From an uncultured Bacteroidota bacterium (GTDB taxonomy: Bacteria > Bacteroidota > Bacteroidia > Chitinophagales > Chitinophagaceae), in assembly GCA_903853805.1 (NCBI GenBank), contig CAINUN010000044.1, forward strand, positions 1 to 64,000: a DNA stretch of 64,000 bases, read 5' to 3'. This document shows positions 1-64,000 of the stretch, one piece after another (position 1 is the stretch's first letter; each line of letters starts with the position of its first letter). The position numbers and the translations under genes are program-made. The notes under the pieces were generated by a model. That model ran no database searches. It had not been told where the DNA came from and saw only the letters and a program-made list of their open reading frames with translations.

Positions 1-3000
1 ACTATGGTAGCAGCAGAAATACCCGTACAACCCAACTTGGTGACAGCAACCGTATAGTTGCCAGCAGCTGTTGCGGTATAAGCGTTTGCAGTTGCACTAG
101 CAATAGCAAATCCATCTTTATACCACTGCCAAGTAACACCACTTGCAGGAGTTGCTTTGAGTTTCACATTGCCGTTGGCAGCAATCGTCACAGGCGTTCC
201 TGAAGGGGTAATGATTGGCGTTGGAATTGGATTGACCTTGGTAGTTACTTTGGTAGTTGAAAGTTTGCCTACACAACCATTTTGGTCGGTTACCATTACT
301 TTATAAACACCTGCAACTTTGGTGATGTAAGTAGGGACGTTGGTTGAATCAATTACATTGACTCCTAAATACCAACGATACTTGGTTGCGTCATTTGGTT
401 TAGCAGTCATCGTGCAACTATCGCCTGCGCAGAAGGTAGCAGGTGTAGCGGCAAAGACTGAATCTAAAGGAAGTGGATTCACTACAACTGTTACAGGATC
501 GGAAGTATCGGCACAACCACTGAGTTTTGCAATCACTGCATAACCACCAGCAAGTTTCACTGTCTTAGCCGTTCCACTACCATTAGCAACACCATCTTTT
601 AGCCAAGTATAAGTATAGTTGACAATGGTTGGCGCTGTAAGAATGACGCTACCGCCAGCACAAATTGTTGTTGAACTACCTGCAGTGAAGCTAGCTACTG
701 GTAAAGGCTTAATGGTATAAACCTTAGCAGCGGCAGTCTTGGTACATGTAGAGCCAGAAACAGTCAATGTGATGCTGCCACCACCTGCACCTGAAGCAGT
801 GTAAGTTGTATCAGTTGCACCCTGAATTGGAGAACCTCCTAAATTCCATTGGAAGTTGAAACCATAATAGTTGGTAGCATAAGGATCCATTTTGAAACTT
901 ACGGTCAATGGGTCGCAAACAGAGGTTGTGTTAATCGCTTTAATTTTCAGGGTGGTTGGCAATGCAATTACTTTCAGCATAACTTCATTGGTTGTATCCA
1001 TACAACCAATACTATCAGTAATCATGACAAAATAATTTCCAGCAGCATTTACCGAAATAGATTGTGTTGTATCACCAGTATTCCATTGGTAAGTATAACC
1101 ACTAGGGGCATCTAATTGCAAATTGCCACTAGGACAAATGGCTTTGGTACCTGAATAGTTCAATACATTATTAAGTGCATTTGAATTGTTGTTGACTGTA
1201 AGTGTTTTAATTAAAGTATCGGAGCCACAATCATTATTGAAAGAATAATAAATAGTACAAACACCAGTTTGCTTAGCTGTCAATAATCCTGAATTCGATA
1301 TCTCAGCAATTGCAGTATCGTTGACTGACCAATTACCATTAGCAACGATGCAAGTAAAATAGGTCTGGTTAGCAATACAAATTTTATCAGGACCATTAAT
1401 ATTGTTGGTATTAGGCGTGGAACAGTTGTAGAATTTCGACAGTACCCCATCAATTGTTCCTCCGCCATAAATTGGCTGAAAGGCATTGGTTGTTGTAATT
1501 CCGTTTGTACTTTCGGACCTACCTGAAATAATAAAATTTTGACCTTTCGAAATAGCCAAACCACAAGCCAAATCATTATTACTGCCACCTAAATAACTTG
1601 CCCAAATTCTATTACCTGAATTGTTGAAAATATTTACGAAAATATCGCTTGTCCCTCCTCCAAAAACTGCCTGATAGGCATCATAGGTTGTCATTCCATT
1701 TAAGGAATTTGTACCTCCTGCAAGAAGAATATTCCCATTTGCATCACAGGCTAAACCATATCCATAGTCATCGCCTGTATTACCAACATAAGTTCCCCAA
1801 ATTCTATTCCCACTTGCATTAAATTTCACAAGAAAAGCATCATCTTTTCCACTAAAATGATTCGGAATGAAAGCACCTAATGTAGCAATAGAAGTATTGC
1901 TATTGGTGTAGCCTGTCATGAATACATTTCCAACAGCATCAGTTGCAACGGCTTCGCCAAAATCATTGTAATAACCGCCATAATAGGTTGACCAAAGAGG
2001 ATATCCATTTTGATTTATTTTGAGTAAGAAAGCATCATTGCCCCCACCCCCATAATTAGATTGAAAAGAGGAATTTATAGCAAATCCTGAACTACTTCCT
2101 GTGTTACCGCAAACAAGAATTTGATTCCATAAATCGCAGGCAAGACTTATTCCGTAATCGTAAGTATTTCCTCCTAAATAGGTTGAATAAAGGAGATTGC
2201 CCATCAAGTCGAATTTTGCAAGAAAAGCATCAGCACTGCCACCACCATAAAGGTTTTGATAAGCATTGGCTGTTGCAATTCCTGATGAGCTACCCGTAGA
2301 CCCTGTCATGAATATATGCCCTAACTGATCTGCTACTAAACCATAACTTTGGTCAAGTCCAACACCGCCAAAATAGGTACCCCAAACTCGGCTGCCATTT
2401 TCATCGAATTTCACAAGAAAACCATCAAAAGCACCGCCGTATGTTGTTAGATATGCTCCTATAGAAGCTATTCCTGAAGAACTACCTGTAATTCCTGAAA
2501 GGTAAACTTGATTGGCAGTATCAACAGCCACAGAAAACCCATAATCAAGACCTGAACCTCCATAATAAGTTGTCCAGACTCTTGCACCTGTGCTATCCAG
2601 TTTAACCAACATTGCATCGTAGTTCCCCCCACCATAAATAGTTTGAAATGAACCAATAGTAGCAATGTTGCTAATGCTTTGTGTTTCACCTACAGCATAA
2701 ATATTGCCATACTTATCTGTTGTTACATTTCGAAAAAGATCGTTATCACTATCACCGTAGTAGGTTGACCATGAAATGGTGGGGTCAATAGTTAGGTTGT
2801 TTTTGTAAGAGGCAATTTTATAGGACACCACATTGTCCTGCAGTTTGTAATCAGCATTTACTTTTTCACCATTATTACTAAAACAGTAAGGGGCATTGTC
2901 TGAAATGTTTCCAAAGGGAGTATATGCAGTTATGCTACCATCCTTGTCTAAGATTATTTTTTCAAAACCTTGGTATTGTTGTTTGATAAGTTCTTTATTG

Positions 3001-3548
3001 CTTCCTTCATGTAAGTAATACTCGTGTTTTAATTTTCCATTTTCTATTTTCAATACCCAATCAATACCTGGGTAGATGTTTGAGAAAACTATTTTTTGGA
3101 AAGATTTTGCCCTAAAATCATTATCAGAACCTATACTAAAATGTTCTTCAAAGTCATTGAGAGAATTAAGTTTGAATTTTGCATTTTTGTTTGCGCTTAC
3201 TAGAAAAACCCCCATTCTGTACATGGAATATTGTTGTTCTTTTGGTGTAGAAGCGTTAATTATATTTTCAAATTGCGGTTTTTTTTCTTCTGATGAAATT
3301 GGTTGAACAAACTGATATTCAATGAAGCCTACGCCTATAAAAGCAGTAAGACTTTCTGATAAATTAACCTTACACACAATATCCTTTCTGGGATGATGAT
3401 ATTGGTCGGTTATCTGCCCCTTGTTTTCCATAAAGGAAAGGGAGGCTTGCTTGTTGGCAAATGACTGGAGAGTAAGGATGTTATTTTCTCTTGCATTAAC
3501 TGCAATGCCGAACAACAAACAAGAACAAAATAGGAAAGCTTTTCTCAT
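1..3548 (-). CDS. SBBP beta-propeller repeat surface protein with Ig-like modules (3' end missing)
   Basis: The frame is open from an ATG at 3548 to the left edge of the window, giving about 1182 residues without a stop. A signal peptide (MRKAFLFCSCLLFGIAVNA) is followed by a module with the ENKGQ motif that opens many Bacteroidota SBBP/PKD proteins (residues about 40-255). Seven repeats of about 65 residues follow (W260 to about residue 705; 2771-1418). Each begins with a W/Y-x-TY-x-GG strand and contains a GS-T/S-G-IA turn and a YGGG-D-FLVKF strand, as in SBBP (PF06739) propeller blades. The remainder consists of Gly/Thr/Cys-rich Ig/PKD-like units with paired cysteines. The C-terminus, where a T9SS sorting domain would be expected, lies outside the window. 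It is probably a large secreted or surface adhesin-like protein; the ligand is unknown. Confidence 0.85.
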   Translation of the reverse strand, partial: MRKAFLFCSCLLFGIAVNARENNILTLQSFANKQASLSFMENKGQITDQYHHPRKDIVCKVNLSESLTAFIGVGFIEYQFVQPISSEEKKPQFENIINASTPKEQQYSMYRMGVFLVSANKNAKFKLNSLNDFEEHFSIGSDNDFRAKSFQKIVFSNIYPGIDWVLKIENGKLKHEYYLHEGSNKELIKQQYQGFEKIILDKDGSITAYTPFGNISDNAPYCFSNNGEKVNADYKLQDNVVSYKIASYKNNLTIDPTISWSTYYGDSDNDLFRNVTTDKYGNIYAVGETQSISNIATIGSFQTIYGGGNYDAMLVKLDSTGARVWTTYYGGSGLDYGFSVAVDTANQVYLSGITGSSSGIASIGAYLTTYGGAFDGFLVKFDENGSRVWGTYFGGVGLDQSYGLVADQLGHIFMTGSTGSSSGIATANAYQNLYGGGSADAFLAKFDLMGNLLYSTYLGGNTYDYGISLACDLWNQILVCGNTGSSSGFAINSSFQSNYGGGGNDAFLLKINQNGYPLWSTYYGGYYNDFGEAVATDAVGNVFMTGYTNSNTSIATLGAFIPNHFSGKDDAFLVKFNASGNRIWGTYVGNTGDDYGYGLACDANGNILLAGGTNSLNGMTTYDAYQAVFGGGTSDIFVNIFNNSGNRIWASYLGGSNNDLACGLAISKGQNFIISGRSESTNGITTTNAFQPIYGGGTIDGVLSKFYNCSTPNTNNINGPDKICIANQTYFTCIVANGNWSVNDTAIAEISNSGLLTAKQTGVCTIYYSFNNDCGSDTLIKTLTVNNNSNALNNVLNYSGTKAICPSGNLQLDAPSGYTYQWNTGDTTQSISVNAAGNYFVMITDSIGCMDTTNEVMLKVIALPTTLKIKAINTTSVCDPLTVSFKMDPYATNYYGFNFQWNLGGSPIQGATDTTYTASGAGGGSITLTVSGSTCTKTAAAKVYTIKPLPVASFTAGSSTTICAGGSVILTAPTIVNYTYTWLKDGVANGSGTAKTVKLAGGYAVIAKLSGCADTSDPVTVVVNPLPLDSVFAATPATFCAGDSCTMTAKPNDATKYRWYLGVNVIDSTNVPTYITKVAGVYKVMVTDQNGCVGKLSTTKVTTKVNPIPTPIITPSGTPVTIAANGNVKLKATPASGVTWQWYKDGFAIASATANAYTATAAGNYTVAVTKLGCTGISAATI

Positions 3549-3756
3549 AGCTTAAGGTTTTAAGAACCTTTAAAGTTAAGCATTGGTTTTTAAACACCCT
3601 ATTTCTTACTTTTTGTCCTTTGACAGCTTGTAAAAGCATCAGCATGCTCTTCATCTAGTTCAGATTGGGTATATCACACTAAAACAGAATAAAGCATAAA
3701 ATAACTTTTTTTCTTCCTTCTTCGTTTTATGTGAAGGGAGTTATTATTTTTAGGCT
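3549..3756. other. Divergent intergenic region between the SBBP gene and the ABC exporter
   Basis: These 208 bp separate divergently transcribed genes and so must hold both promoters. A short inverted repeat (AAGGTT...AACCTT, 3553-3570) lies just upstream of the SBBP start. A near-consensus -7 box (TATTTTTA, about 3747-3754) ends a few bases before the ABC ATPase start. No RNA gene is apparent. Confidence 0.4.
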
Positions 3757-4554
3757 ATGCAAGCAATCATCAGTGTTCGTAATCTTCAAAAATCTTACGA
3801 TAGTAAAGTTGTGCTCAACGGTATCAATTTGGACATTCTTCCCGGACAAATCATTGGTTATATTGGTCCGAATGGAGCAGGCAAAAGCACTACCGTTAAA
3901 ATTCTTACTGGCATCATTCGCGATTATGAAGGCAGTGTAGAAGTAAATGGAAAACCTTTATCAGAGCAAGTACTTGAAGTAAAAAAAATGGTGGGCTACA
4001 TTCCTGAATTGGCTGAACTATATGATGTGCTTACACCCAATGAATACTTGCAGTTTGTGGGAAAATTGCACCATCTTGAAGATCATGTAATTCAAGAAAG
4101 AATTGAGAAAATGTTGAAGTCTTTTGGATTGATTGACTACCAACACCAACGTATGGATAGCTTCTCCAAAGGGATGCGCCAAAAAGTGTTGATTATTTCA
4201 GGACTAATTCATAATCCTTCCATCGTCATCATGGACGAACCCTTATCAGGTCTTGATGCAAACGCTGTGATTATGGTGAAGGAATTATTGCAAGCATTAA
4301 AGCAAGATGGCAAAACTATTTTCTATTGCTCGCACATGATGGATGTAGTGGAAAAAGTGTCGGACAGAATTATTCTTATTGACAAAGGAACAATCATTGC
4401 AGATGGTTCTATTCAAGAGTTGCGTACTTATGAAAATGAATCGCTCGAACATATTTTCAGTAAATTGACAGCAGGTGAAGACCAAGGCGTTAAGGCAGGC
4501 GAAATCGTATCCGCATTAGGCATTCAAAAAGAGGAGGCGAGCAATGATCAATAA
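3757..4554 (+). CDS. ABC transporter ATP-binding protein
   Basis: This 265-residue nucleotide-binding subunit of an ABC exporter has a Walker A motif GPNGAGKST at residues 37-45, an ABC signature (FSKGMRQ, 136-142), Walker B ending IVIMDE (156-161) followed by the D-loop SGLD, and the switch histidine in YCSHMMD. Organisation and length match the ABC-2 type (CcmA/NatA-like) family. The downstream membrane gene overlaps its 3' end by 11 bp, so the two are translationally coupled and should form one exporter. The substrate cannot be deduced. Confidence 0.93.
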   Translation: MQAIISVRNLQKSYDSKVVLNGINLDILPGQIIGYIGPNGAGKSTTVKILTGIIRDYEGSVEVNGKPLSEQVLEVKKMVGYIPELAELYDVLTPNEYLQFVGKLHHLEDHVIQERIEKMLKSFGLIDYQHQRMDSFSKGMRQKVLIISGLIHNPSIVIMDEPLSGLDANAVIMVKELLQALKQDGKTIFYCSHMMDVVEKVSDRIILIDKGTIIADGSIQELRTYENESLEHIFSKLTAGEDQGVKAGEIVSALGIQKEEASNDQ

Positions 4555-6250
4555 ATTACTGTTGGGTTTCATCATGCTTTTTGCTTCATTGTGGAAATCA
4601 CTTGGAGCAGATATTGTTCAACTCAAAGCCATTCTACAAGCAAAGCTAAAAATGGATGATAGAACGCCATTACAAATGGGGCGTCCATCTACTAAAAAGA
4701 AAAAGATAAACTACTACTCTACTCTTTCTTTTTTCATTTATGCATTGTTTGGCTTGTTCTACGCATTCCCTTTGTTTATTGTAGACAATGATTTTCTGTT
4801 ATCACTCACAGAATACTATTCCATGCTACTGCTAATGTTGTGGTTCATGATGGTAGTAGGATTTTCAACTGTGTTGATTGACACACGAGATAACTTCATT
4901 CTCCTTCCACGACCTATCAACGACAAAACCTTACTCCTTGCAAGGCTATTGCACATTCTCATTTACTTGCTTCGCTTGGTGTTGCCATTGAGTATACCAG
5001 GAATGATTGTTTTAGGATTTATGAAAGGATGGACAACTGTACTATTTTTCTTTGTTCCCATTTTCTTATTATCGCTGTTGGTGTTGTTTTTGGTAAATGC
5101 GCTCTATCTCCTCATCATAAAACTGGCAGGTCCTAAGAAATTCAAAGACATCATTGGTAGTTTTCAAATTGCATTGTCGGTGCTCATGTTTGCGTCGAGC
5201 TATGTGATGCCTCGGATGTTTCAGTCTGAAAAAATCATGAGCATGACCATCTATGATTTACCTTGGATAAAATGGATTCCTACATATTGGTTGGCTGGTT
5301 TATGGACTTGGTTTTATAAAGTAAATGTTTTTTTTACTGGCACAAAATGGATGAGTTTACTGTCCGTCATTCTTCCATTTGCTGCGCTTTGGGCAACCGT
5401 GAAATGGCTAGCACCTAAATTTATTCAAGCCATTGCATTAGGCGAAGGACAAGAGGTTGTTCAACTCAACCCTTCAACAATCACTAACTTAAACAAGCAA
5501 AATAAGTACTACCAAATATTATCATCTTTACTCAACAAAAACCCTGAAGCAAAAGCGGGTTTTGAATTGACTTGGTTGCAAACAACACGCAACCGTGCCT
5601 TTAAAATGAAAGTATATCCATCGCTTGCCTACATTCCCATCTATTTCTTTTTCGTCGTATTGAGTCGTCCAGGTCAAAACCATGATGAATTGATTGCAAG
5701 AATGTCTTCGCCAAAAGCATTTCTAATATTGCTTTACATGTGTGCTTTTGCATTGCTCACTGCTGCAATGAACCTAATATATTCCGAGCAATACAAAGCC
5801 TCTTGGATCTATTTTACACCACCTGTTGAACGTCCAGGAAATATTATGAGTGGTGCTTTCAAAGCCTTATTTGTGAAATACTATTTGCCTTTTGCCACAA
5901 TCGTAGGCATTGTAGTCGTCTATTTTTCAGGATGGAAAACCTTACCTGATATCTTGATTGCTCAATTCAACATCATCAATTTTGTGCTCATTTCCTTAAG
6001 GGCAAGCATGGTGGCATTGCCATTTTCGGTGAAAGAACAAATGCGCGACCGCGGTGCTAAAAACATTATGCGGATGATTATGATTTTCTTGGTTATTCCT
6101 TGTCTTGGTTTGGCGCATTTCCTTACCATCAAATTTTGGATGTTGAAGTTTGTGGTTTATCCACTTATTCTCATCCTTTCTTGGATGCTTTGGGATAGTT
6201 ACAAAAAAACTTCTTGGCAAGCTATTACACAGATAAACTTGGATGAGTAA
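4544..6250 (+). CDS. ABC transporter permease, multi-spanning
   Basis: This 568-residue integral membrane protein has roughly a dozen hydrophobic segments spread over two halves and a central polar stretch around residues 300-345. It starts inside the 3' end of the ATPase gene and is preceded by a strong Shine-Dalgarno sequence, GAGGAGG at 4531-4537, six bases before the ATG; such a strong site is uncommon in this lineage and supports coupled translation. It is the likely membrane partner of the upstream ATPase. No enzyme motif is visible, and a specific substrate cannot be assigned. Confidence 0.85.
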   Translation: MINKLLLGFIMLFASLWKSLGADIVQLKAILQAKLKMDDRTPLQMGRPSTKKKKINYYSTLSFFIYALFGLFYAFPLFIVDNDFLLSLTEYYSMLLLMLWFMMVVGFSTVLIDTRDNFILLPRPINDKTLLLARLLHILIYLLRLVLPLSIPGMIVLGFMKGWTTVLFFFVPIFLLSLLVLFLVNALYLLIIKLAGPKKFKDIIGSFQIALSVLMFASSYVMPRMFQSEKIMSMTIYDLPWIKWIPTYWLAGLWTWFYKVNVFFTGTKWMSLLSVILPFAALWATVKWLAPKFIQAIALGEGQEVVQLNPSTITNLNKQNKYYQILSSLLNKNPEAKAGFELTWLQTTRNRAFKMKVYPSLAYIPIYFFFVVLSRPGQNHDELIARMSSPKAFLILLYMCAFALLTAAMNLIYSEQYKASWIYFTPPVERPGNIMSGAFKALFVKYYLPFATIVGIVVVYFSGWKTLPDILIAQFNIINFVLISLRASMVALPFSVKEQMRDRGAKNIMRMIMIFLVIPCLGLAHFLTIKFWMLKFVVYPLILILSWMLWDSYKKTSWQAITQINLDE

Positions 6251-6384
6251 CGATTTTATTTAGCATTTCATCTAAGCATAAGATAAAAGGTTGCTAGTTG
6301 TTCATTCATTATGCTTATGCTGACCAAAATCATGTATTTTCTCTAAAAAAGTAAATTACTTGCTGCATTCAATCTTCAGGAAAA

Positions 6385-9177
6385 ATGCGACAGGCAAGTT
6401 TTACGGTCAATGGTAAAAGACATGATGTAGTAGTGGGCGAGCACGAAATGCTTGCAGATGTCATCCGTAATAAGATAGGGCTAACAGGTACAAAGAAGGG
6501 TTGCTCGCAAGGTAGCTGTGGCACTTGCACCATCCTCGTTAATGGTGAAGCAGTATTGGGTTGCATTACGCCCGCCCTTCGATATGAAGGCGCTAATATC
6601 ACCACAATTGAAGGTGTTGCCACACAGGAAGGATTGCATTTGTTGCAAGAAAAGTTTGTTGAAAAAGGCGCCATTCAATGTGGGTTTTGTACACCGGGCA
6701 TGGTGATGACTGCCCTCGATTTTTTGCAGCACAATCCCAAACCTTCTACCGATGAAATCAAGTTGGCTTTGTCGGGCAATTTGTGTCGTTGCACAGGCTA
6801 TAAAAAAATAATAGATGCCGTAACGGAATTTGTAGAAGAAACCAATGGATTGAAACCCATAGTGCTTCCAAAGGATAATAAAAAACATACGGTAGGCGTT
6901 GGTCGCCCATATATAGAAGCAGGAAAGAAAGTGCAAGGCATTGCCGACTATGCCGACGATTACCAAATGAAAGATGTGTTGCACACTAAATTCCTGCGCA
7001 GTATTTTCCCTCATGCTAAGATTGAAGATATAGACATCAGCGAAGCCCAAAAACTAGATGGGGTTAGGTATGTAGCAATTGGCAGTGAATTGCCAGTTAC
7101 ATTTGGTGTCTTGCCTATTTCTCAAGATGAAACGGCAATGGCTATTGAAAAGTCACGTTTCATTGGAGAAATTGTAGCAGCTGTTGCAGCAGACACAGAA
7201 GAAATTGCAACTAAAGCTTGCAAGTTGATTAAGGTGAAGTATTCAAGAATCAAGGAGTTTTTAAGCATTGAAGATTCGTTGAATGATATTGGCGATAATG
7301 AAAAAATTCATAACTACGGCAAGTTCAACAACAATATTCACAAGAAAGCAGAACTGCGTTTTGGCAATCAAGAAGAAGGACTGAAAGAAGCCGATGTAGT
7401 GAGCGAAATGAGTTTTGAATTTGAAGGCATCAATCATGGTTTTACAGAACCTCATGCTGCCACTGCATATTGGGATGAAAACGGTTTAACCATGATAACC
7501 GCAACTCAAGTGACACATTATTTGCAACGAGCCTTAGCCAAAACCATGGAAGTGCCATTGAATAGAGTGCGTGTTATCAAGCCTTACATCGGAGGTGGTT
7601 TTGGTGGGAAAGGGGATCCATTTGCTCATGAAATCATTGTGGCGCACCTTGCTCGTAAAACTAGAAAACCGGTTAAGGTTTGTTTGACAAGAGAAGAAGT
7701 TTTTCTTACCAATCATGGTCGTCACCCGTCGAAGATGAACATAAAGTTGGGTGCAGATAATGATGGAACCCTAAAGGTGTTAGATGCGGACATCGCCATT
7801 GATGGGGGTGCTTATGGAAGCTTTGGGGTTGTCACTTCTTATTACAACGGTGTGTTGTTGCAAGCACCTTACAAACTCAATAATTTCGGTTTTAGAACCT
7901 ATCGTGTTTATACCAACAAACCTCAATGTGGTGCCATGCGCGGACATGGTGCTGTCAATTCTCGCTTTGCAGTTGAGTCAATGATTGACGACATCGCACA
8001 ACGTTTGCAGATGGACCCTATTGCCTTGAGGATGAAAAACTTTTTAGATTCCAATACGCTTACTGTTGGTCATTATCGCATTACATCCAACGGTAGCAGA
8101 GAAGCTATTCAGACTGTAGCGAATCAAGCCAATTGGAATGAAAAATATGGCAAGCTCGAATATGGTCATGGCATGGGAGTAGGTTGTGGTTTCTTTATTA
8201 GTGGTAGTGCCTTACCCATCATTTGGAATGAATTGCCACAATCAACGGTTCATCTAAAAGTTGATTTTGATGGTAGGGTTTTGATTACTTCGGGAGCCAA
8301 TGACATAGGGCAAGGAAGTGACACGATGCTTGCCATCATTGTTGCCGAAGTGTTGGGCATCAGCATGGACAAAATTTTTGTGATTGCTGCCGATACGCTG
8401 ATTACCCCAGTTGACTTGGGTAGTTATTCTAGTCGTGTGACTTTTATGGCGGGTAATGCTGCAAAAGATGCTGCCGAGAATTTGAAAAAAGAAATCGCTT
8501 TAGCCATTTCAAAAGCAAAAGAAATTGCTGAAGAAGAATTGAATTTTAGTGGTGATAGAATCACCGCTAATGATAAAAGTATTGACCTTGATTGGCTAGA
8601 AGCCATTGAAATCATGACAGCAAATAGAGGCGCTGTAAGCATCAGCGGAAAATACATTTCTCCTAAATTGGGTGGTGACTTTAAAGGTGCTGGAGCTGGC
8701 TTGAGTCCTTCTTATAGTTTTGGTGCATGTGTGGCTGAAGTGAAAGTGAATATCCAAACTGGTCATGTAAAAATCATCAACGTTTGGGGTGCACACGATT
8801 GTGGAAAGGCTTTGAATCCTTTAGCAGTTGAAGGGCAATTGGAAGGGTCTTGGCATATGGGCATTGGTCAAGCTATGAGCGAAGAAATGCGTTATTACAA
8901 TGGTTTGTTAGTGAACAATAATTTCCTTGATTACAAGATTCCAACAACCATGGACACACCTGATATTCATACCAACTTCGTAGAAACCAATGACCCCGAA
9001 GGACCTTTTGGGGCGAAGGAATGTGGTGAAGGTGCGATACATCCAGTCATTCCTGCAATTGCCAATGCAATTTTCGATGCATTAGGTATTCGCATTACCA
9101 AACTGCCCATCACTTCCGAAAATGTGTTGGCATTATTGAAACAAAAACAGCATTCACTCCTAGAAACTACAGCATAA
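6385..9177 (+). CDS. Molybdenum hydroxylase, fused 2Fe-2S and Mo-cofactor subunits (4-hydroxybenzoyl-CoA reductase-like)
   Basis: This 930-residue fusion combines what are usually two subunits of xanthine-oxidase-family enzymes. Residues 1-150 are the small 2Fe-2S subunit, with a plant-type cluster (C40, C45, C48, C60) and the second cluster (C99, C102, C134, C136) in canonical spacing. Residues about 168-920 are the Mo-molybdopterin cytosine dinucleotide subunit, with GGGFGGKG at 403-410, the AMRGHG loop near 517-522, and GPFGAKECGEG near 873-883, where E882 lies in the catalytic-glutamate position. The GPFGAKE form of this loop resembles HcrA of 4-hydroxybenzoyl-CoA reductase more than xanthine dehydrogenase. 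Three bases separate it from the FAD subunit gene, which carries the HcrB-specific cluster loop. The reaction is probably reductive dehydroxylation or hydroxylation of an aromatic substrate; the exact substrate is inferred. Confidence 0.87.
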   Translation: MRQASFTVNGKRHDVVVGEHEMLADVIRNKIGLTGTKKGCSQGSCGTCTILVNGEAVLGCITPALRYEGANITTIEGVATQEGLHLLQEKFVEKGAIQCGFCTPGMVMTALDFLQHNPKPSTDEIKLALSGNLCRCTGYKKIIDAVTEFVEETNGLKPIVLPKDNKKHTVGVGRPYIEAGKKVQGIADYADDYQMKDVLHTKFLRSIFPHAKIEDIDISEAQKLDGVRYVAIGSELPVTFGVLPISQDETAMAIEKSRFIGEIVAAVAADTEEIATKACKLIKVKYSRIKEFLSIEDSLNDIGDNEKIHNYGKFNNNIHKKAELRFGNQEEGLKEADVVSEMSFEFEGINHGFTEPHAATAYWDENGLTMITATQVTHYLQRALAKTMEVPLNRVRVIKPYIGGGFGGKGDPFAHEIIVAHLARKTRKPVKVCLTREEVFLTNHGRHPSKMNIKLGADNDGTLKVLDADIAIDGGAYGSFGVVTSYYNGVLLQAPYKLNNFGFRTYRVYTNKPQCGAMRGHGAVNSRFAVESMIDDIAQRLQMDPIALRMKNFLDSNTLTVGHYRITSNGSREAIQTVANQANWNEKYGKLEYGHGMGVGCGFFISGSALPIIWNELPQSTVHLKVDFDGRVLITSGANDIGQGSDTMLAIIVAEVLGISMDKIFVIAADTLITPVDLGSYSSRVTFMAGNAAKDAAENLKKEIALAISKAKEIAEEELNFSGDRITANDKSIDLDWLEAIEIMTANRGAVSISGKYISPKLGGDFKGAGAGLSPSYSFGACVAEVKVNIQTGHVKIINVWGAHDCGKALNPLAVEGQLEGSWHMGIGQAMSEEMRYYNGLLVNNNFLDYKIPTTMDTPDIHTNFVETNDPEGPFGAKECGEGAIHPVIPAIANAIFDALGIRITKLPITSENVLALLKQKQHSLLETTA

Positions 9178-9180
9178 ATC

Positions 9181-10113
9181 ATGGTAGCTGAAAAAAAATA
9201 CCTCCAACCTAAAACCATTGACGAAGCCATCAGCTTTGCAAAGGCACACGAAAACGATTTTTATTTTCTTGCCGGTGGTACTGATGCTTTGGTGAATAAA
9301 TATCAAGGAAATAAAGAAGCCTCCTGCATGATTGATATTTCCAGAATAAAAGAATTGAAATCTGTGGAAGTTTTTGAAAATGAAATTCATATTGGCGCAT
9401 TAATCACGCTCGATGGCTTGAAACAACACCAAGTGCTTCGTGAAAAATTTCCTGCATTATTGTTAGCTGCTCAAGAAGTAGCTTCACCCATACTTAGAAA
9501 ATCGGCAACTATTGGTGGCAATGTCTTGTGCGAAAACCGTTGTTCTTTTTACAATCAAAGCGAGTGGTGGCGCGAGGCTGTTGGCTATTGTCTTAAATGT
9601 GAAGGCGATGTTTGCATTGCTACAGGTGGCACAAAAGCTTGCTTTTCCAAGTTCGTTTCTGATACCGCACCAGTTATCATTAGCTTAAACGGAAGAATTG
9701 AATTGCATGATTTTGATGGCGTGAAAACTGTTCCGCTCGAAAGCATTTATACCGGCGATGGCATTCATCCTCGAAACATTGCATCTACTACATTACTCTC
9801 AAAAATAATCTTGCCGCTAGACAAGGAATACAAGGTTAAATTTAAAAAACTGCGCCCGCGCGAAGCGGTTGATTTCACATCATTAACCACAGCTGTTGCT
9901 CGCAGTAATGATGGAAATATTAGATTGGTGATTGGCGGTGTTGACCCAATGCCTGTTGTGATTGATGGCAATGCCGACAGCCTCAAAGAAGACTTAGTGA
10001 AAAAAGCACTTGCCAAATCTAGGGTGGTGGACAATGATATTTATAGCCGCAAATACCGCCGCGAAATGATGCGGTTGTTTTTAGAAGAAAGTTTAAATGC
10101 TTTGTTGGACTAA
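9181..10113 (+). CDS. FAD subunit of molybdenum hydroxylase with extra [4Fe-4S] loop (HcrB-like)
   Basis: This 310-residue flavin subunit of the CoxM/HcrB family has the FAD pyrophosphate motif AGGTDALV (31-38) and ATIGGN (109-114). Just after the latter is an insertion with cysteines C121, C137, C145 and C154, spaced C-x15-C-x7-C-x8-C. That is the spacing that binds the additional [4Fe-4S] cluster of 4-hydroxybenzoyl-CoA reductase, and the intervening FYNQSEWWR is also HcrB-like. The extra cluster lets the enzyme accept low-potential electrons and run reductively. The gene is transcribed with the fused Fe-S/Mo gene just upstream (3-bp gap) and ends at a bidirectional terminator. Confidence 0.92.
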   Translation: MVAEKKYLQPKTIDEAISFAKAHENDFYFLAGGTDALVNKYQGNKEASCMIDISRIKELKSVEVFENEIHIGALITLDGLKQHQVLREKFPALLLAAQEVASPILRKSATIGGNVLCENRCSFYNQSEWWREAVGYCLKCEGDVCIATGGTKACFSKFVSDTAPVIISLNGRIELHDFDGVKTVPLESIYTGDGIHPRNIASTTLLSKIILPLDKEYKVKFKKLRPREAVDFTSLTTAVARSNDGNIRLVIGGVDPMPVVIDGNADSLKEDLVKKALAKSRVVDNDIYSRKYRREMMRLFLEESLNALLD

Positions 10114-10144
10114 CAGTTATTTTCTTTCCTTTGAAATCAAAAAA

Positions 10145-10170
10145 AAAGGCTGCCGATATCGGCAGCCTTT
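10145..10170. terminator. Bidirectional rho-independent terminator
   Basis: A perfect 26-bp palindrome (AAAGGCTGCCGA and its complement, centred on the TATC of GATATC) with flanking A and T tracts lies between the convergent hydroxylase and isocitrate dehydrogenase genes, so it can end both transcripts. Confidence 0.9.
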
Positions 10171-10193
10171 CCCATTATTTATTTCTTCTAGTA

Positions 10194-11423
10194 TTATTTA
10201 GAAAGTTTAGCATTGAGGTTAGTATCCAATGCTTCCAAAAACTCTTCAGTGTAGAGGTAATGGTCGCCATGTTTTACCTTATTGCCATAAACCGAAACGG
10301 CTAAGTCTTTAGTCATTTTACCACTTTCAACTGTTTCAATACACACATCTTCTAGCGCTTGACAGAAATCAATCAATTCTTGATTACCATCTAGTTTTCC
10401 ACGGAAAGCAAGACCGCGTGTCCAAGCAAAAATAGAAGCAATTGGATTGGTAGAAGTAGGATTCCCTTTTTGATATTCGCGGTAGTGACGCGTAACAGTT
10501 CCGTGAGCTGCTTCCGCTTCCATAGTTTTGCCATCAGGCGTTACCAATACAGAAGTCATTAAGCCCAACGAACCAAAACCTTGTGCAACGGTATCGCTTT
10601 GCACATCGCCATCATAGTTTTTACAAGCCCAAACGAAATTGCCATTCCATTTCAATGCACTAGCCACCATATCGTCAATCAAACGATGTTCGTAAGTAAT
10701 GCCGGAAGCATCCATTTTGGATTTGAATTCGTTTTGATAAACCTCTTCAAAAATATCTTTGAAACGACCATCATATTTCTTCAAAATAGTGTTCTTAGTA
10801 GAAAGATATAATGGCCATTTTTTAGTCAAAGCCATATTGAAGCAAGCACGAGAAAAACCACGGATTGATTCATCGGTGTTGTACATAGCCATTGCCACAC
10901 CGTCTCCTTTAAAGTTATACACTTCATGCTCAATCACTTCACCGTTTTCGCCTTCAAACTTTATGGTGAGTTTTCCTTTTCCTTTAGTTACAAAATCGGT
11001 TGCGCGATATTGGTCTCCAAAAGCATGGCGGCCCACGATGATTGGCGCATCCCAATTAGTTACCAAACGAGGAACATTTTTAATAACAATTGGCTCGCGG
11101 AAAACAGTGCCGTCAAGGATGTTACGGATAGTGCCATTAGGGCTTTTCCACATTTGCTTCAACCTAAATTCTTCCACTCTTGCTTCATCCGGGGTAATAG
11201 TAGCACATTTAATGCCCACACCATACTGACGAATAGCATTAGCTGCATCAATAGTCACTTGGTCATTGGTTTCATCACGATACTCCACACCAAGATCGTA
11301 GTATTTAATATCAACATCAATGTAAGGAAGAATGAGTTTGTCTTTAATAAACTTCCAAATAATTCGCGTCATTTCATCACCGTCAAGTTCTACAACGGGA
11401 TTAGCTACTTTAATTTTTGCCAT
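10194..11423 (-). CDS. icd: Isocitrate dehydrogenase (NADP+), eukaryote-like type
   Basis: TCA-cycle enzyme converting isocitrate to 2-oxoglutarate and CO2 with NADPH production. The 409-residue protein from the ATG at 11423 closely follows the cytosolic/mitochondrial eukaryotic [19 protein letters not shown] at the N-terminus, [11 protein letters not shown], the catalytic-arginine segment [30 protein letters not shown], and [15 protein letters not shown] longer frame to 11483 exists, but its extra 20 residues precede the conserved start and overlap the predicted promoter (-7 at 11463-11470), so I reject it. The gene is monocistronic, with a terminator downstream and an inverted repeat upstream of the promoter. 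Confidence 0.97.
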
Positions 11424-11462
11424 AAGGTTATGATTATAAATGATTAAATGCTTTTTCGCGCG

Positions 11463-11492
11463 CAAAATTAGGGGAAAAGGCAATTAGAGCAA
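11463..11492 (-). promoter_or_regulatory. Predicted icd promoter
   Basis: On the minus strand, TTG (11492-11490), a 19-bp spacer and TAATTTTG (11470-11463) match the Bacteroidota -33/-7 consensus (TTG, TAnnTTTG) with ideal spacing. Transcription would start near 11458, about 35 nt before the ATG at 11423. Confidence 0.7.
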
Positions 11493-11517
11493 CAGTCTAT
11501 TTCAACAATATTTTTCA

Positions 11518-11541
11518 CTATTTCATTACAAAATGAAATAG
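11518..11541. promoter_or_regulatory. Inverted repeat upstream of icd promoter, possible operator
   Basis: Perfect 10-bp arms CTATTTCATT / AATGAAATAG enclose ACAA. Two further half-site-like CTATTTC copies flank it (11498 and 11542). It is centred about 70 bp upstream of the predicted icd start site, a typical position for an activator. The regulator is unknown. Confidence 0.4.
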
Positions 11542-11597
11542 CTATTTCTACAAATGATTTTAGTATTTAAAAAAGTTTGAAAACTGAGCCTAACTTT

Positions 11598-12071
11598 TTA
11601 GTCCTTGCAATGAACAGCAATTAAAGTATCTCCTTTAAAACTAATCTTCGATTTGTCTTTAAAAAAACCTTTCGAATAAGTTTCGTTATAACGATAGTTA
11701 GCATCCTCCCAAATGTCGTTGGTGAGCACTAAATTGGTGCCTGATCTCAAGATTGCCATTTCGCAATCAGAGTCTTGTCCTTCTTGTGAAGAAAGGTAGT
11801 TGACAAACAACGTATCGCCATTCCATTTACCCTCGTTGAAAATGCCAGTTCGCGCATCTTTTTCATAGGGAAGATAGTTTAAAGTGCCGTAAACAGAATC
11901 GGCAATTCTTGCCAATTTCAACTGGATGGTATCGTTGTTCATTGCATACAAATAGCAAGCAACAGTTCTGTTAATAGTTTTAGCTACTTCAGAAGAGGAT
12001 GGGTTGTTATTGTTTTTGCAAGAAAAAAATAGCGATGTTGGGAAAATGATTCCTAATAAAATCTTTTTCAT
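11598..12071 (-). CDS. Lipoprotein of unknown function
   Basis: From the ATG at 12071 the gene encodes 157 residues. A lipoprotein signal peptide ends in the lipobox FFSC, with C18 the lipidated cysteine. The mature part is polar with beta-strand character, including the repeated pattern 'kGDTLiav' and 'NGDTLFVNY'. I do not recognise a named family. The longer frame to 12140 would put the signal peptide inside the protein and overlaps the next gene, so the shorter start is preferred. It sits 29 bp downstream of the SurA-like gene on the same strand and may be co-transcribed with it. Confidence 0.75.
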   Translation of the reverse strand: MKKILLGIIFPTSLFFSCKNNNNPSSSEVAKTINRTVACYLYAMNNDTIQLKLARIADSVYGTLNYLPYEKDARTGIFNEGKWNGDTLFVNYLSSQEGQDSDCEMAILRSGTNLVLTNDIWEDANYRYNETYSKGFFKDKSKISFKGDTLIAVHCKD

Positions 12072-12100
12072 AACCTTAAATTTTAGGGTTAAAATAAAAA

Positions 12101-13489
12101 CTATTTCTGTGCAATTTTCCAGTTGGCAAATGCAGGACAAGTTGAATAGTCTTTCGTAATCCTTAAATAGTAGTTAGGCAAGCGATCGCTCACCCACTTT
12201 TCCAATTTCATAGCTTGCTTTTGCGAAAGTGCCACTTGTTGAATCTTGGTATAATCATCTTTAAGATTTGCTTTATGAGGCGAAGTACGGTTGCGCAAAT
12301 AAACGAGCCTCACTGATTGGTCTCCTTTCTCCGTAGTAAATGTTTGGGAACGAGAATAACTGCCTGGACTTAAAGTATCTAAAGTAAGCACCATGGCAGG
12401 GTCTAATTTATCCATTTCCAATTGTGCTGCGCCTGTAGTTGGGTCTGCAATCATGCCACCCGTTGATTTTGCGCTTTCATCAGTTGAAAACTTGCCCACA
12501 GCTTCAGGGAAAGAAAACTTTCCAGCAAGTAAAAGATTGCGTACACTATCTAATTTATGGGTAGCAATTTTAAAATCGGCACTAGTTTGTTGCGGACGTA
12601 TTAGGATATGTCGAAGATTGCACACCTCTCCTTTTCTTGCTACCATTTGAATGACGTGATAGCCAAATTGGGTTTTGATAACGGGAGACACTTCACCGTT
12701 TTGGAGTTTAAATGCAGCAGCAATAAACTCCGGAGCCCAACCACCACTTCTTGTTACATCATTATAAGCACCGCCATTGTCGCGGCTGCCTGGGTCTTGG
12801 CTATAAATACCAGCAAGTACTTCAAAACTCTCACCACTATCCACCACACGTTTTCTTATTTTTTCAAGTTCTTCTTTGGCATAAGCATCCAACTCAGGAC
12901 TTACGGGAGGGTCCATCACAATTTGTCCAATTTCAACGGTAGCAGGATAAAAAGGAAGACTATCCACAGGCAATTTGTTATAAAACACTTGCACCTCTGC
13001 AGGTGTAATCTTTACGTTGTCCAATATCTTTGACTGCATCTTTTCGGCAAGCTTTTGTTCCTTCACTACATCGTGGTTATCCTCTTTGATTTGATAAACT
13101 GTTTTGCCCAACATTTCTTCAAGCTTTTCCTTAGACCCTAATTGACGAGTGTAGTAACGAATTTTGTTGTCGATAGTAGCATCAATCTCCTCTTCTGTAA
13201 TAGGAAGACTGTCTCTTTCGGCTTGTTCGACCAATAACTTCTGAATAATCATCTGTTGCAACAAATTACACTTCATAGAATCATCGAGCGAAGGGTCTTG
13301 CAATTTCATTTGAATGAATTGTGCATCTAACTCGGATTGAAGAATAATTTTGTTTCTGCCCATTACCACAAGAATCTTATCTAAAGTGCCAGTTTTTTCA
13401 TCTTGAGCAACGGCTCCATTAACAGCACAAAATAATAAGGCTAAAACAGCAAGAATTTTGAAGGAAAAATTAATTTTAGAAAAAGTCAT
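12101..13489 (-). CDS. SurA-like periplasmic peptidyl-prolyl isomerase/chaperone
   Basis: The 462-residue exported protein has an N-terminal signal peptide ending about AVAQ (ATG at 13489; the upstream ATG at 13510 would add a hydrophilic tail before the signal). The SurA-type N-terminal helical domain contains the 'QSELDAQFIQM...LLQQMIIQKLLVEQAERDSL' segment. Two parvulin (rotamase) domains follow, at about residues 180-290 (with GGAYNDVTRSGGWAPEF and FGYHVIQ) and about 290-395 (with LRHILIRP and STDESAKSTGG). It is expected to escort outer-membrane proteins through the periplasm. The second rotamase domain is less complete. A TACTTTTG -7 box precedes it at 13508-13515. Confidence 0.88.
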   Translation of the reverse strand: MTFSKINFSFKILAVLALLFCAVNGAVAQDEKTGTLDKILVVMGRNKIILQSELDAQFIQMKLQDPSLDDSMKCNLLQQMIIQKLLVEQAERDSLPITEEEIDATIDNKIRYYTRQLGSKEKLEEMLGKTVYQIKEDNHDVVKEQKLAEKMQSKILDNVKITPAEVQVFYNKLPVDSLPFYPATVEIGQIVMDPPVSPELDAYAKEELEKIRKRVVDSGESFEVLAGIYSQDPGSRDNGGAYNDVTRSGGWAPEFIAAAFKLQNGEVSPVIKTQFGYHVIQMVARKGEVCNLRHILIRPQQTSADFKIATHKLDSVRNLLLAGKFSFPEAVGKFSTDESAKSTGGMIADPTTGAAQLEMDKLDPAMVLTLDTLSPGSYSRSQTFTTEKGDQSVRLVYLRNRTSPHKANLKDDYTKIQQVALSQKQAMKLEKWVSDRLPNYYLRITKDYSTCPAFANWKIAQK

Positions 13490-13507
13490 CAGGCGAAAAT
13501 GTGGTCG

Positions 13508-13515
13508 CAAAAGTA
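13508..13515 (-). promoter_or_regulatory. Predicted -7 box of the SurA-like gene
   Basis: TACTTTTG on the minus strand matches TAnnTTTG and lies 18 bp before the ATG at 13489. No clear -33 TTG is seen at the ideal spacing. Confidence 0.4.
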
Positions 13516-13567
13516 GTTTATTTGAATACGGTTTCAGGAAGGCGAATTATTTTTAACTTTTAGCCTT

Positions 13568-14656
13568 CTATTTTCTCCTTGAAGACTTCTCATTATTGGC
13601 GCCACCATCATAAAAATCGGTGGAAGTGATTTCAAATTTGTTATTAGCAAACCATTGTTCCAATTCCTGCAAAGCTGTGTTGTGAAAAGAGAGCCAACTT
13701 TCGTATTGCTTTTGGTTGTCGAGCTTTCCAAAAAGCCATTGATTGTAAATATCGAATTTGCCGTCCTTTATCATTTTCTCTTGAAAAGCAAAAAGAGGAA
13801 ATGGAAATTTATCATGAAGAGATTTACTCCATTCCATAATAAATCTTGCACGGAGCATTGTTAAGTTTTCAGCAGTATAACCATCGTTGGTGATGGAAGC
13901 AAAGCGCGCACATGTTTGCTGTATAGTCTCAAAGAAATTAAGATCAGGAGAAAGTGCAGTAGCAGGTTTTCCGAAGGTAGGTGTTGATTTATTGACACCA
14001 ATAAAGATGCGGCGATATGCATTCATTAAAACGTCTTTGGCTTCCTCAGTTTTGGCAGCGTTTCTTTCTAAGTTAATATAAGTTTCTGCGTAAACAATTG
14101 CAGGAACCGCTTGAGCAGAACGAAGTGCGGCTTTAGCAGCAGCCAAAAAATTTAAGTGAAAAGCTGGGTCGTTTTTCAAACCATCTACATAACAAGGCAA
14201 AGCCTTTTCAAAATCTTTATCTGCCTCTTCTAACTTTCCTTTATCAAAAAATAAAATACCCGAGTTTGGGAATTTTGAAAATCCTTTTGATAGAATTGAC
14301 TTTGCCTTTTTGTCTTCCTTCAAACCCATATTGGCATTGAAAGCCACATCATAAGTGATTGCGTCAGCAACGCCTTGTTTAATAATAGGTTCTATGGTAG
14401 TTAGCGCATCTACATATTTCCTTCCCGCTACTTGTGCTTGTCCAAGATCACGATAAACCTCCATCACGTTTGGCGCTTGTTGTTGCGCTTGTTTAAATAG
14501 GTTGATGGCTTGCAAGAAATTACCCATATTGAAATTGGTTTTTGCTTGCTCATAAATTAAAGCCACATCAGGCGATGGCCAATTGATTTCTTGAGCCATT
14601 GAAATAAATTGTGTTGAAAGAAATGCTGTAATCAGCAATAAGGTTTTTCTTTTCAT
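13568..14656 (-). CDS. Exported TPR-repeat protein
   Basis: This 362-residue protein starts at the ATG at 14656 (MKRKTLLLITAFLSTQFISMAQ signal peptide); the longer frame to 14698 would bury that signal. Residues about 30-200 form tetratricopeptide repeats, for example 'AKTNFNMGNFLQAINLFKQAQQQAP' and 'DFEKALPCYVDGLKNDPAFHLN'. The C-terminal 150 residues are aromatic-rich and polar without a family signature I recognise. The repeats suggest a periplasmic scaffold. It lies between the SurA-like and citrate synthase genes but is separated from the latter by a terminator. Confidence 0.8.
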   Translation of the reverse strand: MKRKTLLLITAFLSTQFISMAQEINWPSPDVALIYEQAKTNFNMGNFLQAINLFKQAQQQAPNVMEVYRDLGQAQVAGRKYVDALTTIEPIIKQGVADAITYDVAFNANMGLKEDKKAKSILSKGFSKFPNSGILFFDKGKLEEADKDFEKALPCYVDGLKNDPAFHLNFLAAAKAALRSAQAVPAIVYAETYINLERNAAKTEEAKDVLMNAYRRIFIGVNKSTPTFGKPATALSPDLNFFETIQQTCARFASITNDGYTAENLTMLRARFIMEWSKSLHDKFPFPLFAFQEKMIKDGKFDIYNQWLFGKLDNQKQYESWLSFHNTALQELEQWFANNKFEITSTDFYDGGANNEKSSRRK

Positions 14657-14754
14657 AGCTGCAAAGTAATAAAAACCCAAACGTGGAAAAAATCTCATAG
14701 CACTAAACTATTAAGCTTATGTCATTCCAAGTAACAAGTTAGATGTATTCAAAT

Positions 14755-14786
14755 AAAAAACCGCCAGTTTTACTTGGCGGTTTTTT
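14755..14786. terminator. Terminator downstream of citrate synthase
   Basis: AAAAAACCGCCA and TGGCGGTTTTTT pair around an 8-nt loop (GTTTTACT). It ends the minus-strand gltA transcript; A and T tracts on both sides make it bidirectional. Confidence 0.9.
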
Positions 14787-14804
14787 ATTTATCATGAATT
14801 ACTT

Positions 14805-16118
14805 TTAGTTTTCGCTAGTTGCTACAAACTTCTTCACCCATTCAGTTGTAATTGACTTCGGACGCTCAATTGGCAATCCAAGCGCTCTATCCCAACAAAG
14901 ACTTGCCAAAACGCCCAAGGCTCTTGAAACCCCAAAAAGTACTGTATAGAAATCTTCTTCTATCAAGCCGTAATATTTCAGTAATGCGCCAGAGTGTGCA
15001 TCCACATTTGGCCATGGGTTTTTAATTTTTCCAGTGTTTTCAAGAATTGGCGGAGCAACTTCATAAACGTTCCAAACAGTTTTAATCGTTGGATCATTAG
15101 GACAATGAGTTTTAGCGAATTCCATCTGTGCTGTAAAACGAGGATCAGTTTTGCGTAGTACTGCATGACCATAACCGGGGACTACTTTTCCTTCTTTCAA
15201 TGTCTGTAGAATGTATTCTGAAAGTTGTTCCTTGCTTGGTTCTTGAGTTTCTAATTTTTCTTGTAATTCTTCTATCCAACGAATAACTTCTTGATTAGCC
15301 AATCCATGTAAAGGACCTGCAAGCCCTGTCATACCTGCAGCAAATGAAAAATATGGATCGCTTAACGCAGAACCTACCAAGTGTGTAGCATGTGCTGAAA
15401 CATTTCCTCCTTCATGGTCGGCATGAATAGTGAGATATAAACGCATCAACTCGCTAAATGAAAAATCATCGTAACCTAGCATGTGTGCGAAGTTTGCACT
15501 CCAATCAAGCATACCATCTGGCTGAATATGGTCGCCATTTTTATACTTGCGACGATAAATATAAGCTGCAACACGTGGAAGACGTGCAATAAGTGTCATA
15601 CTGTCTTCATACACAAACTCCCAATATTGTTTTTTACTCATGCCATCTTCATAGGCTTTTGCAAATTTTGATTCGGTTTGAAGAGCTAAAATAGCAGCAC
15701 AAAACTGAGTCATTGGGTGTGTACTTACAGGCAAAGCTTCAATAACCTGAAATACGTGGGTTGGTACGTGAGATCTACGAGCCCATGTTGCAGAGATATG
15801 GTCAACATCTGCCTCTGAAGGAATTTCTCCCATTAACATAAGATAAAAAAGCCCTTCTGGTAAAGGTTCTTTACCACCCTCTGCTTTAGGTAGTTTATCA
15901 CGTAGCTCAGGAATTGAAAAACCACGGAAACGAATACCTTCATTAGAATCGAGTAAAGAAGTTTCGGTAACTAACCCTGTAATACCACGCATACCTTGGT
16001 AAGCCTGCGCAAGAGTAACCTGCTCGAGTATTCTGTTACCATGCTTTTCAAGAATTGATTTAATCTCTTGATTTTGTGTATCAGCCTTAGCTTTGAACTG
16101 ATCTTTTATGTAGCCCAT
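14805..16118 (-). CDS. gltA: Citrate synthase, eukaryote-like type
   Basis: This 437-residue TCA-cycle enzyme condenses acetyl-CoA and oxaloacetate. Catalytic segments are visible: [22 protein letters not shown] (active-site His), [14 protein letters not shown], and [14 protein letters not shown] (active-site Asp). The wording of these segments and the run '[15 protein letters not shown]' follow mitochondrial citrate synthase more closely than the E. coli NADH-inhibited type. The ATG at 16118 is 48 bp from a near-consensus promoter. With the neighbouring icd gene, this places two TCA enzymes within 6 kb. Confidence 0.97.
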
Positions 16119-16165
16119 TTTATTAAAATAATAAATGAAAAAAAGTTGAAAATATTTTTAACGTT

Positions 16166-16195
16166 CAAAGATAATCATCAAATAATTAAGCTGAA
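16166..16195 (-). promoter_or_regulatory. Predicted gltA promoter
   Basis: On the minus strand, TATCTTTG (16173-16166) matches the -7 consensus. Nineteen bases upstream lies TTC (16195-16193), one mismatch from the -33 TTG. Confidence 0.5.
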
Positions 16196-16253
16196 CATAA
16201 CCTGACCAATATCATAATCTATAGGGTTATATATTCCTACAAAAAATGGGGAA

Positions 16254-16267
16254 ATGACTTAAGTCAT
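16254..16267. promoter_or_regulatory. Palindrome ATGACTTAAGTCAT between gltA and the Nramp gene
   Basis: A perfect 14-bp palindrome lies in the divergent gltA/Nramp intergenic region, about 90-100 bp from each predicted start site. The same half-sites (ATGAC-N4-GTCAT) recur at 49722-49735 upstream of the cytochrome c/NrfD module. Its size and symmetry suit a CRP/FNR-type dimer, but the regulator is not known. Confidence 0.5.
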
Positions 16268-16353
16268 CATTATTATAACATTTTATTGTTGAAAATAAAA
16301 AAAACAACTTGACAATTTAATCTTAAAACAGGTAAAGCCATTACATTGCAACA

Positions 16354-18231
16354 ATGTTTCCCCACACCGATAAGTCCTTGCATGATGTGCATGAAAGCAT
16401 CGACCCTTCTTTGAAAAACAAGAAGTGGAAGCGAGCTGCTGCCTTCTTCGGTCCGGCTTATTTAATAAGCGTGGGATATATGGATCCCGGCAATTGGGCT
16501 ACAGATCTTGCCGGTGGTAGCCGTTTTGGCTATACCCTTATTTGGGTTTTGCTCATGAGCAATCTCATGGCCTTATTGCTCCAATCATTAAGCGCCCGCC
16601 TTGGCATTGTTCAAGGAAGAGATTTAGCCCAATGCAATCGTGCCGTTTATCCTGCCACGCTCAATTTTCTTCTTTACATCCTTGCCGAAATAGCCATTGC
16701 TGCCTGCGACCTTGCCGAAGTATTGGGCATGGCTGTGGGTCTTAATCTTTTACTCGGCATTCCACTACTTTGGGGCGTATCAATTACCCTCCTCGACACC
16801 ATTTTGCTGCTCTACCTTCAAAGATTGGGCATGCGCAAGATGGAGGCATTCATCATTACCCTTGTTGCCATCATCGGTGGTTGCTTTTTGGTAGAATTAT
16901 TTTTAGCAAAGCCTGATTTGCACGAAGTAGTAAAAGGATTTGTGCCTAGCATTCCCAATAGTACCGCCCTTTATATTGCCATTGGCATCATAGGCGCTAC
17001 GGTCATGCCCCATAATCTTTACCTCCACTCGGCTTTGGTGCAAACTAGAAAGATAAAACGGGACGAAGCCTCCTTAAGAAAAGCCATTAAGTTCAATACG
17101 ATTGACAGCGCCATTGCATTAAATGCAGCTTTCTTTGTGAATGCCGCCATATTGATGCTTGCAGCCGCGGTGTTCTTTCATAATGGCAATTTTGAAGTGG
17201 CTTCTTTAAAAGATGCACATCGTTTGCTTTCTCCCTTGTTAGGCAACGCCTGGGCTTCCCACTTTTTTGCAATAGCCTTAATAGCTGCCGGACAAAGTTC
17301 TACCATCACCGGCACCCTCGCCGGACAAATAGTAATGGAGGGTTACCTGAACCTAAGAATGAACCCTTGGATGCGCCGATTGATAACCCGTTTGTTGGCA
17401 GTAGTGCCTGCGGTGTTGGTCATCATGCTTTTAGGAGAAAATATGGTGGACGAAATGTTGGTATTCAGTCAGGTATTGCTCAGCATGCAGCTGGCATTTG
17501 CTATCATCCCCCTCATCCATTTTGTAAGCGACAAGAAAAGCATGGGCGTTTTTGTTGCCAAGCCCATCGTCAGGGTTCTTGCTTGGCTCATCGCCATCAT
17601 CATCGTTTATTTAAATCTTCAATTAGTTTTTCAAACGGCTAATACTTGGATGGCACAAACCGATAGCATTGTAGCCAAGGTGAGCATCGTTGGCACCGAG
17701 GCCGGCTTGGTGCTCTTGCTCATTACCACCACAGTTTATCCGGTAGTAAGGCGCCGAAAAGAAAAAGAAGAAAGTATTCATGAAGCTCAATTTACGCAAA
17801 GCCTGCAGGACATCACAGTAACCCCCTTTGCAAAAATTGCACTCGCACTCGACTATAGTGATAAAGACCGCACTGTTATTCAATATGCCTTGCAGTTTGC
17901 CAGAGAAAACACAGAGTTTGTATTGATTCACATCGTAGAAAGTGCCTCTGCTAAAATGATAGGCGAAGACGCCGAAGACTACGAAACCCGTAAAGACAAG
18001 GAAAGGCTCGATGCTTATGCTCACCTTTTCTTAGATCAAAACAGAAAAGCCACACCTTATTTAGGATATCGAAGTAGGTCTAAAGAAATTAAAAGAATAG
18101 TGGAAGAAACCAATGCCGACTTACTCATACTTGGCAGTCACGGACATGGAGGCATCAAAGATTTGTTTTTTGGTGAAACCATCAACCGTGTAAGACACCT
18201 CGTAAAAGTTCCTATTTTCGTAGCCACCTAA
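16354..18231 (+). CDS. mntH: Nramp-family divalent metal transporter fused to a universal stress protein domain
   Basis: The 625-residue fusion begins with residues about 25-450, an Nramp (MntH) proton-coupled Mn/Fe importer. TM1 carries the metal-binding DPGN motif (44-47) and TM6 the AxxMPHN motif (218-221), both intact, so metal transport is expected. Residues about 478-625 form a cytoplasmic UspA domain whose nucleotide-binding motif G-2x-G-9x-G is present (GSHGHGGIKDLFFG), with Glu instead of Ser/Thr after the last Gly. The Usp domain could couple uptake to ATP status or stress. The gene is divergent from gltA, and a glycosyltransferase gene follows after 33 bp. Confidence 0.92.
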   Translation: MFPHTDKSLHDVHESIDPSLKNKKWKRAAAFFGPAYLISVGYMDPGNWATDLAGGSRFGYTLIWVLLMSNLMALLLQSLSARLGIVQGRDLAQCNRAVYPATLNFLLYILAEIAIAACDLAEVLGMAVGLNLLLGIPLLWGVSITLLDTILLLYLQRLGMRKMEAFIITLVAIIGGCFLVELFLAKPDLHEVVKGFVPSIPNSTALYIAIGIIGATVMPHNLYLHSALVQTRKIKRDEASLRKAIKFNTIDSAIALNAAFFVNAAILMLAAAVFFHNGNFEVASLKDAHRLLSPLLGNAWASHFFAIALIAAGQSSTITGTLAGQIVMEGYLNLRMNPWMRRLITRLLAVVPAVLVIMLLGENMVDEMLVFSQVLLSMQLAFAIIPLIHFVSDKKSMGVFVAKPIVRVLAWLIAIIIVYLNLQLVFQTANTWMAQTDSIVAKVSIVGTEAGLVLLLITTTVYPVVRRRKEKEESIHEAQFTQSLQDITVTPFAKIALALDYSDKDRTVIQYALQFARENTEFVLIHIVESASAKMIGEDAEDYETRKDKERLDAYAHLFLDQNRKATPYLGYRSRSKEIKRIVEETNADLLILGSHGHGGIKDLFFGETINRVRHLVKVPIFVAT

Positions 18232-18264
18232 TTGAATATTTATACCAATAACAATACCCATTCG

Positions 18265-19941
18265 ATGAGTAAGAAAATTGTTCAAGAAACTACCATACCT
18301 ACCGAAAAAACATTTCAAATTAAGTTGCCACTCTTGTGGTTGGCTGTAGCTGTATTCGGATTGTATTTTGCTTCTATCAATTTCGATTTCACGGAATTGG
18401 ACGACAGCATTTTCATTAAAGAACTTTCTTTTTATAACGAGGACATGACCAACCTCGTCACTTCTTTTCAACGGGGCGTGTTTCATCCTACCAACGACAC
18501 CTACTATCGTCCTATCTTCCTCGATGCCATGATTCTCAACTACCATTACAACGAGATGGACATTGCCGGCTATCATTGGGTAAACCTTTTGTTGCACCTA
18601 GGCTGCGTGCTCTTGCTCTTTAAGTTGTTTAGAAAATTGGGCATAGAAACCTTGCCTTCTTTCTTGCTCACTTTATTGTTTGCCATACATCCCGTGTTGT
18701 CGCAGGCTGTTGTGTGGATTCCTGGGCGAAACGACACTTTAATGACCATTTTCCTCTTGCCCTACTTTATCTATTCGCTAGATTATGCCGAGAGTGGTAA
18801 GATAAAATCACTGGTCTTAGCCACTTTCTTTTTGGTCTGTGGTTTCTTCACTAAAGAAACCGCTTTAATTAGTCCGGCTGCCTTGTGGTTGCTCTTGATT
18901 TTTATTAAAGAAATGAAGTGGCTCGACAAGAAAATGTTGGTGCAATATGCCGCATGGATTGGCGGTGCGATTCTATATTTCATCGTAAGAAGTCAGGCTA
19001 CGCTGCAACACAACAAACTCAATCCTGCACAAATATTTCACGATTGCTTCAGAAGATTACCCTTACTCATTCAATACATCGGTAAGATTATCTTGCCTTT
19101 CAACCTCAATGTTTTTCCTATTCTCGAAGACACGGTTTACTACTATGGCATTGCAGCAATAGTGATTTTAGTTGCCATCATCTTTCTTGCAAAAAACAAA
19201 AACATCAAAACCATTTTAGCAGGCTTTGGGGTGTTCTTGGTGTTCTTGGTGCCTGTTTTGTTTGTGCCCAATAGCCTCAACGAACAAACTTTTGAGCATC
19301 GTTTGTACTTGCCCATCATTGGCATTTTAATAGTGTTGTCGCAAACAGCTTTGTTCAAAAACAATTGGAAACCCATGCAACTCACTGCAGTTGTGGTAGG
19401 GATTTGTGCTGTGTTCTCTGTTATCAATTTCCGCCATCAGCAAAACTTTAAAGATGCATTTACGTTTTGGAGTTCTGCGGCCGAAAACTCACCCCACTCT
19501 GCTTATGCGCTCATGATGTATGCAGCCCGCATCAAAGACGATAAGCCCAAACAATATGAGTTTGTGCACAAAGCTTATGCCCTCAATCCCAACGAAAAGT
19601 ATTTGAACTACTACTACGGTTTGATGATGCAAGAAAAAGATTCGATGAAAGAAGCAGAACTACACTTCTTGAAAGAGCAAAAGGTTTCTGATTATTACGA
19701 GTGTGATTTTTATTTGGCAAGATGTGATTTCAATAAAAAAGATTTTCCTACCGCCGCCAAACATTTAGAACGCTACCTCACCCGCGATTCTTTGAACCCA
19801 CAAGCCAATAATAACTTGATGCTTTTGTACATTACTGAATTGAAAAACAAACAGAAAGCACAGGAACAAATTTTGCGCATGAAATATCGTGGAATTCAAG
19901 TGCCACCAAATATGGAACAACAGGCGAATGCTATGCCATAG
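18265..19941 (+). CDS. TMTC-like GT-C glycosyltransferase with C-terminal TPRs
   Basis: This 558-residue membrane protein starts at the ATG at 18265; an in-frame TTG at 18232, directly after the previous stop, is less likely. About ten membrane segments cover residues 20-415. The first luminal loop contains D46-D47 in ELDDS. The segment FAIHP..QAVVWIPGRNDTL (about 139-159) resembles the conserved region of the TMTC/GT105 O-mannosyltransferases and related GT-C enzymes using polyprenyl-phosphate sugars. The C-terminal 150 residues are TPR-like. It probably transfers a lipid-linked sugar onto an extracytoplasmic acceptor; the acceptor is unknown. It may be co-transcribed with the Nramp gene. 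Confidence 0.78.
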   Translation: MSKKIVQETTIPTEKTFQIKLPLLWLAVAVFGLYFASINFDFTELDDSIFIKELSFYNEDMTNLVTSFQRGVFHPTNDTYYRPIFLDAMILNYHYNEMDIAGYHWVNLLLHLGCVLLLFKLFRKLGIETLPSFLLTLLFAIHPVLSQAVVWIPGRNDTLMTIFLLPYFIYSLDYAESGKIKSLVLATFFLVCGFFTKETALISPAALWLLLIFIKEMKWLDKKMLVQYAAWIGGAILYFIVRSQATLQHNKLNPAQIFHDCFRRLPLLIQYIGKIILPFNLNVFPILEDTVYYYGIAAIVILVAIIFLAKNKNIKTILAGFGVFLVFLVPVLFVPNSLNEQTFEHRLYLPIIGILIVLSQTALFKNNWKPMQLTAVVVGICAVFSVINFRHQQNFKDAFTFWSSAAENSPHSAYALMMYAARIKDDKPKQYEFVHKAYALNPNEKYLNYYYGLMMQEKDSMKEAELHFLKEQKVSDYYECDFYLARCDFNKKDFPTAAKHLERYLTRDSLNPQANNNLMLLYITELKNKQKAQEQILRMKYRGIQVPPNMEQQANAMP

Positions 19942-19962
19942 TAGAATTGGAAAATCGTATTT

Positions 19963-19999
19963 AATAAAAGATGCAAAGCTGAGCTTTGCCTCTTTTATT
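19963..19999. terminator. Bidirectional terminator between convergent genes
   Basis: Left arm AATAAAAGATGCAAAGCT pairs with AGCTTTGCCTCTTTTATT with a single mismatch and a very short loop. It lies between the convergent glycosyltransferase and prolyl oligopeptidase genes. Confidence 0.8.
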
Positions 20000-20015
20000 A
20001 TGTTTAATTAATTAC

Positions 20016-22142
20016 CTATTTCTTCCCATATCCTAAGCCCATATTGAAGAGCATAAACGCCCATTTATCGGCTTGTTCTTGAATAATCATGTTGGTTGGT
20101 TTTCCTGCTCCATGACCAGCATTAGTTTCAATGCGAATCAATGTTGGGTTGTTGCAACTTTGCGCATCTTGTAAAGCTGCTGCAAACTTAAATGAGTGTG
20201 CAGGAACTACACGGTCATCATGGTCGCCGGTGAGCACCATGGTTGAAGGGTAACAAGTGCCTTTCTTCGTGTTGTGAACAGGAGAGTATTTGTAGAGATA
20301 ATCAAACATGGGTTTGTTATCATCGGCGGTACCATAATCATAAGCCCAACCTGCGCCAGCAGTGAATTTATGATAACGCAACATGTCTAACACGCCCACA
20401 GCAGGGAAAGCAACCCGAAATAGGTCCGGACGTTGCGTGAGACAAGCACCAACTAATAAGCCACCATTAGAGCCACCAGAAATTGCAAGGAATTCTTTGG
20501 TTGTATATTTTTCATTGATAAGGTATTCGGCAGCAGCAATGAAGTCGTTGAATACGTTTTGCTTTTGTTGCTTGGTACCTGCATCGTGCCATTTGTCGCC
20601 ATACTCGCCGCCCCCACGAATATTGGCTACAGCATAAATGCCACCGTTTTCCATAAACACCATATTGCTTACTGAAAACGAAGGGGTCATGCTAATACTA
20701 AACCCTCCATATCCATAAAGCATCACAGGGTTTTTGCCATTTTGTTTCATCCCTTTTTTGTAGGTGATTATCATTGGAATTGTTGTGCCATCTTCATTGC
20801 CGTAAAACACTTGTTTGCTTTCATAGTCGTCAGCATTGATTTTTAATGTTGGCTTTTTATAAACAGCAGTCAATCCACTAGTAATGTCGTACTTAAAAAT
20901 TGTAGAAGGATAGACATAAGAAGTGAAGGTATAATAGAGTTCATGCTCGGAGCTTTTACCACCAAAACCGCCCGCTGTTCCTAAGCCCGGGAGTGTTATT
21001 TCTTTTTCTTTCTTTCCATTTAAATTGTATTGAAACACTTGCGACACCGCATCTTTTATGTATTGTGCAAACAACTTATTACCGCAGGTCGAAACACTCA
21101 AAGGAAACTGTGTTTCGGGAATTAAATCTTTCCAATTGGCAGGAACAGGGTTGGCAGCATCTACTACCACCAATTTTTTGTTGGGTGCTTTTTGATTGGT
21201 AATGATGTACAACTTGCCATCTTGTGCAAAAACCACATCTTGTTCATAATCAAAACCTGTAACCACCGGAATAATAGGTGCACGGCTCATAGTTAGATTT
21301 TGAATGTAAAGCTCATTGCCATAAGTAGCATTGGCTGCTGAAATGATGAGGAAGTTTTGGTCTTCGGTAACCGTGCCACCAATGTAGCGGCGCGGGGTAG
21401 ATTCGCCACCAAAAATCAAGGCATCCTCTGCTTGTTTTGTGCCTAGTTTGTGGTAATACAATTTATGAATTTGTGTTTTACCCGAAAGCTGACTGCCTTC
21501 TTTGGGCTTGTCGTAGCTACTGTAATAAAAACCATCATTGCCTTTCCATGAAACACCGCTGAACTTCACATCAAAAAGAGTGTCGTCTATTTGTTTTTTA
21601 GTGTTGGTATTAAGGATAATGACTTTGCGCCAATCTGAACCGCCAATTGATATTTGATAAGCACACAATGAACCATCTTTTGTGAAATCGATGCCTGCTA
21701 ACGAGGTGGTGCCATCGGCTGAAAATTTATTGGGGTCGAGAAAAACTTCCGGCTTACTACCGCCTTTTTGACGATACAACACTGATTGATTTTGCAATCC
21801 ATTGTTTTTGTAGAAATAAGTGTAGCCACCTTCTTTAAAAGGCGCCGAATATTTTTCGAAGTTCCAGAGTTCTGAAATTCTTTTGGCAATGGCGCTGCGA
21901 AAAGGAATTTGATTGAGGTAAGCATTGGTCACTTCGTTTTGGCGTTTCACCCAATCTTTGGTGTCGGCAGCCATATCATCTTCGAGCCAACGATAAGGGT
22001 CGGCTACTTTGGTGCCAAAAAAGTCATCGATTTGTGTCCCTTTTTTAGTGTCGGGATATTTGCCTGAGAAGGCTGCGTTTTTTTGCGCAAATACTGTCAT
22101 GCTCATCAACAGAATGGTGGTGCAAATGGATATAAATTTCAT
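20016..22142 (-). CDS. Prolyl oligopeptidase (S9A), exported
   Basis: This 708-residue serine peptidase cleaves peptides after proline. From the ATG at 22142 there is a signal peptide (MKFISICTTILLMSMTVFAQ), then the N-terminal strand and seven-bladed propeller, then the alpha/beta-hydrolase domain. The catalytic triad is S558 (GGSNGG), D642 (GDHDDRVV) and H677 (AGHGAG), spaced as in family S9A. The frame extends to 22280, but the extra 46 residues precede the signal peptide and are encoded by repeat-like non-coding DNA, so I reject them. The gene is monocistronic and convergent with the glycosyltransferase. Confidence 0.95.
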   Translation of the reverse strand: MKFISICTTILLMSMTVFAQKNAAFSGKYPDTKKGTQIDDFFGTKVADPYRWLEDDMAADTKDWVKRQNEVTNAYLNQIPFRSAIAKRISELWNFEKYSAPFKEGGYTYFYKNNGLQNQSVLYRQKGGSKPEVFLDPNKFSADGTTSLAGIDFTKDGSLCAYQISIGGSDWRKVIILNTNTKKQIDDTLFDVKFSGVSWKGNDGFYYSSYDKPKEGSQLSGKTQIHKLYYHKLGTKQAEDALIFGGESTPRRYIGGTVTEDQNFLIISAANATYGNELYIQNLTMSRAPIIPVVTGFDYEQDVVFAQDGKLYIITNQKAPNKKLVVVDAANPVPANWKDLIPETQFPLSVSTCGNKLFAQYIKDAVSQVFQYNLNGKKEKEITLPGLGTAGGFGGKSSEHELYYTFTSYVYPSTIFKYDITSGLTAVYKKPTLKINADDYESKQVFYGNEDGTTIPMIITYKKGMKQNGKNPVMLYGYGGFSISMTPSFSVSNMVFMENGGIYAVANIRGGGEYGDKWHDAGTKQQKQNVFNDFIAAAEYLINEKYTTKEFLAISGGSNGGLLVGACLTQRPDLFRVAFPAVGVLDMLRYHKFTAGAGWAYDYGTADDNKPMFDYLYKYSPVHNTKKGTCYPSTMVLTGDHDDRVVPAHSFKFAAALQDAQSCNNPTLIRIETNAGHGAGKPTNMIIQEQADKWAFMLFNMGLGYGKK

Positions 22143-22340
22143 TGAAGAAAAAATAAGGTTCGAAAATACGGGGAAATGATTAATGGAGGCGCAAATTCCA
22201 ATTTTCAGCAAAGGCACAGAGATGCGAAGATTTAGCGGAACACAAAGAGCTCGAAGAAACGCTAAACTGTGGGATTTCAAAGCAAAAAATCATCGATTAG
22301 GCTTTGCTCTTACCCCCCCGGATAAATCCTCCTTAAGTTA

Positions 22341-22555
22341 AGAGAAACAACTGCACACTCCAGCGATTTCTCCGTGTTCCTCTGAGGCTTCTCTGCAATG
22401 TTCAGAGAAATCTACACACTCTCCAGAGATTTCTCCGTGTTCCTCAGAGGCTTCACTGCAATATTTAGAGAAATCTCTACACTTCCCAGAGGTTTCTCCG
22501 TATACCTCAGAGGTCTCTCTGCGGACCTCAGATGTTTCTCCGCGGAGCTCAGAGA
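22341..22555. repeat. 63-bp tandem repeat, three copies plus a partial
   Basis: Units at 22341-22403, 22404-22466 and 22467-22529 each start AGAGAAA and share the core TTTCTCCGT...CCTC-GAGG; a shortened fourth unit follows (22530-22555). Each unit contains complementary AGAGAAAT and ATTTCTC segments and could fold. The 63-bp period keeps one frame open by chance. There is no CRISPR-like spacer structure. Copies are diverged by several substitutions each. Confidence 0.75.
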
Positions 22556-22661
22556 AGCTTTCACAAAACAGGTACTATCAATTTAACTGTGTAACTAATT
22601 CATTTTCAATACCATAATGTTTTTTGCCTTAAAAAGTCAATTATCATGAAAAAGAATAGAA

Positions 22662-22735
22662 TAAGTTTTTTTTAAAAATAGGGCATCTGGAAACTTCCAG
22701 CTATAAGTTTTTTGAAAAAAAGGGCATCTGGAAAA
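22662..22735. repeat. Pair of direct repeats ending GGGCATCTGGAAA
   Basis: Copies at 22662-22694 and 22704-22735 both read ATAAGTTTTTT, an A-rich stretch, then GGGCATCTGGAAA, and are only 9 bp apart. The first copy overlaps a small palindrome CTGGAA-AC-TTCCAG (22688-22701). Function unknown. Confidence 0.6.
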
Positions 22736-22861
22736 TGAATGTTCAATTTCTTCAATTAAACGTATCATGTCAAAACAGTTTGGCGAAGCATCTGCTTAGC
22801 CCATTAATGCAAGCCTCCAAAAAATAAGAACCTGCTAACAAGATATATAGCGGTCAAAAAC

Positions 22862-22869
22862 TATTTTTG
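22862..22869 (+). promoter_or_regulatory. Predicted -7 box of tamB
   Basis: TATTTTTG matches TAnnTTTG. Transcription would begin near 22875, just before the stop-free tamB frame opens at 22888. No -33 TTG is seen. Confidence 0.4.
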
Positions 22870-22950
22870 TATCTTGTTCAACGCTAAAAGAAAGCAACAC
22901 TGCGCCGGGTTCTAAAAATAATACGCAATATCCTTTTTGTCCTAGTAGGA

Positions 22951-25900
22951 TTGGTGGCAATGCTCGTCATTTCCATCAACCTATCGCCTATTCAAGACTT
23001 TTTGGCCAAGAAGGCTACCGCAGAACTTTCAAAACAACTAAAAACCAAAGTAACCGTTGACCATGTTCGGGTAGATTTTCTCAATCATTTCCTCGTTAGC
23101 GGGGTGTATGTAGAAGACCATCATCAAGACACCTTGCTTTATGCCAGTGAACTGAGTGTGCGCATTACCGATTGGTTTTTTCTTAAGAAAGACCCCCCTG
23201 TGCTTCATTACATTGGGTTGAAAGAAGTGTATGCCCATCTTTACAGAAAAAGAAATTCGAACGAGTGGAACTACCAATTTATCCTCGATGCTTTTGCAAG
23301 CGATAAGAAATCGGGCAAGCAGCAAGATGTAGCCTTTCACTTAGAGCGCATCCACCTTGACAACATTCGGTTTCATATGGATGATGCTTGGGTGGGGCTC
23401 GATTATGATATGGATTTGGGCAACTGTAGCGTGGTGGCTAAAGAAATTGACATGAAGAAGAAGCTCATAAAGCTCGACAACATATTGGTAGATGCTTTTG
23501 CTTTACATTATTACGACTATGAAGGTGGCCGACCGCCTACGCCTAAAAAACCAAAAATCATTGACACCACAGCCTTTAACCCTGACTTGTGGCAAGTGAC
23601 TATTGGCAAATTTGATATTAAGAACAGCGCTTTTAAATATGATGCAACGGAACGTCCGGCTCCAGTAGGCGTGTTTGACCCGCTGCATATAGATGTTCGC
23701 AAAATCAATATCCTCGCTACTAACCTTCAAGTGGTGGGCGATACGCTGTTTGGCAAACTACAGCACTTCAACGCCAAAGAACGTTCTGGATTTTATGTAA
23801 AAAACGCAAGTGCGGATGTATCTGTTTCGCCAAGGGAATCTATTTGCAAGAACCTTGTTTTAGAAACCAATAACAGCAAGCTAGAGCATTATTATGCCAT
23901 GAGCTATAGTCGCTTCCCCGATTTTGAGGACTATATTCATAAAGTAGTGATGACAGGCAACCTTAGCGGTTCGAGCGTTGATTTAAAAGATGTTGCCTTC
24001 TTTGCTCCTGAATTGAAAAGCCTTCCTGAAGTAGTGAAAATATCGGGTTCATTTAAAGGAACCGTGGATAGTCTTGCAGCAAAAAACATTTACATCACCA
24101 ATGGCATTACAAGCATTAAAGGCAATATGAGCATGGTGGGGCTGCCTGATGTGTACACCACCTTAATGCGCTTTGAAGAAGGGGAAATTTTCTTTACCAA
24201 CAATGAGTTGTTTAAATATTCGCCCGAGTTAGCCAAGAATCCCAACGTGGCTTTTGATAAACTCAACTACGTTCAATTTAAAGGAAATGCAGAAGGCTAT
24301 TTAGAGAATTTCACGGCAAAAGGACTCTTAAGTTCCAACTTAGGAACGCTGCAAACCGACATTAGTTTGGATATTCCCAACTTCGAAACCAAATCATCTT
24401 CTTATAAAGGGAAACTCATTACACAAGATTTTGACCTAGGCACTTTACTTCGCCAACCTACAATTGGCAACATAGGATTTGATGCGGACGTAAGCGGCAC
24501 TTCCTTCGACCCATCTAATGCATCCATGCAACTAAGTTCCTCGATAAATCATTTTGAAGTAAATAGCTATCGCTATAAAAACATCAATGCCGATGGGACA
24601 CTCGAAAGAAAAAAGTTTGACGGGAAACTACTTGTTGACGACCCCAATTTGGCATTGGCATTTTATGGAAGCCTGGATTACAGCCAAGAAAACTTAGACA
24701 TTAATGCCACTGCCAACGTACTGAAAAGTGATTTAAAGAAATTGAAATTCACACAAGATAGTGTTGCACTTACTGCTGATTTTGATTTGAATTTTGTGGG
24801 GAATAACATTGATAATTTTAACGGATCTGCCAAACTATACAACATCAACCTATCAAGAGAAAACCGCAGGATTGATGTGGATTCTATTACCGTTAACAGC
24901 CACCATGAAGGCGTTCAAAAAGTGCTTGAAGTTGAGAGTAATGATTTTGCAGCGACTATTAAAGGCAACTTTCAACTATCCTCATTGCCCTATTCTTTTC
25001 AATATTATATAGCGGGCTATTTGCCTAATTATATTAAGTCGCCAACTCATTATGCACCCAACCAAGACTTGAGTTTTCATGTGGTAACAAGACAAGTGGA
25101 TAGTTTGTGGCCTGTGGTTTTTCCAATACTCAAAGGCTTTAATAAAAGCAATATTGATGGCAACCTAAACATGAACAAACAAGCATTGACGCTCAATGCC
25201 CAAATCCCTTTTGGTGCTATTGACAATGTATCGTTTAAAGGTGTGGAATTGAATGGACTTGGAACATTTACCAAACTAAAAGTAGATGCCAACATCAACA
25301 ATGTGGTGGTAGGCAACAATATTCTCTCTGCCTCCATGAATGTAAAAACAGAGTTGGGTAATGATTTGCTGATGTTTGACATTGCAACCAATTCAACAGA
25401 TGCTGTAGGCACAGCAAACATAAAAGGTCGCGCTCATGCTAGTAGTGATACGCTCTACATGAATCTTTTGCCGTCAGAGTTTTATTTAAATAAAGTGAGG
25501 TGGGAAGTACCAGATGGAAACTACTTCACTTTCAGCAAAAACTTTTTGAAAATGCAGAATGTTGTTTTGAAATCAGGCATTCAAAAGGTAGAAGTTTTTT
25601 CTGAAAACGAAACTACCACCCAATCGCTTGTGATTAATGCTCAAAACTTAGATGTGGCTACCCTAGGAAATGTAGCAGGGATAGCAGCTTATGACCCTCG
25701 CGGAAAAATAAATGGACAGGTAAGATTGGACAGCATGTTTCGAGATTTGCAAATAGGCTATGACCTTCATGCAAGTGAGTTTATGTTTGAAAAAGACACC
25801 CTTGGCAATGTAAATCTTGTAGGCAATTATCAAACCGGAAAGAAAATTATTTCGCTTGATCCTCAAAGCGGAATTTACAATGGCAATTCATCTATTAGAA

Positions 25901-27684
25901 CTGTTGGAAGCATTTCATTGGACAGTAATAACAACCAACCATTAAACGGCTATATTCAATTCAATGAAGTGCCATTGAAATGGACAAGTTCTTTTATTGC
26001 AGATGTTGTGAGTCATGTTAAAGGAACTGCTAATGGCACCATTAATATTGCAGGTTCGGCAATAAAACCCGATGTGAACGGCACTTTGACCATTAATAAC
26101 GTTGCTGCTAAAATTGATATCACTGGAACAACCTATAAAATCCCAACTGCTAAGGTTTCAGTTTCAAACACTAAAATCGGACTGAATAATATTCTCGTTT
26201 ACGATACATATAACAACGTTGCAACCATCAATGGAGCCATTAAACATGACCGTTTTACAGACTTTAAATTAGCCATCAACGCAACTTCCGAAAAACTGGA
26301 AACTGTAAACCTTAAAGACTTTGAAAACAACTATTTCTACGGCAACCTTATTTCAAATATTGAACAACTTTCCATCACAGGACCATTTGATAATATTAGT
26401 ATGAATGTAGTAGGCAGCCCTGTTGCTAAATCGCACATTTATATCCCTGTAAAAACTGATGCTGACGTTAATACCTATAGTTATGTAAGCTTCAAAACCC
26501 ACGACCCATTAGTAGTGGTAAAGAAAAACAAACGCACTAAATTCTCGCTTTCACTAACAGCAAAAACAAACCCACTTGCCGAGCTTACATTAGTGCTTGA
26601 CCCAACAACAGGCGATGAAATTAATGCCACAGGCTCTGGAACAATTGATTTAAAAATGCCTGCTGATGGCGACATTAAAGTGAATGGCAAATATGAAATA
26701 GACGATGGAAATTATGTGTTCACCCTTCAACAACTTTTCTTCCACCGAAACTTTACCATTAATTCAGGAAGCACTATAGATTTTCGTGGTGATATGTCGA
26801 ATGTAGAAATGGATATTAAAGGTTTGTATACCACCAAAGCTCGTTTATATGACTTACTTGATGCCAACGAAAAAACGGCTTTGTCAACTGGAAGCACCGA
26901 AGAAAGAGACGAAGCGAAACGGATGCAACCTGTCAATATTTTACTAGACATGAAAGGTTCTTTGGAAGAACCTAAACTTGGCTTTAAAGTTGACCTTGCT
27001 GAGAAACGTTCGGAAACCAACATGGCTTATCAAAAACTAAAACGAATCAATCAAAGTGATCGTGAGTTGTTTGATCAAGTTGCTTCATTGTTGCTCATCA
27101 ATACTTTCATTCCGCCTGAAGGTTGGGTGGGTGCAACGGCTAAGGCTGGTGCAATTAGCAATGTGAGTGAAATCGTATCATCCACAGCATCTACACAACT
27201 CAATAACATTGTCAACAAACTGATTGGCGACCCCGACTTGCAGATTTATTTTAAATACAAAAGTTATAACCTAAACGACCAATCAATTTCAGTAAACGGC
27301 ATCAACAGAAATGAAATTTCTTTCGGCGGTGAAAAGAGTTTTTATAATGATAGATTGATTGTTCAATTAGATAATTATTATGATTGGGGGCGACCTACAT
27401 CCTCAAACTCAAGTACAAGAAACTTAAATCTTGCTGGCGATTTTAGAGTTCATTATCTTTTAACTGAAGATGGCAGGGTTCGACTGAATGCTTTTAGAAC
27501 TAATAGTTATGATGTGTTGTTAGATAGGAATATATGGAGAGGCGGATTTGGAATTGCTTATCGTAGATCATTCAATAATTTTTACGAGTTTTTACACCAT
27601 CAAAAATCATTGCAAGATTCTGTTCAAGTATCACCTCAAGAAAAAACTGAAGTTAAAGGTGGAAGCGGAAATGTGGGTGAGTAA
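22951..27684 (+). CDS. tamB: Translocation/assembly module protein TamB (start uncertain)
   Basis: The protein has about 1577 residues counted from a TTG at 22951. It is an inner-membrane-anchored, beta-rich bridging protein of the AsmA/TamB family, thought to carry lipids or assist outer-membrane protein assembly. The N-terminus (LSPIQDFLAKKATAELSKQL), long repeating beta segments and the C-terminal DUF490 region (from about 1200; 'GSIDFRGDMSNVEMDIKGLY' type) are all family-like. TTG 22951 would cut the membrane anchor in half. The same frame is open upstream to 22888 and encodes RRVLKIIRNILFVLVGLV, a perfect basic-plus-hydrophobic anchor, but it contains no ATG, GTG or TTG. The real start is probably the CTG at 22900. 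The gene is convergent with the MsbA-like gene. Confidence 0.9.
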   Translation: MVAMLVISINLSPIQDFLAKKATAELSKQLKTKVTVDHVRVDFLNHFLVSGVYVEDHHQDTLLYASELSVRITDWFFLKKDPPVLHYIGLKEVYAHLYRKRNSNEWNYQFILDAFASDKKSGKQQDVAFHLERIHLDNIRFHMDDAWVGLDYDMDLGNCSVVAKEIDMKKKLIKLDNILVDAFALHYYDYEGGRPPTPKKPKIIDTTAFNPDLWQVTIGKFDIKNSAFKYDATERPAPVGVFDPLHIDVRKINILATNLQVVGDTLFGKLQHFNAKERSGFYVKNASADVSVSPRESICKNLVLETNNSKLEHYYAMSYSRFPDFEDYIHKVVMTGNLSGSSVDLKDVAFFAPELKSLPEVVKISGSFKGTVDSLAAKNIYITNGITSIKGNMSMVGLPDVYTTLMRFEEGEIFFTNNELFKYSPELAKNPNVAFDKLNYVQFKGNAEGYLENFTAKGLLSSNLGTLQTDISLDIPNFETKSSSYKGKLITQDFDLGTLLRQPTIGNIGFDADVSGTSFDPSNASMQLSSSINHFEVNSYRYKNINADGTLERKKFDGKLLVDDPNLALAFYGSLDYSQENLDINATANVLKSDLKKLKFTQDSVALTADFDLNFVGNNIDNFNGSAKLYNINLSRENRRIDVDSITVNSHHEGVQKVLEVESNDFAATIKGNFQLSSLPYSFQYYIAGYLPNYIKSPTHYAPNQDLSFHVVTRQVDSLWPVVFPILKGFNKSNIDGNLNMNKQALTLNAQIPFGAIDNVSFKGVELNGLGTFTKLKVDANINNVVVGNNILSASMNVKTELGNDLLMFDIATNSTDAVGTANIKGRAHASSDTLYMNLLPSEFYLNKVRWEVPDGNYFTFSKNFLKMQNVVLKSGIQKVEVFSENETTTQSLVINAQNLDVATLGNVAGIAAYDPRGKINGQVRLDSMFRDLQIGYDLHASEFMFEKDTLGNVNLVGNYQTGKKIISLDPQSGIYNGNSSIRTVGSISLDSNNNQPLNGYIQFNEVPLKWTSSFIADVVSHVKGTANGTINIAGSAIKPDVNGTLTINNVAAKIDITGTTYKIPTAKVSVSNTKIGLNNILVYDTYNNVATINGAIKHDRFTDFKLAINATSEKLETVNLKDFENNYFYGNLISNIEQLSITGPFDNISMNVVGSPVAKSHIYIPVKTDADVNTYSYVSFKTHDPLVVVKKNKRTKFSLSLTAKTNPLAELTLVLDPTTGDEINATGSGTIDLKMPADGDIKVNGKYEIDDGNYVFTLQQLFFHRNFTINSGSTIDFRGDMSNVEMDIKGLYTTKARLYDLLDANEKTALSTGSTEERDEAKRMQPVNILLDMKGSLEEPKLGFKVDLAEKRSETNMAYQKLKRINQSDRELFDQVASLLLINTFIPPEGWVGATAKAGAISNVSEIVSSTASTQLNNIVNKLIGDPDLQIYFKYKSYNLNDQSISVNGINRNEISFGGEKSFYNDRLIVQLDNYYDWGRPTSSNSSTRNLNLAGDFRVHYLLTEDGRVRLNAFRTNSYDVLLDRNIWRGGFGIAYRRSFNNFYEFLHHQKSLQDSVQVSPQEKTEVKGGSGNVGE

Positions 27685-27721
27685 AGTAATTGCAGCCATT
27701 AATAAGTAGCTCCAATCTAGT

Positions 27722-29494
27722 CTAAAGATTAGAGTGTAAAGGTAAAATCTCTTCCTTTTCTCCAGAAGTATAAAGCTGAAAATATTTCCCTTTCATTGCC
27801 AATAAACTTTCATGATTGCCTTGCTCAATTATTTTACCTTTTTCCATCATCAAAATTTGTTTTGCCTTTCTAATAGTTGATAGACGATGAGCTATAATGA
27901 TGGCAGTACGATCTTTAATTAACGTGTCAATTGCCCTTTGTATGAGTTGCTCACTTTCACTATCTACTGATGATGTGGCTTCATCAAGGATAAGAATAGA
28001 AGGATTATAAACTAAAGCTCTTGCAAATGAAAGAAGCTGTCGCTGGCCTTGTGATAGTGTATTTCCTCGTTCCATTACATTGAAGTCATACCCTCCCGGT
28101 AGGCTAATAATGAAGTCGTGAATACCAAGCATTTTACATACTTCTTCTACCCTATTCCGAGAAACATTTTCATTTCGTAGTGAGATGTTTTCATGAATAG
28201 TTCCTGAAAAAAGGAAAACATCTTGCAACACAATTCCAATATGACTTCTAATACAGTCAACATCATAATCTCGGATATCAATTCCGTCAATTAAGATGTG
28301 CCCTGATTGAATTTCATACATTCTGTTGAGGATACTAATTAGGGATGTTTTCCCAGCGCCTGTATGTCCAACTAAAGCAAATGTTTCTCCTGGATTTATT
28401 TTGAATGAAATTCCACGTAGCACCGGAATATCTTCCTTATAACTAAAATGGACATTATCAAAAATCACTTCACCATTTATATGCTCTTTGTTAATTATCC
28501 CCTTATTTAATTGAATCTCCTCGCTATCTAACACACTAAAAACTCGCTCTGCTGCTACCAAGCCCATTTGTAAAACATTGAACTTGTCAGCCAACATTCT
28601 TAAAGGACGAAACAACAAATTCAGGTACATAACAAAAGCAATCACTACTCCAGCAGTTACTTCATATTGCAGCATTCGAACAGCGCCCCACCAAACCAAT
28701 AATCCCATTGATACAGCAAGAATGATTTCAACTATTGGAAAGAACACTGAGTATGCAAAAATTGCTTTGACATTGGCATTACGATGTTCTCTGTTAATTT
28801 TCTTAAAGTTGAAAAGCTCTCTTTCTTCTGCTGCAAATGCTTGTACTAAATACATGCCGGTAATATGTTCTTGTGCAAATGCATTAAGTGATGCTACCGC
28901 ATTACGAACGCTATGAAAAGATTTATTCACGCTTTCTTTAAAGAAATAAGTGGCAATAATTAAAGCGGGAAAAGTAGTGAGTACAATAAGCGTCAATCTC
29001 CAATCGGTAAACAGCATCATTATTATGATAGCTATGATGGTAAGAATGTCTGAAACAATAGAGATGATACCTTCTGAAAAAACATCGTTGATGGCTTCCA
29101 TATCATTGACGGTACGCGTTGTAAGTGTGCCAATTGCAGTATTGTCGTAATAACGAATGTTTTGGAAAAGAATTTTTTCAAAAACAGTTTTACGAATTGC
29201 ATTTACTACCGTTTGCCCCAACCAGTTAATTTTAAAAAGAAACCGAAAACGCAAACTACTTTCTATTGCCAACAATGTGAAATGAATAAGGCTGATGTAT
29301 AACAAACCTTCCCACCATTTATTACGAATATACTTGTCCACCGATAGCTGAATAAGATAAGGGCGTACAGGCGAAAGAGCGGCCAACACTACCGACATTA
29401 CAAAAGCAAACCATAAGAGTTGGCGATGAGATTCAGTAAAACTAAATAACCTTTTAAGAATAGGGAATCTGATAACTTTAATGGTTGGGTTCAT
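27722..29494 (-). CDS. ABC exporter, MsbA-like (fused membrane and ATPase domains)
   Basis: This 590-residue half-transporter acts as a homodimer. Six transmembrane helices span about residues 25-315, then comes the nucleotide-binding domain: Walker A GHTGAGKT (376-383), signature LSQGQ (480-484), Walker B ILILDEA (500-506) and the H-loop in IIAHRLST. The ATG at 29494 is chosen over the TTG nine codons upstream. It belongs to the lipid/multidrug exporter group (MsbA, BmrA), and the substrate is not deducible. SppA is encoded 43 bp upstream on the same strand, and the two may share a transcript. Confidence 0.93.
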   Translation of the reverse strand: MNPTIKVIRFPILKRLFSFTESHRQLLWFAFVMSVVLAALSPVRPYLIQLSVDKYIRNKWWEGLLYISLIHFTLLAIESSLRFRFLFKINWLGQTVVNAIRKTVFEKILFQNIRYYDNTAIGTLTTRTVNDMEAINDVFSEGIISIVSDILTIIAIIIMMLFTDWRLTLIVLTTFPALIIATYFFKESVNKSFHSVRNAVASLNAFAQEHITGMYLVQAFAAEERELFNFKKINREHRNANVKAIFAYSVFFPIVEIILAVSMGLLVWWGAVRMLQYEVTAGVVIAFVMYLNLLFRPLRMLADKFNVLQMGLVAAERVFSVLDSEEIQLNKGIINKEHINGEVIFDNVHFSYKEDIPVLRGISFKINPGETFALVGHTGAGKTSLISILNRMYEIQSGHILIDGIDIRDYDVDCIRSHIGIVLQDVFLFSGTIHENISLRNENVSRNRVEEVCKMLGIHDFIISLPGGYDFNVMERGNTLSQGQRQLLSFARALVYNPSILILDEATSSVDSESEQLIQRAIDTLIKDRTAIIIAHRLSTIRKAKQILMMEKGKIIEQGNHESLLAMKGKYFQLYTSGEKEEILPLHSNL

Positions 29495-29537
29495 GAATGG
29501 ATTTGGAGACAATAAAGTCAAATGTATTTACAATCAG

Positions 29538-31325
29538 TTACTGAAAATCAACACTGAAAGGCATAGCCATTTGAATTTTTCCATTGTTCTTCATCATAGA
29601 TTTTAGATCGTATAACCACTTAAAACCTGACCTAGAAATTTCCTCCTGCAAAGCAGTTTTTACAGCTGTTTTAGCATCAGTACTCTTACCAAATTTTTTA
29701 AGCAATTTCTCCAATTTATCTGTTGCTTGAGGATAAACAACTAGTTTATAGTCTTTTAATTTTGCTTTTGCTGCAGCGCTTGCAATAGCTCGATCAATAT
29801 TCCCCAATCCATCAACCAAACCAATTTTAAGTGCGTCAACACCTGTCCAAACTCTTCCTTGACCGATACTGTCAACCATTACAACGTCCATTTTTCTGCC
29901 AATTGCTACACGTCTTTTGAAAAGTGAGTAAATTGAATCTACTCCAGACTGCATTTTTTGTTTTTCAATTTCATTCAGCGTTCTTACTACTGTCGGAAAA
30001 TCCGCATAAGGCGCATTTTTCACCTGATCGAATGTTATACCCAATTTATTATTTAACATTTTTTGAGCATTGAACATCATAGCAAAAACACCAATGCTAC
30101 CTGTAATAGTATTGGGCAAAGCAAAAATGCTATCTGCTTGGCTAGAAATATAATAACCTCCAGAGGCGGCCACATCGCCCATCGAAACAATCAAAGGTTT
30201 CTTTGCCCGAAGTAAGTTTAGTTCACGCAAAATAATTTCGGATGCAATTGCGCTTCCACCAGGGGAATTCACCCTTAAGACTACTGCCTTTACTTTATCA
30301 TTATTCCTAAGTTTCACAATTTCTTCGCACAAACCTTTGGAAGTTATTTCATGTTCGTCATTCATAGATGAGGCATCGCTGATAGTACCTTCAGCCATTA
30401 GAATTGCAATTCTGCTATTCTCGCTTTTAGAGGATTTGTTTTTTGCATTTACAGCATACTCATCTATTTCTACGTATTTGATTTTGTCAGTATTTTCTTG
30501 CCCTGTTTTTTTTCGAATTGAGTTCTCTACTTCATCAATATATCGCAGTCCATCAGCTAATTTATTGTCAACAGCATCTTGAGGAAACTGTATTCCCTTC
30601 ATTGCCATATTGTTTATCGCAGCTGTATCAATTTTCCCATGTTCAGCAACTGCAAGAATCAATTCATTCCAAATTTCATTTTGAAGTGCTCGTATTTGAA
30701 CTTTGTTGGGTTCACTCATTTTATCGCAACGATATGGCTCTGTTGCACTCTTGAATTTTCCTGCATAAAAAATTTCAGGCTCCACCTCCAATTTGTCCAA
30801 CAAGCCTTTATAAAAAGGTATTTGTGCTGATAAACCATTAAATTCGGTAAATCCTGCTGGGTTGAGAAATACACTATCTGCTACACTAGCTAAGTAATAG
30901 GCTTTCTGAGGGACTACTTCTCCATAGGCGTAAATGAATTTGCCGCTTTTTTTAAAATCAATAAGCGCAGTTCTTAACTGATTTAAAGTAGCCCAACCAT
31001 TGCTCACTTCTCCAAGTTGAATCATTACTCCTTTGATGTTTTTATCTTCTTTTGCAGCTTCAATTGCTTTGATCATATCATATAAGCCTGCGGAATAGCC
31101 ATTACTATTTTCTAAGAATGAGAATGAGTTTTTCTCACTTATTTCATGAATTTCTTTGTCTGTGCTGATTAACAAAACAGAATTGGCGTTTACAACAGTG
31201 TCTTTTTCGCTTTTAGCTGAAGAAGCTATACCAGCAATAATGCCAATAATAATAATAACAACGATTACACTGCCAACAATAATTGATAATAAGGAGGCAA
31301 AGAACATTTTGAAAAACTGCTTCAT
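29538..31325 (-). CDS. sppA: Signal peptide peptidase SppA, 67-kDa type
   Basis: This 595-residue membrane-anchored serine protease degrades signal peptides left in the membrane. One N-terminal transmembrane helix spans about residues 10-33. Two tandem S49 domains follow, as in the E. coli long form. The catalytic lysine is K192 (GKFKSATEPY) in the first domain and the nucleophile S388 (DVAASGGYY) in the second; NSPGGSA (353-359) forms the oxyanion region. A TATCTTTG -7 box lies at 31361-31368. Confidence 0.95.
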   Translation of the reverse strand: MKQFFKMFFASLLSIIVGSVIVVIIIIGIIAGIASSAKSEKDTVVNANSVLLISTDKEIHEISEKNSFSFLENSNGYSAGLYDMIKAIEAAKEDKNIKGVMIQLGEVSNGWATLNQLRTALIDFKKSGKFIYAYGEVVPQKAYYLASVADSVFLNPAGFTEFNGLSAQIPFYKGLLDKLEVEPEIFYAGKFKSATEPYRCDKMSEPNKVQIRALQNEIWNELILAVAEHGKIDTAAINNMAMKGIQFPQDAVDNKLADGLRYIDEVENSIRKKTGQENTDKIKYVEIDEYAVNAKNKSSKSENSRIAILMAEGTISDASSMNDEHEITSKGLCEEIVKLRNNDKVKAVVLRVNSPGGSAIASEIILRELNLLRAKKPLIVSMGDVAASGGYYISSQADSIFALPNTITGSIGVFAMMFNAQKMLNNKLGITFDQVKNAPYADFPTVVRTLNEIEKQKMQSGVDSIYSLFKRRVAIGRKMDVVMVDSIGQGRVWTGVDALKIGLVDGLGNIDRAIASAAAKAKLKDYKLVVYPQATDKLEKLLKKFGKSTDAKTAVKTALQEEISRSGFKWLYDLKSMMKNNGKIQMAMPFSVDFQ

Positions 31326-31360
31326 AATTTTTGTTTGTGGGAACTTAAGTAAATGAAATG

Positions 31361-31368
31361 CAAAGATA
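31361..31368 (-). promoter_or_regulatory. Predicted -7 box of sppA
   Basis: TATCTTTG on the minus strand, 36 bp before the ATG, matches TAnnTTTG. The -33 element is not evident. Confidence 0.4.
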
Positions 31369-31441
31369 GAATTCTGATTTTGTAGTAATGAAAAATGCTT
31401 TGTGGTTAAAGGAAACTATTTTCGCAGTTTTGACAATAAAG

Positions 31442-31945
31442 ATGAATTTAGCATTTCTATTATTAGGGAGTAATGAGGGTAATCGCATGCATTGGTTGAA
31501 ATACGCCATTCAATTGATTCATGAAAAAATAGGACTCGTAGTGAATTGTTCCTCAGTTTATGAAACTGCAGCTTGGGGTTTGGAGGATCAAAACTCATTC
31601 TATAACCTTGTTTTAGCAATCGAAACAGAACAAAACGCTTTTCAACTTCTCCAAAGTATTCAATTCATTGAACAGGAATGTGGCAGGCAAAGAAATTTGA
31701 AATGGGGGGCGAGAACTTTAGACATTGACATACTTTATTTTAATGATGAAATCATTGAAACGGAAAACTTAAAAGTACCACATCCATTTATTAACAAAAG
31801 AAAATTCACATTGGTTCCCCTAGTCGAAATTGCTCCATCAATGGTTCATCCTGTTTTTTTAATTTCGAATGAGCAGCTTTTATTGGACTGCAACGATTCA
31901 TTACCTGTATTAAAAATTATATCACACCTAAAAACAAGGTTTTGA
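31442..31945 (+). CDS. folK: 2-amino-4-hydroxy-6-hydroxymethyldihydropteridine pyrophosphokinase
   Basis: Folate-pathway enzyme transferring pyrophosphate from ATP to 6-hydroxymethyl-dihydropterin. From the ATG at 31442 it has 167 residues, the usual size, starting MNLAFLLLGSNEGNR. The signature WGARTLDIDIL is intact and VPHPFINKRKFTLVPLVEI is typical. An in-frame ATG at 31388 adds 18 residues ahead of the conserved N-terminus and lies upstream of a TATTTTCG box (31417-31424), so the later start is preferred. The deoxynucleoside kinase gene follows after 42 bp. Confidence 0.95.
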   Translation: MNLAFLLLGSNEGNRMHWLKYAIQLIHEKIGLVVNCSSVYETAAWGLEDQNSFYNLVLAIETEQNAFQLLQSIQFIEQECGRQRNLKWGARTLDIDILYFNDEIIETENLKVPHPFINKRKFTLVPLVEIAPSMVHPVFLISNEQLLLDCNDSLPVLKIISHLKTRF

Positions 31946-31971
31946 CACAGCAAATCGATACCCTATTTTTG
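31941..31971 (+). promoter_or_regulatory. Predicted deoxynucleoside kinase promoter
   Basis: TTTG (31941-31944), 19-bp spacer, TATTTTTG (31964-31971): a consensus Bacteroidota promoter overlapping the 3' end of folK and placing the transcript start about 12 nt before the kinase ATG. Confidence 0.65.
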
Positions 31972-31987
31972 GCGTCCCAAAATTTTT

Positions 31988-32620
31988 ATGAGCTATCGTT
32001 TTATTGCAGTTGAAGGAAATATTGGCGCTGGAAAAAGCACCTTAGCAAACATGCTAGCTAAACACTATGATGCTCGTTTGATTTTGGAAGAATTTGCTGA
32101 TAATAATTTCCTTCCTAAGTTTTACAACGAACCAGATAGATATGCCTTCCCGTTGGAGTTATCATTCTTAGCCGATCGTTACAAACAACTCAAAGCATGT
32201 CTGTTGAACCAAGATTTGTTTCAGCAAAAAACCGTTTCTGACTATGTCTTCACTAAGAGTAAACTCTTTGCAAAAATCAACCTTAAGCCAGATGAATATG
32301 ATTTGTTTCAAAAACTATTCGACATCATTGACCTTCATTTACCACCGCCTGATTTGTTAATCTTTCTTCATTGTCCCATTAGAAAACTTCAGCAAAATAT
32401 TCAAAGTCGGGGAAGAATTTATGAGCAAGAAATTGCGGATGATTATCTCGAAAATGTACAGGGAATTTATCAAACATACTTGAAGCAAGAAGTCACCAAA
32501 ACCTTAGTGATTGATATGAGATCAACTGACTTTATTGGCAACTCTAATCACTTCAATCAACTAATTGAGTTCATCGAAAAAGACTACGAATTCAAAACAC
32601 ACTATCTCAGTATTGAATAA
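31988..32620 (+). CDS. Deoxynucleoside kinase family protein
   Basis: This 210-residue nucleotide-salvage kinase phosphorylates a deoxynucleoside at the 5' position. The P-loop GNIGAGKST is at residues 10-18, the substrate-side EEF motif near 35, a DYVFTKS segment replaces the DRS-type motif near 82-88, and a lid arginine cluster (QSRGR..YE) occurs near 135-142. Fold and length match the dAK/dGK-dCK family common in Firmicutes and Bacteroidota, often encoded beside folK. Which base is preferred cannot be told from the sequence. Confidence 0.92.
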   Translation: MSYRFIAVEGNIGAGKSTLANMLAKHYDARLILEEFADNNFLPKFYNEPDRYAFPLELSFLADRYKQLKACLLNQDLFQQKTVSDYVFTKSKLFAKINLKPDEYDLFQKLFDIIDLHLPPPDLLIFLHCPIRKLQQNIQSRGRIYEQEIADDYLENVQGIYQTYLKQEVTKTLVIDMRSTDFIGNSNHFNQLIEFIEKDYEFKTHYLSIE

Positions 32621-32707
32621 AGCATTCAGTAGGAATACTTAAATCTATTTTTGGGTTTTTATTTAGAGTTTTTATAACTTCCAAATCGTAAATTCGCAAT
32701 CCTTTAC

Positions 32708-32734
32708 AAAGAAGATGAGTAGCTCATCTTCTTT
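32708..32734 (+). promoter_or_regulatory. Perfect hairpin upstream of recQ
   Basis: AAAGAAGATGAG and CTCATCTTCTTT pair perfectly around TAG. It lies about 90 bp after the kinase stop and 50 bp before recQ, downstream of candidate -7 boxes (TATTTTTG 32646-32653; TAAATTCG 32689-32696). It could be the kinase terminator or a 5' leader hairpin of the recQ mRNA; the poor T-run favours the latter. Confidence 0.45.
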
Positions 32735-32784
32735 ACTGCATTTGCAGGAAATATTGAATTATTATTCTGATAAAAACTTTTTTT

Positions 32785-35013
32785 ATGGCTGCTGGTAAAA
32801 CCGCTGCAAAATCAAACTTAAACCTTAAAAAGGCGTTGTTCGAAAACTTTGGATTTGATAATTTCAAAGGTGATCAAGAAGAAATCATTACTAGTATACT
32901 TTCAGGAAGAGACACTTTTGTAATTATGCCAACTGGTGGTGGTAAATCTCTTTGCTACCAACTTCCTGCATTAATGAGTGAAGGTGTTGCACTTATTGTT
33001 TCTCCATTAATCGCATTGATGAAAAATCAAGTGGATATGATTCGTGGTTTTAGTAGTCGTGATAATGTTGCCCACTTTTTAAATTCAACTTTGAGTAAAA
33101 CGCAACAGAAAAAAGTAAAATCAGACTTAACAGAGGGCAAAACAAAAATGTTATATGTAGCTCCTGAGACATTAACTAAACAGGAGAATATTGATTTCTT
33201 TTCCGATATCAACATTTCATTTGTAGCGGTAGATGAAGCACACTGTATTTCGGAATGGGGACATGATTTCCGACCAGAATACCGTAAACTACATGACATG
33301 ATTGCAATGATTGACCCAAACATTCCAATTATTGCATTAACTGCAACAGCTACACCCAAAGTTCAGGATGACATTGTGAAGAACCTCATGCTTCGCAATC
33401 CTAATATATTTATCGCCTCTTTTAATCGTCCTAATCTTTATTATGAAGTAGTGCCAAAGGGCAAGAAAGAGGTAGTGATGAAGCACATGGTGAAGTTCAT
33501 TCACAGCATGAAAGGAAAAAGCGGCATCATTTATACTCTTAATAGAAAAACGACCGAAGAATTAGCTAGCACACTTATGGCGAATGGTATTCCTGCAGTT
33601 GCTTATCACGCTGGCTTAGAATCTAATATTCGTGCACAACGTCAGGATCAGTTTTTGATGGAACAAACGGATGTGATTGTTGCCACAATCGCATTTGGAA
33701 TGGGCATTGACAAACCTGATGTTCGCTTTGTGATTCACTGGAACATGCCTAAGTCTCTGGAGAATTATTATCAAGAAACTGGACGTGGAGGACGAGATGG
33801 TTTAGAAGGAAAGTGCTTGCTATATTACAGCTATAAAGATGTTCAAAAATTGGAACACCTCATGCGCGATAAGCCTTTGAGCGAGCGTGAAATGGGTGGA
33901 CAATTGATTACTGAAACAGTGGCTTATGTAGAAAGTGCAGTTTGTCGCAGAAAAACTTTGTTACACTACTTCGGTGAAACCCTGCATCAAGACAATTGTG
34001 GCAACTGTGATAACTGTTTACATCCTAAAGAAAAAATAGAAGTAAAAGATAGTTCAAAAATTGTACTTGATGCTATTAACCAATTGGATGAACGTTTCAA
34101 TATTGAGTATGTTGTCAACATCATTCTTGGAAATATCAATCCACAAATAACCACATTCCGTCACAATAAACTAAAATGTTTTGGAAGTGGCGCAGTGATG
34201 GCAATGGAACCCAACTTTTGGTTTTCGCTTATTCGCCAAATGATGCTTGAGGGATTGGTAAGAAAAGATATTGAAGAATATGGGCTATTAAAAATAACAG
34301 AGAAAGGACACAAATTCTTGAAAAAACCTTTCTCCATCATGGTGGTGCTCAACCATCAATATGTAGATGCAGATGGTGATGATGATGAAGGACCAGGCGC
34401 TAATGGTGGTAACGCCGTTGCTGATGAAGTCCTTTATGGTATGTTGATGAATTTGCGCAAACAAGTAGCAAAAGAAAAGAACCTTCCACCTTTTGTAATT
34501 TTCCTAGAAAACTCTTTGCAGGATATGTCTATCAACTATCCTACGACAATGGATGAGTTGGAAAAAATAGCAGGTGTAAGTAAGGGGAAAGCCATTCGCT
34601 ATGGTCGTAAGTTCATCGATCTTATTGCTAAGTATGTTGAGGAAAACGACGTTACTAAGCCTGATGATTTTGTGATGAAGAGTATCGTGAATAAGAGCGG
34701 CATGAAAGTGTTCATTATTCAAAATATTGACAAGAAAATCCCGCTTGAAACCATTGCTAAAAACAAAGGATTGACAATGCCTGATTTACTTAATGAAATG
34801 GAAACCATTGTAGCGAGTGGCACCAAACTCAACCTTGATTATTGTCTTGAACAAGAATTAGACGAATACGAACAAGAAGATATTTTCGATTATTTCCGTA
34901 ATAGCCATGATGACAACCTTGAAATGGCTTTGCAAGAATTTAACGACCGAGATGTGAGCATTGAACAATTGAAAATGATGCGTATCAAATTCATGAGTGA
35001 GTATGCCAACTAA
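32785..35013 (+). CDS. recQ: ATP-dependent DNA helicase RecQ
   Basis: This 742-residue 3'-5' helicase of recombination and repair has Walker A TGGGKS (50-55), DEAH (150-153), motif III LTATATP, motif V/VI QETGRGGRDG, then the zinc-binding RQC region (C in VCRRKTLLHYFGE, and CGNCDNC), a winged helix, and an HRDC-like domain around 540-615. The C-terminus extends another 120 residues, with a helix-turn-helix-like segment (PLETIAKNKGLTMPDLLNEM) typical of Bacteroidota RecQ. It ends at a strong terminator. Confidence 0.97.
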   Translation: MAAGKTAAKSNLNLKKALFENFGFDNFKGDQEEIITSILSGRDTFVIMPTGGGKSLCYQLPALMSEGVALIVSPLIALMKNQVDMIRGFSSRDNVAHFLNSTLSKTQQKKVKSDLTEGKTKMLYVAPETLTKQENIDFFSDINISFVAVDEAHCISEWGHDFRPEYRKLHDMIAMIDPNIPIIALTATATPKVQDDIVKNLMLRNPNIFIASFNRPNLYYEVVPKGKKEVVMKHMVKFIHSMKGKSGIIYTLNRKTTEELASTLMANGIPAVAYHAGLESNIRAQRQDQFLMEQTDVIVATIAFGMGIDKPDVRFVIHWNMPKSLENYYQETGRGGRDGLEGKCLLYYSYKDVQKLEHLMRDKPLSEREMGGQLITETVAYVESAVCRRKTLLHYFGETLHQDNCGNCDNCLHPKEKIEVKDSSKIVLDAINQLDERFNIEYVVNIILGNINPQITTFRHNKLKCFGSGAVMAMEPNFWFSLIRQMMLEGLVRKDIEEYGLLKITEKGHKFLKKPFSIMVVLNHQYVDADGDDDEGPGANGGNAVADEVLYGMLMNLRKQVAKEKNLPPFVIFLENSLQDMSINYPTTMDELEKIAGVSKGKAIRYGRKFIDLIAKYVEENDVTKPDDFVMKSIVNKSGMKVFIIQNIDKKIPLETIAKNKGLTMPDLLNEMETIVASGTKLNLDYCLEQELDEYEQEDIFDYFRNSHDDNLEMALQEFNDRDVSIEQLKMMRIKFMSEYAN

Positions 35014-35050
35014 AAAAAAGACCGTAGCAAAAAACTACGGTCTTTTTTTT
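35012..35050. terminator. Bidirectional terminator after recQ
   Basis: A-tract plus GACCGTAG pairs with CTACGGTC plus T-tract around CAAAAAA, a 16-bp stem overlapping the recQ stop codon. It serves the convergent recQ and mqnE genes. Confidence 0.9.
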
Positions 35051-35069
35051 ATAAAATTTCACCTATGCA

Positions 35070-36203
35070 TCAATACACTTTCAGTTCGTTATAGAGTGTA
35101 TCCCTTTCTACAGGAATTTTTCCAACATCGGTAATTAAATCGCACAAGTTTTCTGTACTCATTGTAGGTGTTTGTTCTTCTGCACCAGCCATTGAGTAAA
35201 TTTTTGTGGTATCATCAATAGTTCCATCAAGATCATTCACACCAAACGAAAGACTAAGTTGTGCGTTTTGACGACCAAGCATTGGCCAATATGCTTTCAA
35301 ATTTTTGAAATTATCCATAAACAATCGGGAAATGGCATACATGCGCATATCCTCAATTACTGAAACCTCAGCAACATAGCTCATATCATTGTCTTTGTTT
35401 CTAAATTTCAAAGGAATAAAACAATTGAAACCGCCGGTTTTATCTTGTAAAGCACGTAAGCGACTCATAGTGTCTATGCGATGCGCATAGTTTTCAATGT
35501 GCCCATAAAGAATGGTGGCATTGCTATGCATTCCTTGTTCATGAGCTGTTTGATGTATATCGAGCCAACCTTGAGCATCCACCTTATCAGGGCAAATTTG
35601 TTGACGTATGGCTTCATCAAATATTTCAGCTCCACCACCCGGCAATGATTGTAGCCCTGCTTCTTTCAGTTTCATCATGCCGTCTTTAATAGAAAGTCCA
35701 GCCTTACGAATCATATAATCGAGCTCTACTGCTGTAAAACCTTTTAGGTGCAAATCGGGGCGATGGGCTTTTATTTTTTGAAGCAATTCACAAAAGAACT
35801 CGAGGTTCATTTTAGGATGAACGCCACCAACAATATGCACCTCAGTCACGGGCTGTCCGTCATACTTACGAACCATGTCCAACATTTGTTCCTGACTCAT
35901 CTCCCAACCATCATCCTTGTGTTTGTATTGGCGAGAATAGGAGCAGAAATTGCAAGTGAACACACACACATTAGTAGGTTCTATGTGGAAGTTGCGATTG
36001 AAATAAACCTTATTGCCATGAAGCCTTTCGCGCACAAAATTGGCAAGTGCTCCTACAAACGATAGTTCTCCTTTCTCAAAAAGCAGAACGCCTTCCTCTT
36101 CGGAAAGACGTTCATTGTTTTGAATTTTTTCAGCTATTGTTTGTAGCCTTATGTCAAGATTGGGTTGTAGTAAAATTTCTTTCAAAGAAAAGTTTGTATT
36201 CAT
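35070..36203 (-). CDS. mqnE: Aminofutalosine synthase MqnE (radical SAM)
   Basis: This 377-residue enzyme of the futalosine route to menaquinone uses a SAM radical to join an enolpyruvyl-benzoate to the adenosine moiety. The CxxxCxxC cluster motif is C80, C84, C87 (CVFTCNFCSYSR). The downstream segment SFGVNDLDGTIDD...IYSMAG is the MqnE form rather than the MqnC form of this family. This indicates menaquinone is made by the futalosine pathway. The ATG lies 2 bp after the stop of the M43 protease gene, so they are co-transcribed. Confidence 0.9.
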   Translation of the reverse strand: MNTNFSLKEILLQPNLDIRLQTIAEKIQNNERLSEEEGVLLFEKGELSFVGALANFVRERLHGNKVYFNRNFHIEPTNVCVFTCNFCSYSRQYKHKDDGWEMSQEQMLDMVRKYDGQPVTEVHIVGGVHPKMNLEFFCELLQKIKAHRPDLHLKGFTAVELDYMIRKAGLSIKDGMMKLKEAGLQSLPGGGAEIFDEAIRQQICPDKVDAQGWLDIHQTAHEQGMHSNATILYGHIENYAHRIDTMSRLRALQDKTGGFNCFIPLKFRNKDNDMSYVAEVSVIEDMRMYAISRLFMDNFKNLKAYWPMLGRQNAQLSLSFGVNDLDGTIDDTTKIYSMAGAEEQTPTMSTENLCDLITDVGKIPVERDTLYNELKVY

Positions 36204-36205
36204 CT

Positions 36206-37555
36206 CTATTCTAAAACTATTTTTTGGGTTTTATTTCCTGCTTTATACTGATATTGAATCAAGTAAATGCCTTTGGGTTGTGCTGTGAAATCTATTTCGT
36301 AATGCTTTTCTGAACAATTGCTATAATGATAAACCATTTGACCTAAAGTATTGATAATGGTTATTTGCTCAAGTCCTTCAATATTCATTAAATTGATATC
36401 AAATTTTCCTTTCGTAGGGTTTGGAAACAATTCAACTTGGCTTTTGGTTGGTGTTGTTGCAATACCGTTTGGCCAATTCAATACTTCAAGACTTTGTGTA
36501 AGAGATAGTGGTATGCCTGAAGGCACAAACTGACTGCGCATTCTGTTTACTTGCTGTTTTGTAAATAAATACATGCACTTATCATCCACATAATCCATAA
36601 AATTCATCCACATGATTCCATTTCCTGTAGGAGTGCAAATATCAAATTTTGGAAAGTTTGGACAGGCTGTTGTCGTGTTATATGTAGCATCGCTTTGTGG
36701 CGGTGTATCTGCAATGCCATCATCACCTGTACCCGAACAAGTTGAATCTTGTCCAAAAGTATGTTCTAACTCAAAAAAATGACCCACTTCATGAGTAAGT
36801 GTTCTTCCTAAGTCATTGGTAGAAGGATTAAAGTATTGAGACATAGAAGCCCTTTTGCCAAAGTTTCCATAATCTATAACTACTCCAAACTCTGTCTCTT
36901 GAAATCCATAATTGATAAAACTTGGAGGAATTGTGTAGCCCAACAAAGTATTCTCTGTAATATCCACTACCCAAATATTGAGGTACTTGGTAGGATCCCA
37001 AGCATCTACGCCGCCATAACCTGAAAACTTAGGGTCGGAACCGTAATGATTGTTGATACTAAAACTGCTAATTGTGGTGAGCACAATATCAAAACCTTCC
37101 GTAGAAGTGTTGTCCGGTTTTCTATGTGCCGGCGCAAATAGGATTCCTGCATTGCCAAATAAAGGTTTAAACGGACTAGGAATGGAAGTGCTATCTATAT
37201 TTTTAGCATTGTAGTCTTTATTAATCGCATCCAATTGGCTTAACATTCTGTCTCTCACGCCCGATGTACCGCCCAATTGGTTCAACTTTGGTTGTGTAAG
37301 CACCACATGAAACACTACAGGAATTACATAGTTTGTTTGTGTGGTCTTTTGTTGAACGCCGCTTGATATGTTTTGTAAATAGATATCTGACTGAGCCTGA
37401 TTTTCTTTTCTGAAATCAGTATATGCTTTTTGATAAACAGGATTTGTTTGAATCCTTTGTTGAAGCAACTGAATGGTGGCACATTTTTCAGCATTCTGCC
37501 CAAAACTTAATACACCCAAAAGCAGGGCAGATAGGATGAGGGTAATTTTTTTCAT
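36206..37555 (-). CDS. Secreted M43-type zinc metalloprotease with T9SS sorting domain
   Basis: This 449-residue protein starts with a signal peptide (MKKITLILSALLLGVLSFGQ). A pappalysin-like M43 catalytic domain follows, with the zinc site H255-E-x-x-H259-x5-H265 (HEVGHFFELEH). The metzincin Gly at the eighth position is Glu262 here, which is unusual. The downstream CSGTGDDGIADTPP loop and Met-turn region (MDYVDDKCMYLFT) are typical. The last ~75 residues are a type A T9SS sorting domain (VELFPNPTKGKFDI ... GIYLIQYQYKAGNKTQKIVLE), so export through the type IX system is expected. It lies 18 bp after the nuclease gene and 2 bp before mqnE. Confidence 0.9.
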   Translation of the reverse strand: MKKITLILSALLLGVLSFGQNAEKCATIQLLQQRIQTNPVYQKAYTDFRKENQAQSDIYLQNISSGVQQKTTQTNYVIPVVFHVVLTQPKLNQLGGTSGVRDRMLSQLDAINKDYNAKNIDSTSIPSPFKPLFGNAGILFAPAHRKPDNTSTEGFDIVLTTISSFSINNHYGSDPKFSGYGGVDAWDPTKYLNIWVVDITENTLLGYTIPPSFINYGFQETEFGVVIDYGNFGKRASMSQYFNPSTNDLGRTLTHEVGHFFELEHTFGQDSTCSGTGDDGIADTPPQSDATYNTTTACPNFPKFDICTPTGNGIMWMNFMDYVDDKCMYLFTKQQVNRMRSQFVPSGIPLSLTQSLEVLNWPNGIATTPTKSQVELFPNPTKGKFDINLMNIEGLEQITIINTLGQMVYHYSNCSEKHYEIDFTAQPKGIYLIQYQYKAGNKTQKIVLE

Positions 37556-37573
37556 AAAGAAAGATATGATTGA

Positions 37574-38170
37574 TTATTTAGTTTTTCTAGCATTGATTTC
37601 ATCCCTTACAGGAATGGCATTTACATAATCTTCTTGGTCAAGAAACTGTTGCAGTATTTCGTTTAATTCTTCCAAACTCATGTCCTTTAGTTCTTTAGAA
37701 TTGGCACTAGGTTCTTTAGAAGTTTCGGGGTCAACAATTGCTTTTCTTGCTTCAGGATTTTCCATAAAAATGCCAGCGGTTTCAAGAATAGTGTCGTAGG
37801 TATAAATGCGAGAGCCTGTTCTTACGGCAAGTGCCAAAGCATCGGAAGTGCGCGAATCTATTTCTATGGTTTCGCCATCATTTCCTTGACAAATAAGTTT
37901 GGCAAAAAACACCCCTTCTTCCAGTTTATAAATCATCACCTCAAAAAGGTCAATATTGAAGGCAGCTATAAAATTGGCAAACAAGTCGTGGGTTAAAGGA
38001 CGAGAAGGTTGCATTTTTTCGAGGGCTACGGCAATTGCTTGCGCTTCAAAACCACCAATGACAATAGGCAATTTTCGCTCACCGTCTATTTCGCTCAGCA
38101 CCACTGCATAAGAATGAGATTGGGTAATGCTGTGTTGCAAAGCAGATATTTCCAGTTCAACTTTTTTCAT
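37574..38170 (-). CDS. Bifunctional nuclease family protein (DUF151) with UVR motif
   Basis: This 198-residue protein has residues about 1-140 forming the BFN/DUF151 domain (ALQHSITQSHSYAVVLSEIDGERKLPIVIGGFEAQAIAVALE, then IDSRTSDALALAVR), known from plant and bacterial bifunctional nucleases. Residues about 162-196 form a UvrB/UvrC (UVR) motif (LEELNEILQQFLDQEDYVNAIPVRDEI). This two-part layout is typical for Bacteroidota. It is the first gene of an apparent three-gene unit with the secreted protease and mqnE. Its cellular role is not established. Confidence 0.88.
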   Translation of the reverse strand: MKKVELEISALQHSITQSHSYAVVLSEIDGERKLPIVIGGFEAQAIAVALEKMQPSRPLTHDLFANFIAAFNIDLFEVMIYKLEEGVFFAKLICQGNDGETIEIDSRTSDALALAVRTGSRIYTYDTILETAGIFMENPEARKAIVDPETSKEPSANSKELKDMSLEELNEILQQFLDQEDYVNAIPVRDEINARKTK

Positions 38171-38368
38171 TGTTCAGTATTCCTAACTGAGGCTATTAAA
38201 TAAAGGCTGCAAGGTACTGTTTTTCGGGTTTAAAAAAGGAACTGAAAACAGGATTATGTTCTTCGGATAACCATTGGTAAGGCTACCTAATAAAGGGATA
38301 TGGAAAACAAATAGAAATGGGATTTGATTGGAAGAGGATTCATAGCTAAAGTGGCATAGCTAAGTTTG

Positions 38369-38779
38369 TTATTGATTTTTTTTAAACCCCAAAACCGCTA
38401 GCAACTTTATCAATTCGTTTTCGGCTTCTGTTTTGTTGATTTGAATATGGTTCAATAAAAGTTCCATTTCTTTCTCTTTTTGTTCTTGTGGAATTATTTC
38501 TTCCGGCGACCTGTATTTTAATCTTTGCAGCAACCTATAAACCTTGCTGTTTTTCTCTTGAATTCCCATTGTCACAAAAGTCATTATGACAAGTGGGTCT
38601 AACCTTAAAATGGCAGCATAGGTATAAAACTGACACATGGTTATTGCTTTCTCTCCATTTTCAATTTTACTAAGCATAGATTGTTTCATGCCCATCAACT
38701 TGGCAACATATTCTTGCTTTAAATTTAAATGTACCCTCAAAGCGGCTAAAATAATAGCATAGTTGTCTTTACTCTTCAT
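38369..38779 (-). CDS. XRE-family helix-turn-helix regulator
   Basis: From the ATG at 38779 the protein has 136 residues. Residues about 10-65 form a Cro/C1-type helix-turn-helix (LNLKQEYVAKLMGMKQSMLSKIENGEKAITM), the recognition helix being QSMLSKIENG. The C-terminal half is helical and charged (KEKEMELLLNHIQINKTEAENELIKLLAVLGF) and may mediate dimerisation. The frame to 38839 adds 20 residues rich in Cys/Asn and is not preferred. It is an isolated gene with no toxin or phage partner visible, and its target is unknown. Confidence 0.8.
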   Translation of the reverse strand: MKSKDNYAIILAALRVHLNLKQEYVAKLMGMKQSMLSKIENGEKAITMCQFYTYAAILRLDPLVIMTFVTMGIQEKNSKVYRLLQRLKYRSPEEIIPQEQKEKEMELLLNHIQINKTEAENELIKLLAVLGFKKNQ

Positions 38780-39194
38780 GCAAACCGTTTTTATGTTATG
38801 AAACAATCTACAGTTGCAAGATAACAATTTATAATTCAAGCTAAAACCTTTTTTAAAAAATATCTAAAAAAGGAATAAAGAGCGGCATTAATTGTTTGGA
38901 TATTTTCAAGAAAATGTTATTGCTCTATTCTTATTAAATAATAAAACCCCACCAAACCCTTCATGGCAAGGCTTTTTCGTTTTTTTATCAAATGCTTTCT
39001 TTTTCAAAAAAACCAAGATTTTAAAACATGAATAGCCTCAAAATTATTTTCGTTTTTGGAATATACTTCTCCTCATTTTCCTTGAAAACACAATAGTCGC
39101 TTTCTACTTTTGAAAATGCAAAACAGCAAATTGTATTGCAAAAAGGCGAAGCCGAAAACCTTATAGAGTAGGCAATAAACAAACCAACTATTTT
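38780..39194. other. AT-rich intergenic region
   Basis: These 415 bp are upstream of both the XRE gene (minus) and the 155-aa gene (plus). A good promoter lies at 39082-39112. A 16-codon open frame (39117-39167) sits in the leader but has no recognisable features. Nothing else is convincing. Confidence 0.5.
39082..39112 (+). promoter_or_regulatory. Predicted promoter of the 155-aa gene
   Basis: TTG (39082-39084), 20-bp spacer, TACTTTTG (39105-39112). This implies a leader of about 78 nt before the ATG at 39195. Confidence 0.6.
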
Positions 39195-39662
39195 ATGGCA
39201 ACGAACAATCGAATTTCAGCAACGTTGACAGCAACCGATGTAACGGCAATTCTTGCAGCTTATGTAATCATTAAAACTAAACTGCCTTTTCTCATCACCC
39301 TTTCGCCTGCCGAAAGAAAAAAGATGAGAAAAATGGGACAAAAACGTCATGGCTACTTCCAAGATGTATATGATGGCGTCAATGCATTTCCATCCGCTAT
39401 TATAGCCGGATTCCCTTTGGCAGAATATACCAAAGATGCCACGCTTTGGACTGCACTCATGCAATTAGCTCCTCAAATTATGGGTATTGCCGAAAGCCTC
39501 GACGATACCATGATGCAATTGGGCAGCGAATTAGTGGTGAACTCAGATATTGCTTATGGCTTCTTAAAAGCTGCCGCAAAATTGGATAGCAATATCCGAC
39601 CTACGGTAGATAAAATAGCTGCGGGCTTAAAGCAAAATAAAGCCCCTAAAACGACGCCATAA
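39195..39662 (+). CDS. Conserved-looking hypothetical protein, 155 aa
   Basis: The product is soluble and helical, without signal peptide. It starts with a moderately hydrophobic helix (TDVTAILAAYVIIKTKLPFL), then a basic stretch (ERKKMRKMGQKRHGYFQDVYDGV) and helices ending in a charged tail (NIRPTVDKIAAGLKQNKAPKTTP). Codon use looks genuine and it has its own promoter. I do not recognise the family. An unusual set of short palindromic repeats begins immediately after its stop codon. Confidence 0.7.
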   Translation: MATNNRISATLTATDVTAILAAYVIIKTKLPFLITLSPAERKKMRKMGQKRHGYFQDVYDGVNAFPSAIIAGFPLAEYTKDATLWTALMQLAPQIMGIAESLDDTMMQLGSELVVNSDIAYGFLKAAAKLDSNIRPTVDKIAAGLKQNKAPKTTP

Positions 39663-39981
39663 CCCAAAAACAGGGTTTTAGTAGTTATGTGCAATGTTGC
39701 ACTTCTTTAGGGCAACATTGCACTTCCGAACTGCAAATTTTTACTTCCGAAGTACAACATTGCACCTATCCATCTACTAATTTTTACTTCCGAAGTGCAA
39801 CGTTTTACTAACACAGTAAAACCAAGCACTAAGCCACTGCAAGTTTTTAGAAGCGAAGTAAAACATTAGAGTAAACCAGTAAAAAATTGAAGAAAAGATG
39901 TGGAAAGATGGGAAATGGACCAAACGTATAAATTCAAAAAAAGGTCTTTTTACTACTTACCCCTACTTTTGAAGAATAGTT
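39663..39981. repeat. Cluster of short palindromic and direct repeats after the 155-aa gene
   Basis: A 12-bp inverted repeat GTGCAATGTTGC / GCAACATTGCAC (39689-39700 and 39712-39723, loop of 11) is followed by two near-identical 23-bp direct repeats containing TTTTTACTTCCGAAGT (39736-39758 and 39779-39801, one mismatch, period 43). A more diverged third copy lies at 39842-39864. ACTTCCGAAGT is itself nearly palindromic. No open frame is convincing. The next gene's -7 box is at 39964-39971. Confidence 0.6.
39964..39971 (+). promoter_or_regulatory. Predicted -7 box of the ArnT-like gene
   Basis: TACTTTTG matches TAnnTTTG and lies 10 bp before the ATG at 39982, giving a very short leader. Confidence 0.45.
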
Positions 39982-41436
39982 ATGAAAAAAACTGGACTAA
40001 TTCCTTCCATCATCTTCATTATTGGTTTTTGCATTCGTCTTTTCATGGCACACATCGACCCTTTCCTTCACAATTGGGACGAACGTTTTCATGCACTTGT
40101 GGCTGAAAACATGATGAAACAACCGTTTAAGCCCATGCTTTACACCCAAACTTTTATCAATTACGATCCTAATTCTTGGTGTTGCAATACTGTATGGCTT
40201 CACAAACAACCGCTGTTCTTGTGGCAAATGGCGCTTAGCATGAAACTCTTTGGTGTTTCCGAGTTTTCAATTCGTTATCCTAGTGTTTTACTAGGCGCTT
40301 TCATGGTTTTGCTTGTCTTTCGAATCTCTTTTTTGCTCACCTCCAATAAATTCACTGCCAGCATCGCTGCTATACTGATGTGTTTTTCTTGTTATCAACT
40401 TGAACTCATTTCAGGGAAAAACGGTATGGACCATAATGACATAGCTTTTGGATTTTATGTTCTTGCCAGCATCTGGGGTTATTGCGAATACCTAAAATCT
40501 CCAAAATGGTATTGGGTTTTGCTCATTGGTGTTTTTTCAGGTTGTGCAGTACTCAACAAATGGCTTACTGGACTATTAGTTTTTAGTGCTTGGGGGGTAA
40601 ATATGCTATCAGATATCATCACAAAGAATAAATTCAAACCATTTTTCCCCCTCTTTTTCGCCACAATTGTAAGCTGTCTCGTCTTTCTTCCTTGGCAGTT
40701 CTACATTTTTCATTATTTCCCTAAAGAAGCGTTGTTCGAACTTCAATACAACAGTCGACATATCTATGAAGTAGTTGAAACTCATGGAGGAGATTGGACG
40801 TTTTACTATTCTTATTTCAATCAATATTTTGGAGAAAACCTCATTTGGTTCGGCTATCTCGGCATCATCTTATCCATTTTTCAAAGCAAGGAAGATAAAA
40901 TCATCAACAACTCTTTGTTATTATATATCACCCTCGTCTTTGTTTTCTTCTCTTTCATTGTAAAGACAAAAATGTCCACCTATTTTTTCGTCATCGCTCC
41001 ATTAGTAATGATTTACATTGCAATAGGGGTAGAAAGAATTATTGCATTCTTTAAAAACGGAAAATTTATACTTGTCCCGCTCTTGATTCTTTGCATCTTC
41101 AATTCCTTAAATCCTTATGAAATTGCCAAATACAGAAGGGAAGACCAAGAAAGAGCCACCAAAATTTACAATACTAATATCTACAAAAAACTAAAAAACA
41201 TCATCCCTAAAGAAACTAAAGTGGTAATGAATGTAAATTCAATGGAACATGTAGACTGTATGTTCTACAATAATGATATAACTGCCTATCAATATTGTTT
41301 AGATAATGATGATATAAAATCTATAGAGCAAAAAGGTATTTCCATTGCAGTTTTTAAAGATAGATATGGTTATAATCTTTCAGAAAAAGTAAAAGATGAT
41401 CAATTTATTTTTACAATCCCCAACCAATTGAAATGA
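39982..41436 (+). CDS. GT-C glycosyltransferase, ArnT/PMT-like
   Basis: This 484-residue membrane protein has about eleven transmembrane helices. The first periplasmic loop holds the acidic pair D33-E34 (NWDERFHALVAENM). The HKQPLFLW motif (74-81), equivalent to the G/H-K-P-P-L-W motif of PMT_2/ArnT enzymes, follows. About 110 C-terminal residues form a soluble periplasmic tail. It would transfer a sugar from a polyprenyl-phosphate donor to lipid A, another glycolipid or a protein; which one cannot be inferred from neighbours. It is bounded downstream by the RAYT element. Confidence 0.85.
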   Translation: MKKTGLIPSIIFIIGFCIRLFMAHIDPFLHNWDERFHALVAENMMKQPFKPMLYTQTFINYDPNSWCCNTVWLHKQPLFLWQMALSMKLFGVSEFSIRYPSVLLGAFMVLLVFRISFLLTSNKFTASIAAILMCFSCYQLELISGKNGMDHNDIAFGFYVLASIWGYCEYLKSPKWYWVLLIGVFSGCAVLNKWLTGLLVFSAWGVNMLSDIITKNKFKPFFPLFFATIVSCLVFLPWQFYIFHYFPKEALFELQYNSRHIYEVVETHGGDWTFYYSYFNQYFGENLIWFGYLGIILSIFQSKEDKIINNSLLLYITLVFVFFSFIVKTKMSTYFFVIAPLVMIYIAIGVERIIAFFKNGKFILVPLLILCIFNSLNPYEIAKYRREDQERATKIYNTNIYKKLKNIIPKETKVVMNVNSMEHVDCMFYNNDITAYQYCLDNDDIKSIEQKGISIAVFKDRYGYNLSEKVKDDQFIFTIPNQLK

Positions 41437-41468
41437 GCAATTTTGCCCCAGTTCGCCATAGTTTGCAG

Positions 41469-41499
41469 TCACAGTTAGGCGAAGGCTGTGCCTTCGTCA
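41469..41499 (+). repeat. REP-like hairpin, left copy
   Basis: The hairpin CGAAGGC-TGT-GCCTTCG (41480-41496) is preceded by CACAGTTAGG. The same hairpin and the flanking CAGTT-GG occur in inverted orientation at 42166-42190, on the other side of the transposase gene. Confidence 0.75.
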
Positions 41500-41579
41500 C
41501 TAAAAAACCAGAAGCAGTATGCTTCACCATTTATTGACGAATACTAACTTTGCAAAACAAAATTTAGAAGCAATAAAAC

Positions 41580-42128
41580 GTGAGTACCGGCTATCAGATA
41601 TATGACCAATCAGCTTGTTACTATCTTACTTTTCAGGTAGTGGAATGGGCAGATGTTTTTAGCCGAAAAATATATAAAGACATTCTGATTGATAGCCTGC
41701 AATATTGCATGACACATAAACAACTCAATCTTCATGCCTTTGTAATCATGAGCAACCATGTTCAACTGATTGTATCTGCTGCCAACAATAATCTATCGGA
41801 TATTGTGCGCGATTTTAAACGACATACCAGCAAGAAAATAATTGAAGCCATCCATAATGAACCCGAAAGCAGAAGAAAGTGGTTGTTACAAATATTTACA
41901 AGTGCCGCAAACGAACATAGTCGCAATGAAAAATACCAAGTATGGACACATGAAAACCATGCAATGGAACTATTTAGCAGCAAATTCATCAAACAAAAGA
42001 TGGACTATATACACCAAAATCCTGTGCGAGCAGGCATAGTAGAAAAAGAAGAAGATTATATTTACAGCAGCGCAAAAGAATATTACACCGGAAAAGCTTC
42101 TGTACTTGGCATTAATTTATTACAATAA
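41580..42128 (+). CDS. REP-associated tyrosine transposase (RAYT, Y1/IS200-like)
   Basis: This 182-residue protein starts at GTG 41580. Y1_Tnp family features include the HUH-like site FVIMSNHVQLIV (H60, Q62) and the catalytic tyrosine Y143 in MDYIHQNPVRAGIV, the signature ending of RAYT proteins. The second HUH residue is Gln instead of His, which may weaken metal binding. The gene is single-copy in this window and flanked by REP-like hairpins in opposite orientations, the arrangement described for RAYTs that mobilise REP sequences. Confidence 0.9.
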   Translation: MSTGYQIYDQSACYYLTFQVVEWADVFSRKIYKDILIDSLQYCMTHKQLNLHAFVIMSNHVQLIVSAANNNLSDIVRDFKRHTSKKIIEAIHNEPESRRKWLLQIFTSAANEHSRNEKYQVWTHENHAMELFSSKFIKQKMDYIHQNPVRAGIVEKEEDYIYSSAKEYYTGKASVLGINLLQ

Positions 42129-42162
42129 TTATGGCTTATGAAACAAGAAATATTAGAAAAAG

Positions 42163-42196
42163 GACGAAGGCACAGCCTTCGCCCAACTGTTATGAC
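42163..42196 (-). repeat. REP-like hairpin, right copy (inverted)
   Basis: CGAAGGC-ACA-GCCTTCG (42166-42182) followed by CCCAACTG; read on the minus strand it gives CAGTTGGGCGAAGGCTGTGCCTTCG, matching the left copy almost base for base. The two hairpins bracket the transposase gene. Confidence 0.75.
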
Positions 42197-42407
42197 ACAA
42201 GCTACGGTGAACGGGGATTGTAATCTTTCAATTTCACTCATTGATTGTTTGGGAAGAGAAATTAAGCCATTGCTTAATGACAGTGTTAATAAAGGAAACA
42301 ATCAATTGCAATTTGATGTTAGTGCAATACCAAGTGGTTTATATATGATAAGATTCAAAACATCATCTGGTTTTATGAAAACAGAGAAAATGGTTATTAA
42401 TCATTGA
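42190..42407 (+). pseudogene. Remnant of a T9SS-secreted protein (C-terminal sorting domain only)
   Basis: The open frame 42138-42407 (89 codons) begins inside the REP hairpin. From about 42202 it encodes the second half of a type A T9SS sorting domain: ISLIDCLGREIKPL, then IPSGLYMIRFKTSSG and FMKTEKMVINH. The PNP motif that opens such domains and any passenger or signal peptide are absent, and none is found upstream, where the RAYT element lies. It is best read as the 3' tail of a gene truncated at the element boundary. Confidence 0.7.
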
Positions 42408-42443
42408 TAAAATGACAACCTTCACTTCTTTAAAATACACTAT

Positions 42444-42983
42444 ATGAAATCATTTTTGTTTGCATGTTTTGCACTATTCTTACTAGCCGTTTCCTGTAAA
42501 AAGCAGGAAACAACTAAACCCCAAACCACACCTTGGAATGGAACTGTTTCTTATAAAAGGAACGGTGTTTATTATGATGCCAAAATAGTATCATCAAAGG
42601 ATACCTCTCCTGCAGATTCTTCAAAGATTCAAATAACCATTGTCCGGTTTAATGCCCAAGGTGAACCCAGAGACCAGCTTAATTTTGGGAATATCAGCCC
42701 TTCTGTTCATACAGATACGCTTACTGAAGGACTTATTGATACAATAGGCAATAAAGAAAAGGGTAGAGCATATACACTATACACGCTTGCTTTTGATGAT
42801 GGGGATGCTATTGCTTTTTACAGTTTATTTCTTAATGAAGTTAGGATACTTAGAATAACTTCTTACGATAGCCTGACAAAAGAAATAAGTGGCGAATTTG
42901 AGACGACTTTCATTCCAAGTAGTCATTCTCAATTTGATACTGTTCGGTTTAAAGAGGGTGTATTTCATACCAAGGTTCAATGA
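42444..42983 (+). CDS. Lipoprotein, DUF6252-like
   Basis: This 179-residue protein has a lipoprotein signal peptide with lipobox AVSC (C18), followed by KKQE. The mature part is beta-rich: 'WNGTVSYKRNGVYYDAKIV', 'RILRITSYDSLTKEISGEFETTF' and 'DTVRFKEGVFHTKV'. The final pattern (SGEF-F...F-EG-F) resembles small Bacteroidota lipoproteins of the DUF6252 type, a family assignment I hold only loosely. It has a terminator of its own downstream. Confidence 0.75.
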   Translation: MKSFLFACFALFLLAVSCKKQETTKPQTTPWNGTVSYKRNGVYYDAKIVSSKDTSPADSSKIQITIVRFNAQGEPRDQLNFGNISPSVHTDTLTEGLIDTIGNKEKGRAYTLYTLAFDDGDAIAFYSLFLNEVRILRITSYDSLTKEISGEFETTFIPSSHSQFDTVRFKEGVFHTKVQ

Positions 42984-43096
42984 AAAAAACGGGGAAAGAA
43001 TAAAGGCAGGGAAGGTGGTGAAGGAATAGTGTTTGCGTGTTTTTGTGGCTGCGTGTTCTCGTAAAACCAAAGACATACAACAACAAAAAAACAAAG

Positions 43097-43128
43097 GGCG
43101 TTGGCGTGGGTCAGCGTCTTTTTCTTTT
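43097..43128 (+). terminator. Terminator downstream of the lipoprotein gene
   Basis: GGCGTTGGC pairs with GTCAGCGTC (including G-U pairs) around GTGG, followed by TTTTTCTTTT. Confidence 0.6.
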
Positions 43129-43241
43129 ATTCAAAACGCTAACTTTAAAATAGCATTAGCGTTACATCATCATGCGGCGGGTCTTCTTTTTCTACTAATT
43201 GCACCTAGTTGAAGATTTGTTGCAATGAACAATTGGCATAA

Positions 43242-44234
43242 TTATTTTCCTAGCCAATTCAATGCATTGGTATAAAGCAGCTTTTCTTTCAAGTCTTTAG
43301 CCACAATTGTTTCTTCAATCAATTTTCCGGGATGATGTTCTCCAAGAGGAAAAGGATAATCGCTACCCATACAAATTTTGTCTTCGCCCAAGGCATCTAT
43401 CACAAAATGGAGTGCTTTAGGGTCATGCACCAAAGCATCTATCCAAAAACGCCCTAAATAATTCCGTGGATTTTCTTCGTTATCAATAGCGCACAAATCG
43501 GGGCGCACCATAAAACCATGTTCAATTCGCCCAATAGTGAAAGGGAAACTGCCACCGCCATGTGCAAACGCCACCCTCAATTTCGGAAACTGATGAAACA
43601 CTCCGCCAAAAATCATGGAGCTAATGGCTCTTGCTGTTTCGGCAGGCATACCCACCAACCATGGCAACCAATATTTCATCATTTTGTCTTCGCCCATCAT
43701 TTCCCAAGGATGCACAAACAAAGCGCAGCCCAACTCTTCGGCAGCTTTCCAAAAAGGAAAGAAATAAGGGTCGCTCAGGTTTTTGTTATTGATGTTGCTA
43801 CCAATTTCAAGACCGGGCATTTTCAACTCCTTTACACAACGCTCCATTTCATGAATGGCAAGGTCAATGTCTTGCAAAGGCACTGTGCCAATGCCTATAA
43901 ATCTATCGGGGTGTTGCGCTACACAACTTGCAATGTGGTCGTTGAAGAAACGAGAAGTTTCCAAACCATGTTGGGGCTTTGCCCAATAATTAAACAAAAC
44001 AGGAATTGTGGACAATACTTGTACCCCCACACTTGTCAAGTCCATTTCTTTTAAGCGAGTAGATGGGTCCCAGCAATTTTGTTCCACTTCTCTAAAAACC
44101 TTATCACCTTTTATCATTCGTGCACAACCGGGACAATGATGTTCTAAATGAATGAACTCGCCATACCCAAACTTTTGAAAATAGTTGGGGATATGTTCCG
44201 GCATGATATGGGTATGGATATCTATCTTTTTCAA
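43242..44234 (-). CDS. 2-amino-3-carboxymuconate-6-semialdehyde decarboxylase (ACMSD)
   Basis: This 330-residue metal-dependent amidohydrolase-fold decarboxylase acts in kynurenine/tryptophan and 2-nitrobenzoate breakdown, diverting the ring-cleavage product of 3-hydroxyanthranilate. Zinc ligands are H7 and H9 (DIHTHI), H175 (FVHPW), H225 (FAHGGG) and D292 (GSDYPFPLGE). Long stretches match animal and Pseudomonas ACMSD, such as KYWLPWLVGMPAET and ENCWDP-like QNCWDP. It is adjacent to a 3-oxoadipyl-CoA-type thiolase on the same strand (46-bp gap), consistent with an aromatic ring-catabolism unit. Other kynurenine genes are not in this window. Confidence 0.93.
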   Translation of the reverse strand: MKKIDIHTHIMPEHIPNYFQKFGYGEFIHLEHHCPGCARMIKGDKVFREVEQNCWDPSTRLKEMDLTSVGVQVLSTIPVLFNYWAKPQHGLETSRFFNDHIASCVAQHPDRFIGIGTVPLQDIDLAIHEMERCVKELKMPGLEIGSNINNKNLSDPYFFPFWKAAEELGCALFVHPWEMMGEDKMMKYWLPWLVGMPAETARAISSMIFGGVFHQFPKLRVAFAHGGGSFPFTIGRIEHGFMVRPDLCAIDNEENPRNYLGRFWIDALVHDPKALHFVIDALGEDKICMGSDYPFPLGEHHPGKLIEETIVAKDLKEKLLYTNALNWLGK

Positions 44235-44280
44235 ATCAAAATCAATAATGGGTTAGATGGCTTTATTGTGATAGTTAAAA

Positions 44281-45477
44281 CTAAACGCCTTCAAAAATAA
44301 TTGCTGCACCCTGCCCTACGCCAATGCACATAGAAGCCAAACCATATGACCCTCCACGACGTTTAAGTTCGTGTAATAAAGTGGTGGCAATGCGCACACC
44401 ACTACAGCCTAAAGGATGACCCAATGCAATGGCACCGCCATTTACATTTACTTTGGCAGCATCCAAATGGAGGTCGCGCATGCAGGCAATACTTTGAGAA
44501 GCAAAAGCTTCATTAAGTTCCACAAGGTCGAGGTCTTTGGCTTCAAGTCCTGCGCGTTTCATGGCTTTTTGCGAAGCTGGCACAGGTCCAATTCCCATAA
44601 TGGATGGGTCAACACCTGCAATGGCCATGGATTTAATTGTAGCAATAGGTTTTAAACCATATTTCTTTACGGCATCTTCAGAAGCGAGCAACATGGCAGC
44701 TGCACCATCATTCACGCCACTTGCATTGCCTGCGGTAACTGAACCTTCTTTTTTGAAAGCAGGTTTCAATGCTGTTAATTGTTCCAAAGTGGTTTGACGA
44801 GGATGTTCGTCAGTGTCGAACACTTTGGTTTTTCCTTTGCCCAAATCAATGGTCACCGGAATGATTTCATCTGCAAATTTTCCGGCAGCATGAGCAGCAA
44901 AATATTTTTCTTGACTATTGAAAGCAAATAGGTCTTGCTCTTCGCGGGAGATATTCCATTGACTAGCCACATTCTCTGCGGTTTCGCCCATAGAATAAGG
45001 GTGGTGCTTTTCGCTCAGCTTTGGATTGATGAAACGCCAACCGATGGTGGTGTCAAAAATTTCGGCTTTACGAGAAAAAGGACTGTCTGCTTTGGGCATT
45101 ACAAACGGTGCACGTGTCATAGATTCAACTCCACAAGCAATAAACAAATCGCCATCGCCACACATAATGGCACGCGATGCATCCATGATTGCTTGCAAAC
45201 CAGAAGCACACAAACGATTGACGGTGTTTCCACCAACCGTTGTTGGCAGACCTGCTAACAACGCCGCCATACGAGCCACATCTCGGTTGTCTTCTCCAGC
45301 TTGATTGGCAGCACCAGCTATCACATCTTCAATAGCGTTGACATCTATTTGAGGGTTTCTTTCTATCAATGCTTTGATGGCAAGAGCCAACAAATCGTCG
45401 GGACGAACAGAAGCCAAAGAGCCACCAAATTTTCCAATAGGAGTTCGTAATGTATCTATGATGTAAACGGTTTTCAT
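44281..45477 (-). CDS. Acyl-CoA thiolase, 3-oxoadipyl-CoA thiolase-like (PcaF/PaaJ)
   Basis: This 398-residue thiolase cleaves a 3-oxoacyl-CoA with CoA. The nucleophile is C90 (VNRLCASGLQA), then the ESMTRAPF loop, IALGHPLGCSG (active His) and the second Cys in MCIGVGQG. The segments ANQAGEDNRDVARMA and AEIFDTTIGWRF are typical of the 3-oxoadipyl-CoA thiolases of the beta-ketoadipate and phenylacetate routes, more than of fatty-acid FadA. A TACCTTCG -7-like box lies at 45513-45520. Confidence 0.9.
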   Translation of the reverse strand: MKTVYIIDTLRTPIGKFGGSLASVRPDDLLALAIKALIERNPQIDVNAIEDVIAGAANQAGEDNRDVARMAALLAGLPTTVGGNTVNRLCASGLQAIMDASRAIMCGDGDLFIACGVESMTRAPFVMPKADSPFSRKAEIFDTTIGWRFINPKLSEKHHPYSMGETAENVASQWNISREEQDLFAFNSQEKYFAAHAAGKFADEIIPVTIDLGKGKTKVFDTDEHPRQTTLEQLTALKPAFKKEGSVTAGNASGVNDGAAAMLLASEDAVKKYGLKPIATIKSMAIAGVDPSIMGIGPVPASQKAMKRAGLEAKDLDLVELNEAFASQSIACMRDLHLDAAKVNVNGGAIALGHPLGCSGVRIATTLLHELKRRGGSYGLASMCIGVGQGAAIIFEGV

Positions 45478-45579
45478 TGAATGTAATACTTGTTTTTAGT
45501 CTTAAATAACTGCGAAGGTAATTCCATTGCTCAAGATAATAACATCAGTGAATTTCCAAGGCAATTAGGATTTGGCTCA

Positions 45580-45613
45580 AAAAAAATCAGGTCTTCGAAT
45601 TTGAAGACCTGAT
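45580..45613 (-). terminator. Terminator of the NrfD module operon
   Basis: ATCAGGTCTTC and GAAGACCTGAT pair around GAATTT; reading on the minus strand the stem is followed by a T-tract. It lies 30 bp after the last gene of the module. Confidence 0.88.
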
Positions 45614-45642
45614 ACTCATAGTTGTTGTTAAAAGGCAAAGTA

Positions 45643-46527
45643 TTATTGATTTTCGAGTCCTGCTTTTTTAATTCTAATCATAATCACAATAAGATAAATG
45701 ACTGTTCCCCATACACCGCCTATGATGCTATAAGCCATCACTACCAACCAAATTGGTGAGTGAAAACGAGTAGCCCAAAGTGCGCGGTGAAAAAAGTTTC
45801 CTTCAACTTTAAATGGTTTTCCCCATCTAACAGTTGTTTCTACTCTAAGGTTTCCATAAGTGTCGTTGTCTTCCACTTTTGCAACTAAAACTATGGCTCC
45901 TAACTCATTTCCTGGAAGCCCTTCTTTTTTAAATTCGCCAGTAACTTTTCCTAAAGAATCCGTTGTGTAAGTTGCTTCGTCACCTATAGGCAAGTCAGAA
46001 CATTCTCTTTTAACGCCCAATTTCATTTCCACATCTTTCACCGGAACCCAAGCGCCATTTACAAACTCAGATACTGTTGCTACAACAGATTTATCTTCTG
46101 AAGTATCAATTGTAATCATGGCTTTATTAGCTGTGATTTCTGTATTTGATTCTTCATACTCATTGGTAGCATCAGAGATGGCAATAAAAGTATGATTAGG
46201 GTTTGCATTCCAAATCTGTTGAAGAGATGGTGGGATGGAAGCAGTTGTTTTGCCAATTTCATTGGTCTTAACTTTTCCTATTAACCCCAATCCGTTTCCA
46301 CTAGAGTCTTTATCAAGATATAGTTTAAAAGTAAGTCCTTCAACCGGTTGCAATTTCCCATCAACTTTTGTCTTTGCAGCCAAGGTTAAATAAGAGAAAT
46401 TATTATCCACTACATTGTAAGCAAGTTTCACATTGAGTGCGCTCTTTTCTTTAGCAAATGCAGTTGTTAGCGATAGCAATAAAATTGCCGCAGCAAATAA
46501 GCCGCTATTAATGATGTTCCTTTTCAT
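45643..46527 (-). CDS. Membrane-anchored periplasmic protein of the NrfD module
   Basis: This 294-residue protein has a signal peptide (ending AFAKEK), then about 225 residues of beta-rich periplasmic sequence with two similar halves (KLAYNVVDNNFSYLTLAAK / VDGKLQPVEGLTFKLYL and VVATVSEFVNGAWVPVKDVEMKLGV), like tandem Ig-type or carboxypeptidase-regulatory folds. A single transmembrane helix (about 258-282) ends in basic residues. No redox cofactor motif is visible. Its start overlaps the 3' end of the NrfD gene by 20 bp, so it is translationally coupled and probably a structural subunit of the complex. Confidence 0.75.
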   Translation of the reverse strand: MKRNIINSGLFAAAILLLSLTTAFAKEKSALNVKLAYNVVDNNFSYLTLAAKTKVDGKLQPVEGLTFKLYLDKDSSGNGLGLIGKVKTNEIGKTTASIPPSLQQIWNANPNHTFIAISDATNEYEESNTEITANKAMITIDTSEDKSVVATVSEFVNGAWVPVKDVEMKLGVKRECSDLPIGDEATYTTDSLGKVTGEFKKEGLPGNELGAIVLVAKVEDNDTYGNLRVETTVRWGKPFKVEGNFFHRALWATRFHSPIWLVVMAYSIIGGVWGTVIYLIVIMIRIKKAGLENQ

Positions 46528-47812
46528 GTTGTTCTTCTATTGTTTCCTGAATAGGAATGATTGGAAATATTCTTGCAAAAAATGTAATTACTAAGAGGGC
46601 TCCTGCTAATGACCCAAAGGCAATTGCCCACTCTTCCCAACTTGGAAAATAGTGTTTATAATTTTCAGGGACATTGTGCATTGGTAAGAAAGGATGTAAT
46701 AAAGTAGGTGTAACAATTAGGTATCTTTTCACCCAAGCACCAACTACTATCATGATTCCTGCAATAAACATTGGGAATGGTTTTCTACCTTTTTTAAAGA
46801 TGAGAATGAGCATAGGAATAATCATCCCACCAAAGATTGCTGACCAAAAAACAGGTGCAAAGTCACCGATTAATAAACCATTCAAAAATGCCTCTTCAGA
46901 TTTCTTCATTTTGAAAAGAGGAGTCAGAAATTCATTGATATTAAAGTAGAGATAGAGCATGCCTAGCATTACCACTATTCTACCCATTTTATCAAAATGT
47001 TCTTCTTTGATATATTCTTCAAGTTTATAGTATTTTCTAAAAACATACATGGCTACAACTACGCCACCACTACCCACTAAAAATGCACCTGAAATGAAGT
47101 AAGCGCCAAAGTTAGTGCTGTCCCATCCAGGACGATAAGTAGTTGCAAATAACCAAGAAGTAACTGTGTGAATACTAAATGCCACAGGTATGATGGCTAC
47201 GCAAAGAATATTGATTGCTTTTTTACTGAGTGTGCGTTGAAGTCTTGTGTTTTTCCAAAACGAACCCATAAAACGATACATCCACATCAATTTCTTGTCT
47301 TTGCTATGCGCAATAAGAAATTGCATATCGGGCATCAATGGGATATAAAGAAGCAGAAGGCTAATTACAAAGTAAGTAGAGATAACAACCACGTCCCAAA
47401 TAATAGGAGATTGTAGACGACCATATAGAAAAAGGTTGTAAAATCTTTCAGGACGTCCCATATCTACGATGATGATAAGAGATGCAAAAGTAATAGCAGA
47501 AACAGCTATTATTTCTGCAATCCGCGTAAGTGGCGTACTCCATTTTGTACCAGTAAGCCTTAATACGGCTGTAATTAAAGAACCTACAAGACTAATGGCA
47601 ACAAAGAAAACAAAGTTGGAGATGTAAATACCCCAAGAGGCATAATCTCGCATATTGGTTACAATAAGCCCTCTTTTGAGTTGTAGTACATAGGCATAAA
47701 ACCCTACGACACAAAACACTAAAAGGATACCAATCCAAACCATACTTCTTGTTCCAAATTTCTTTGGAAGCAAATCGGTGGCAATTTTTTGATCTATTAA
47801 TGACTGTTCCAC
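46508..47812 (-). CDS. NrfD/PsrC-type quinone-interacting membrane subunit
   Basis: This 434-residue integral membrane protein has about ten helices, in the NrfD/PsrC/ActC family that exchanges electrons between menaquinone and a periplasmic ferredoxin subunit. Family features include YASWGIYISNFVFFVAIS in the first helices and GAYFISGAFLVGSGGVVVAM. The start is GTG at 47812; the next in-frame ATG would remove 23 residues before the first helix. It lies 25 bp downstream of the ferredoxin gene, its expected partner. No heme-binding motif is seen. Confidence 0.9.
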   Translation of the reverse strand: MEQSLIDQKIATDLLPKKFGTRSMVWIGILLVFCVVGFYAYVLQLKRGLIVTNMRDYASWGIYISNFVFFVAISLVGSLITAVLRLTGTKWSTPLTRIAEIIAVSAITFASLIIIVDMGRPERFYNLFLYGRLQSPIIWDVVVISTYFVISLLLLYIPLMPDMQFLIAHSKDKKLMWMYRFMGSFWKNTRLQRTLSKKAINILCVAIIPVAFSIHTVTSWLFATTYRPGWDSTNFGAYFISGAFLVGSGGVVVAMYVFRKYYKLEEYIKEEHFDKMGRIVVMLGMLYLYFNINEFLTPLFKMKKSEEAFLNGLLIGDFAPVFWSAIFGGMIIPMLILIFKKGRKPFPMFIAGIMIVVGAWVKRYLIVTPTLLHPFLPMHNVPENYKHYFPSWEEWAIAFGSLAGALLVITFFARIFPIIPIQETIEEQHEKEHH

Positions 47813-47837
47813 TTTGATTTATTTTATGTGATTAATA

Positions 47838-48761
47838 TTATCCTTTGTCTATCTCTAGACCGTTTTCAAATGGGAAGTTTCTATTAGCAGGAGGTAAGTA
47901 ATAAACACTTGGTTTTGTACCTAAGTCTTCCATGAGTTGATAACCTGCTTTGTCTCTGATTAGTTCACTGAAACGGAAAGTTTCAGAGCCATTTGAAACG
48001 GAATCTTGATTAAGATCACCAAAAAAGAAAGTTCCATTAGGGCATGCAGTAACGCAATGTGGCAATTCGCTTTTCCTTATCATATCAGGACAGAAATCGC
48101 ATTTACCAACCGTACCTATTTTTTGTGGAACTCCTGATTCGCAAGAATATGGTTGAGCACATAATTCTTCGGAAATAGTATCAGATTTTTCCCAGTTAAA
48201 CACACGAATGGAATAAGGGCATGCAGCCATGCAGAAACGACAACCGATGCAACGATCTTGGTCAATCAAAACAATTCCATCTTGTCTTTTAAAAGTAGCA
48301 TCAACAGGACAAACTTTTACGCAAGGCGGTTCATCACAATGCATACAAGTTGTTGGCTGCCAATAAGGGGCAGTATGCTCATCTTGTTCCATTGGATATA
48401 CTTTCAACCAATTGAGATTGGTATGAACGTGGTGAACATGATTACAAGCTGCTTGGCACTTTCTAAGGTTTTTACATCTTGAAAGATCAACTACCATGAC
48501 AAATTTTTTGCCAGGAATACCTTTTCTTGCAGCGCTATTAGAAACAGCTGGTAATTCTGGAACAGGTTTTAAATATGCTTTGTCAACCTCAATTACTTGA
48601 CCATCAACCGAAAGTAGTTTTACCTTTTCACCGGTCAATTCAGTTGAACCATCTCCAGTTTGTTCAAAGGGATTACCTTTGGAAGAGCAGCCAGCCAATG
48701 CCAAACCTGTAGCAGCTATGGAGGCTAAAAACTCTTTCCTGGAAGTATTATTTGTGTCCAT
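47838..48761 (-). CDS. Tat-exported lipoprotein ferredoxin, PsrB/NrfC-like, with one missing cluster ligand
   Basis: This 307-residue electron-transfer subunit has an N-terminus with a Tat-like motif SRKEFL (7-12) and a lipobox LAGC (C25), so it should be exported folded and lipid-anchored. The iron-sulfur motifs are C96-x5-C102-x3-C106; C139-x2-C-x4-C147-x3-C151; C171-x2-C-x2-C177-x3-C181; and C221-x2-C224-x11-C236-x3-C240. In the first motif the usual second Cys is Leu99, so that site may hold a [3Fe-4S] or be ligated differently. A short KVKLLSVDGQVIEVD segment (46-60) resembles the small protein encoded upstream. It is predicted to pass electrons between the NrfD subunit and cytochrome c. 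Confidence 0.9.
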   Translation of the reverse strand: MDTNNTSRKEFLASIAATGLALAGCSSKGNPFEQTGDGSTELTGEKVKLLSVDGQVIEVDKAYLKPVPELPAVSNSAARKGIPGKKFVMVVDLSRCKNLRKCQAACNHVHHVHTNLNWLKVYPMEQDEHTAPYWQPTTCMHCDEPPCVKVCPVDATFKRQDGIVLIDQDRCIGCRFCMAACPYSIRVFNWEKSDTISEELCAQPYSCESGVPQKIGTVGKCDFCPDMIRKSELPHCVTACPNGTFFFGDLNQDSVSNGSETFRFSELIRDKAGYQLMEDLGTKPSVYYLPPANRNFPFENGLEIDKG

Positions 48762-48791
48762 AAATATTATTTAGGAATAGAATAATTGCTA

Positions 48792-49022
48792 TTATCTTTT
48801 TACCCAGTTTTGTAATTCTTTGTCGGATACTTTTTGCTTATTATCTGCCAACAGAGAAGCGTCTATTTCGACAAGCTTACCATCTTGTGTTAGCATTTTT
48901 ATTTTACCCGATTCTTTTTCTTTTTTCGGTAAAAAAGCTGCACCAATTGCAGCAAACACAGAAAAAACACCTAGCCAGCCTACTAGCTTTCTACGTGATA
49001 CTTGAGATGCTTCATTTTTCAT
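48792..49022 (-). CDS. Small Tat-signal protein of the NrfD module
   Basis: A 76-residue protein starting with a twin-arginine motif SRRKLV (9-14) and a hydrophobic helix (GWLGVFSVFAAIGAAFL). The rest is short and polar: KIKMLTQDGKLVEIDASLL (40-58) matches the segment following the signal of the ferredoxin lipoprotein (7 of 16 identical), then a charged tail. No cofactor motif. It may be a signal-anchored assembly or linker subunit. It lies 30 bp upstream of the ferredoxin gene on the same strand. Confidence 0.75.
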   Translation of the reverse strand: MKNEASQVSRRKLVGWLGVFSVFAAIGAAFLPKKEKESGKIKMLTQDGKLVEIDASLLADNKQKVSDKELQNWVKR

Positions 49023-49128
49023 AAAAACTGAAGTCGTTTAAATTCGATTATTGGAATACACTTTCTATTCCCTCGAGATGAAGAGAATCTTGAAAAGAGA
49101 GCTAATAAAAAATGTTTTTGGCTTAAGT

Positions 49129-49158
49129 AATTCCGGGTTGAGCTATCAACCCGGAATT
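49129..49158. other. Strong hairpin between cytochrome c and the rest of the module
   Basis: AATTCCGGGTTGA and TCAACCCGGAATT are perfect 13-bp arms around GCTA. It lies in the 169-bp gap between the cytochrome c and small Tat genes. On the minus strand it is not followed by a clean T-tract, so it may be a processing or attenuation hairpin that makes cytochrome c mRNA more abundant than the rest, rather than a full terminator. Confidence 0.6.
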
Positions 49159-49191
49159 TTGTGTTTCTTTTTTTTAGAAACTGGAACTGAC

Positions 49192-49584
49192 TTATTTTTT
49201 TAAAGTCTTCACAAAAGTGATAATGCTCCAAATGTCATTTGCTTCGGTAATTTTCTTTTTGAAGCTAGGCATGTCATCACGACCTTCTGAGATTTTGTAG
49301 AACATTGAACCATCAGATTGTCCTTGGAAAGCTGCTTTTGAAAAATCACCTGGCTCAGTGTCAAGCGTAGCGGCTTTTTTACCATCACCTAAACCGGCTT
49401 TACCATGGCAAGATTCGCAATGTTTAGTCCAAAGCGCTTTTCCTGCTGCAATTGACTCAGCATTTGACTTTACAGGGTTTGCTGTTTTAGCATCCTTGTC
49501 AGGAGCATTCCAAGGTTTTTTGTCGCCTGCGTATGCAATAACTGCGATACCCAAAACCAAAACTGTAAGAATTGACTTTTTCAT
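49192..49584 (-). CDS. Periplasmic monoheme cytochrome c
   Basis: This 130-residue protein starts at the ATG at 49584 with a signal peptide ending AYAG; the frame to 49632 places a basic tail before it and is not used. The heme motif is C56-E-S-C59-H60 and the axial methionine M105 (DDMPSF), so it is a class I c-type cytochrome like cytochrome c6/c-553. It is the first gene of the module that includes the NrfD and ferredoxin subunits and probably accepts electrons from them. Confidence 0.92.
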   Translation of the reverse strand: MKKSILTVLVLGIAVIAYAGDKKPWNAPDKDAKTANPVKSNAESIAAGKALWTKHCESCHGKAGLGDGKKAATLDTEPGDFSKAAFQGQSDGSMFYKISEGRDDMPSFKKKITEANDIWSIITFVKTLKK

Positions 49585-49914
49585 TTTTCTATTTTTTGTG
49601 TTAGTAATAAAATGTCTTAGTATGAACTTCAAATAACATGCCCTTCTTTGAATTTAGATTTTCTCGCGAAAGGCTGATTTTATTTGACAAGACAAAATTG
49701 TGACATTGGTTTGCTTTATCCCATGACATTAGTCATATAAGGTTGTAATAGTCGTCAATAAAATGAGGAAGAGTAATACGATATATTTTTCGATGAGTTC
49801 ATTCAGCACACAAATAAGGTTAGTAGTTTAATAGTATTAAATTCAAGTTACTTCTCACAATAGTTTTGCTTGCCTACTATTATACATCGAGTTATAAACC
49901 ATAATTTTGTCAAC
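49585..49914. other. Divergent intergenic region upstream of the cytochrome c module and the DinB-like gene
   Basis: These 330 bp contain the palindrome at 49722-49735 and a TAGTTTTG box (49861-49868) for the DinB-like gene. On the minus strand a -7-like CAATTTTG (49700-49693) lies about 40 bp from the palindrome centre, the spacing used by class II activators. No gene or RNA is evident. Confidence 0.45.
49722..49735. promoter_or_regulatory. Palindrome ATGACATTAGTCAT upstream of the cytochrome c module
   Basis: Half-sites ATGAC and GTCAT around ATTA, the same half-sites as the palindrome upstream of citrate synthase (16254-16267). It is a candidate binding site for one dimeric regulator of the CRP/FNR type. 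Confidence 0.45.
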
Positions 49915-50439
49915 ATGCCACTAACCTCTTATCTCAAAAGTGCCCTTCACCAATTTCAATTCTATAAAAACTTGGGAGAACAATCCTTATTGCAAGTCTC
50001 AGATGAACAACTTTTTTTTCAACCCAATGAAGAAAGTAATAGCATTTCGATAATTGTTCAACATTTATGGGGAAACATGATGAGTCGTTGGACAAACTTT
50101 TTAACTGAAGACGGTGAAAAAATATGGAGGCAGCGAGATTCAGAATTTGAACCTCAAATTACTACACGTGAGTCATTAATGGAAAAATGGAATGAAGGTT
50201 GGCAATGCGTGTTCAAAGCTTTGAACAGCGTTTCAGACACAGACATGGATCGTATCATTTATATCCGCGACGAAGCAAACACTTTAATGGAAGCTATAAA
50301 CCGTCAAGTTGCTCATTATGCATACCATGTAGGTCAAATTGTTTTCTTAGCAAAATGGATGAAGAATGAAGATTGGAGCAGCCTATCAATTCCCAGAAAC
50401 AAATCGATCGAATACAACCAGCGAAAAATGAAGGCTTAG
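49915..50439 (+). CDS. DinB-like protein (DUF1572)
   Basis: From the ATG at 49915 it encodes 174 residues in a four-helix bundle of the DinB/YfiT type. The histidines expected to bind a metal are visible: QHLWGNMMSRW (first) and QVAHYAYHVGQI (second and third, HxxxH). Such proteins are thiol- or metal-dependent enzymes of mostly unknown substrate. A TTG at 49870 in the same frame overlaps the predicted promoter and is rejected. Confidence 0.85.
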   Translation: MPLTSYLKSALHQFQFYKNLGEQSLLQVSDEQLFFQPNEESNSISIIVQHLWGNMMSRWTNFLTEDGEKIWRQRDSEFEPQITTRESLMEKWNEGWQCVFKALNSVSDTDMDRIIYIRDEANTLMEAINRQVAHYAYHVGQIVFLAKWMKNEDWSSLSIPRNKSIEYNQRKMKA

Positions 50440-50481
50440 TATTTTGCCTAATAATTTCGATAAAAAACCATTAGTATTTTC

Positions 50482-51414
50482 GTGAATATTGGAGCAAAAC
50501 ATACCCTATTAATAAAAAAAGAAGCAATCCGTTTAGGGTTTATGTCTTGTGGAATAGCTTTGGCAGTACAATTAGACGATGATGCAAGAAGATTGGAAGC
50601 TTGGCTTAATAAAGGTTTTCATAGTGGTATGCAATACATGGAAAACCATTTTGACCTTCGCATTAATCCTCAAAAACTGGTGCCCGGTGCAAAGTCTGTA
50701 ATTACGCTAATAATGAATTATTTTCCGCTGGAAAAACAGCAAAATGATGCTCCCAAAATAGCCAGATATGCTTTCGGAACTGATTATCATTTTGTCATTC
50801 GGGAAAAACTAAAAGCACTTCTTCATTTCATTCAAAATGATATTGGAGCAGTTAATGGTCGTGGTTTTGTGGACAGTGCCCCTGTCCTTGAAAGAAGTTG
50901 GGCTGTTCACGCAGGACTTGGCTGGATTGGTAAAAATGGAAATCTTATCAGTAAACAAAGTGGTTCCTATTTTTTTATTGCTACACTTATTACCGATTTA
51001 GTCTTAGTGCCTGATAATCCTTTTGCAACAGATAATTGTGGTTCTTGTACAAGATGCATAGACGCATGCCCTACACAGGCAATCACTAGCCCAAAAGTTG
51101 TGAATGCCAATAAGTGTATTTCTTATTTAACGATTGAATTGAAAGATGCAATGATTCCTTCACCGTATCAAAACAAAATGGAAGGCTGGATTTTTGGTTG
51201 TGATGTGTGCCAAGAAGTCTGTCCTTGGAATCGTTTTTCAAAACCACATCATGAAATGCATTTTAAGCCAATCCCTGAAGTACTCAATCTTTCTACTCAT
51301 GAATGGGAAATAATGAGTAAAGAAACGTTCAACAAAACATTTCGAAACTCTCCAATCAAGCGTAGTAAGTTTGAAGGCATTCAACGTAACCTTAAAGGAC
51401 TTAAGCTAGATTGA
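50482..51414 (+). CDS. queG: Epoxyqueuosine reductase
   Basis: This 310-residue cobalamin-dependent enzyme performs the last step of queuosine tRNA modification. Catalytic Asp is D131 (FVDSAPVLERSWA). Two [4Fe-4S] clusters: C186, C189, C192 (CGSCTRCIDACP) and C247; C196 with C212, C240 and C243 (KCISYL, CDVCQEVCPW). The start is GTG at 50482, right at a TATTTTCG box (50475-50482); if that box is a promoter the true start could be slightly downstream. The stop is directly adjacent to the stop of the convergent pcm gene. Confidence 0.95.
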   Translation: MNIGAKHTLLIKKEAIRLGFMSCGIALAVQLDDDARRLEAWLNKGFHSGMQYMENHFDLRINPQKLVPGAKSVITLIMNYFPLEKQQNDAPKIARYAFGTDYHFVIREKLKALLHFIQNDIGAVNGRGFVDSAPVLERSWAVHAGLGWIGKNGNLISKQSGSYFFIATLITDLVLVPDNPFATDNCGSCTRCIDACPTQAITSPKVVNANKCISYLTIELKDAMIPSPYQNKMEGWIFGCDVCQEVCPWNRFSKPHHEMHFKPIPEVLNLSTHEWEIMSKETFNKTFRNSPIKRSKFEGIQRNLKGLKLD

Positions 51415-52080
51415 TTATTTATTTTTACCGGTGAGCATAGGAACAAAAAGAAAATCACCTAAGTCTTCTTCTAAAATCTCCCCTTCCATATTCTTTGTAA
51501 TGCGCAACATTTTTTGTCCTTGATCGTTGCCAACAGGAATAACTGCAATTCCTCCAGGTTTAAGTTGAGTTAACAATTGTTCAGGAATTTTAGGTGCAGC
51601 AGCTGTTACAATAATTTTGTTGAAAGGTGCAAAAGTGGGTAGCCCTACAAAACCATCGCCATAAAATCTTTTGAGGTTGGGATAGTTTTTCAAGAAAAAG
51701 AAATGTCCAACAAAATCATAGAGCTCTTTTTGGCGTTCAATGGTAAATACAGTTGCTCCCATTTCAGCAAGAACACACGCTTGGTATGCACTTCCTGTTC
51801 CAATTTCAAGTACTTTATCAAACTTTTTCAACTCAAGCAATTGAGTTTGAAATGCAACAGTAAAGGGCTGTGAAATGGTTTGGTTTGCGGCTATTGGAAA
51901 TGCACGATCTTCGTAAGCAATCCTTTCAAAAGCTGGATCTAAAAAAAAATGGCGGGGTATATTTTCTATAGCCGCTAATACTTTTTCGTTGTTAATGCCT
52001 TTCTTAATTAGTATTTGTATAAGTTGCCTTCTAAGACCTTTATGTAAGTAGTTGTCTTCTCTTAATTTGCTGTGGAGCAT
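51415..52080 (-). CDS. pcm: Protein-L-isoaspartate O-methyltransferase
   Basis: This 221-residue repair enzyme methylates isoaspartyl residues with SAM. The motif I LEIGTGSAYQACVLAEMGA and the NQTISQPFTVAFQTQLL segment with the active Ser/Thr are intact, and KIIVTAAAPKIPEQLL and LKPGGIAVIPVG follow. A TACATTTG box (52085-52092) lies only five bases before the ATG, implying a leaderless or very short-leader mRNA. The gene ends immediately adjacent to queG. Confidence 0.95.
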   Translation of the reverse strand: MLHSKLREDNYLHKGLRRQLIQILIKKGINNEKVLAAIENIPRHFFLDPAFERIAYEDRAFPIAANQTISQPFTVAFQTQLLELKKFDKVLEIGTGSAYQACVLAEMGATVFTIERQKELYDFVGHFFFLKNYPNLKRFYGDGFVGLPTFAPFNKIIVTAAAPKIPEQLLTQLKPGGIAVIPVGNDQGQKMLRITKNMEGEILEEDLGDFLFVPMLTGKNK

Positions 52081-52084
52081 GACG

Positions 52085-52092
52085 CAAATGTA
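52085..52092 (-). promoter_or_regulatory. Predicted -7 box of pcm
   Basis: TACATTTG on the minus strand matches TAnnTTTG and lies only five bases before the ATG. Confidence 0.4.
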
Positions 52093-52143
52093 GAACAGAA
52101 AGTAGCAAGAATTTTAGTGTGTTCTTCTTTCACTTAAAAATAC

Positions 52144-52521
52144 TCAGCCTAGTAGTTGAATATAATTTGGATTAAACGGCTTGAACATGTAATCCACTAC
52201 ATTAATATATGTTTTTGCTTTTTCAATATCGTTTGTGTCATTTGATGAAGAAAGCATAAAAACTCTACAGATATTTTTTTCTGGGTGATTCATCATTTCC
52301 ATTTGGTCAAGAAAACCAAATCCATCCATTTCAGGCATACGGATATCCAATAAAATTATCTCTGGAAAGGTAAGCGCTTCTTCTGTCAAATATTTTACAG
52401 CCTCTACTCCGTTTATTTTGTGGATAATGTTCACTACAATATTTGATTTTTGAAGAATAAACTTTGTGATGTAGGCATCAATTTCGTTATCTTCAACTAA
52501 TAGAATGTTTTTGAATTTCAT
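52144..52521 (-). CDS. Single-domain response regulator
   Basis: This 125-residue CheY-like receiver lacks an output domain. The acidic pocket is E10-D11, the phosphoacceptor D59 (ILLDIRMPEMDG), the conserved Ser in MLSSS, and Lys in FKPF near 113. It is the likely partner of the six-PAS kinase encoded 65 bp upstream on the same strand, acting through protein-protein contact. Confidence 0.92.
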   Translation of the reverse strand: MKFKNILLVEDNEIDAYITKFILQKSNIVVNIIHKINGVEAVKYLTEEALTFPEIILLDIRMPEMDGFGFLDQMEMMNHPEKNICRVFMLSSSNDTNDIEKAKTYINVVDYMFKPFNPNYIQLLG

Positions 52522-52586
52522 TTATACTGATATTGAATGACTTATTATAACTATTTTTTGAAAGCTGAAACTTAAGTAATGAGAAT

Positions 52587-55500
52587 TTATTGTTCATGTG
52601 ACGTTGGTATTTTAATGATAAACTTTGTTCCTTTCCCTATAACAGATTCTACATGAATTGTACCCCCGATTTTTTCCAAAGTTTCTTTCACAATATATAG
52701 CCCTAAACCAGAACCTGTTGAATGTTTTGTAGCTCTAAAAAACATTCCGAAGATCTTCTGAGTATCCTGTTCTGCAATACCAATGCCATTGTCTTCAATG
52801 ATGATGTTGGTGCTGACAATACTATTGAACACATCAATTTTCACAAATTGCTCGGTTTTTTTTAGGTCTTTATATTTAATAGCATTGGAGATTATATTAT
52901 TGAGAATAATAGTTACTCTTTGCTTGTCGGAAAGCAGTGTTACGGATGGCTCTATATTGCGGATAAACTTTATTTTTTCAAAGCCATTAATATTGGCTAA
53001 ATTGAATTGGATCTTTTCAATAATTTCTTCTAAATTCAATAATTCAGGATTCACTATAAGTTGCGTATTGCGGTAATAATGCATGATATCTTCAATGAAA
53101 TCATCAAGTTTGACTACCGAAGTTTTCATCATTTGCATTTGTTCTTTAATAAGCATTGCATTATCCTCCATTTCTATCAGGTTGATAAGACCGAGTACAG
53201 ATTTTAATGGTGCGCGCAAATCATGTGAGGTACTATAAACAAATTTATCTAGTTCTGAATTTGTTTTCTTTAATTCTTGGTTTTGTTTCTCTAATTGATT
53301 TTTTATTTTGTTGATTTCTGTAACATCCTGAATTACTCCAAAAATTATTTTTGTTTCTGGATTATAATCTGCAATAGAGTGTATGTCAATTATTTCTCCA
53401 CTTGTTTCATTTTTAATCTTAAAATCTACTTCGTAAGGAACATTTTCTTCCACTAGTTGCTGCATCCTTTCATCAACCATTTGGGAATATTCTGGCAAAC
53501 GATAACTTCTTAGTTTTTCAAGAGTAATTGGCGTGGAATGATTTCCGTAAATTTTATTCGCACTTTCAGATCCATATACCGTTTTATTCACTACATCCAA
53601 TTCCCAATATCCTATTTTTGCTATCTTCTCGGCTTGTATTAACTTCTTGTTGCTCTCCTTAATGATATTCTCAGTCATTTTTATCTCGGTAATATCGTCG
53701 AAAATGGCAATGAAATAACCTTTCTCAAAACTATAAACTGTAACATAAAACCAAAGTTGTAGTGCATTGACAAACATTTCGAAAGTTTCCATTGCGCCTG
53801 TAAGTGATACCCTTCCATAAATCTCAAACAATTTTGGATCTGTTTGTTGAATACCAGGCAAAACATCAGAAACTTTTTTACCTATCACATTATCAAGTCC
53901 TGTAAGCACACCAAATGCTTTGTTAATTGCCAAATAAGTCCAATCAACAGCTTTCCCATTTTCATCATATTGCATTTGACAATAAGTAAACCCGTCGAGC
54001 ATGTTTTCGAACAATGCTAAATACTGTTTTTCAAGGTTGCTTATCTTTTCTTCAGCTAACTTCTGTTCGTTTATGACTTTATAGTTGATTAAGATGGTTT
54101 CAATTCCTTTGATGTTTAATAGGTTTGAAAAAGTACTTTCTACCCAAACATAAGAACCATCTTTTCTTAAGAATCTATATTGTGATGTAAATATACTACC
54201 TGATGATTCTATAAACTTACTCAACTTATCAACTAACGACTTTACATCATCTGGATGTATGTGCTGTATAGGATCTAAACCTAGTACCTCTGTTGCCGAA
54301 AAACCGGTTGACCCTTCAAAATGTTTGCTTACAAACTTATAAGTTCGGTCTGGATTGAGTAGAACTACACCACTTGGGGAATGATCTGTGATCTCGCGAA
54401 ATAGTGTTTCATTTTTAAACAGTTCTCTTTCAGCTTCAATACGCCCGGAAATATCCCTGAACGTACAAACTATGCGATAAAATTTCCCTTCAAGGTCAAA
54501 TTGAGGTATTGCATCCACCAACAGCCATGCGATTTTGTTTTGCAAAGGATGTTTCATTCCCATGACGACTTCCTTCACAGGTTTTTGAGTGCGAAAAGCT
54601 GTTGCTATTGGCCCATTTTCAATTGGTATCGGGCTATAATCCTCATTAACAAATTCCCACATGGGGTCCAACGCTGATTTGCCAATTATGTCTGTCAATT
54701 TTAATCCTAAATAAGCTAACGCAACAGGATTGCAAAACGTGATACTAAAATCGGTTGCAAATAACAAGACGCCCACTTGCATATCCGAAATAATTCGACG
54801 AAAGTTGTCTTCACTTTCTTTCTCTATCTTTTGTATTTCTTTTTGATGAGTAATATCTCTTAGTGTTGTTGTTCTTACTGTTCTGCCCCTAAAATTCATC
54901 ATAGTACCATGAAGCAAACAAGGAAAAGTAGTGCCGTCTTTTCTTAATGCAGTTACTTCATAAGGATCTTCAAAACCGTTTAACATATTATTCATAACAA
55001 GCTCTCTGTTTTCAGGAGCTATCCAATCAGTACCAGTTCTTCCTATTGCTTCATGAATTGTATAACCAAACATGTTTTCTGCAGCAAGATTTTGCTCAAT
55101 ACACTTTCCCTTTTCCGAAATAAAAACTGCATCGTTGTATGAATCACTTAGCGCCCGATATTTTTCCGATTTTTCTTCTAACTCTTTTTCAAGTTGTATT
55201 TGTTCGGTAATGTCTCTTGAAAAGCAAACAAAGAATTTTGTGTTGCCCTCCTTAAGAACCTTAATATGCAACTCAACAGAAATTGATATACCCGCTTTGT
55301 CTATTTGAATGGTTTCTGCCTTGCAAGCTCCCTCACTTAATGCTTTTAAAACGGATTTGCTTATGTTTTCAATGTCGCTTTGATGATGAATGTCGTAAAC
55401 CGAACATTGCAACAATTCTTCTCTTGAATAACCAAGTCGTTGGCAAAAATTATCGTTGACAAAAACAAAATTGCTAATTGAGTTGTCTTCTTTTAGGATA

Positions 55501-55601
55501 GAAACAGAGATAGATTCATCAATGACATCTACAAGTTGATGAAAAAAAGAATCGCTAAAAAGGGAAGGAACCGTGTTTCTATCTTTATTGAAGTCCTCCA
55601 T
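52587..55601 (-). CDS. Multi-PAS sensor histidine kinase
   Basis: This 1004-residue soluble kinase has no transmembrane helix. Six PAS/PAC modules in tandem run from residue 10 to about 765 ('ITEQIQLEKELEEKSEKYRALSDSY' and similar linkers mark the boundaries). A short coiled coil precedes the dimerisation/phosphoacceptor helix with H793 (STSHDLRAPL) and the ATPase domain with N box NNIISNAIKYKD and G boxes DNGIGI and GSGLGLYIV. It senses a cytoplasmic or membrane-permeant signal through one or more PAS domains; the ligand is unknown. It is the first gene of a two-gene unit with the receiver. Confidence 0.93.
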   Translation of the reverse strand: MEDFNKDRNTVPSLFSDSFFHQLVDVIDESISVSILKEDNSISNFVFVNDNFCQRLGYSREELLQCSVYDIHHQSDIENISKSVLKALSEGACKAETIQIDKAGISISVELHIKVLKEGNTKFFVCFSRDITEQIQLEKELEEKSEKYRALSDSYNDAVFISEKGKCIEQNLAAENMFGYTIHEAIGRTGTDWIAPENRELVMNNMLNGFEDPYEVTALRKDGTTFPCLLHGTMMNFRGRTVRTTTLRDITHQKEIQKIEKESEDNFRRIISDMQVGVLLFATDFSITFCNPVALAYLGLKLTDIIGKSALDPMWEFVNEDYSPIPIENGPIATAFRTQKPVKEVVMGMKHPLQNKIAWLLVDAIPQFDLEGKFYRIVCTFRDISGRIEAERELFKNETLFREITDHSPSGVVLLNPDRTYKFVSKHFEGSTGFSATEVLGLDPIQHIHPDDVKSLVDKLSKFIESSGSIFTSQYRFLRKDGSYVWVESTFSNLLNIKGIETILINYKVINEQKLAEEKISNLEKQYLALFENMLDGFTYCQMQYDENGKAVDWTYLAINKAFGVLTGLDNVIGKKVSDVLPGIQQTDPKLFEIYGRVSLTGAMETFEMFVNALQLWFYVTVYSFEKGYFIAIFDDITEIKMTENIIKESNKKLIQAEKIAKIGYWELDVVNKTVYGSESANKIYGNHSTPITLEKLRSYRLPEYSQMVDERMQQLVEENVPYEVDFKIKNETSGEIIDIHSIADYNPETKIIFGVIQDVTEINKIKNQLEKQNQELKKTNSELDKFVYSTSHDLRAPLKSVLGLINLIEMEDNAMLIKEQMQMMKTSVVKLDDFIEDIMHYYRNTQLIVNPELLNLEEIIEKIQFNLANINGFEKIKFIRNIEPSVTLLSDKQRVTIILNNIISNAIKYKDLKKTEQFVKIDVFNSIVSTNIIIEDNGIGIAEQDTQKIFGMFFRATKHSTGSGLGLYIVKETLEKIGGTIHVESVIGKGTKFIIKIPTSHEQ

Positions 55602-55712
55602 AACGCAAAAGTTTGAAAAAAAACAAGCATCAAAATTCAGGGTATAAATTTACAGAATTTATGCACAAAAATTCTTTATCTTATTGATAATTGACAAGAA
55701 TCATAAACTCCA

Positions 55713-56303
55713 TTATCTACTTGCTATTTTAATTAGTTCTTTATGAACACTCAATACTTGACTCAATACTGATGTTTCATTTTCATTTACAATCACCTGA
55801 TCACAACGTTTCATTTTCTCTTTTTCATCCATTTGGTTGTTCATGCGCTCTAGAATAGCAGCTTCAGAAAGACCATCTCGCTGCATTGCTCGTTGAATTC
55901 GCAAGTTTTCGGGAGCAAAAACGCCAATGATAAAATCCATTTCCTTGAAGGAATTACTTTCGAAGAACAAGGCAGCTTCCTTAATGACATATTGAGCTGT
56001 TTGTGCCTCCAACCATTGCTTACTATGCTCAAAAACAGCGGGATGAACAAGTTTGTTGAGTGCTTGAAGCAATGAAGGATTTGAAAAAACTTTGGAAGCA
56101 ATAAAACTGCGGTTTAGTTGTTCATTTTTATAGGCATCATTACCCAAAAGTTCTTTGATAGATGCCACTAAACTAGCATCGTTAGTCATCAAAAATTTAG
56201 CTGCTTTATCAGCATCAAAAACAGGAATGCCAAGTGCTTGAAACACTTGGCAAACCATAGATTTTCCTGAGCCAATGCCGCCTGTAATGCCTACTTTAAA
56301 CAT
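55713..56303 (-). CDS. coaE: Dephospho-CoA kinase
   Basis: This 196-residue enzyme phosphorylates the 3'-OH of dephospho-CoA, the last step of coenzyme A synthesis. The P-loop GITGGIGSGKS is at 5-15, and the CoA-binding LVHPAVF, EAALFFES and QRAMQRDGLSEAAILERMNNQM segments are typical. It is the last gene of the nusB-DUF1573-yajC-coaE unit, 14 bp after yajC. Confidence 0.95.
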   Translation of the reverse strand: MFKVGITGGIGSGKSMVCQVFQALGIPVFDADKAAKFLMTNDASLVASIKELLGNDAYKNEQLNRSFIASKVFSNPSLLQALNKLVHPAVFEHSKQWLEAQTAQYVIKEAALFFESNSFKEMDFIIGVFAPENLRIQRAMQRDGLSEAAILERMNNQMDEKEKMKRCDQVIVNENETSVLSQVLSVHKELIKIASR

Positions 56304-56317
56304 AGACCCTCTTTGAA

Positions 56318-56662
56318 TTATTTAGAAGTAGTTCCTTCCGCTTTGTTTCGAGCAGCCATTGTCAATTCCATTGAAACGGCGCTTCGCTCCATAGTGATGA
56401 AGGTGCCACGACTTACTTCAATCACAAGAGTTCCGTCTTCATTGGTGCGGCTTATAATGCCATGAATGCCTGCGGTAGTAATTACTTTTTCTCCGTTGGC
56501 AATAGAATCTGCAAATTTCTTTTGTTCCTTAGCTTTTTTTGCTTGCGGGCGAATCATGAAGAAATACATCACCACTATCATTCCCACCATGATGATGAGG
56601 TTAAGTGGAAGAGCAGAAGGAGCAGCTGCTTGTAATAAAATGGTTGAAAAATTTGTAGTCAT
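56318..56662 (-). CDS. yajC: Preprotein translocase subunit YajC
   Basis: This 114-residue single-helix inner-membrane protein of the SecDF-YajC accessory complex has its helix at about residues 20-37 (LNLIIMVGMIVVMYFFMIRPQ), followed by the conserved QAKKAKEQKKFADSIANGEKVITTAGIHG segment. It belongs to the unit with nusB, the DUF1573 lipoprotein and coaE, an order frequent in the phylum. Confidence 0.95.
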   Translation of the reverse strand: MTTNFSTILLQAAAPSALPLNLIIMVGMIVVMYFFMIRPQAKKAKEQKKFADSIANGEKVITTAGIHGIISRTNEDGTLVIEVSRGTFITMERSAVSMELTMAARNKAEGTTSK

Positions 56663-56713
56663 TGTTTGTAGTAATTAATTAAAGATAAAAACTGTTTGTT
56701 TTTTGGTTAAAAA

Positions 56714-57187
56714 TTATTCGGTAGATTTTACATCCCCTTTTATGAATAGTGTATGTACTCCGCGATTAGAATTAGCAATGATGGTAACTGTTTTTTCTTG
56801 ATGCCCAGTTTTGCCTGAAGAATTGAAACGTACTTTAATTGTTCCTGCTTGTCCAGGAATCATGGGTTCAGTTGGAAATTCTGCAACTGTACAGCCACAA
56901 GACCCTTTAGCACTACTAATTATTAAAGGTCGTTTGCCATTATTCTTAAATTCAAAATCGTGCGAGACTAGTTCCCCTTCTCTAATATTGCCAAACTGTA
57001 AAAGAGTATCTTTAAAATCCATGGTAGCAAGTGAGGCAAGCGTAGCCGCATCTGTACCTTTAGCACTTCTTGGATTGTCTATCAAATCTGTTGACAAAAG
57101 TGTTTTATTATCCACCTTAGTCATTTCTTTTTGATTACAAGAAAAAAGAAAAACTAAAAATGTGAAGTAAAAAAGATTAAACTTCAT
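56714..57187 (-). CDS. DUF1573 lipoprotein
   Basis: From the ATG at 57187 it has 157 residues with a lipobox LFSC (C17) and one DUF1573 domain (ASH-like Ig fold): GNIREGELVSHDFEFKNNGKRPLIISSAKGSCGCTVAEFP, in which the SCGC pair is the family signature. DUF1573 proteins are common on the Bacteroidota surface and in this operon position. Its start overlaps the end of nusB by 11 bp. The longer frame to 57214 is less likely because it would hide the signal peptide. Confidence 0.9.
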   Translation of the reverse strand: MKFNLFYFTFLVFLFSCNQKEMTKVDNKTLLSTDLIDNPRSAKGTDAATLASLATMDFKDTLLQFGNIREGELVSHDFEFKNNGKRPLIISSAKGSCGCTVAEFPTEPMIPGQAGTIKVRFNSSGKTGHQEKTVTIIANSNRGVHTLFIKGDVKSTE

Positions 57188-58130
57188 GCTGCGTTTTTTT
57201 ATTTGGAAGGTCAACTTTTTTTATTTTGTTTTCACGTTCCAATTCTTTGTAAATATTATCAAGAACGCCATTGATGAACGGACCACTTTGGCGTGTGCTG
57301 TACATCTTGGATATTTCAATAAATTCGTTGATAGTCACTTTTGTAGGAATGGTTTCAAAAAACACTAATTCAGTAATGCCCATACACAATAGTATAAGAT
57401 CTATTGTAGCAACCCTATCTGCGTCCCAATTTTGTAGTTTGGGTTTTATCAAATCCATACAAAAATCCTTCTTATCAACTGTGGTTGCAAGAAGATCATT
57501 GGCATATTTTGTTTTTTCAAAAGAAAGCAGTTGTCCGAAATCGGGGAAAGCAGTCATGTGGAAAAAGTTTTCCATCATATTAACCATCAATTCAGCATCA
57601 TCTTCCCATCCTGGCATTTCATCATCAAAATACTCCACCATTTTCTCATTTTGGAGGAGAACGCCAAACCAGATGTGTCGAAAGATGGCTTTTTCAGCTT
57701 TATTGTTTCTTTCTATTGTAGATATATACTCCTTGTAAGGTTCGCTTATTGTCAATGACTGAAACATTTTTTTAATCCAATCTTGCGAAATGTGTTGTTC
57801 AAGGTGTGACTCTTTCACTCTTTTCTGAAGACTATCATTGGCAAGCAATTCAAGCATAAAAGTGTTTTGAGCAATCTTAATGTTTACGTTCAGGTCTTCA
57901 TTTGTAGGAAGGTATTTGTTGGCTTTTTGCTGTGCAGATATTTCAGCATATTGAGCAACTCGAACAATATAAAGCAAGCATATAGCAAAGAGATCAAATG
58001 AGCGTTTAAGTTTGTCGTCAAGGATTTTCTGTCCCTGTTTTTGTTCTTGTTCAATGGTATCACATTCCATTGTTTCAAGAACATATAAGGTTTGCATCAC
58101 CTTCACACGAATATATCTTCTGCTAATCAT
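57177..58130 (-). CDS. nusB: Transcription antitermination factor NusB, long form
   Basis: This 317-residue protein has an all-helical NusB domain in its C-terminal half (about 160-300: VEYFDDEM..., TIDLILLCMGITELVFFETIPTKVTINEFIEISKMYSTRQSGPFINGVLDNI). It is preceded by an extra helical N-terminal half, the long arrangement typical of Bacteroidota and about twice the size of E. coli NusB. It acts in rRNA antitermination with NusE. It is the first gene of a four-gene operon, with a TACCTTTG -7 box at 58160-58167 on the minus strand. Confidence 0.93.
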   Translation of the reverse strand: MISRRYIRVKVMQTLYVLETMECDTIEQEQKQGQKILDDKLKRSFDLFAICLLYIVRVAQYAEISAQQKANKYLPTNEDLNVNIKIAQNTFMLELLANDSLQKRVKESHLEQHISQDWIKKMFQSLTISEPYKEYISTIERNNKAEKAIFRHIWFGVLLQNEKMVEYFDDEMPGWEDDAELMVNMMENFFHMTAFPDFGQLLSFEKTKYANDLLATTVDKKDFCMDLIKPKLQNWDADRVATIDLILLCMGITELVFFETIPTKVTINEFIEISKMYSTRQSGPFINGVLDNIYKELERENKIKKVDLPNKKTQHEV

Positions 58131-58159
58131 ATTGTTTTCTAAGAACCTTTAAAGCGGCG

Positions 58160-58167
58160 CAAAGGTA
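58160..58167 (-). promoter_or_regulatory. Predicted -7 box of the nusB operon
   Basis: TACCTTTG on the minus strand, 30 bp before the ATG; the -33 element is unclear. Confidence 0.45.
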
Positions 58168-58228
58168 AAGAACTGAGCACTAAATAGTACACAGCTTTTC
58201 TTAAAATACTTAAAAGAATTGGAGCGGT

Positions 58229-58236
58229 TATATTTG
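58229..58236 (+). promoter_or_regulatory. Predicted -7 box of purB
   Basis: TATATTTG followed by CACC and the ATG at 58241, so the transcript would begin at or within a few bases of the start codon (leaderless). Confidence 0.45.
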
Positions 58237-58240
58237 CACC

Positions 58241-59590
58241 ATGGAATTAACCGCACTCACTGCCATTGCCCCTGTTGATGGTCGATATCGTTCGCAATTG
58301 GTAAGCCTTGCTCCTTATTTTTCTGAATTTGGATTGATAAAATACCGTGTAAGAATTGAAGTTGAGTACTTTCTTTTCCTTGCTGAGAAAAAGTTTTTTA
58401 AATTACCTGCTTCAGTCAAGCCTGCAAAACTGCGCCTACTCTATGAAAACTTTAGCGAAACAGATGCTCAACTCATCAAAAACTTAGAAAAAACTACTAA
58501 CCACGATGTAAAAGCCGTTGAATATTTTTTAAAAGAAAAAATTAATGCATTGGGTGCTGGTGATTGTGTAGAATGGATTCATTTCGGACTCACTTCTCAA
58601 GACATCAACAATACTGCCATCCCACTCCTATGGAAAGAAGCTTTGGAAAATGAAATTATCCCTTCAATTGAAAACACTGTTTTGCTTTTAAAGAAAATGG
58701 CAAAGGATTGGAAAGGAATCCCAATGCTTGCACGAACACACGGACAACCTGCATCCCCAACAACGCTAGGAAAAGAATGGATGGTTTTTGTTGAAAGATT
58801 GGAAGGTCAAATTGCATTACTAATGCAAATTCCTTTTGCTGCAAAATTTGGTGGTGCTACAGGTAATTTCAATGCACATCACGTAGCTTTCTCCAATCAT
58901 AATTGGGTGAAGTTGGGAAATGAATTTGTGCATAAAAAACTAGGTTTAGAGCGTATGCAATTCACTACACAAATTGAACATTACGACAATCTTGCAGCTC
59001 AATTTGATTCCTTAAAACGAATCAACACCATTCTCACTGACCTATGCCGCGATAATTGGACCTATATCTCCATGGAATACTTTAAACAAAAAGTAAAAGC
59101 CAACGAAGTAGGTTCATCAGCAATGCCTCATAAAGTAAACCCCATTGATTTTGAAAATGCAGAAGGCAACCTTGGTATTGCCAATGCTTTATATGAACAC
59201 CTTTCAGCAAAACTGCCTATTAGCCGATTGCAAAGAGATTTGACAGACAGTACAGTGATGCGCAATATTGGTTTGCCTGCTGCCCATAGCTTACTTGCTC
59301 TAAACTCACTTAGAAAAGGTTTGAACAAACTACTTTTAAACAAAGAAAAAATAAAAGAGGAACTTGAACAAAATTGGGCTGTAGTTGCTGAAGCAATCCA
59401 AACGATTTTGCGCCGTGAAAACTACCCACAACCTTACGAGGCACTTAAGACTTTGACAAGAGGGAAATCGAATATTAGCAAGTCAGATATCCATCAATTC
59501 ATTGACGGACTAAAAATAACTGCTAAACTGAAAAAAGAGTTGAAAGCAATTTCGCCTCACAACTATGTTGGTGTCGGGTTTGAATATTAA
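58241..59590 (+). CDS. purB: Adenylosuccinate lyase
   Basis: This 449-residue fumarase-superfamily enzyme acts in two purine steps (SAICAR to AICAR, adenylosuccinate to AMP). The signature loop GSSAMPHKVNPIDFE is intact, as are TSQDINNTA, MLARTHGQPASPTTLGKEW and the catalytic His in THGQ. Length is normal. It is divergent from the nusB operon, with its own promoter just before the ATG. Confidence 0.96.
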   Translation: MELTALTAIAPVDGRYRSQLVSLAPYFSEFGLIKYRVRIEVEYFLFLAEKKFFKLPASVKPAKLRLLYENFSETDAQLIKNLEKTTNHDVKAVEYFLKEKINALGAGDCVEWIHFGLTSQDINNTAIPLLWKEALENEIIPSIENTVLLLKKMAKDWKGIPMLARTHGQPASPTTLGKEWMVFVERLEGQIALLMQIPFAAKFGGATGNFNAHHVAFSNHNWVKLGNEFVHKKLGLERMQFTTQIEHYDNLAAQFDSLKRINTILTDLCRDNWTYISMEYFKQKVKANEVGSSAMPHKVNPIDFENAEGNLGIANALYEHLSAKLPISRLQRDLTDSTVMRNIGLPAAHSLLALNSLRKGLNKLLLNKEKIKEELEQNWAVVAEAIQTILRRENYPQPYEALKTLTRGKSNISKSDIHQFIDGLKITAKLKKELKAISPHNYVGVGFEY

Positions 59591-59664
59591 ACTATTTATA
59601 TGAGAAATGTAGTTAAATGTAATGAGTTTTACAATCAACTGCTAACTCTATTTATCTTAGCTCT

Positions 59665-60345
59665 ATGAAAATTCTTTTGGTTGAAGATGATGTGCATCTT
59701 TCCAATGATTTAAAACATCAGTTAAATTCGGAAGGGTTTGAAGTAGACACTGCTTTTGATGGCATGATTGCAGAACGTTTATTTCAAAGAAATAACTACG
59801 ATTGTTTTTTGTTCGATGTAAATATTCCTGGCAAAAATGGTTTTGAATTGGTGAAGCAAATCAGGAATTTGAAAATTACTTCACCCGTTATTATGATTAC
59901 TGCCTTTGGAGAAATTGATGATAAACTCACTGGTTTTGAATCGGGTGCTGACGATTACATTACCAAGCCCTTTTTCTTTAAAGAACTGCTTGCAAGAATA
60001 AGAGTGTTCATCAAACGTTCGAGCCACTATAACCAAACAGATTCAAATTTAAAAATAGCAGACCTTATCATTGACATTCCTTCTAAAACAGTTTCTAGAA
60101 GTAATTTACCTATCAAACTAACTGCAAGAGAATTTGAGCTGTTAAAAATAATGGCAGAATCAAAAGGCAATCCAGTTTCGAAAAAAGAATTGCTGCAAAA
60201 TGTATGGGGTGCTTCAGTAGACGCCAATACCAATACGATAGAGGTTTTCATTAACCTATTAAGAAATAAAATTGACAAAAACTTCGAGCCTAAACTCATT
60301 AAAACAAGAGTAGGATTTGGATACTATCTTTCCGAAAATGAATAA
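59665..60345 (+). CDS. OmpR-family response regulator
   Basis: This 226-residue regulator has a receiver domain with D51 (LFDVNIPGKNG) and K100 (YITKPF), and a C-terminal winged helix (LTAREFELLKIMAESKGNPVSKKELLQNVWG, ...NTIEVFINLLRNKID). It overlaps the sensor kinase start by 8 bp (ATGAATAA). Position next to a metal-type efflux operon suggests it controls that operon, and TTAAG repeats upstream of the pump genes are candidate sites. Confidence 0.94.
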   Translation: MKILLVEDDVHLSNDLKHQLNSEGFEVDTAFDGMIAERLFQRNNYDCFLFDVNIPGKNGFELVKQIRNLKITSPVIMITAFGEIDDKLTGFESGADDYITKPFFFKELLARIRVFIKRSSHYNQTDSNLKIADLIIDIPSKTVSRSNLPIKLTAREFELLKIMAESKGNPVSKKELLQNVWGASVDANTNTIEVFINLLRNKIDKNFEPKLIKTRVGFGYYLSENE

Positions 60346-61717
60346 GCTTTCTCTAAGGCAAAAACTCAACTTAATTTATACAGTAGTATTCCTTGTATTG
60401 CTTGGAGTCAGTTTAGGTGCAGTATATTTTATTACAGAAAACAACCGAAGGGATGAATTTTATCAGCGCTTGAAAGACAAAACCATTACTACATTTAATT
60501 TGCTTATTGAAGTAGAACAAATTAATCACGACTTGTTTCAGAAATTCGATAGGCATGACAACAATATTCTTCATGATGAAAAACTGATACTTTTTGATGA
60601 AAGGGGAAAAGTATTTTATACAAGTCTCGACGACACAAAAATACTATACTCCAATGAAGTACTAAATAGTCTTGAAAAAGGTAAAAATGAAATTGAAACC
60701 ACAGAGGGTGAATATGAATTAGTTGGTATTCGTTTTAAACATGATAACAAAGTGTATTATGGTATTATTAAAGCATTTGATAGATTTGGAAAAAATAAAA
60801 TATGGTTTCTAAAATGGCTGTTGATAATTACGTTTATTATTGTGGGCTGCCTTATGGTGTTTCTATCCAATTATGTTTCTAAAATCATCACATTCCCAAT
60901 TCGAAAACTCACACGAGAGATTGAACAGATAACGCCAAGTAATTTATCTATTCGTGTCAATGAACCATTAGTAAAAGATGAGGTTGGATTTTTGGCATCA
61001 AAATTCAATGAACTATTGGGCAAGGTGGAAAGTGCATTTAAATTTCAATACCATTTCATACATCATCTTTCACACGAGTTGAAAACACCACTTGCTGTAA
61101 TGATGACCAATACCGAAAGGGCATTATCGGATGGCAATGCAGAGTCGTATAAAAACAGTTTAACTTTTCAACAAAATGCTATGATGGAATTGGCAAACAT
61201 CATCAACGCCATGCTCGACATATCTAAAATGGAAACAAAATTGGAGTCGGTGATGAAAGAAAACATCCGCATGGATGAGTTGTTGTTTGAATGTATGGAT
61301 GAACTAAGATTCTTGGATGAAAAGACGAGGTTTGACTTTAGTTTAGACGACAATATCCAAGACAGTGAAACTTTGACTATTTCAGGTAATAGTAGAATGT
61401 TGAAATTGGCATTAATCAATCTTTTAAAAAACTGTGTTTATTATTCTGAATACAATCATCCTATAGTTCAATTGCTCTATGAAAATAACCAATTAAAACT
61501 GCGCTTTATAAACAAAGGGGCTACCATAACCAAAGATGAGCAAACTCAATTATTCCTTCACTTATTTCGCGGAAAAAATGCAGAGAAAACAAAAGGTTTT
61601 GGACTTGGGCTAGTACTTGTTCAGCGAATTGCTACATTACATAACGCTACTATTGAATACCTAGTGTTAAAGGAAAGGGAAAACTGCTTTGATCTTAGCT
61701 TTATGCCTTATACTTAA
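60338..61717 (+). CDS. Membrane sensor histidine kinase
   Basis: This 459-residue partner of the preceding regulator starts at the ATG at 60338 (a TTG at 60317 lies inside the regulator gene and is rejected). Two transmembrane helices (about 13-32 and 157-180) frame a periplasmic sensor domain. A HAMP segment follows, then H246 (LSHELKTP) and the ATPase domain (NLLKNCVYYSE; GLGLVLVQRI). The layout resembles CusS/PmrB-like kinases. Confidence 0.93.
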   Translation: MNKLSLRQKLNLIYTVVFLVLLGVSLGAVYFITENNRRDEFYQRLKDKTITTFNLLIEVEQINHDLFQKFDRHDNNILHDEKLILFDERGKVFYTSLDDTKILYSNEVLNSLEKGKNEIETTEGEYELVGIRFKHDNKVYYGIIKAFDRFGKNKIWFLKWLLIITFIIVGCLMVFLSNYVSKIITFPIRKLTREIEQITPSNLSIRVNEPLVKDEVGFLASKFNELLGKVESAFKFQYHFIHHLSHELKTPLAVMMTNTERALSDGNAESYKNSLTFQQNAMMELANIINAMLDISKMETKLESVMKENIRMDELLFECMDELRFLDEKTRFDFSLDDNIQDSETLTISGNSRMLKLALINLLKNCVYYSEYNHPIVQLLYENNQLKLRFINKGATITKDEQTQLFLHLFRGKNAEKTKGFGLGLVLVQRIATLHNATIEYLVLKERENCFDLSFMPYT

Positions 61718-61750
61718 GTAGTTTTTTAAGGTCTTTAAGTCTTTCTTAAG
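61714..61750 (+). promoter_or_regulatory. TTAAG direct-repeat array, candidate operator
   Basis: TTAAG occurs at 61714, 61726, 61735 and 61746, preceded by T/C-rich tracts; spacings of 12, 9 and 11 bp place the sites roughly one helical turn apart, as OmpR-type regulators require. It lies just upstream of the efflux promoter. Confidence 0.5.
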
Positions 61751-61761
61751 TTTGTTGAAGG

Positions 61762-61769
61762 TAATTTTG
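61762..61769 (+). promoter_or_regulatory. Predicted -7 box of the efflux operon
   Basis: TAATTTTG matches TAnnTTTG. There is no TTG at the -33 position, which fits an activator-dependent promoter served by the adjacent TTAAG array. The expected transcript start (about 61774) favours the ATG at 61792. Confidence 0.5.
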
Positions 61770-61791
61770 CATTATTAAAGTGAAGCAACTT

Positions 61792-62922
61792 ATGTTCAGT
61801 AAAATTTCGAACGTTTTAAATGAATTTCTTTCATTCAAAAAAATCAACCCAACTTCAGTTCTCCTAATTGCAATATTGATTCAAAGTTGTGGTGAAAAGA
61901 ATGAAAAAAACTCAACAGGCAAAGAAATGTATGTCATTCCCGATTCGGTAATGAAAACGATTGTCCTTGATACAGTAACAAAATGTCCCCTTTCCAATTC
62001 TATTACACTTACCGGAATTGTAGATTTTGACCAAGATCATCAAGTTAATATTTTTCCAATGGTGAGTGGAGCCGTACAAGGTATAAATGTACAGTTAGGA
62101 GATTTTGTAAAAGCAGGACAAGTTTTGGCAGTTGTGAAAAGCAGTGAAATGGCTAATTATAGCAATAACTTGACAGTAGCAGAAGCAAACTTGACATCCG
62201 CAAAAAAACAATTAGATGTTGCCCAAGACATGTTTAAAAGTGGTTTGAGCTCTCAATTAGAAGTTACGAATGCGCAGGCAAATTTTGAACAAACAACTTC
62301 ACAATTAGAAGCAGTAAAAAGAATTCTTAAAATAAATGGTAACAATACCCAAGGTGATTACATTATAAAGGCACCTATTAGCGGATGTATCGTGCAGAAA
62401 AACGTTACCAATAATACTTTTATTAGGAATGATAATAGCCTTGCTATTTTTACTATCTCCGACTTGAAAAACGTATGGGTTCAAGCTAATGTTTATGAAT
62501 CAAATATTAATAACATACACCTTGGAGATTCTGTAAACATTACTACACTATCTTACCCTGATAGAATTTTTAGGGGTAAAATTGACAAAGTATTGAATGT
62601 GCTTGAACCTACTAGTAAAGTAATGAAGGTGCGCATTATGCTAAAAAATAATGATTATGCATTAAAACCTTCCATGTTTGCCAGTGTGCAAGTAACTAAT
62701 AAGACCAATCAAGAAACTATTTGCATTTCTAACAATTCACTTGTATTCGATCATAGCCAGTATTATGTTCTAAAATATAAAGGAAAAAATTTGGCAGACA
62801 TTACCCCAGTAAGTGTTCAAAGTATATTTGGTAATAGGGTTTATTTATCAGATGGAGTGAACGTAGGTGATAGACTTATTGGGTCCCAAACTTTATTGAT
62901 TTATGATGCCTTAAATGACTAA
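61792..62922 (+). CDS. RND efflux membrane-fusion protein (CusB/CzcB-like), lipoprotein
   Basis: From the ATG at 61792 the protein has 376 residues. A lipoprotein signal peptide ends at QSC (C33). The membrane-fusion order follows: lipoyl half (QLGDFVKAGQVLAVV), a helical hairpin (YSNNLTVAEANLTSAKKQLDVAQ ... LEVTNAQANFEQTTSQLEAVK), second lipoyl half (IKAPISGCIVQKNV) and beta-barrel. A GTG at 61780 would add four residues but lies within about six bases of the predicted transcript start. It links the RND pump to an outer-membrane channel. The pump gene starts 21 bp downstream. Confidence 0.9.
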   Translation: MFSKISNVLNEFLSFKKINPTSVLLIAILIQSCGEKNEKNSTGKEMYVIPDSVMKTIVLDTVTKCPLSNSITLTGIVDFDQDHQVNIFPMVSGAVQGINVQLGDFVKAGQVLAVVKSSEMANYSNNLTVAEANLTSAKKQLDVAQDMFKSGLSSQLEVTNAQANFEQTTSQLEAVKRILKINGNNTQGDYIIKAPISGCIVQKNVTNNTFIRNDNSLAIFTISDLKNVWVQANVYESNINNIHLGDSVNITTLSYPDRIFRGKIDKVLNVLEPTSKVMKVRIMLKNNDYALKPSMFASVQVTNKTNQETICISNNSLVFDHSQYYVLKYKGKNLADITPVSVQSIFGNRVYLSDGVNVGDRLIGSQTLLIYDALND

Positions 62923-62943
62923 CAAAAGACAAAAACAAACAAC

Positions 62944-64000
62944 ATGATTAAGGCACTAAAAAAAATAATTGGGTTTTCACTGAAGAATAAGTACTTCACT
63001 ATTTCCGCATCGGTACTCCTAATTGGCATTGGAATCTTTGTTTTCAAGGACATGCCGATTGAAGCCTTTCCTGATGTTACCAATACCGAAATTAGTGTTA
63101 TCACTCAATGGCCTGGTAGAAGTGCAGAAGAAGTAGAAAAATTTGTAACCATTCCTATTGAAATTACTCTTAACCCAGTTCAACATAAAATAAGTTTACG
63201 TTCTTCAACCATATTTGGATTGTCTTATGTAAAAATAATCTTTGACGATGAAACAAAAGACCCTGAAGCTCGTCAGCAGGTAATGAATCTGTTGCATAAT
63301 GCTAATTTACCAAATGGAATTGAACCTGAAGTGCAACCACCAACAGGTCCAACTGGTGAAATTTTCAGATATACTTTAAGAAGTAAAGTTAGAGATGCCC
63401 GTGAATTGAAAACAATGCAGGATTGGGTCATTGATAGAAGACTTCGCGCGGTTCCTGGTGTAGGTGATATTGTTTGTTTTGGAGGAAAAACAAAATCTTA
63501 TGAAATTAAAGTAAACCCTGAAAAACTAACCTCACTTGGCATTACACCTCTTGATGTTTTTACAGCAGTTCAAAAAACAAACATCAACATAGGTGGCGAT
63601 GTTGTCATTCAAAATAATCAAGCTTATGTTGTGCGAGGAATTGGTTTACTGAATGATATCAATGAGATAAAAAACATTGTCATTACTAATATTAACAATG
63701 TTCCTGTATTAGTAAAAGATGTTGCAGACGTAGAAATTTCAAATATCCCGCGGTTAGGTTGGGTTGCACGTGCTGATGGTTTGTATGACTCTTCTAGAAA
63801 AAGAAATATAACTGATGAACCGGATGTAGTAGAAGCCATTGTTTTAATGCGAAAAGGAGAAAATGCATCGAAAGTTATAGAAGCACTTAAAGTACAAATT
63901 GACAAACTAAACAATGTAACACTACCCGCAGATACAAAAATTATTGCAAGCTATGACCGAACAAATCTGATTGAATTTGCAACTCACACGGTTTTGCATA
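62944..64000 (+). CDS. RND efflux pump, CusA/CzcA family (3' end missing)
   Basis: About 352 residues are present before the window ends. The first transmembrane helix is followed by the CzcA/CusA hallmark DMPIEAFPDVTNTEISVITQWPGRSAEEVEKFVTIPIE, then the porter-domain pieces PPTGPTGEIFRYTL and VPGVGDIVCFGGKTKSYEI. The family exports heavy-metal cations (Cu/Ag or Co/Zn/Cd), and the exact ion cannot be assigned because the transmembrane acidic and Met residues lie beyond the window. It is in an operon with the fusion protein. Confidence 0.93.
   Translation, partial: MIKALKKIIGFSLKNKYFTISASVLLIGIGIFVFKDMPIEAFPDVTNTEISVITQWPGRSAEEVEKFVTIPIEITLNPVQHKISLRSSTIFGLSYVKIIFDDETKDPEARQQVMNLLHNANLPNGIEPEVQPPTGPTGEIFRYTLRSKVRDARELKTMQDWVIDRRLRAVPGVGDIVCFGGKTKSYEIKVNPEKLTSLGITPLDVFTAVQKTNINIGGDVVIQNNQAYVVRGIGLLNDINEIKNIVITNINNVPVLVKDVADVEISNIPRLGWVARADGLYDSSRKRNITDEPDVVEAIVLMRKGENASKVIEALKVQIDKLNNVTLPADTKIIASYDRTNLIEFATHTVLH

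Follow-up and report, generated by a model that had tools for sequence, protein, structure and literature searches.

The benzoyl-CoA route of anaerobic ring cleavage is mostly credited to Proteobacteria, Firmicutes and some archaea, and the described system closest to the locus analysed here is HcrABC, the 4-hydroxybenzoyl-CoA reductase of Thauera aromatica (PDB 1rm6), an enzyme of three separate subunits. HcrA belongs to a family whose members switch substrate readily. PaoABC, the periplasmic aldehyde oxidoreductase of E. coli, is likewise of the XO family, has three subunits and carries a Cys-rich loop in its FAD subunit, while MOP of Desulfovibrio, which is not known to have an FAD subunit, and XdhD of E. 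coli combine Fe-S and Mo domains in a single polypeptide. Ucdh of Enterocloster bolteae, an XO-family urolithin C dehydroxylase, has 4-HBCR as its nearest characterised relative (32.7% identity); we liken it to our locus by its published description, and it differs in having three subunits and a free phenolic substrate (PMC12771579). A survey found bcr/bam genes absent from 37 representative genomes of the FCB superphylum and present in Krumholzibacteriota MAGs (PMC10936416), and one sentence of a bioreactor study mentions a Bacteroidota MAG that expresses enzymes of anaerobic benzoyl-CoA degradation (PMC8099898). In those parts of the open-licence PMC literature that were accessible, we found no description of the fused enzyme presented below.

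The window, by which we mean the whole 64,000-nucleotide stretch of DNA from an uncultured Bacteroidota bacterium, contains a gene pair that resembles HcrABC but differs from it in being made of two genes, with the HcrC and HcrA equivalents fused. With a probability of roughly 0.8, we regard this pair as encoding an HcrABC-type hydroxyaroyl-CoA reductase, most probably a 4-hydroxybenzoyl-CoA reductase with HcrC and HcrA as one polypeptide. The features of the locus are the following:

6385..9177, + strand: hcrCA-type fused gene, 2x[2Fe-2S] plus Mo catalytic domain, 930 aa (ORF, domain profiles, PDB, fold, tree)
6400..6822, + strand: N-terminal 2x[2Fe-2S] domain, HcrC equivalent, residues 6-146 (Fer2/Fer2_2, TIGR03193)
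6937..9138, + strand: Mo catalytic domain, HcrA equivalent, residues 185-918 (TIGR03194, 1rm6_A)
9001..9033, + strand: active-site loop GPFGAKECGEG, residues 873-883 of the fusion (sequence motif, alignment)
9181..10113, + strand: hcrB-type FAD subunit gene, 310 aa (TIGR03195, 1rm6_B by sequence and fold)
9541..9642, + strand: HcrB-type four-cysteine loop C121-x15-C137-x7-C145-x8-C154, proposed [4Fe-4S] site (alignment with 1rm6_B)
10145..10170, no strand: inverted repeat between convergent genes, likely a bidirectional terminator ending the two-gene unit (consensus match only)

According to the ORF list only 3 bases separate the two reading frames, and 10 terminator-like sites fall within 6200-10300, against a shuffle mean of 4.0. 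The fusion of the Mo and 2Fe-2S subunits, which the initial annotation had described, was recovered by the domain profile search, which places Fer2 (residues 6-57), Fer2_2 (74-146), Ald_Xan_dh_C, MoCoBD_1 and MoCoBD_2 on the single 930-aa chain and FAD_binding_5 on the 310-aa ORF; the cysteines of the [2Fe-2S] region are residues 40, 45, 48, 60, 99, 102, 134 and 136. The GPFGAKE loop claimed for the Mo subunit likewise lies at residues 873-879, and its GAKE portion is common to Thauera HcrA. In the alignment Glu882 shares a column with the glutamate of the GVGE motif in MOP and with HcrA E726, and we presume that it has the catalytic role assigned to the aligned glutamate. The pair is flanked by an ABC transporter and isocitrate dehydrogenase, away from bcr, which counts against the HcrABC reading. 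A shared operon with the upstream ABC transporter was considered and is unsupported, with weak ABC matches (25-37%) in just four of 80 loci carrying the pair's relatives.

Profiles, solved structures, folds and trees all place the pair with HcrABC. The best NCBIfam models for the Mo part, the FAD subunit and the N-terminal part of the fusion are HcrA, HcrB and HcrC: TIGR03194 scores 803.4 bits across residues 175-918 of the fusion, TIGR03195 scores 215.8 bits on the FAD subunit (next best model 117.4), and TIGR03193 scores 170.9 bits on the N-terminal domain, ahead of XdhC_XDHase (169.9) by 1 bit only. Against the HcrABC reading, all three scores miss the equivalog cut-offs (994.55, 404.55 and 257.8, respectively), and the Mo domain is just 39.8% identical to Thauera HcrA. 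Searched against PDB sequences, the Mo part has 1rm6 chain A as its best match (578 versus 332 bits) and the FAD subunit chain B (156 versus 67 bits), while the N-terminal domain matches quinoline 2-oxidoreductase (155.5 bits) above HcrC (146.8 bits). In the fold comparison 1rm6_A ranks first for the Mo part, whose model has a mean pLDDT of 71.8 with low values in the active-site stretches, and 1rm6_B ranks first for the FAD subunit (Z 30.4, 302 aligned, rmsd 3.9), ahead of CO dehydrogenase (Z 28.0, 266 aligned).

The phylogeny that the initial annotation had proposed as a check, built for the Mo domain from the window's own protein and 29 of the 70 complete fusions, joins the fused Mo domains to Thauera HcrA and two further HcrA-like fusions (support 100/97) and sets them apart from XdhA, XdhD, MOP, PaoC and a Sinorhizobium homologue, while the closest group for the FAD subunit is HcrB (support 91/82). 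These placements, away from xanthine dehydrogenases, come from trees that hold a single characterised HcrA and HcrB, do not include HbaBCD, CoxLMS or nicotinate dehydrogenase, and have long branches that meet. The further sets comprised 49 of 79 FAD ORFs plus the window (A2) and 32 of 70 fused ORFs plus the window (A3). Within the fused clade 414 columns are conserved at >=90% in 30 fused rows, 39 of them common to HcrA alone and 4-12 to each of five other relatives. The two further fusions, in G294 (=G789) and G160 (=G655), resemble the window's in being Fe-S/Mo fusions (39.6-40.5% identity) but are nearer HcrA, at 948-961 bits; the G294 fusion lies in a bcr cluster beside an XdhB-like FAD subunit without the cysteine loop, and in G160 an FAD subunit gene is absent beside the fusion. 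Other types were considered and set aside: xanthine dehydrogenase (XdhA 560 bits, cut-off 780, versus HcrA 803, with no placement beside XdhA in the tree), the PaoABC type (PaoC 303 bits, cut-off 1180, versus HcrA 803, with a different cysteine spacing and a separate branch) and the nicotinate- and CO-dehydrogenase types, which gave only lower profile or PDB scores and are in neither tree. From a plasmid collection, the 40 matches listed for the FAD subunit are all below 30% identity, and the 60 listed for the Mo query, at 36-39%, gave no further characterised HcrA.

The four-cysteine loop of the FAD subunit has exactly the spacing first claimed for it, which is that of Thauera HcrB: Cys121, 137, 145 and 154 are in register with Cys122, 138, 146 and 155 of 1rm6_B, and the remaining cysteines are residues 49, 117 and 140. 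The same exact spacing is found in 78 of 79 FAD ORFs read from 80 named loci, so that it is not a matter of chance; the lone exception, L055, keeps the four cysteines, but an insertion lengthens the spacer that follows the second of them. Since the loci were found by scanning for FYNQSEW or [YF]CLK[CY][EDK]GD, the loop, notably its second cysteine, was partly selected for. Nor is a Cys-rich loop at this place exclusive to HcrB, as one with another spacing occurs in E. coli PaoB and in the PaoB-like protein of G345. The structure model has pLDDT <50 over residues 119-144, 146-150 and 152-157, that is, over the cysteine loop, which we propose from the alignment to be the site of a [4Fe-4S] cluster.

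The genome that holds the pair also holds, on another contig (C6), a class I benzoyl-CoA reductase operon with BcrB (681.8 bits, cut-off 486.55), BcrC (443.4, cut-off 421.15), BcrD (315.2, cut-off 312.85) and a gene for which BcrA is the best match, at 431.5 bits, under the cut-off of 578. MocA- and XdhC-like genes adjoin this cluster, and the genome further encodes Had (445.7 bits, cut-off 338.65), Oah/BamA (585 bits, cut-off 464.45), a Dch-like protein and a MoaA-type protein. The aromatic pathway sought elsewhere in the genome was thus found as regards the BcrABCD-type genes, but not as regards benzoate-CoA ligase, for which the genome gave no match at E 1e-60; this counts against the HcrABC reading, though an ADP-forming-type CoA ligase lies within the bcr operon. 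Genes for ring opening downstream of dehydroxylation are accordingly present, an ability seldom recorded for Bacteroidota.

The supposition that such a pair would be unusual in this phylum stands as to its rarity, since among 395 Bacteroidota genomes the loop-type FAD subunit was matched in its own genome, in one relative at 51% and in one PaoB-like case, but not as to its being singular, since the fused form recurs as a conserved clade, whose 80 loci yielded 70 full-length fusions. BamA and the FAD subunit are present in the same three of 59 relatives, own genome counted (two of two in 58 without it); setting the own genome aside, there is one clear carrier of the FAD subunit in 394, itself among three BamA genomes. 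Of the 50 genomes examined that hold the fused enzyme, 46 have BamA above its cut-off, versus 3 in an even draw of 394 further Bacteroidota; among the remaining four of the 50, three lack BamA and one has a partial match, possibly as incomplete MAGs. These 50, two of which repeat known genomes (L011 = G404, L084 = G433), were taken from the 67 loci other than the 13 with BamA in their flank, 17 being left out. All four BamA genomes of the phylum draw, the window's included, carry a fused HcrA-like protein, but in G160 and G294, both BamA-bearing, a search at E 1e-25 did not find the loop-type FAD subunit, which counts against the HcrABC reading. The flank read contains bcr-pathway genes at 32 of the 80 loci, and in G433 and G059 BcrA, B, C and D all adjoin the fusion; against the HcrABC reading, the reference pathway genes are absent from it at 27 loci, some with 10 kb per side. 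Given the pathway genes in the genome, the BamA counts and the bcr adjacency in relatives, the pair very probably encodes a reductive dehydroxylase that supplies benzoyl-CoA to ring reduction.

What the analysis establishes is the anatomy of the sequence, its kinship, and that the pathway genes are present and co-occur; substrate, direction of reaction, cluster type and electron donor we infer. By analogy with HcrABC, a low-potential donor, for example reduced ferredoxin, would pass electrons to the [4Fe-4S] cluster of the FAD subunit, whence they would travel through FAD and two [2Fe-2S] clusters to the Mo cofactor, at which the phenolic hydroxyl of the CoA thioester would leave as water. The genome's class I benzoyl-CoA reductase, an ATP-dependent enzyme, would then dearomatise the benzoyl-CoA formed, and its product would be handled by Dch, Had and Oah/BamA, while the MocA-like transferase and XdhC-like protein adjoining bcr would mature the Mo cofactor.

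It is conceivable, though we consider it unlikely, that the pair is the same kind of reductive dehydroxylase with another aromatic substrate, such as 3-hydroxybenzoyl-CoA, an aroyl-CoA that is dihydroxylated or methoxylated, or, like the urolithin C of Ucdh, a free phenolic. The scores below cut-off and the 40% identity to HcrA would fit such an enzyme, Ucdh is a known dehydroxylase whose substrate is not a CoA ester, and a second lineage of HcrA-like fusions exists, within G294's bcr cluster and in G160, which has BamA, so that dehydroxylase specificities may differ; the tie to benzoyl-CoA ring reduction nevertheless favours benzoyl-CoA as the product. Far less credible is an oxidative Mo hydroxylase (for an aldehyde, purine or N-heteroaromatic) akin to PaoABC or xanthine dehydrogenase and HcrB-like through its cysteine loop only. 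Although PaoB has a Cys-rich loop at the same place and the fused Fe-S/Mo layout occurs in MOP and E. coli XdhD, both outside the HcrA group in the tree, the PaoC profile trails that of HcrA (303 versus 803 bits), PaoABC forms a separate branch in both trees, the cysteine spacing differs and such enzymes have no need of the close coupling to BamA. We would give as little credence to a remnant, acquired horizontally or in decay, that serves no functioning pathway: the FAD subunit has no match in six of six same-genus genomes (two of them 81-88% complete) and the pair lies apart from bcr both here and in G404, yet the ORFs are intact, the 414 columns are conserved across the clade, the genome keeps a bcr cluster and Mo maturation genes, and the pattern of presence is that of BamA.

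If the pair is indeed an HcrABC-type hydroxyaroyl-CoA reductase, a recognisable Bacteroidota clade breaks down lignin-type aromatics anaerobically, and expression and structural studies gain a compact two-gene version of a difficult Mo enzyme through the fused gene. A wider and decidedly speculative scenario is that a mostly uncultured Bacteroidota clade possesses a complete, little-described anaerobic aromatic pathway of its own enzyme designs, which might include a dehydroxylase of two genes whose entry site is a [4Fe-4S] cluster and whose substrate is other than 4-hydroxybenzoyl-CoA, an aryl-CoA ligase that in the window's lineage is ADP-forming instead of AMP-forming, and a further dehydratase/activator set resembling bcr (HGD3 plus a ketopantoate-reductase/activator fusion). 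Two MAGs labelled Competibacteraceae (L082) and Thermoanaerobaculia (L086) are evidently classed in the window's phylum, and record names suggest that the fused-enzyme clade inhabits lakes, groundwater and sediments.

The enzyme considered here is encoded by two genes, the second of which begins three bases 3' of the first. ORF and domain searches, together with a repeat search of the adjoining spacer, give the following features:

6385..9177, + strand: fused [2Fe-2S]/Mo-hydroxylase protein, 930 aa
9181..10113, + strand: FAD-binding subunit, 310 aa
10145-10170: inverted repeat between the FAD gene and a convergent isocitrate-dehydrogenase gene

The 930-aa chain combines two [2Fe-2S] domains with the domain set of Mo hydroxylases, bearing out the fusion proposed in the initial annotation, and the second protein is an FAD-binding subunit from the same family. 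The four-cysteine loop claimed for this subunit also stands: cysteines 121, 137, 145 and 154 are in register with 122, 138, 146 and 155 of HcrB, the FAD subunit of Thauera aromatica 4-hydroxybenzoyl-CoA reductase (HcrABC), which we take to be the ligands of its [4Fe-4S] cluster. A 2004 structure paper on this reductase reportedly names an additional [4Fe-4S] cluster in its title.

The Mo domain has HcrA as its top NCBIfam model (803.4 bits; runner-up XdhA, 560.4) and the FAD subunit has HcrB (215.8; runner-up 117.4); HcrC is first for the small [2Fe-2S] domain, by a slight lead (170.9 against 169.9 bits). Each of the three parts stays under the equivalog cut-off of its top model. In PDB sequence searches, chains A and B of HcrABC (1rm6) rank first for the Mo and FAD parts, and quinoline 2-oxidoreductase (155.5 bits) precedes HcrC (146.8 bits) for the small domain. 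In fold comparisons of the predicted structures, 1rm6_A is the first match of the Mo part and 1rm6_B that of the FAD subunit (Z 30.4, rmsd 3.9, 302 aligned), followed by CO dehydrogenase (Z 28.0, rmsd 2.8, 266 aligned); the AlphaFold model has pLDDT <50 in the cysteine loop. In the alignment, the active-site GAKE is present in HcrA and the fused proteins and absent from XdhA, PaoC, a PaoC-like protein, MOP and a Sinorhizobium homologue, the XdhD sequence being truncated before this site. Conservation of 90% or more across 30 fused rows marks 414 columns; 39 of these are common to HcrA but to none of five other relatives, for each of which the same exclusive count is 4 to 12.

The initial annotation had left its reading of a hydroxybenzoyl-CoA-reductase-like enzyme to phylogeny, and the trees agree with it. 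In the maximum-likelihood Mo tree, 30 fused domains (the window's and those of 29 named loci) group with HcrA, the only characterised one, and with two more fused HcrA-like proteins (support 100/97), apart from XdhA, XdhD, MOP, PaoC, the PaoC-like protein and the Sinorhizobium homologue. HcrA is placed nearer the two HcrA-like proteins than the 30 with weak support (93/64). The 29 FAD subunits of the second tree group with HcrB (91/82), PaoB lying elsewhere and the deepest fork being weak (68/70); the program flags long branches in these trees. The window enzyme shares the branch of HcrABC and would work in a similar way, but differs from it in scoring under the cut-offs and in its two-gene, fused architecture. 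By homology to HcrABC, from which cofactors and donor would also be taken, the [4Fe-4S] cluster of the FAD subunit would be the entry point for electrons, which would reach Mo by way of FAD and both [2Fe-2S] clusters, opposite in direction to xanthine oxidase, and at the Mo end the phenolic hydroxyl para to the thioester would be lost as water. The fusion would hold the Fe-S and Mo domains together and leave this path unaltered. The portions seen of three open-licence papers (PMC10803450, PMC3958847, PMC10116835) hold no description of such a fused enzyme, and the excerpts found on benzoyl-CoA degradation in Bacteroidota amount to one sentence on a MAG (PMC8099898) and one survey of 37 FCB genomes, negative for bcr/bam genes (PMC10936416).

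An ABC transporter and the NADP-isocitrate dehydrogenase flank the gene pair, and no aromatic genes adjoin it within the window. The aromatic-pathway genes of this genome (3.5 Mb, 106 contigs, 100% complete) lie away from it on contig C6, where the benzoyl-CoA reductase sought by the initial annotation is found as BcrD, A, B and C. The cluster there runs in one direction: genes for a fused 3-hydroxyacyl-CoA dehydrogenase/enoyl hydratase, a hydratase resembling Dch, Oah/BamA, Had and a thiolase are followed by those for a ketopantoate-reductase/activator fusion, a 160-aa protein and HGD3, a third dehydratase-type protein, and then by an ADP-forming-type CoA ligase and BcrD, A, B, C. Divergent beyond BcrC lie genes for a MocA-like transferase and an XdhC-like protein, with an SDR. 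BcrB, BcrC, BcrD, Had and Oah exceed their NCBIfam cut-offs. Below theirs are BcrA (431.5 vs 578) and Dch (226.1 vs 292.5), and the ligase, typed by its domains, is under the cut-offs of the NCBIfam models listed for it; the MocA-like (75.7 vs 186.45) and XdhC-like proteins (210.3 vs 350; 139.6 vs 161.6) are named by kind because their scores are under the cut-offs. The genome also has a MoaA-type gene.

Within this cluster, at L111:9800-13389 (a C6 stretch), HGD3 (29% to BcrB) and the activator fusion lie together; both recur in three other Bacteroidota genomes (G404, G433, G059), the fusion having two separate genes as its counterpart in G294. They are possibly a second ATP-dependent reductase or dehydratase set. 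The CoA ligase (L111:13401-15524) is of the ADP-forming type here and in G404, and AMP-forming in G059 and G294. The 160-aa protein (L111:11671-12153) matches the C-terminal part of the G059 ligase (residues 415-569; 30%, E 1e-21), as if it were a leftover ligase domain standing alone. Adjoining the cluster, L112:7370-9352 encodes a Sec-dependent nitrous-oxide reductase (NosZ; 919.9 bits, cut-off 625) whose neighbours resemble other nos genes by eye, which suggests N2O respiration.

A scan of 325 stretches from 280 relatives provided the best 80 named loci, in which the fused gene is full length in 70, cut by a contig end in 9 and split in 1 (L025, three frames); separate HcrC and HcrA genes were seen in none of the 80. 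By BLAST against own-genome references (E 1e-15, at least 45% identity; any identity for MocA-, XdhC- and SDR-like genes), the available flank holds one or more genes of the bcr, had, oah, dch or associated kinds at 32/80 loci, a Bcr subunit at 16, a MocA-like gene at 35, an XdhC-like gene at 34 and an SDR at 42, and no reference gene at 27, flanks often being short, some 10 kb each side. For Geobacter metallireducens, the possible Mo-cofactor genes that are reported in connection with 4-hydroxybenzoyl-CoA reductase include one related to MobA (PMC2700814). G433 has the order BcrD-A-B-C, divergent NTP transferase, SDR, fused gene, FAD gene; G059 resembles it (BcrD in L116, BcrA-B-C in L009) and also has an XdhC-like gene (148.4 vs 161.6 bits) and, downstream, a 2-oxoacid:acceptor oxidoreductase pair (alpha subunit 654.7 bits, cut-off 482.75). 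In Thauera, the reduced ferredoxin that benzoyl-CoA reduction requires comes from an enzyme of this type. At L055:10001-10954 the cysteine loop is lengthened between cysteines 2 and 3 and retains all four.

The FAD subunit also co-occurs with BamA. Among 59 relatives, both are found in the same three genomes (own, G404, G433), a match with a chance by random placement of 3e-5, or about 6e-4 (1 in 1653) without the own genome, kinship being ignored in both figures; none of 6 same-genus genomes searched has the FAD subunit. Among 395 phylum genomes, the FAD subunit matches in the own genome, G059 and G345 (PaoB-like, 33%), and BamA exceeds its cut-off in four: own, G059, G160 and G294. A draw of 395 genomes from the phylum of G491 has four carriers of an HcrA-like protein at E 1e-190 (G491, G059, G160, G294), all open frames of 936-961 aa. 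Since these include G059 and G160, matched between draws by sequence, and G294, matched by coordinates, all BamA genomes of the phylum draw carry a fused HcrA-like protein. In the scan of named loci, BamA is above cut-off in 46 of the 50 genomes examined with the fused enzyme, partial in one and absent in three, and lies in the flank of 13 more of the best 80 loci. For two MAGs among these loci, L082 (labelled Competibacteraceae) and L086 (Thermoanaerobaculia), the phylum draws yielded the phylum of the window, and their labels are probably wrong.

As proof of reductive function, the cysteine loop is weakened by loop-less relatives, which leave the evidence from context unaffected. The fused Mo proteins of G294 and G160, closer to the HcrA profile (948-961 bits), form a second fused HcrA-like lineage (L127:10191-13898, L126:10767-13571). 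The G294 gene lies within a bcr cluster and its FAD subunit is of the XdhB type without the loop, so the loop is not universal in bcr-linked HcrA-like enzymes of Bacteroidota; in G160 no FAD gene adjoins the fused gene. Because the published description of urolithin C dehydroxylase (Ucdh), a second dehydroxylase of the xanthine oxidase family, gives it an FAD subunit and a 2Fe-2S subunit (PMC12771579), the [4Fe-4S] cluster may, by analogy, be dispensable for the dehydroxylation chemistry. Besides its own fused gene, L046 has the truncated end of another HcrA-like gene (20305-20922, - strand; 41% to the window's), and a single genome may thus carry two fused genes.

Elsewhere in the window, a thiolase above the PcaF cut-off (44281-45477, - strand; 604.1 vs 597) adjoins an ORF that is amidohydrolase-like by eye, without an NCBIfam match at 1e-20 (43242-44234), a hint of more aromatic metabolism. 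A DsrP-like membrane protein (46508-47812, - strand; 139.7 vs 350 bits) is adjoined by ORFs that, by eye, resemble a ferredoxin-type and a cytochrome-type protein.
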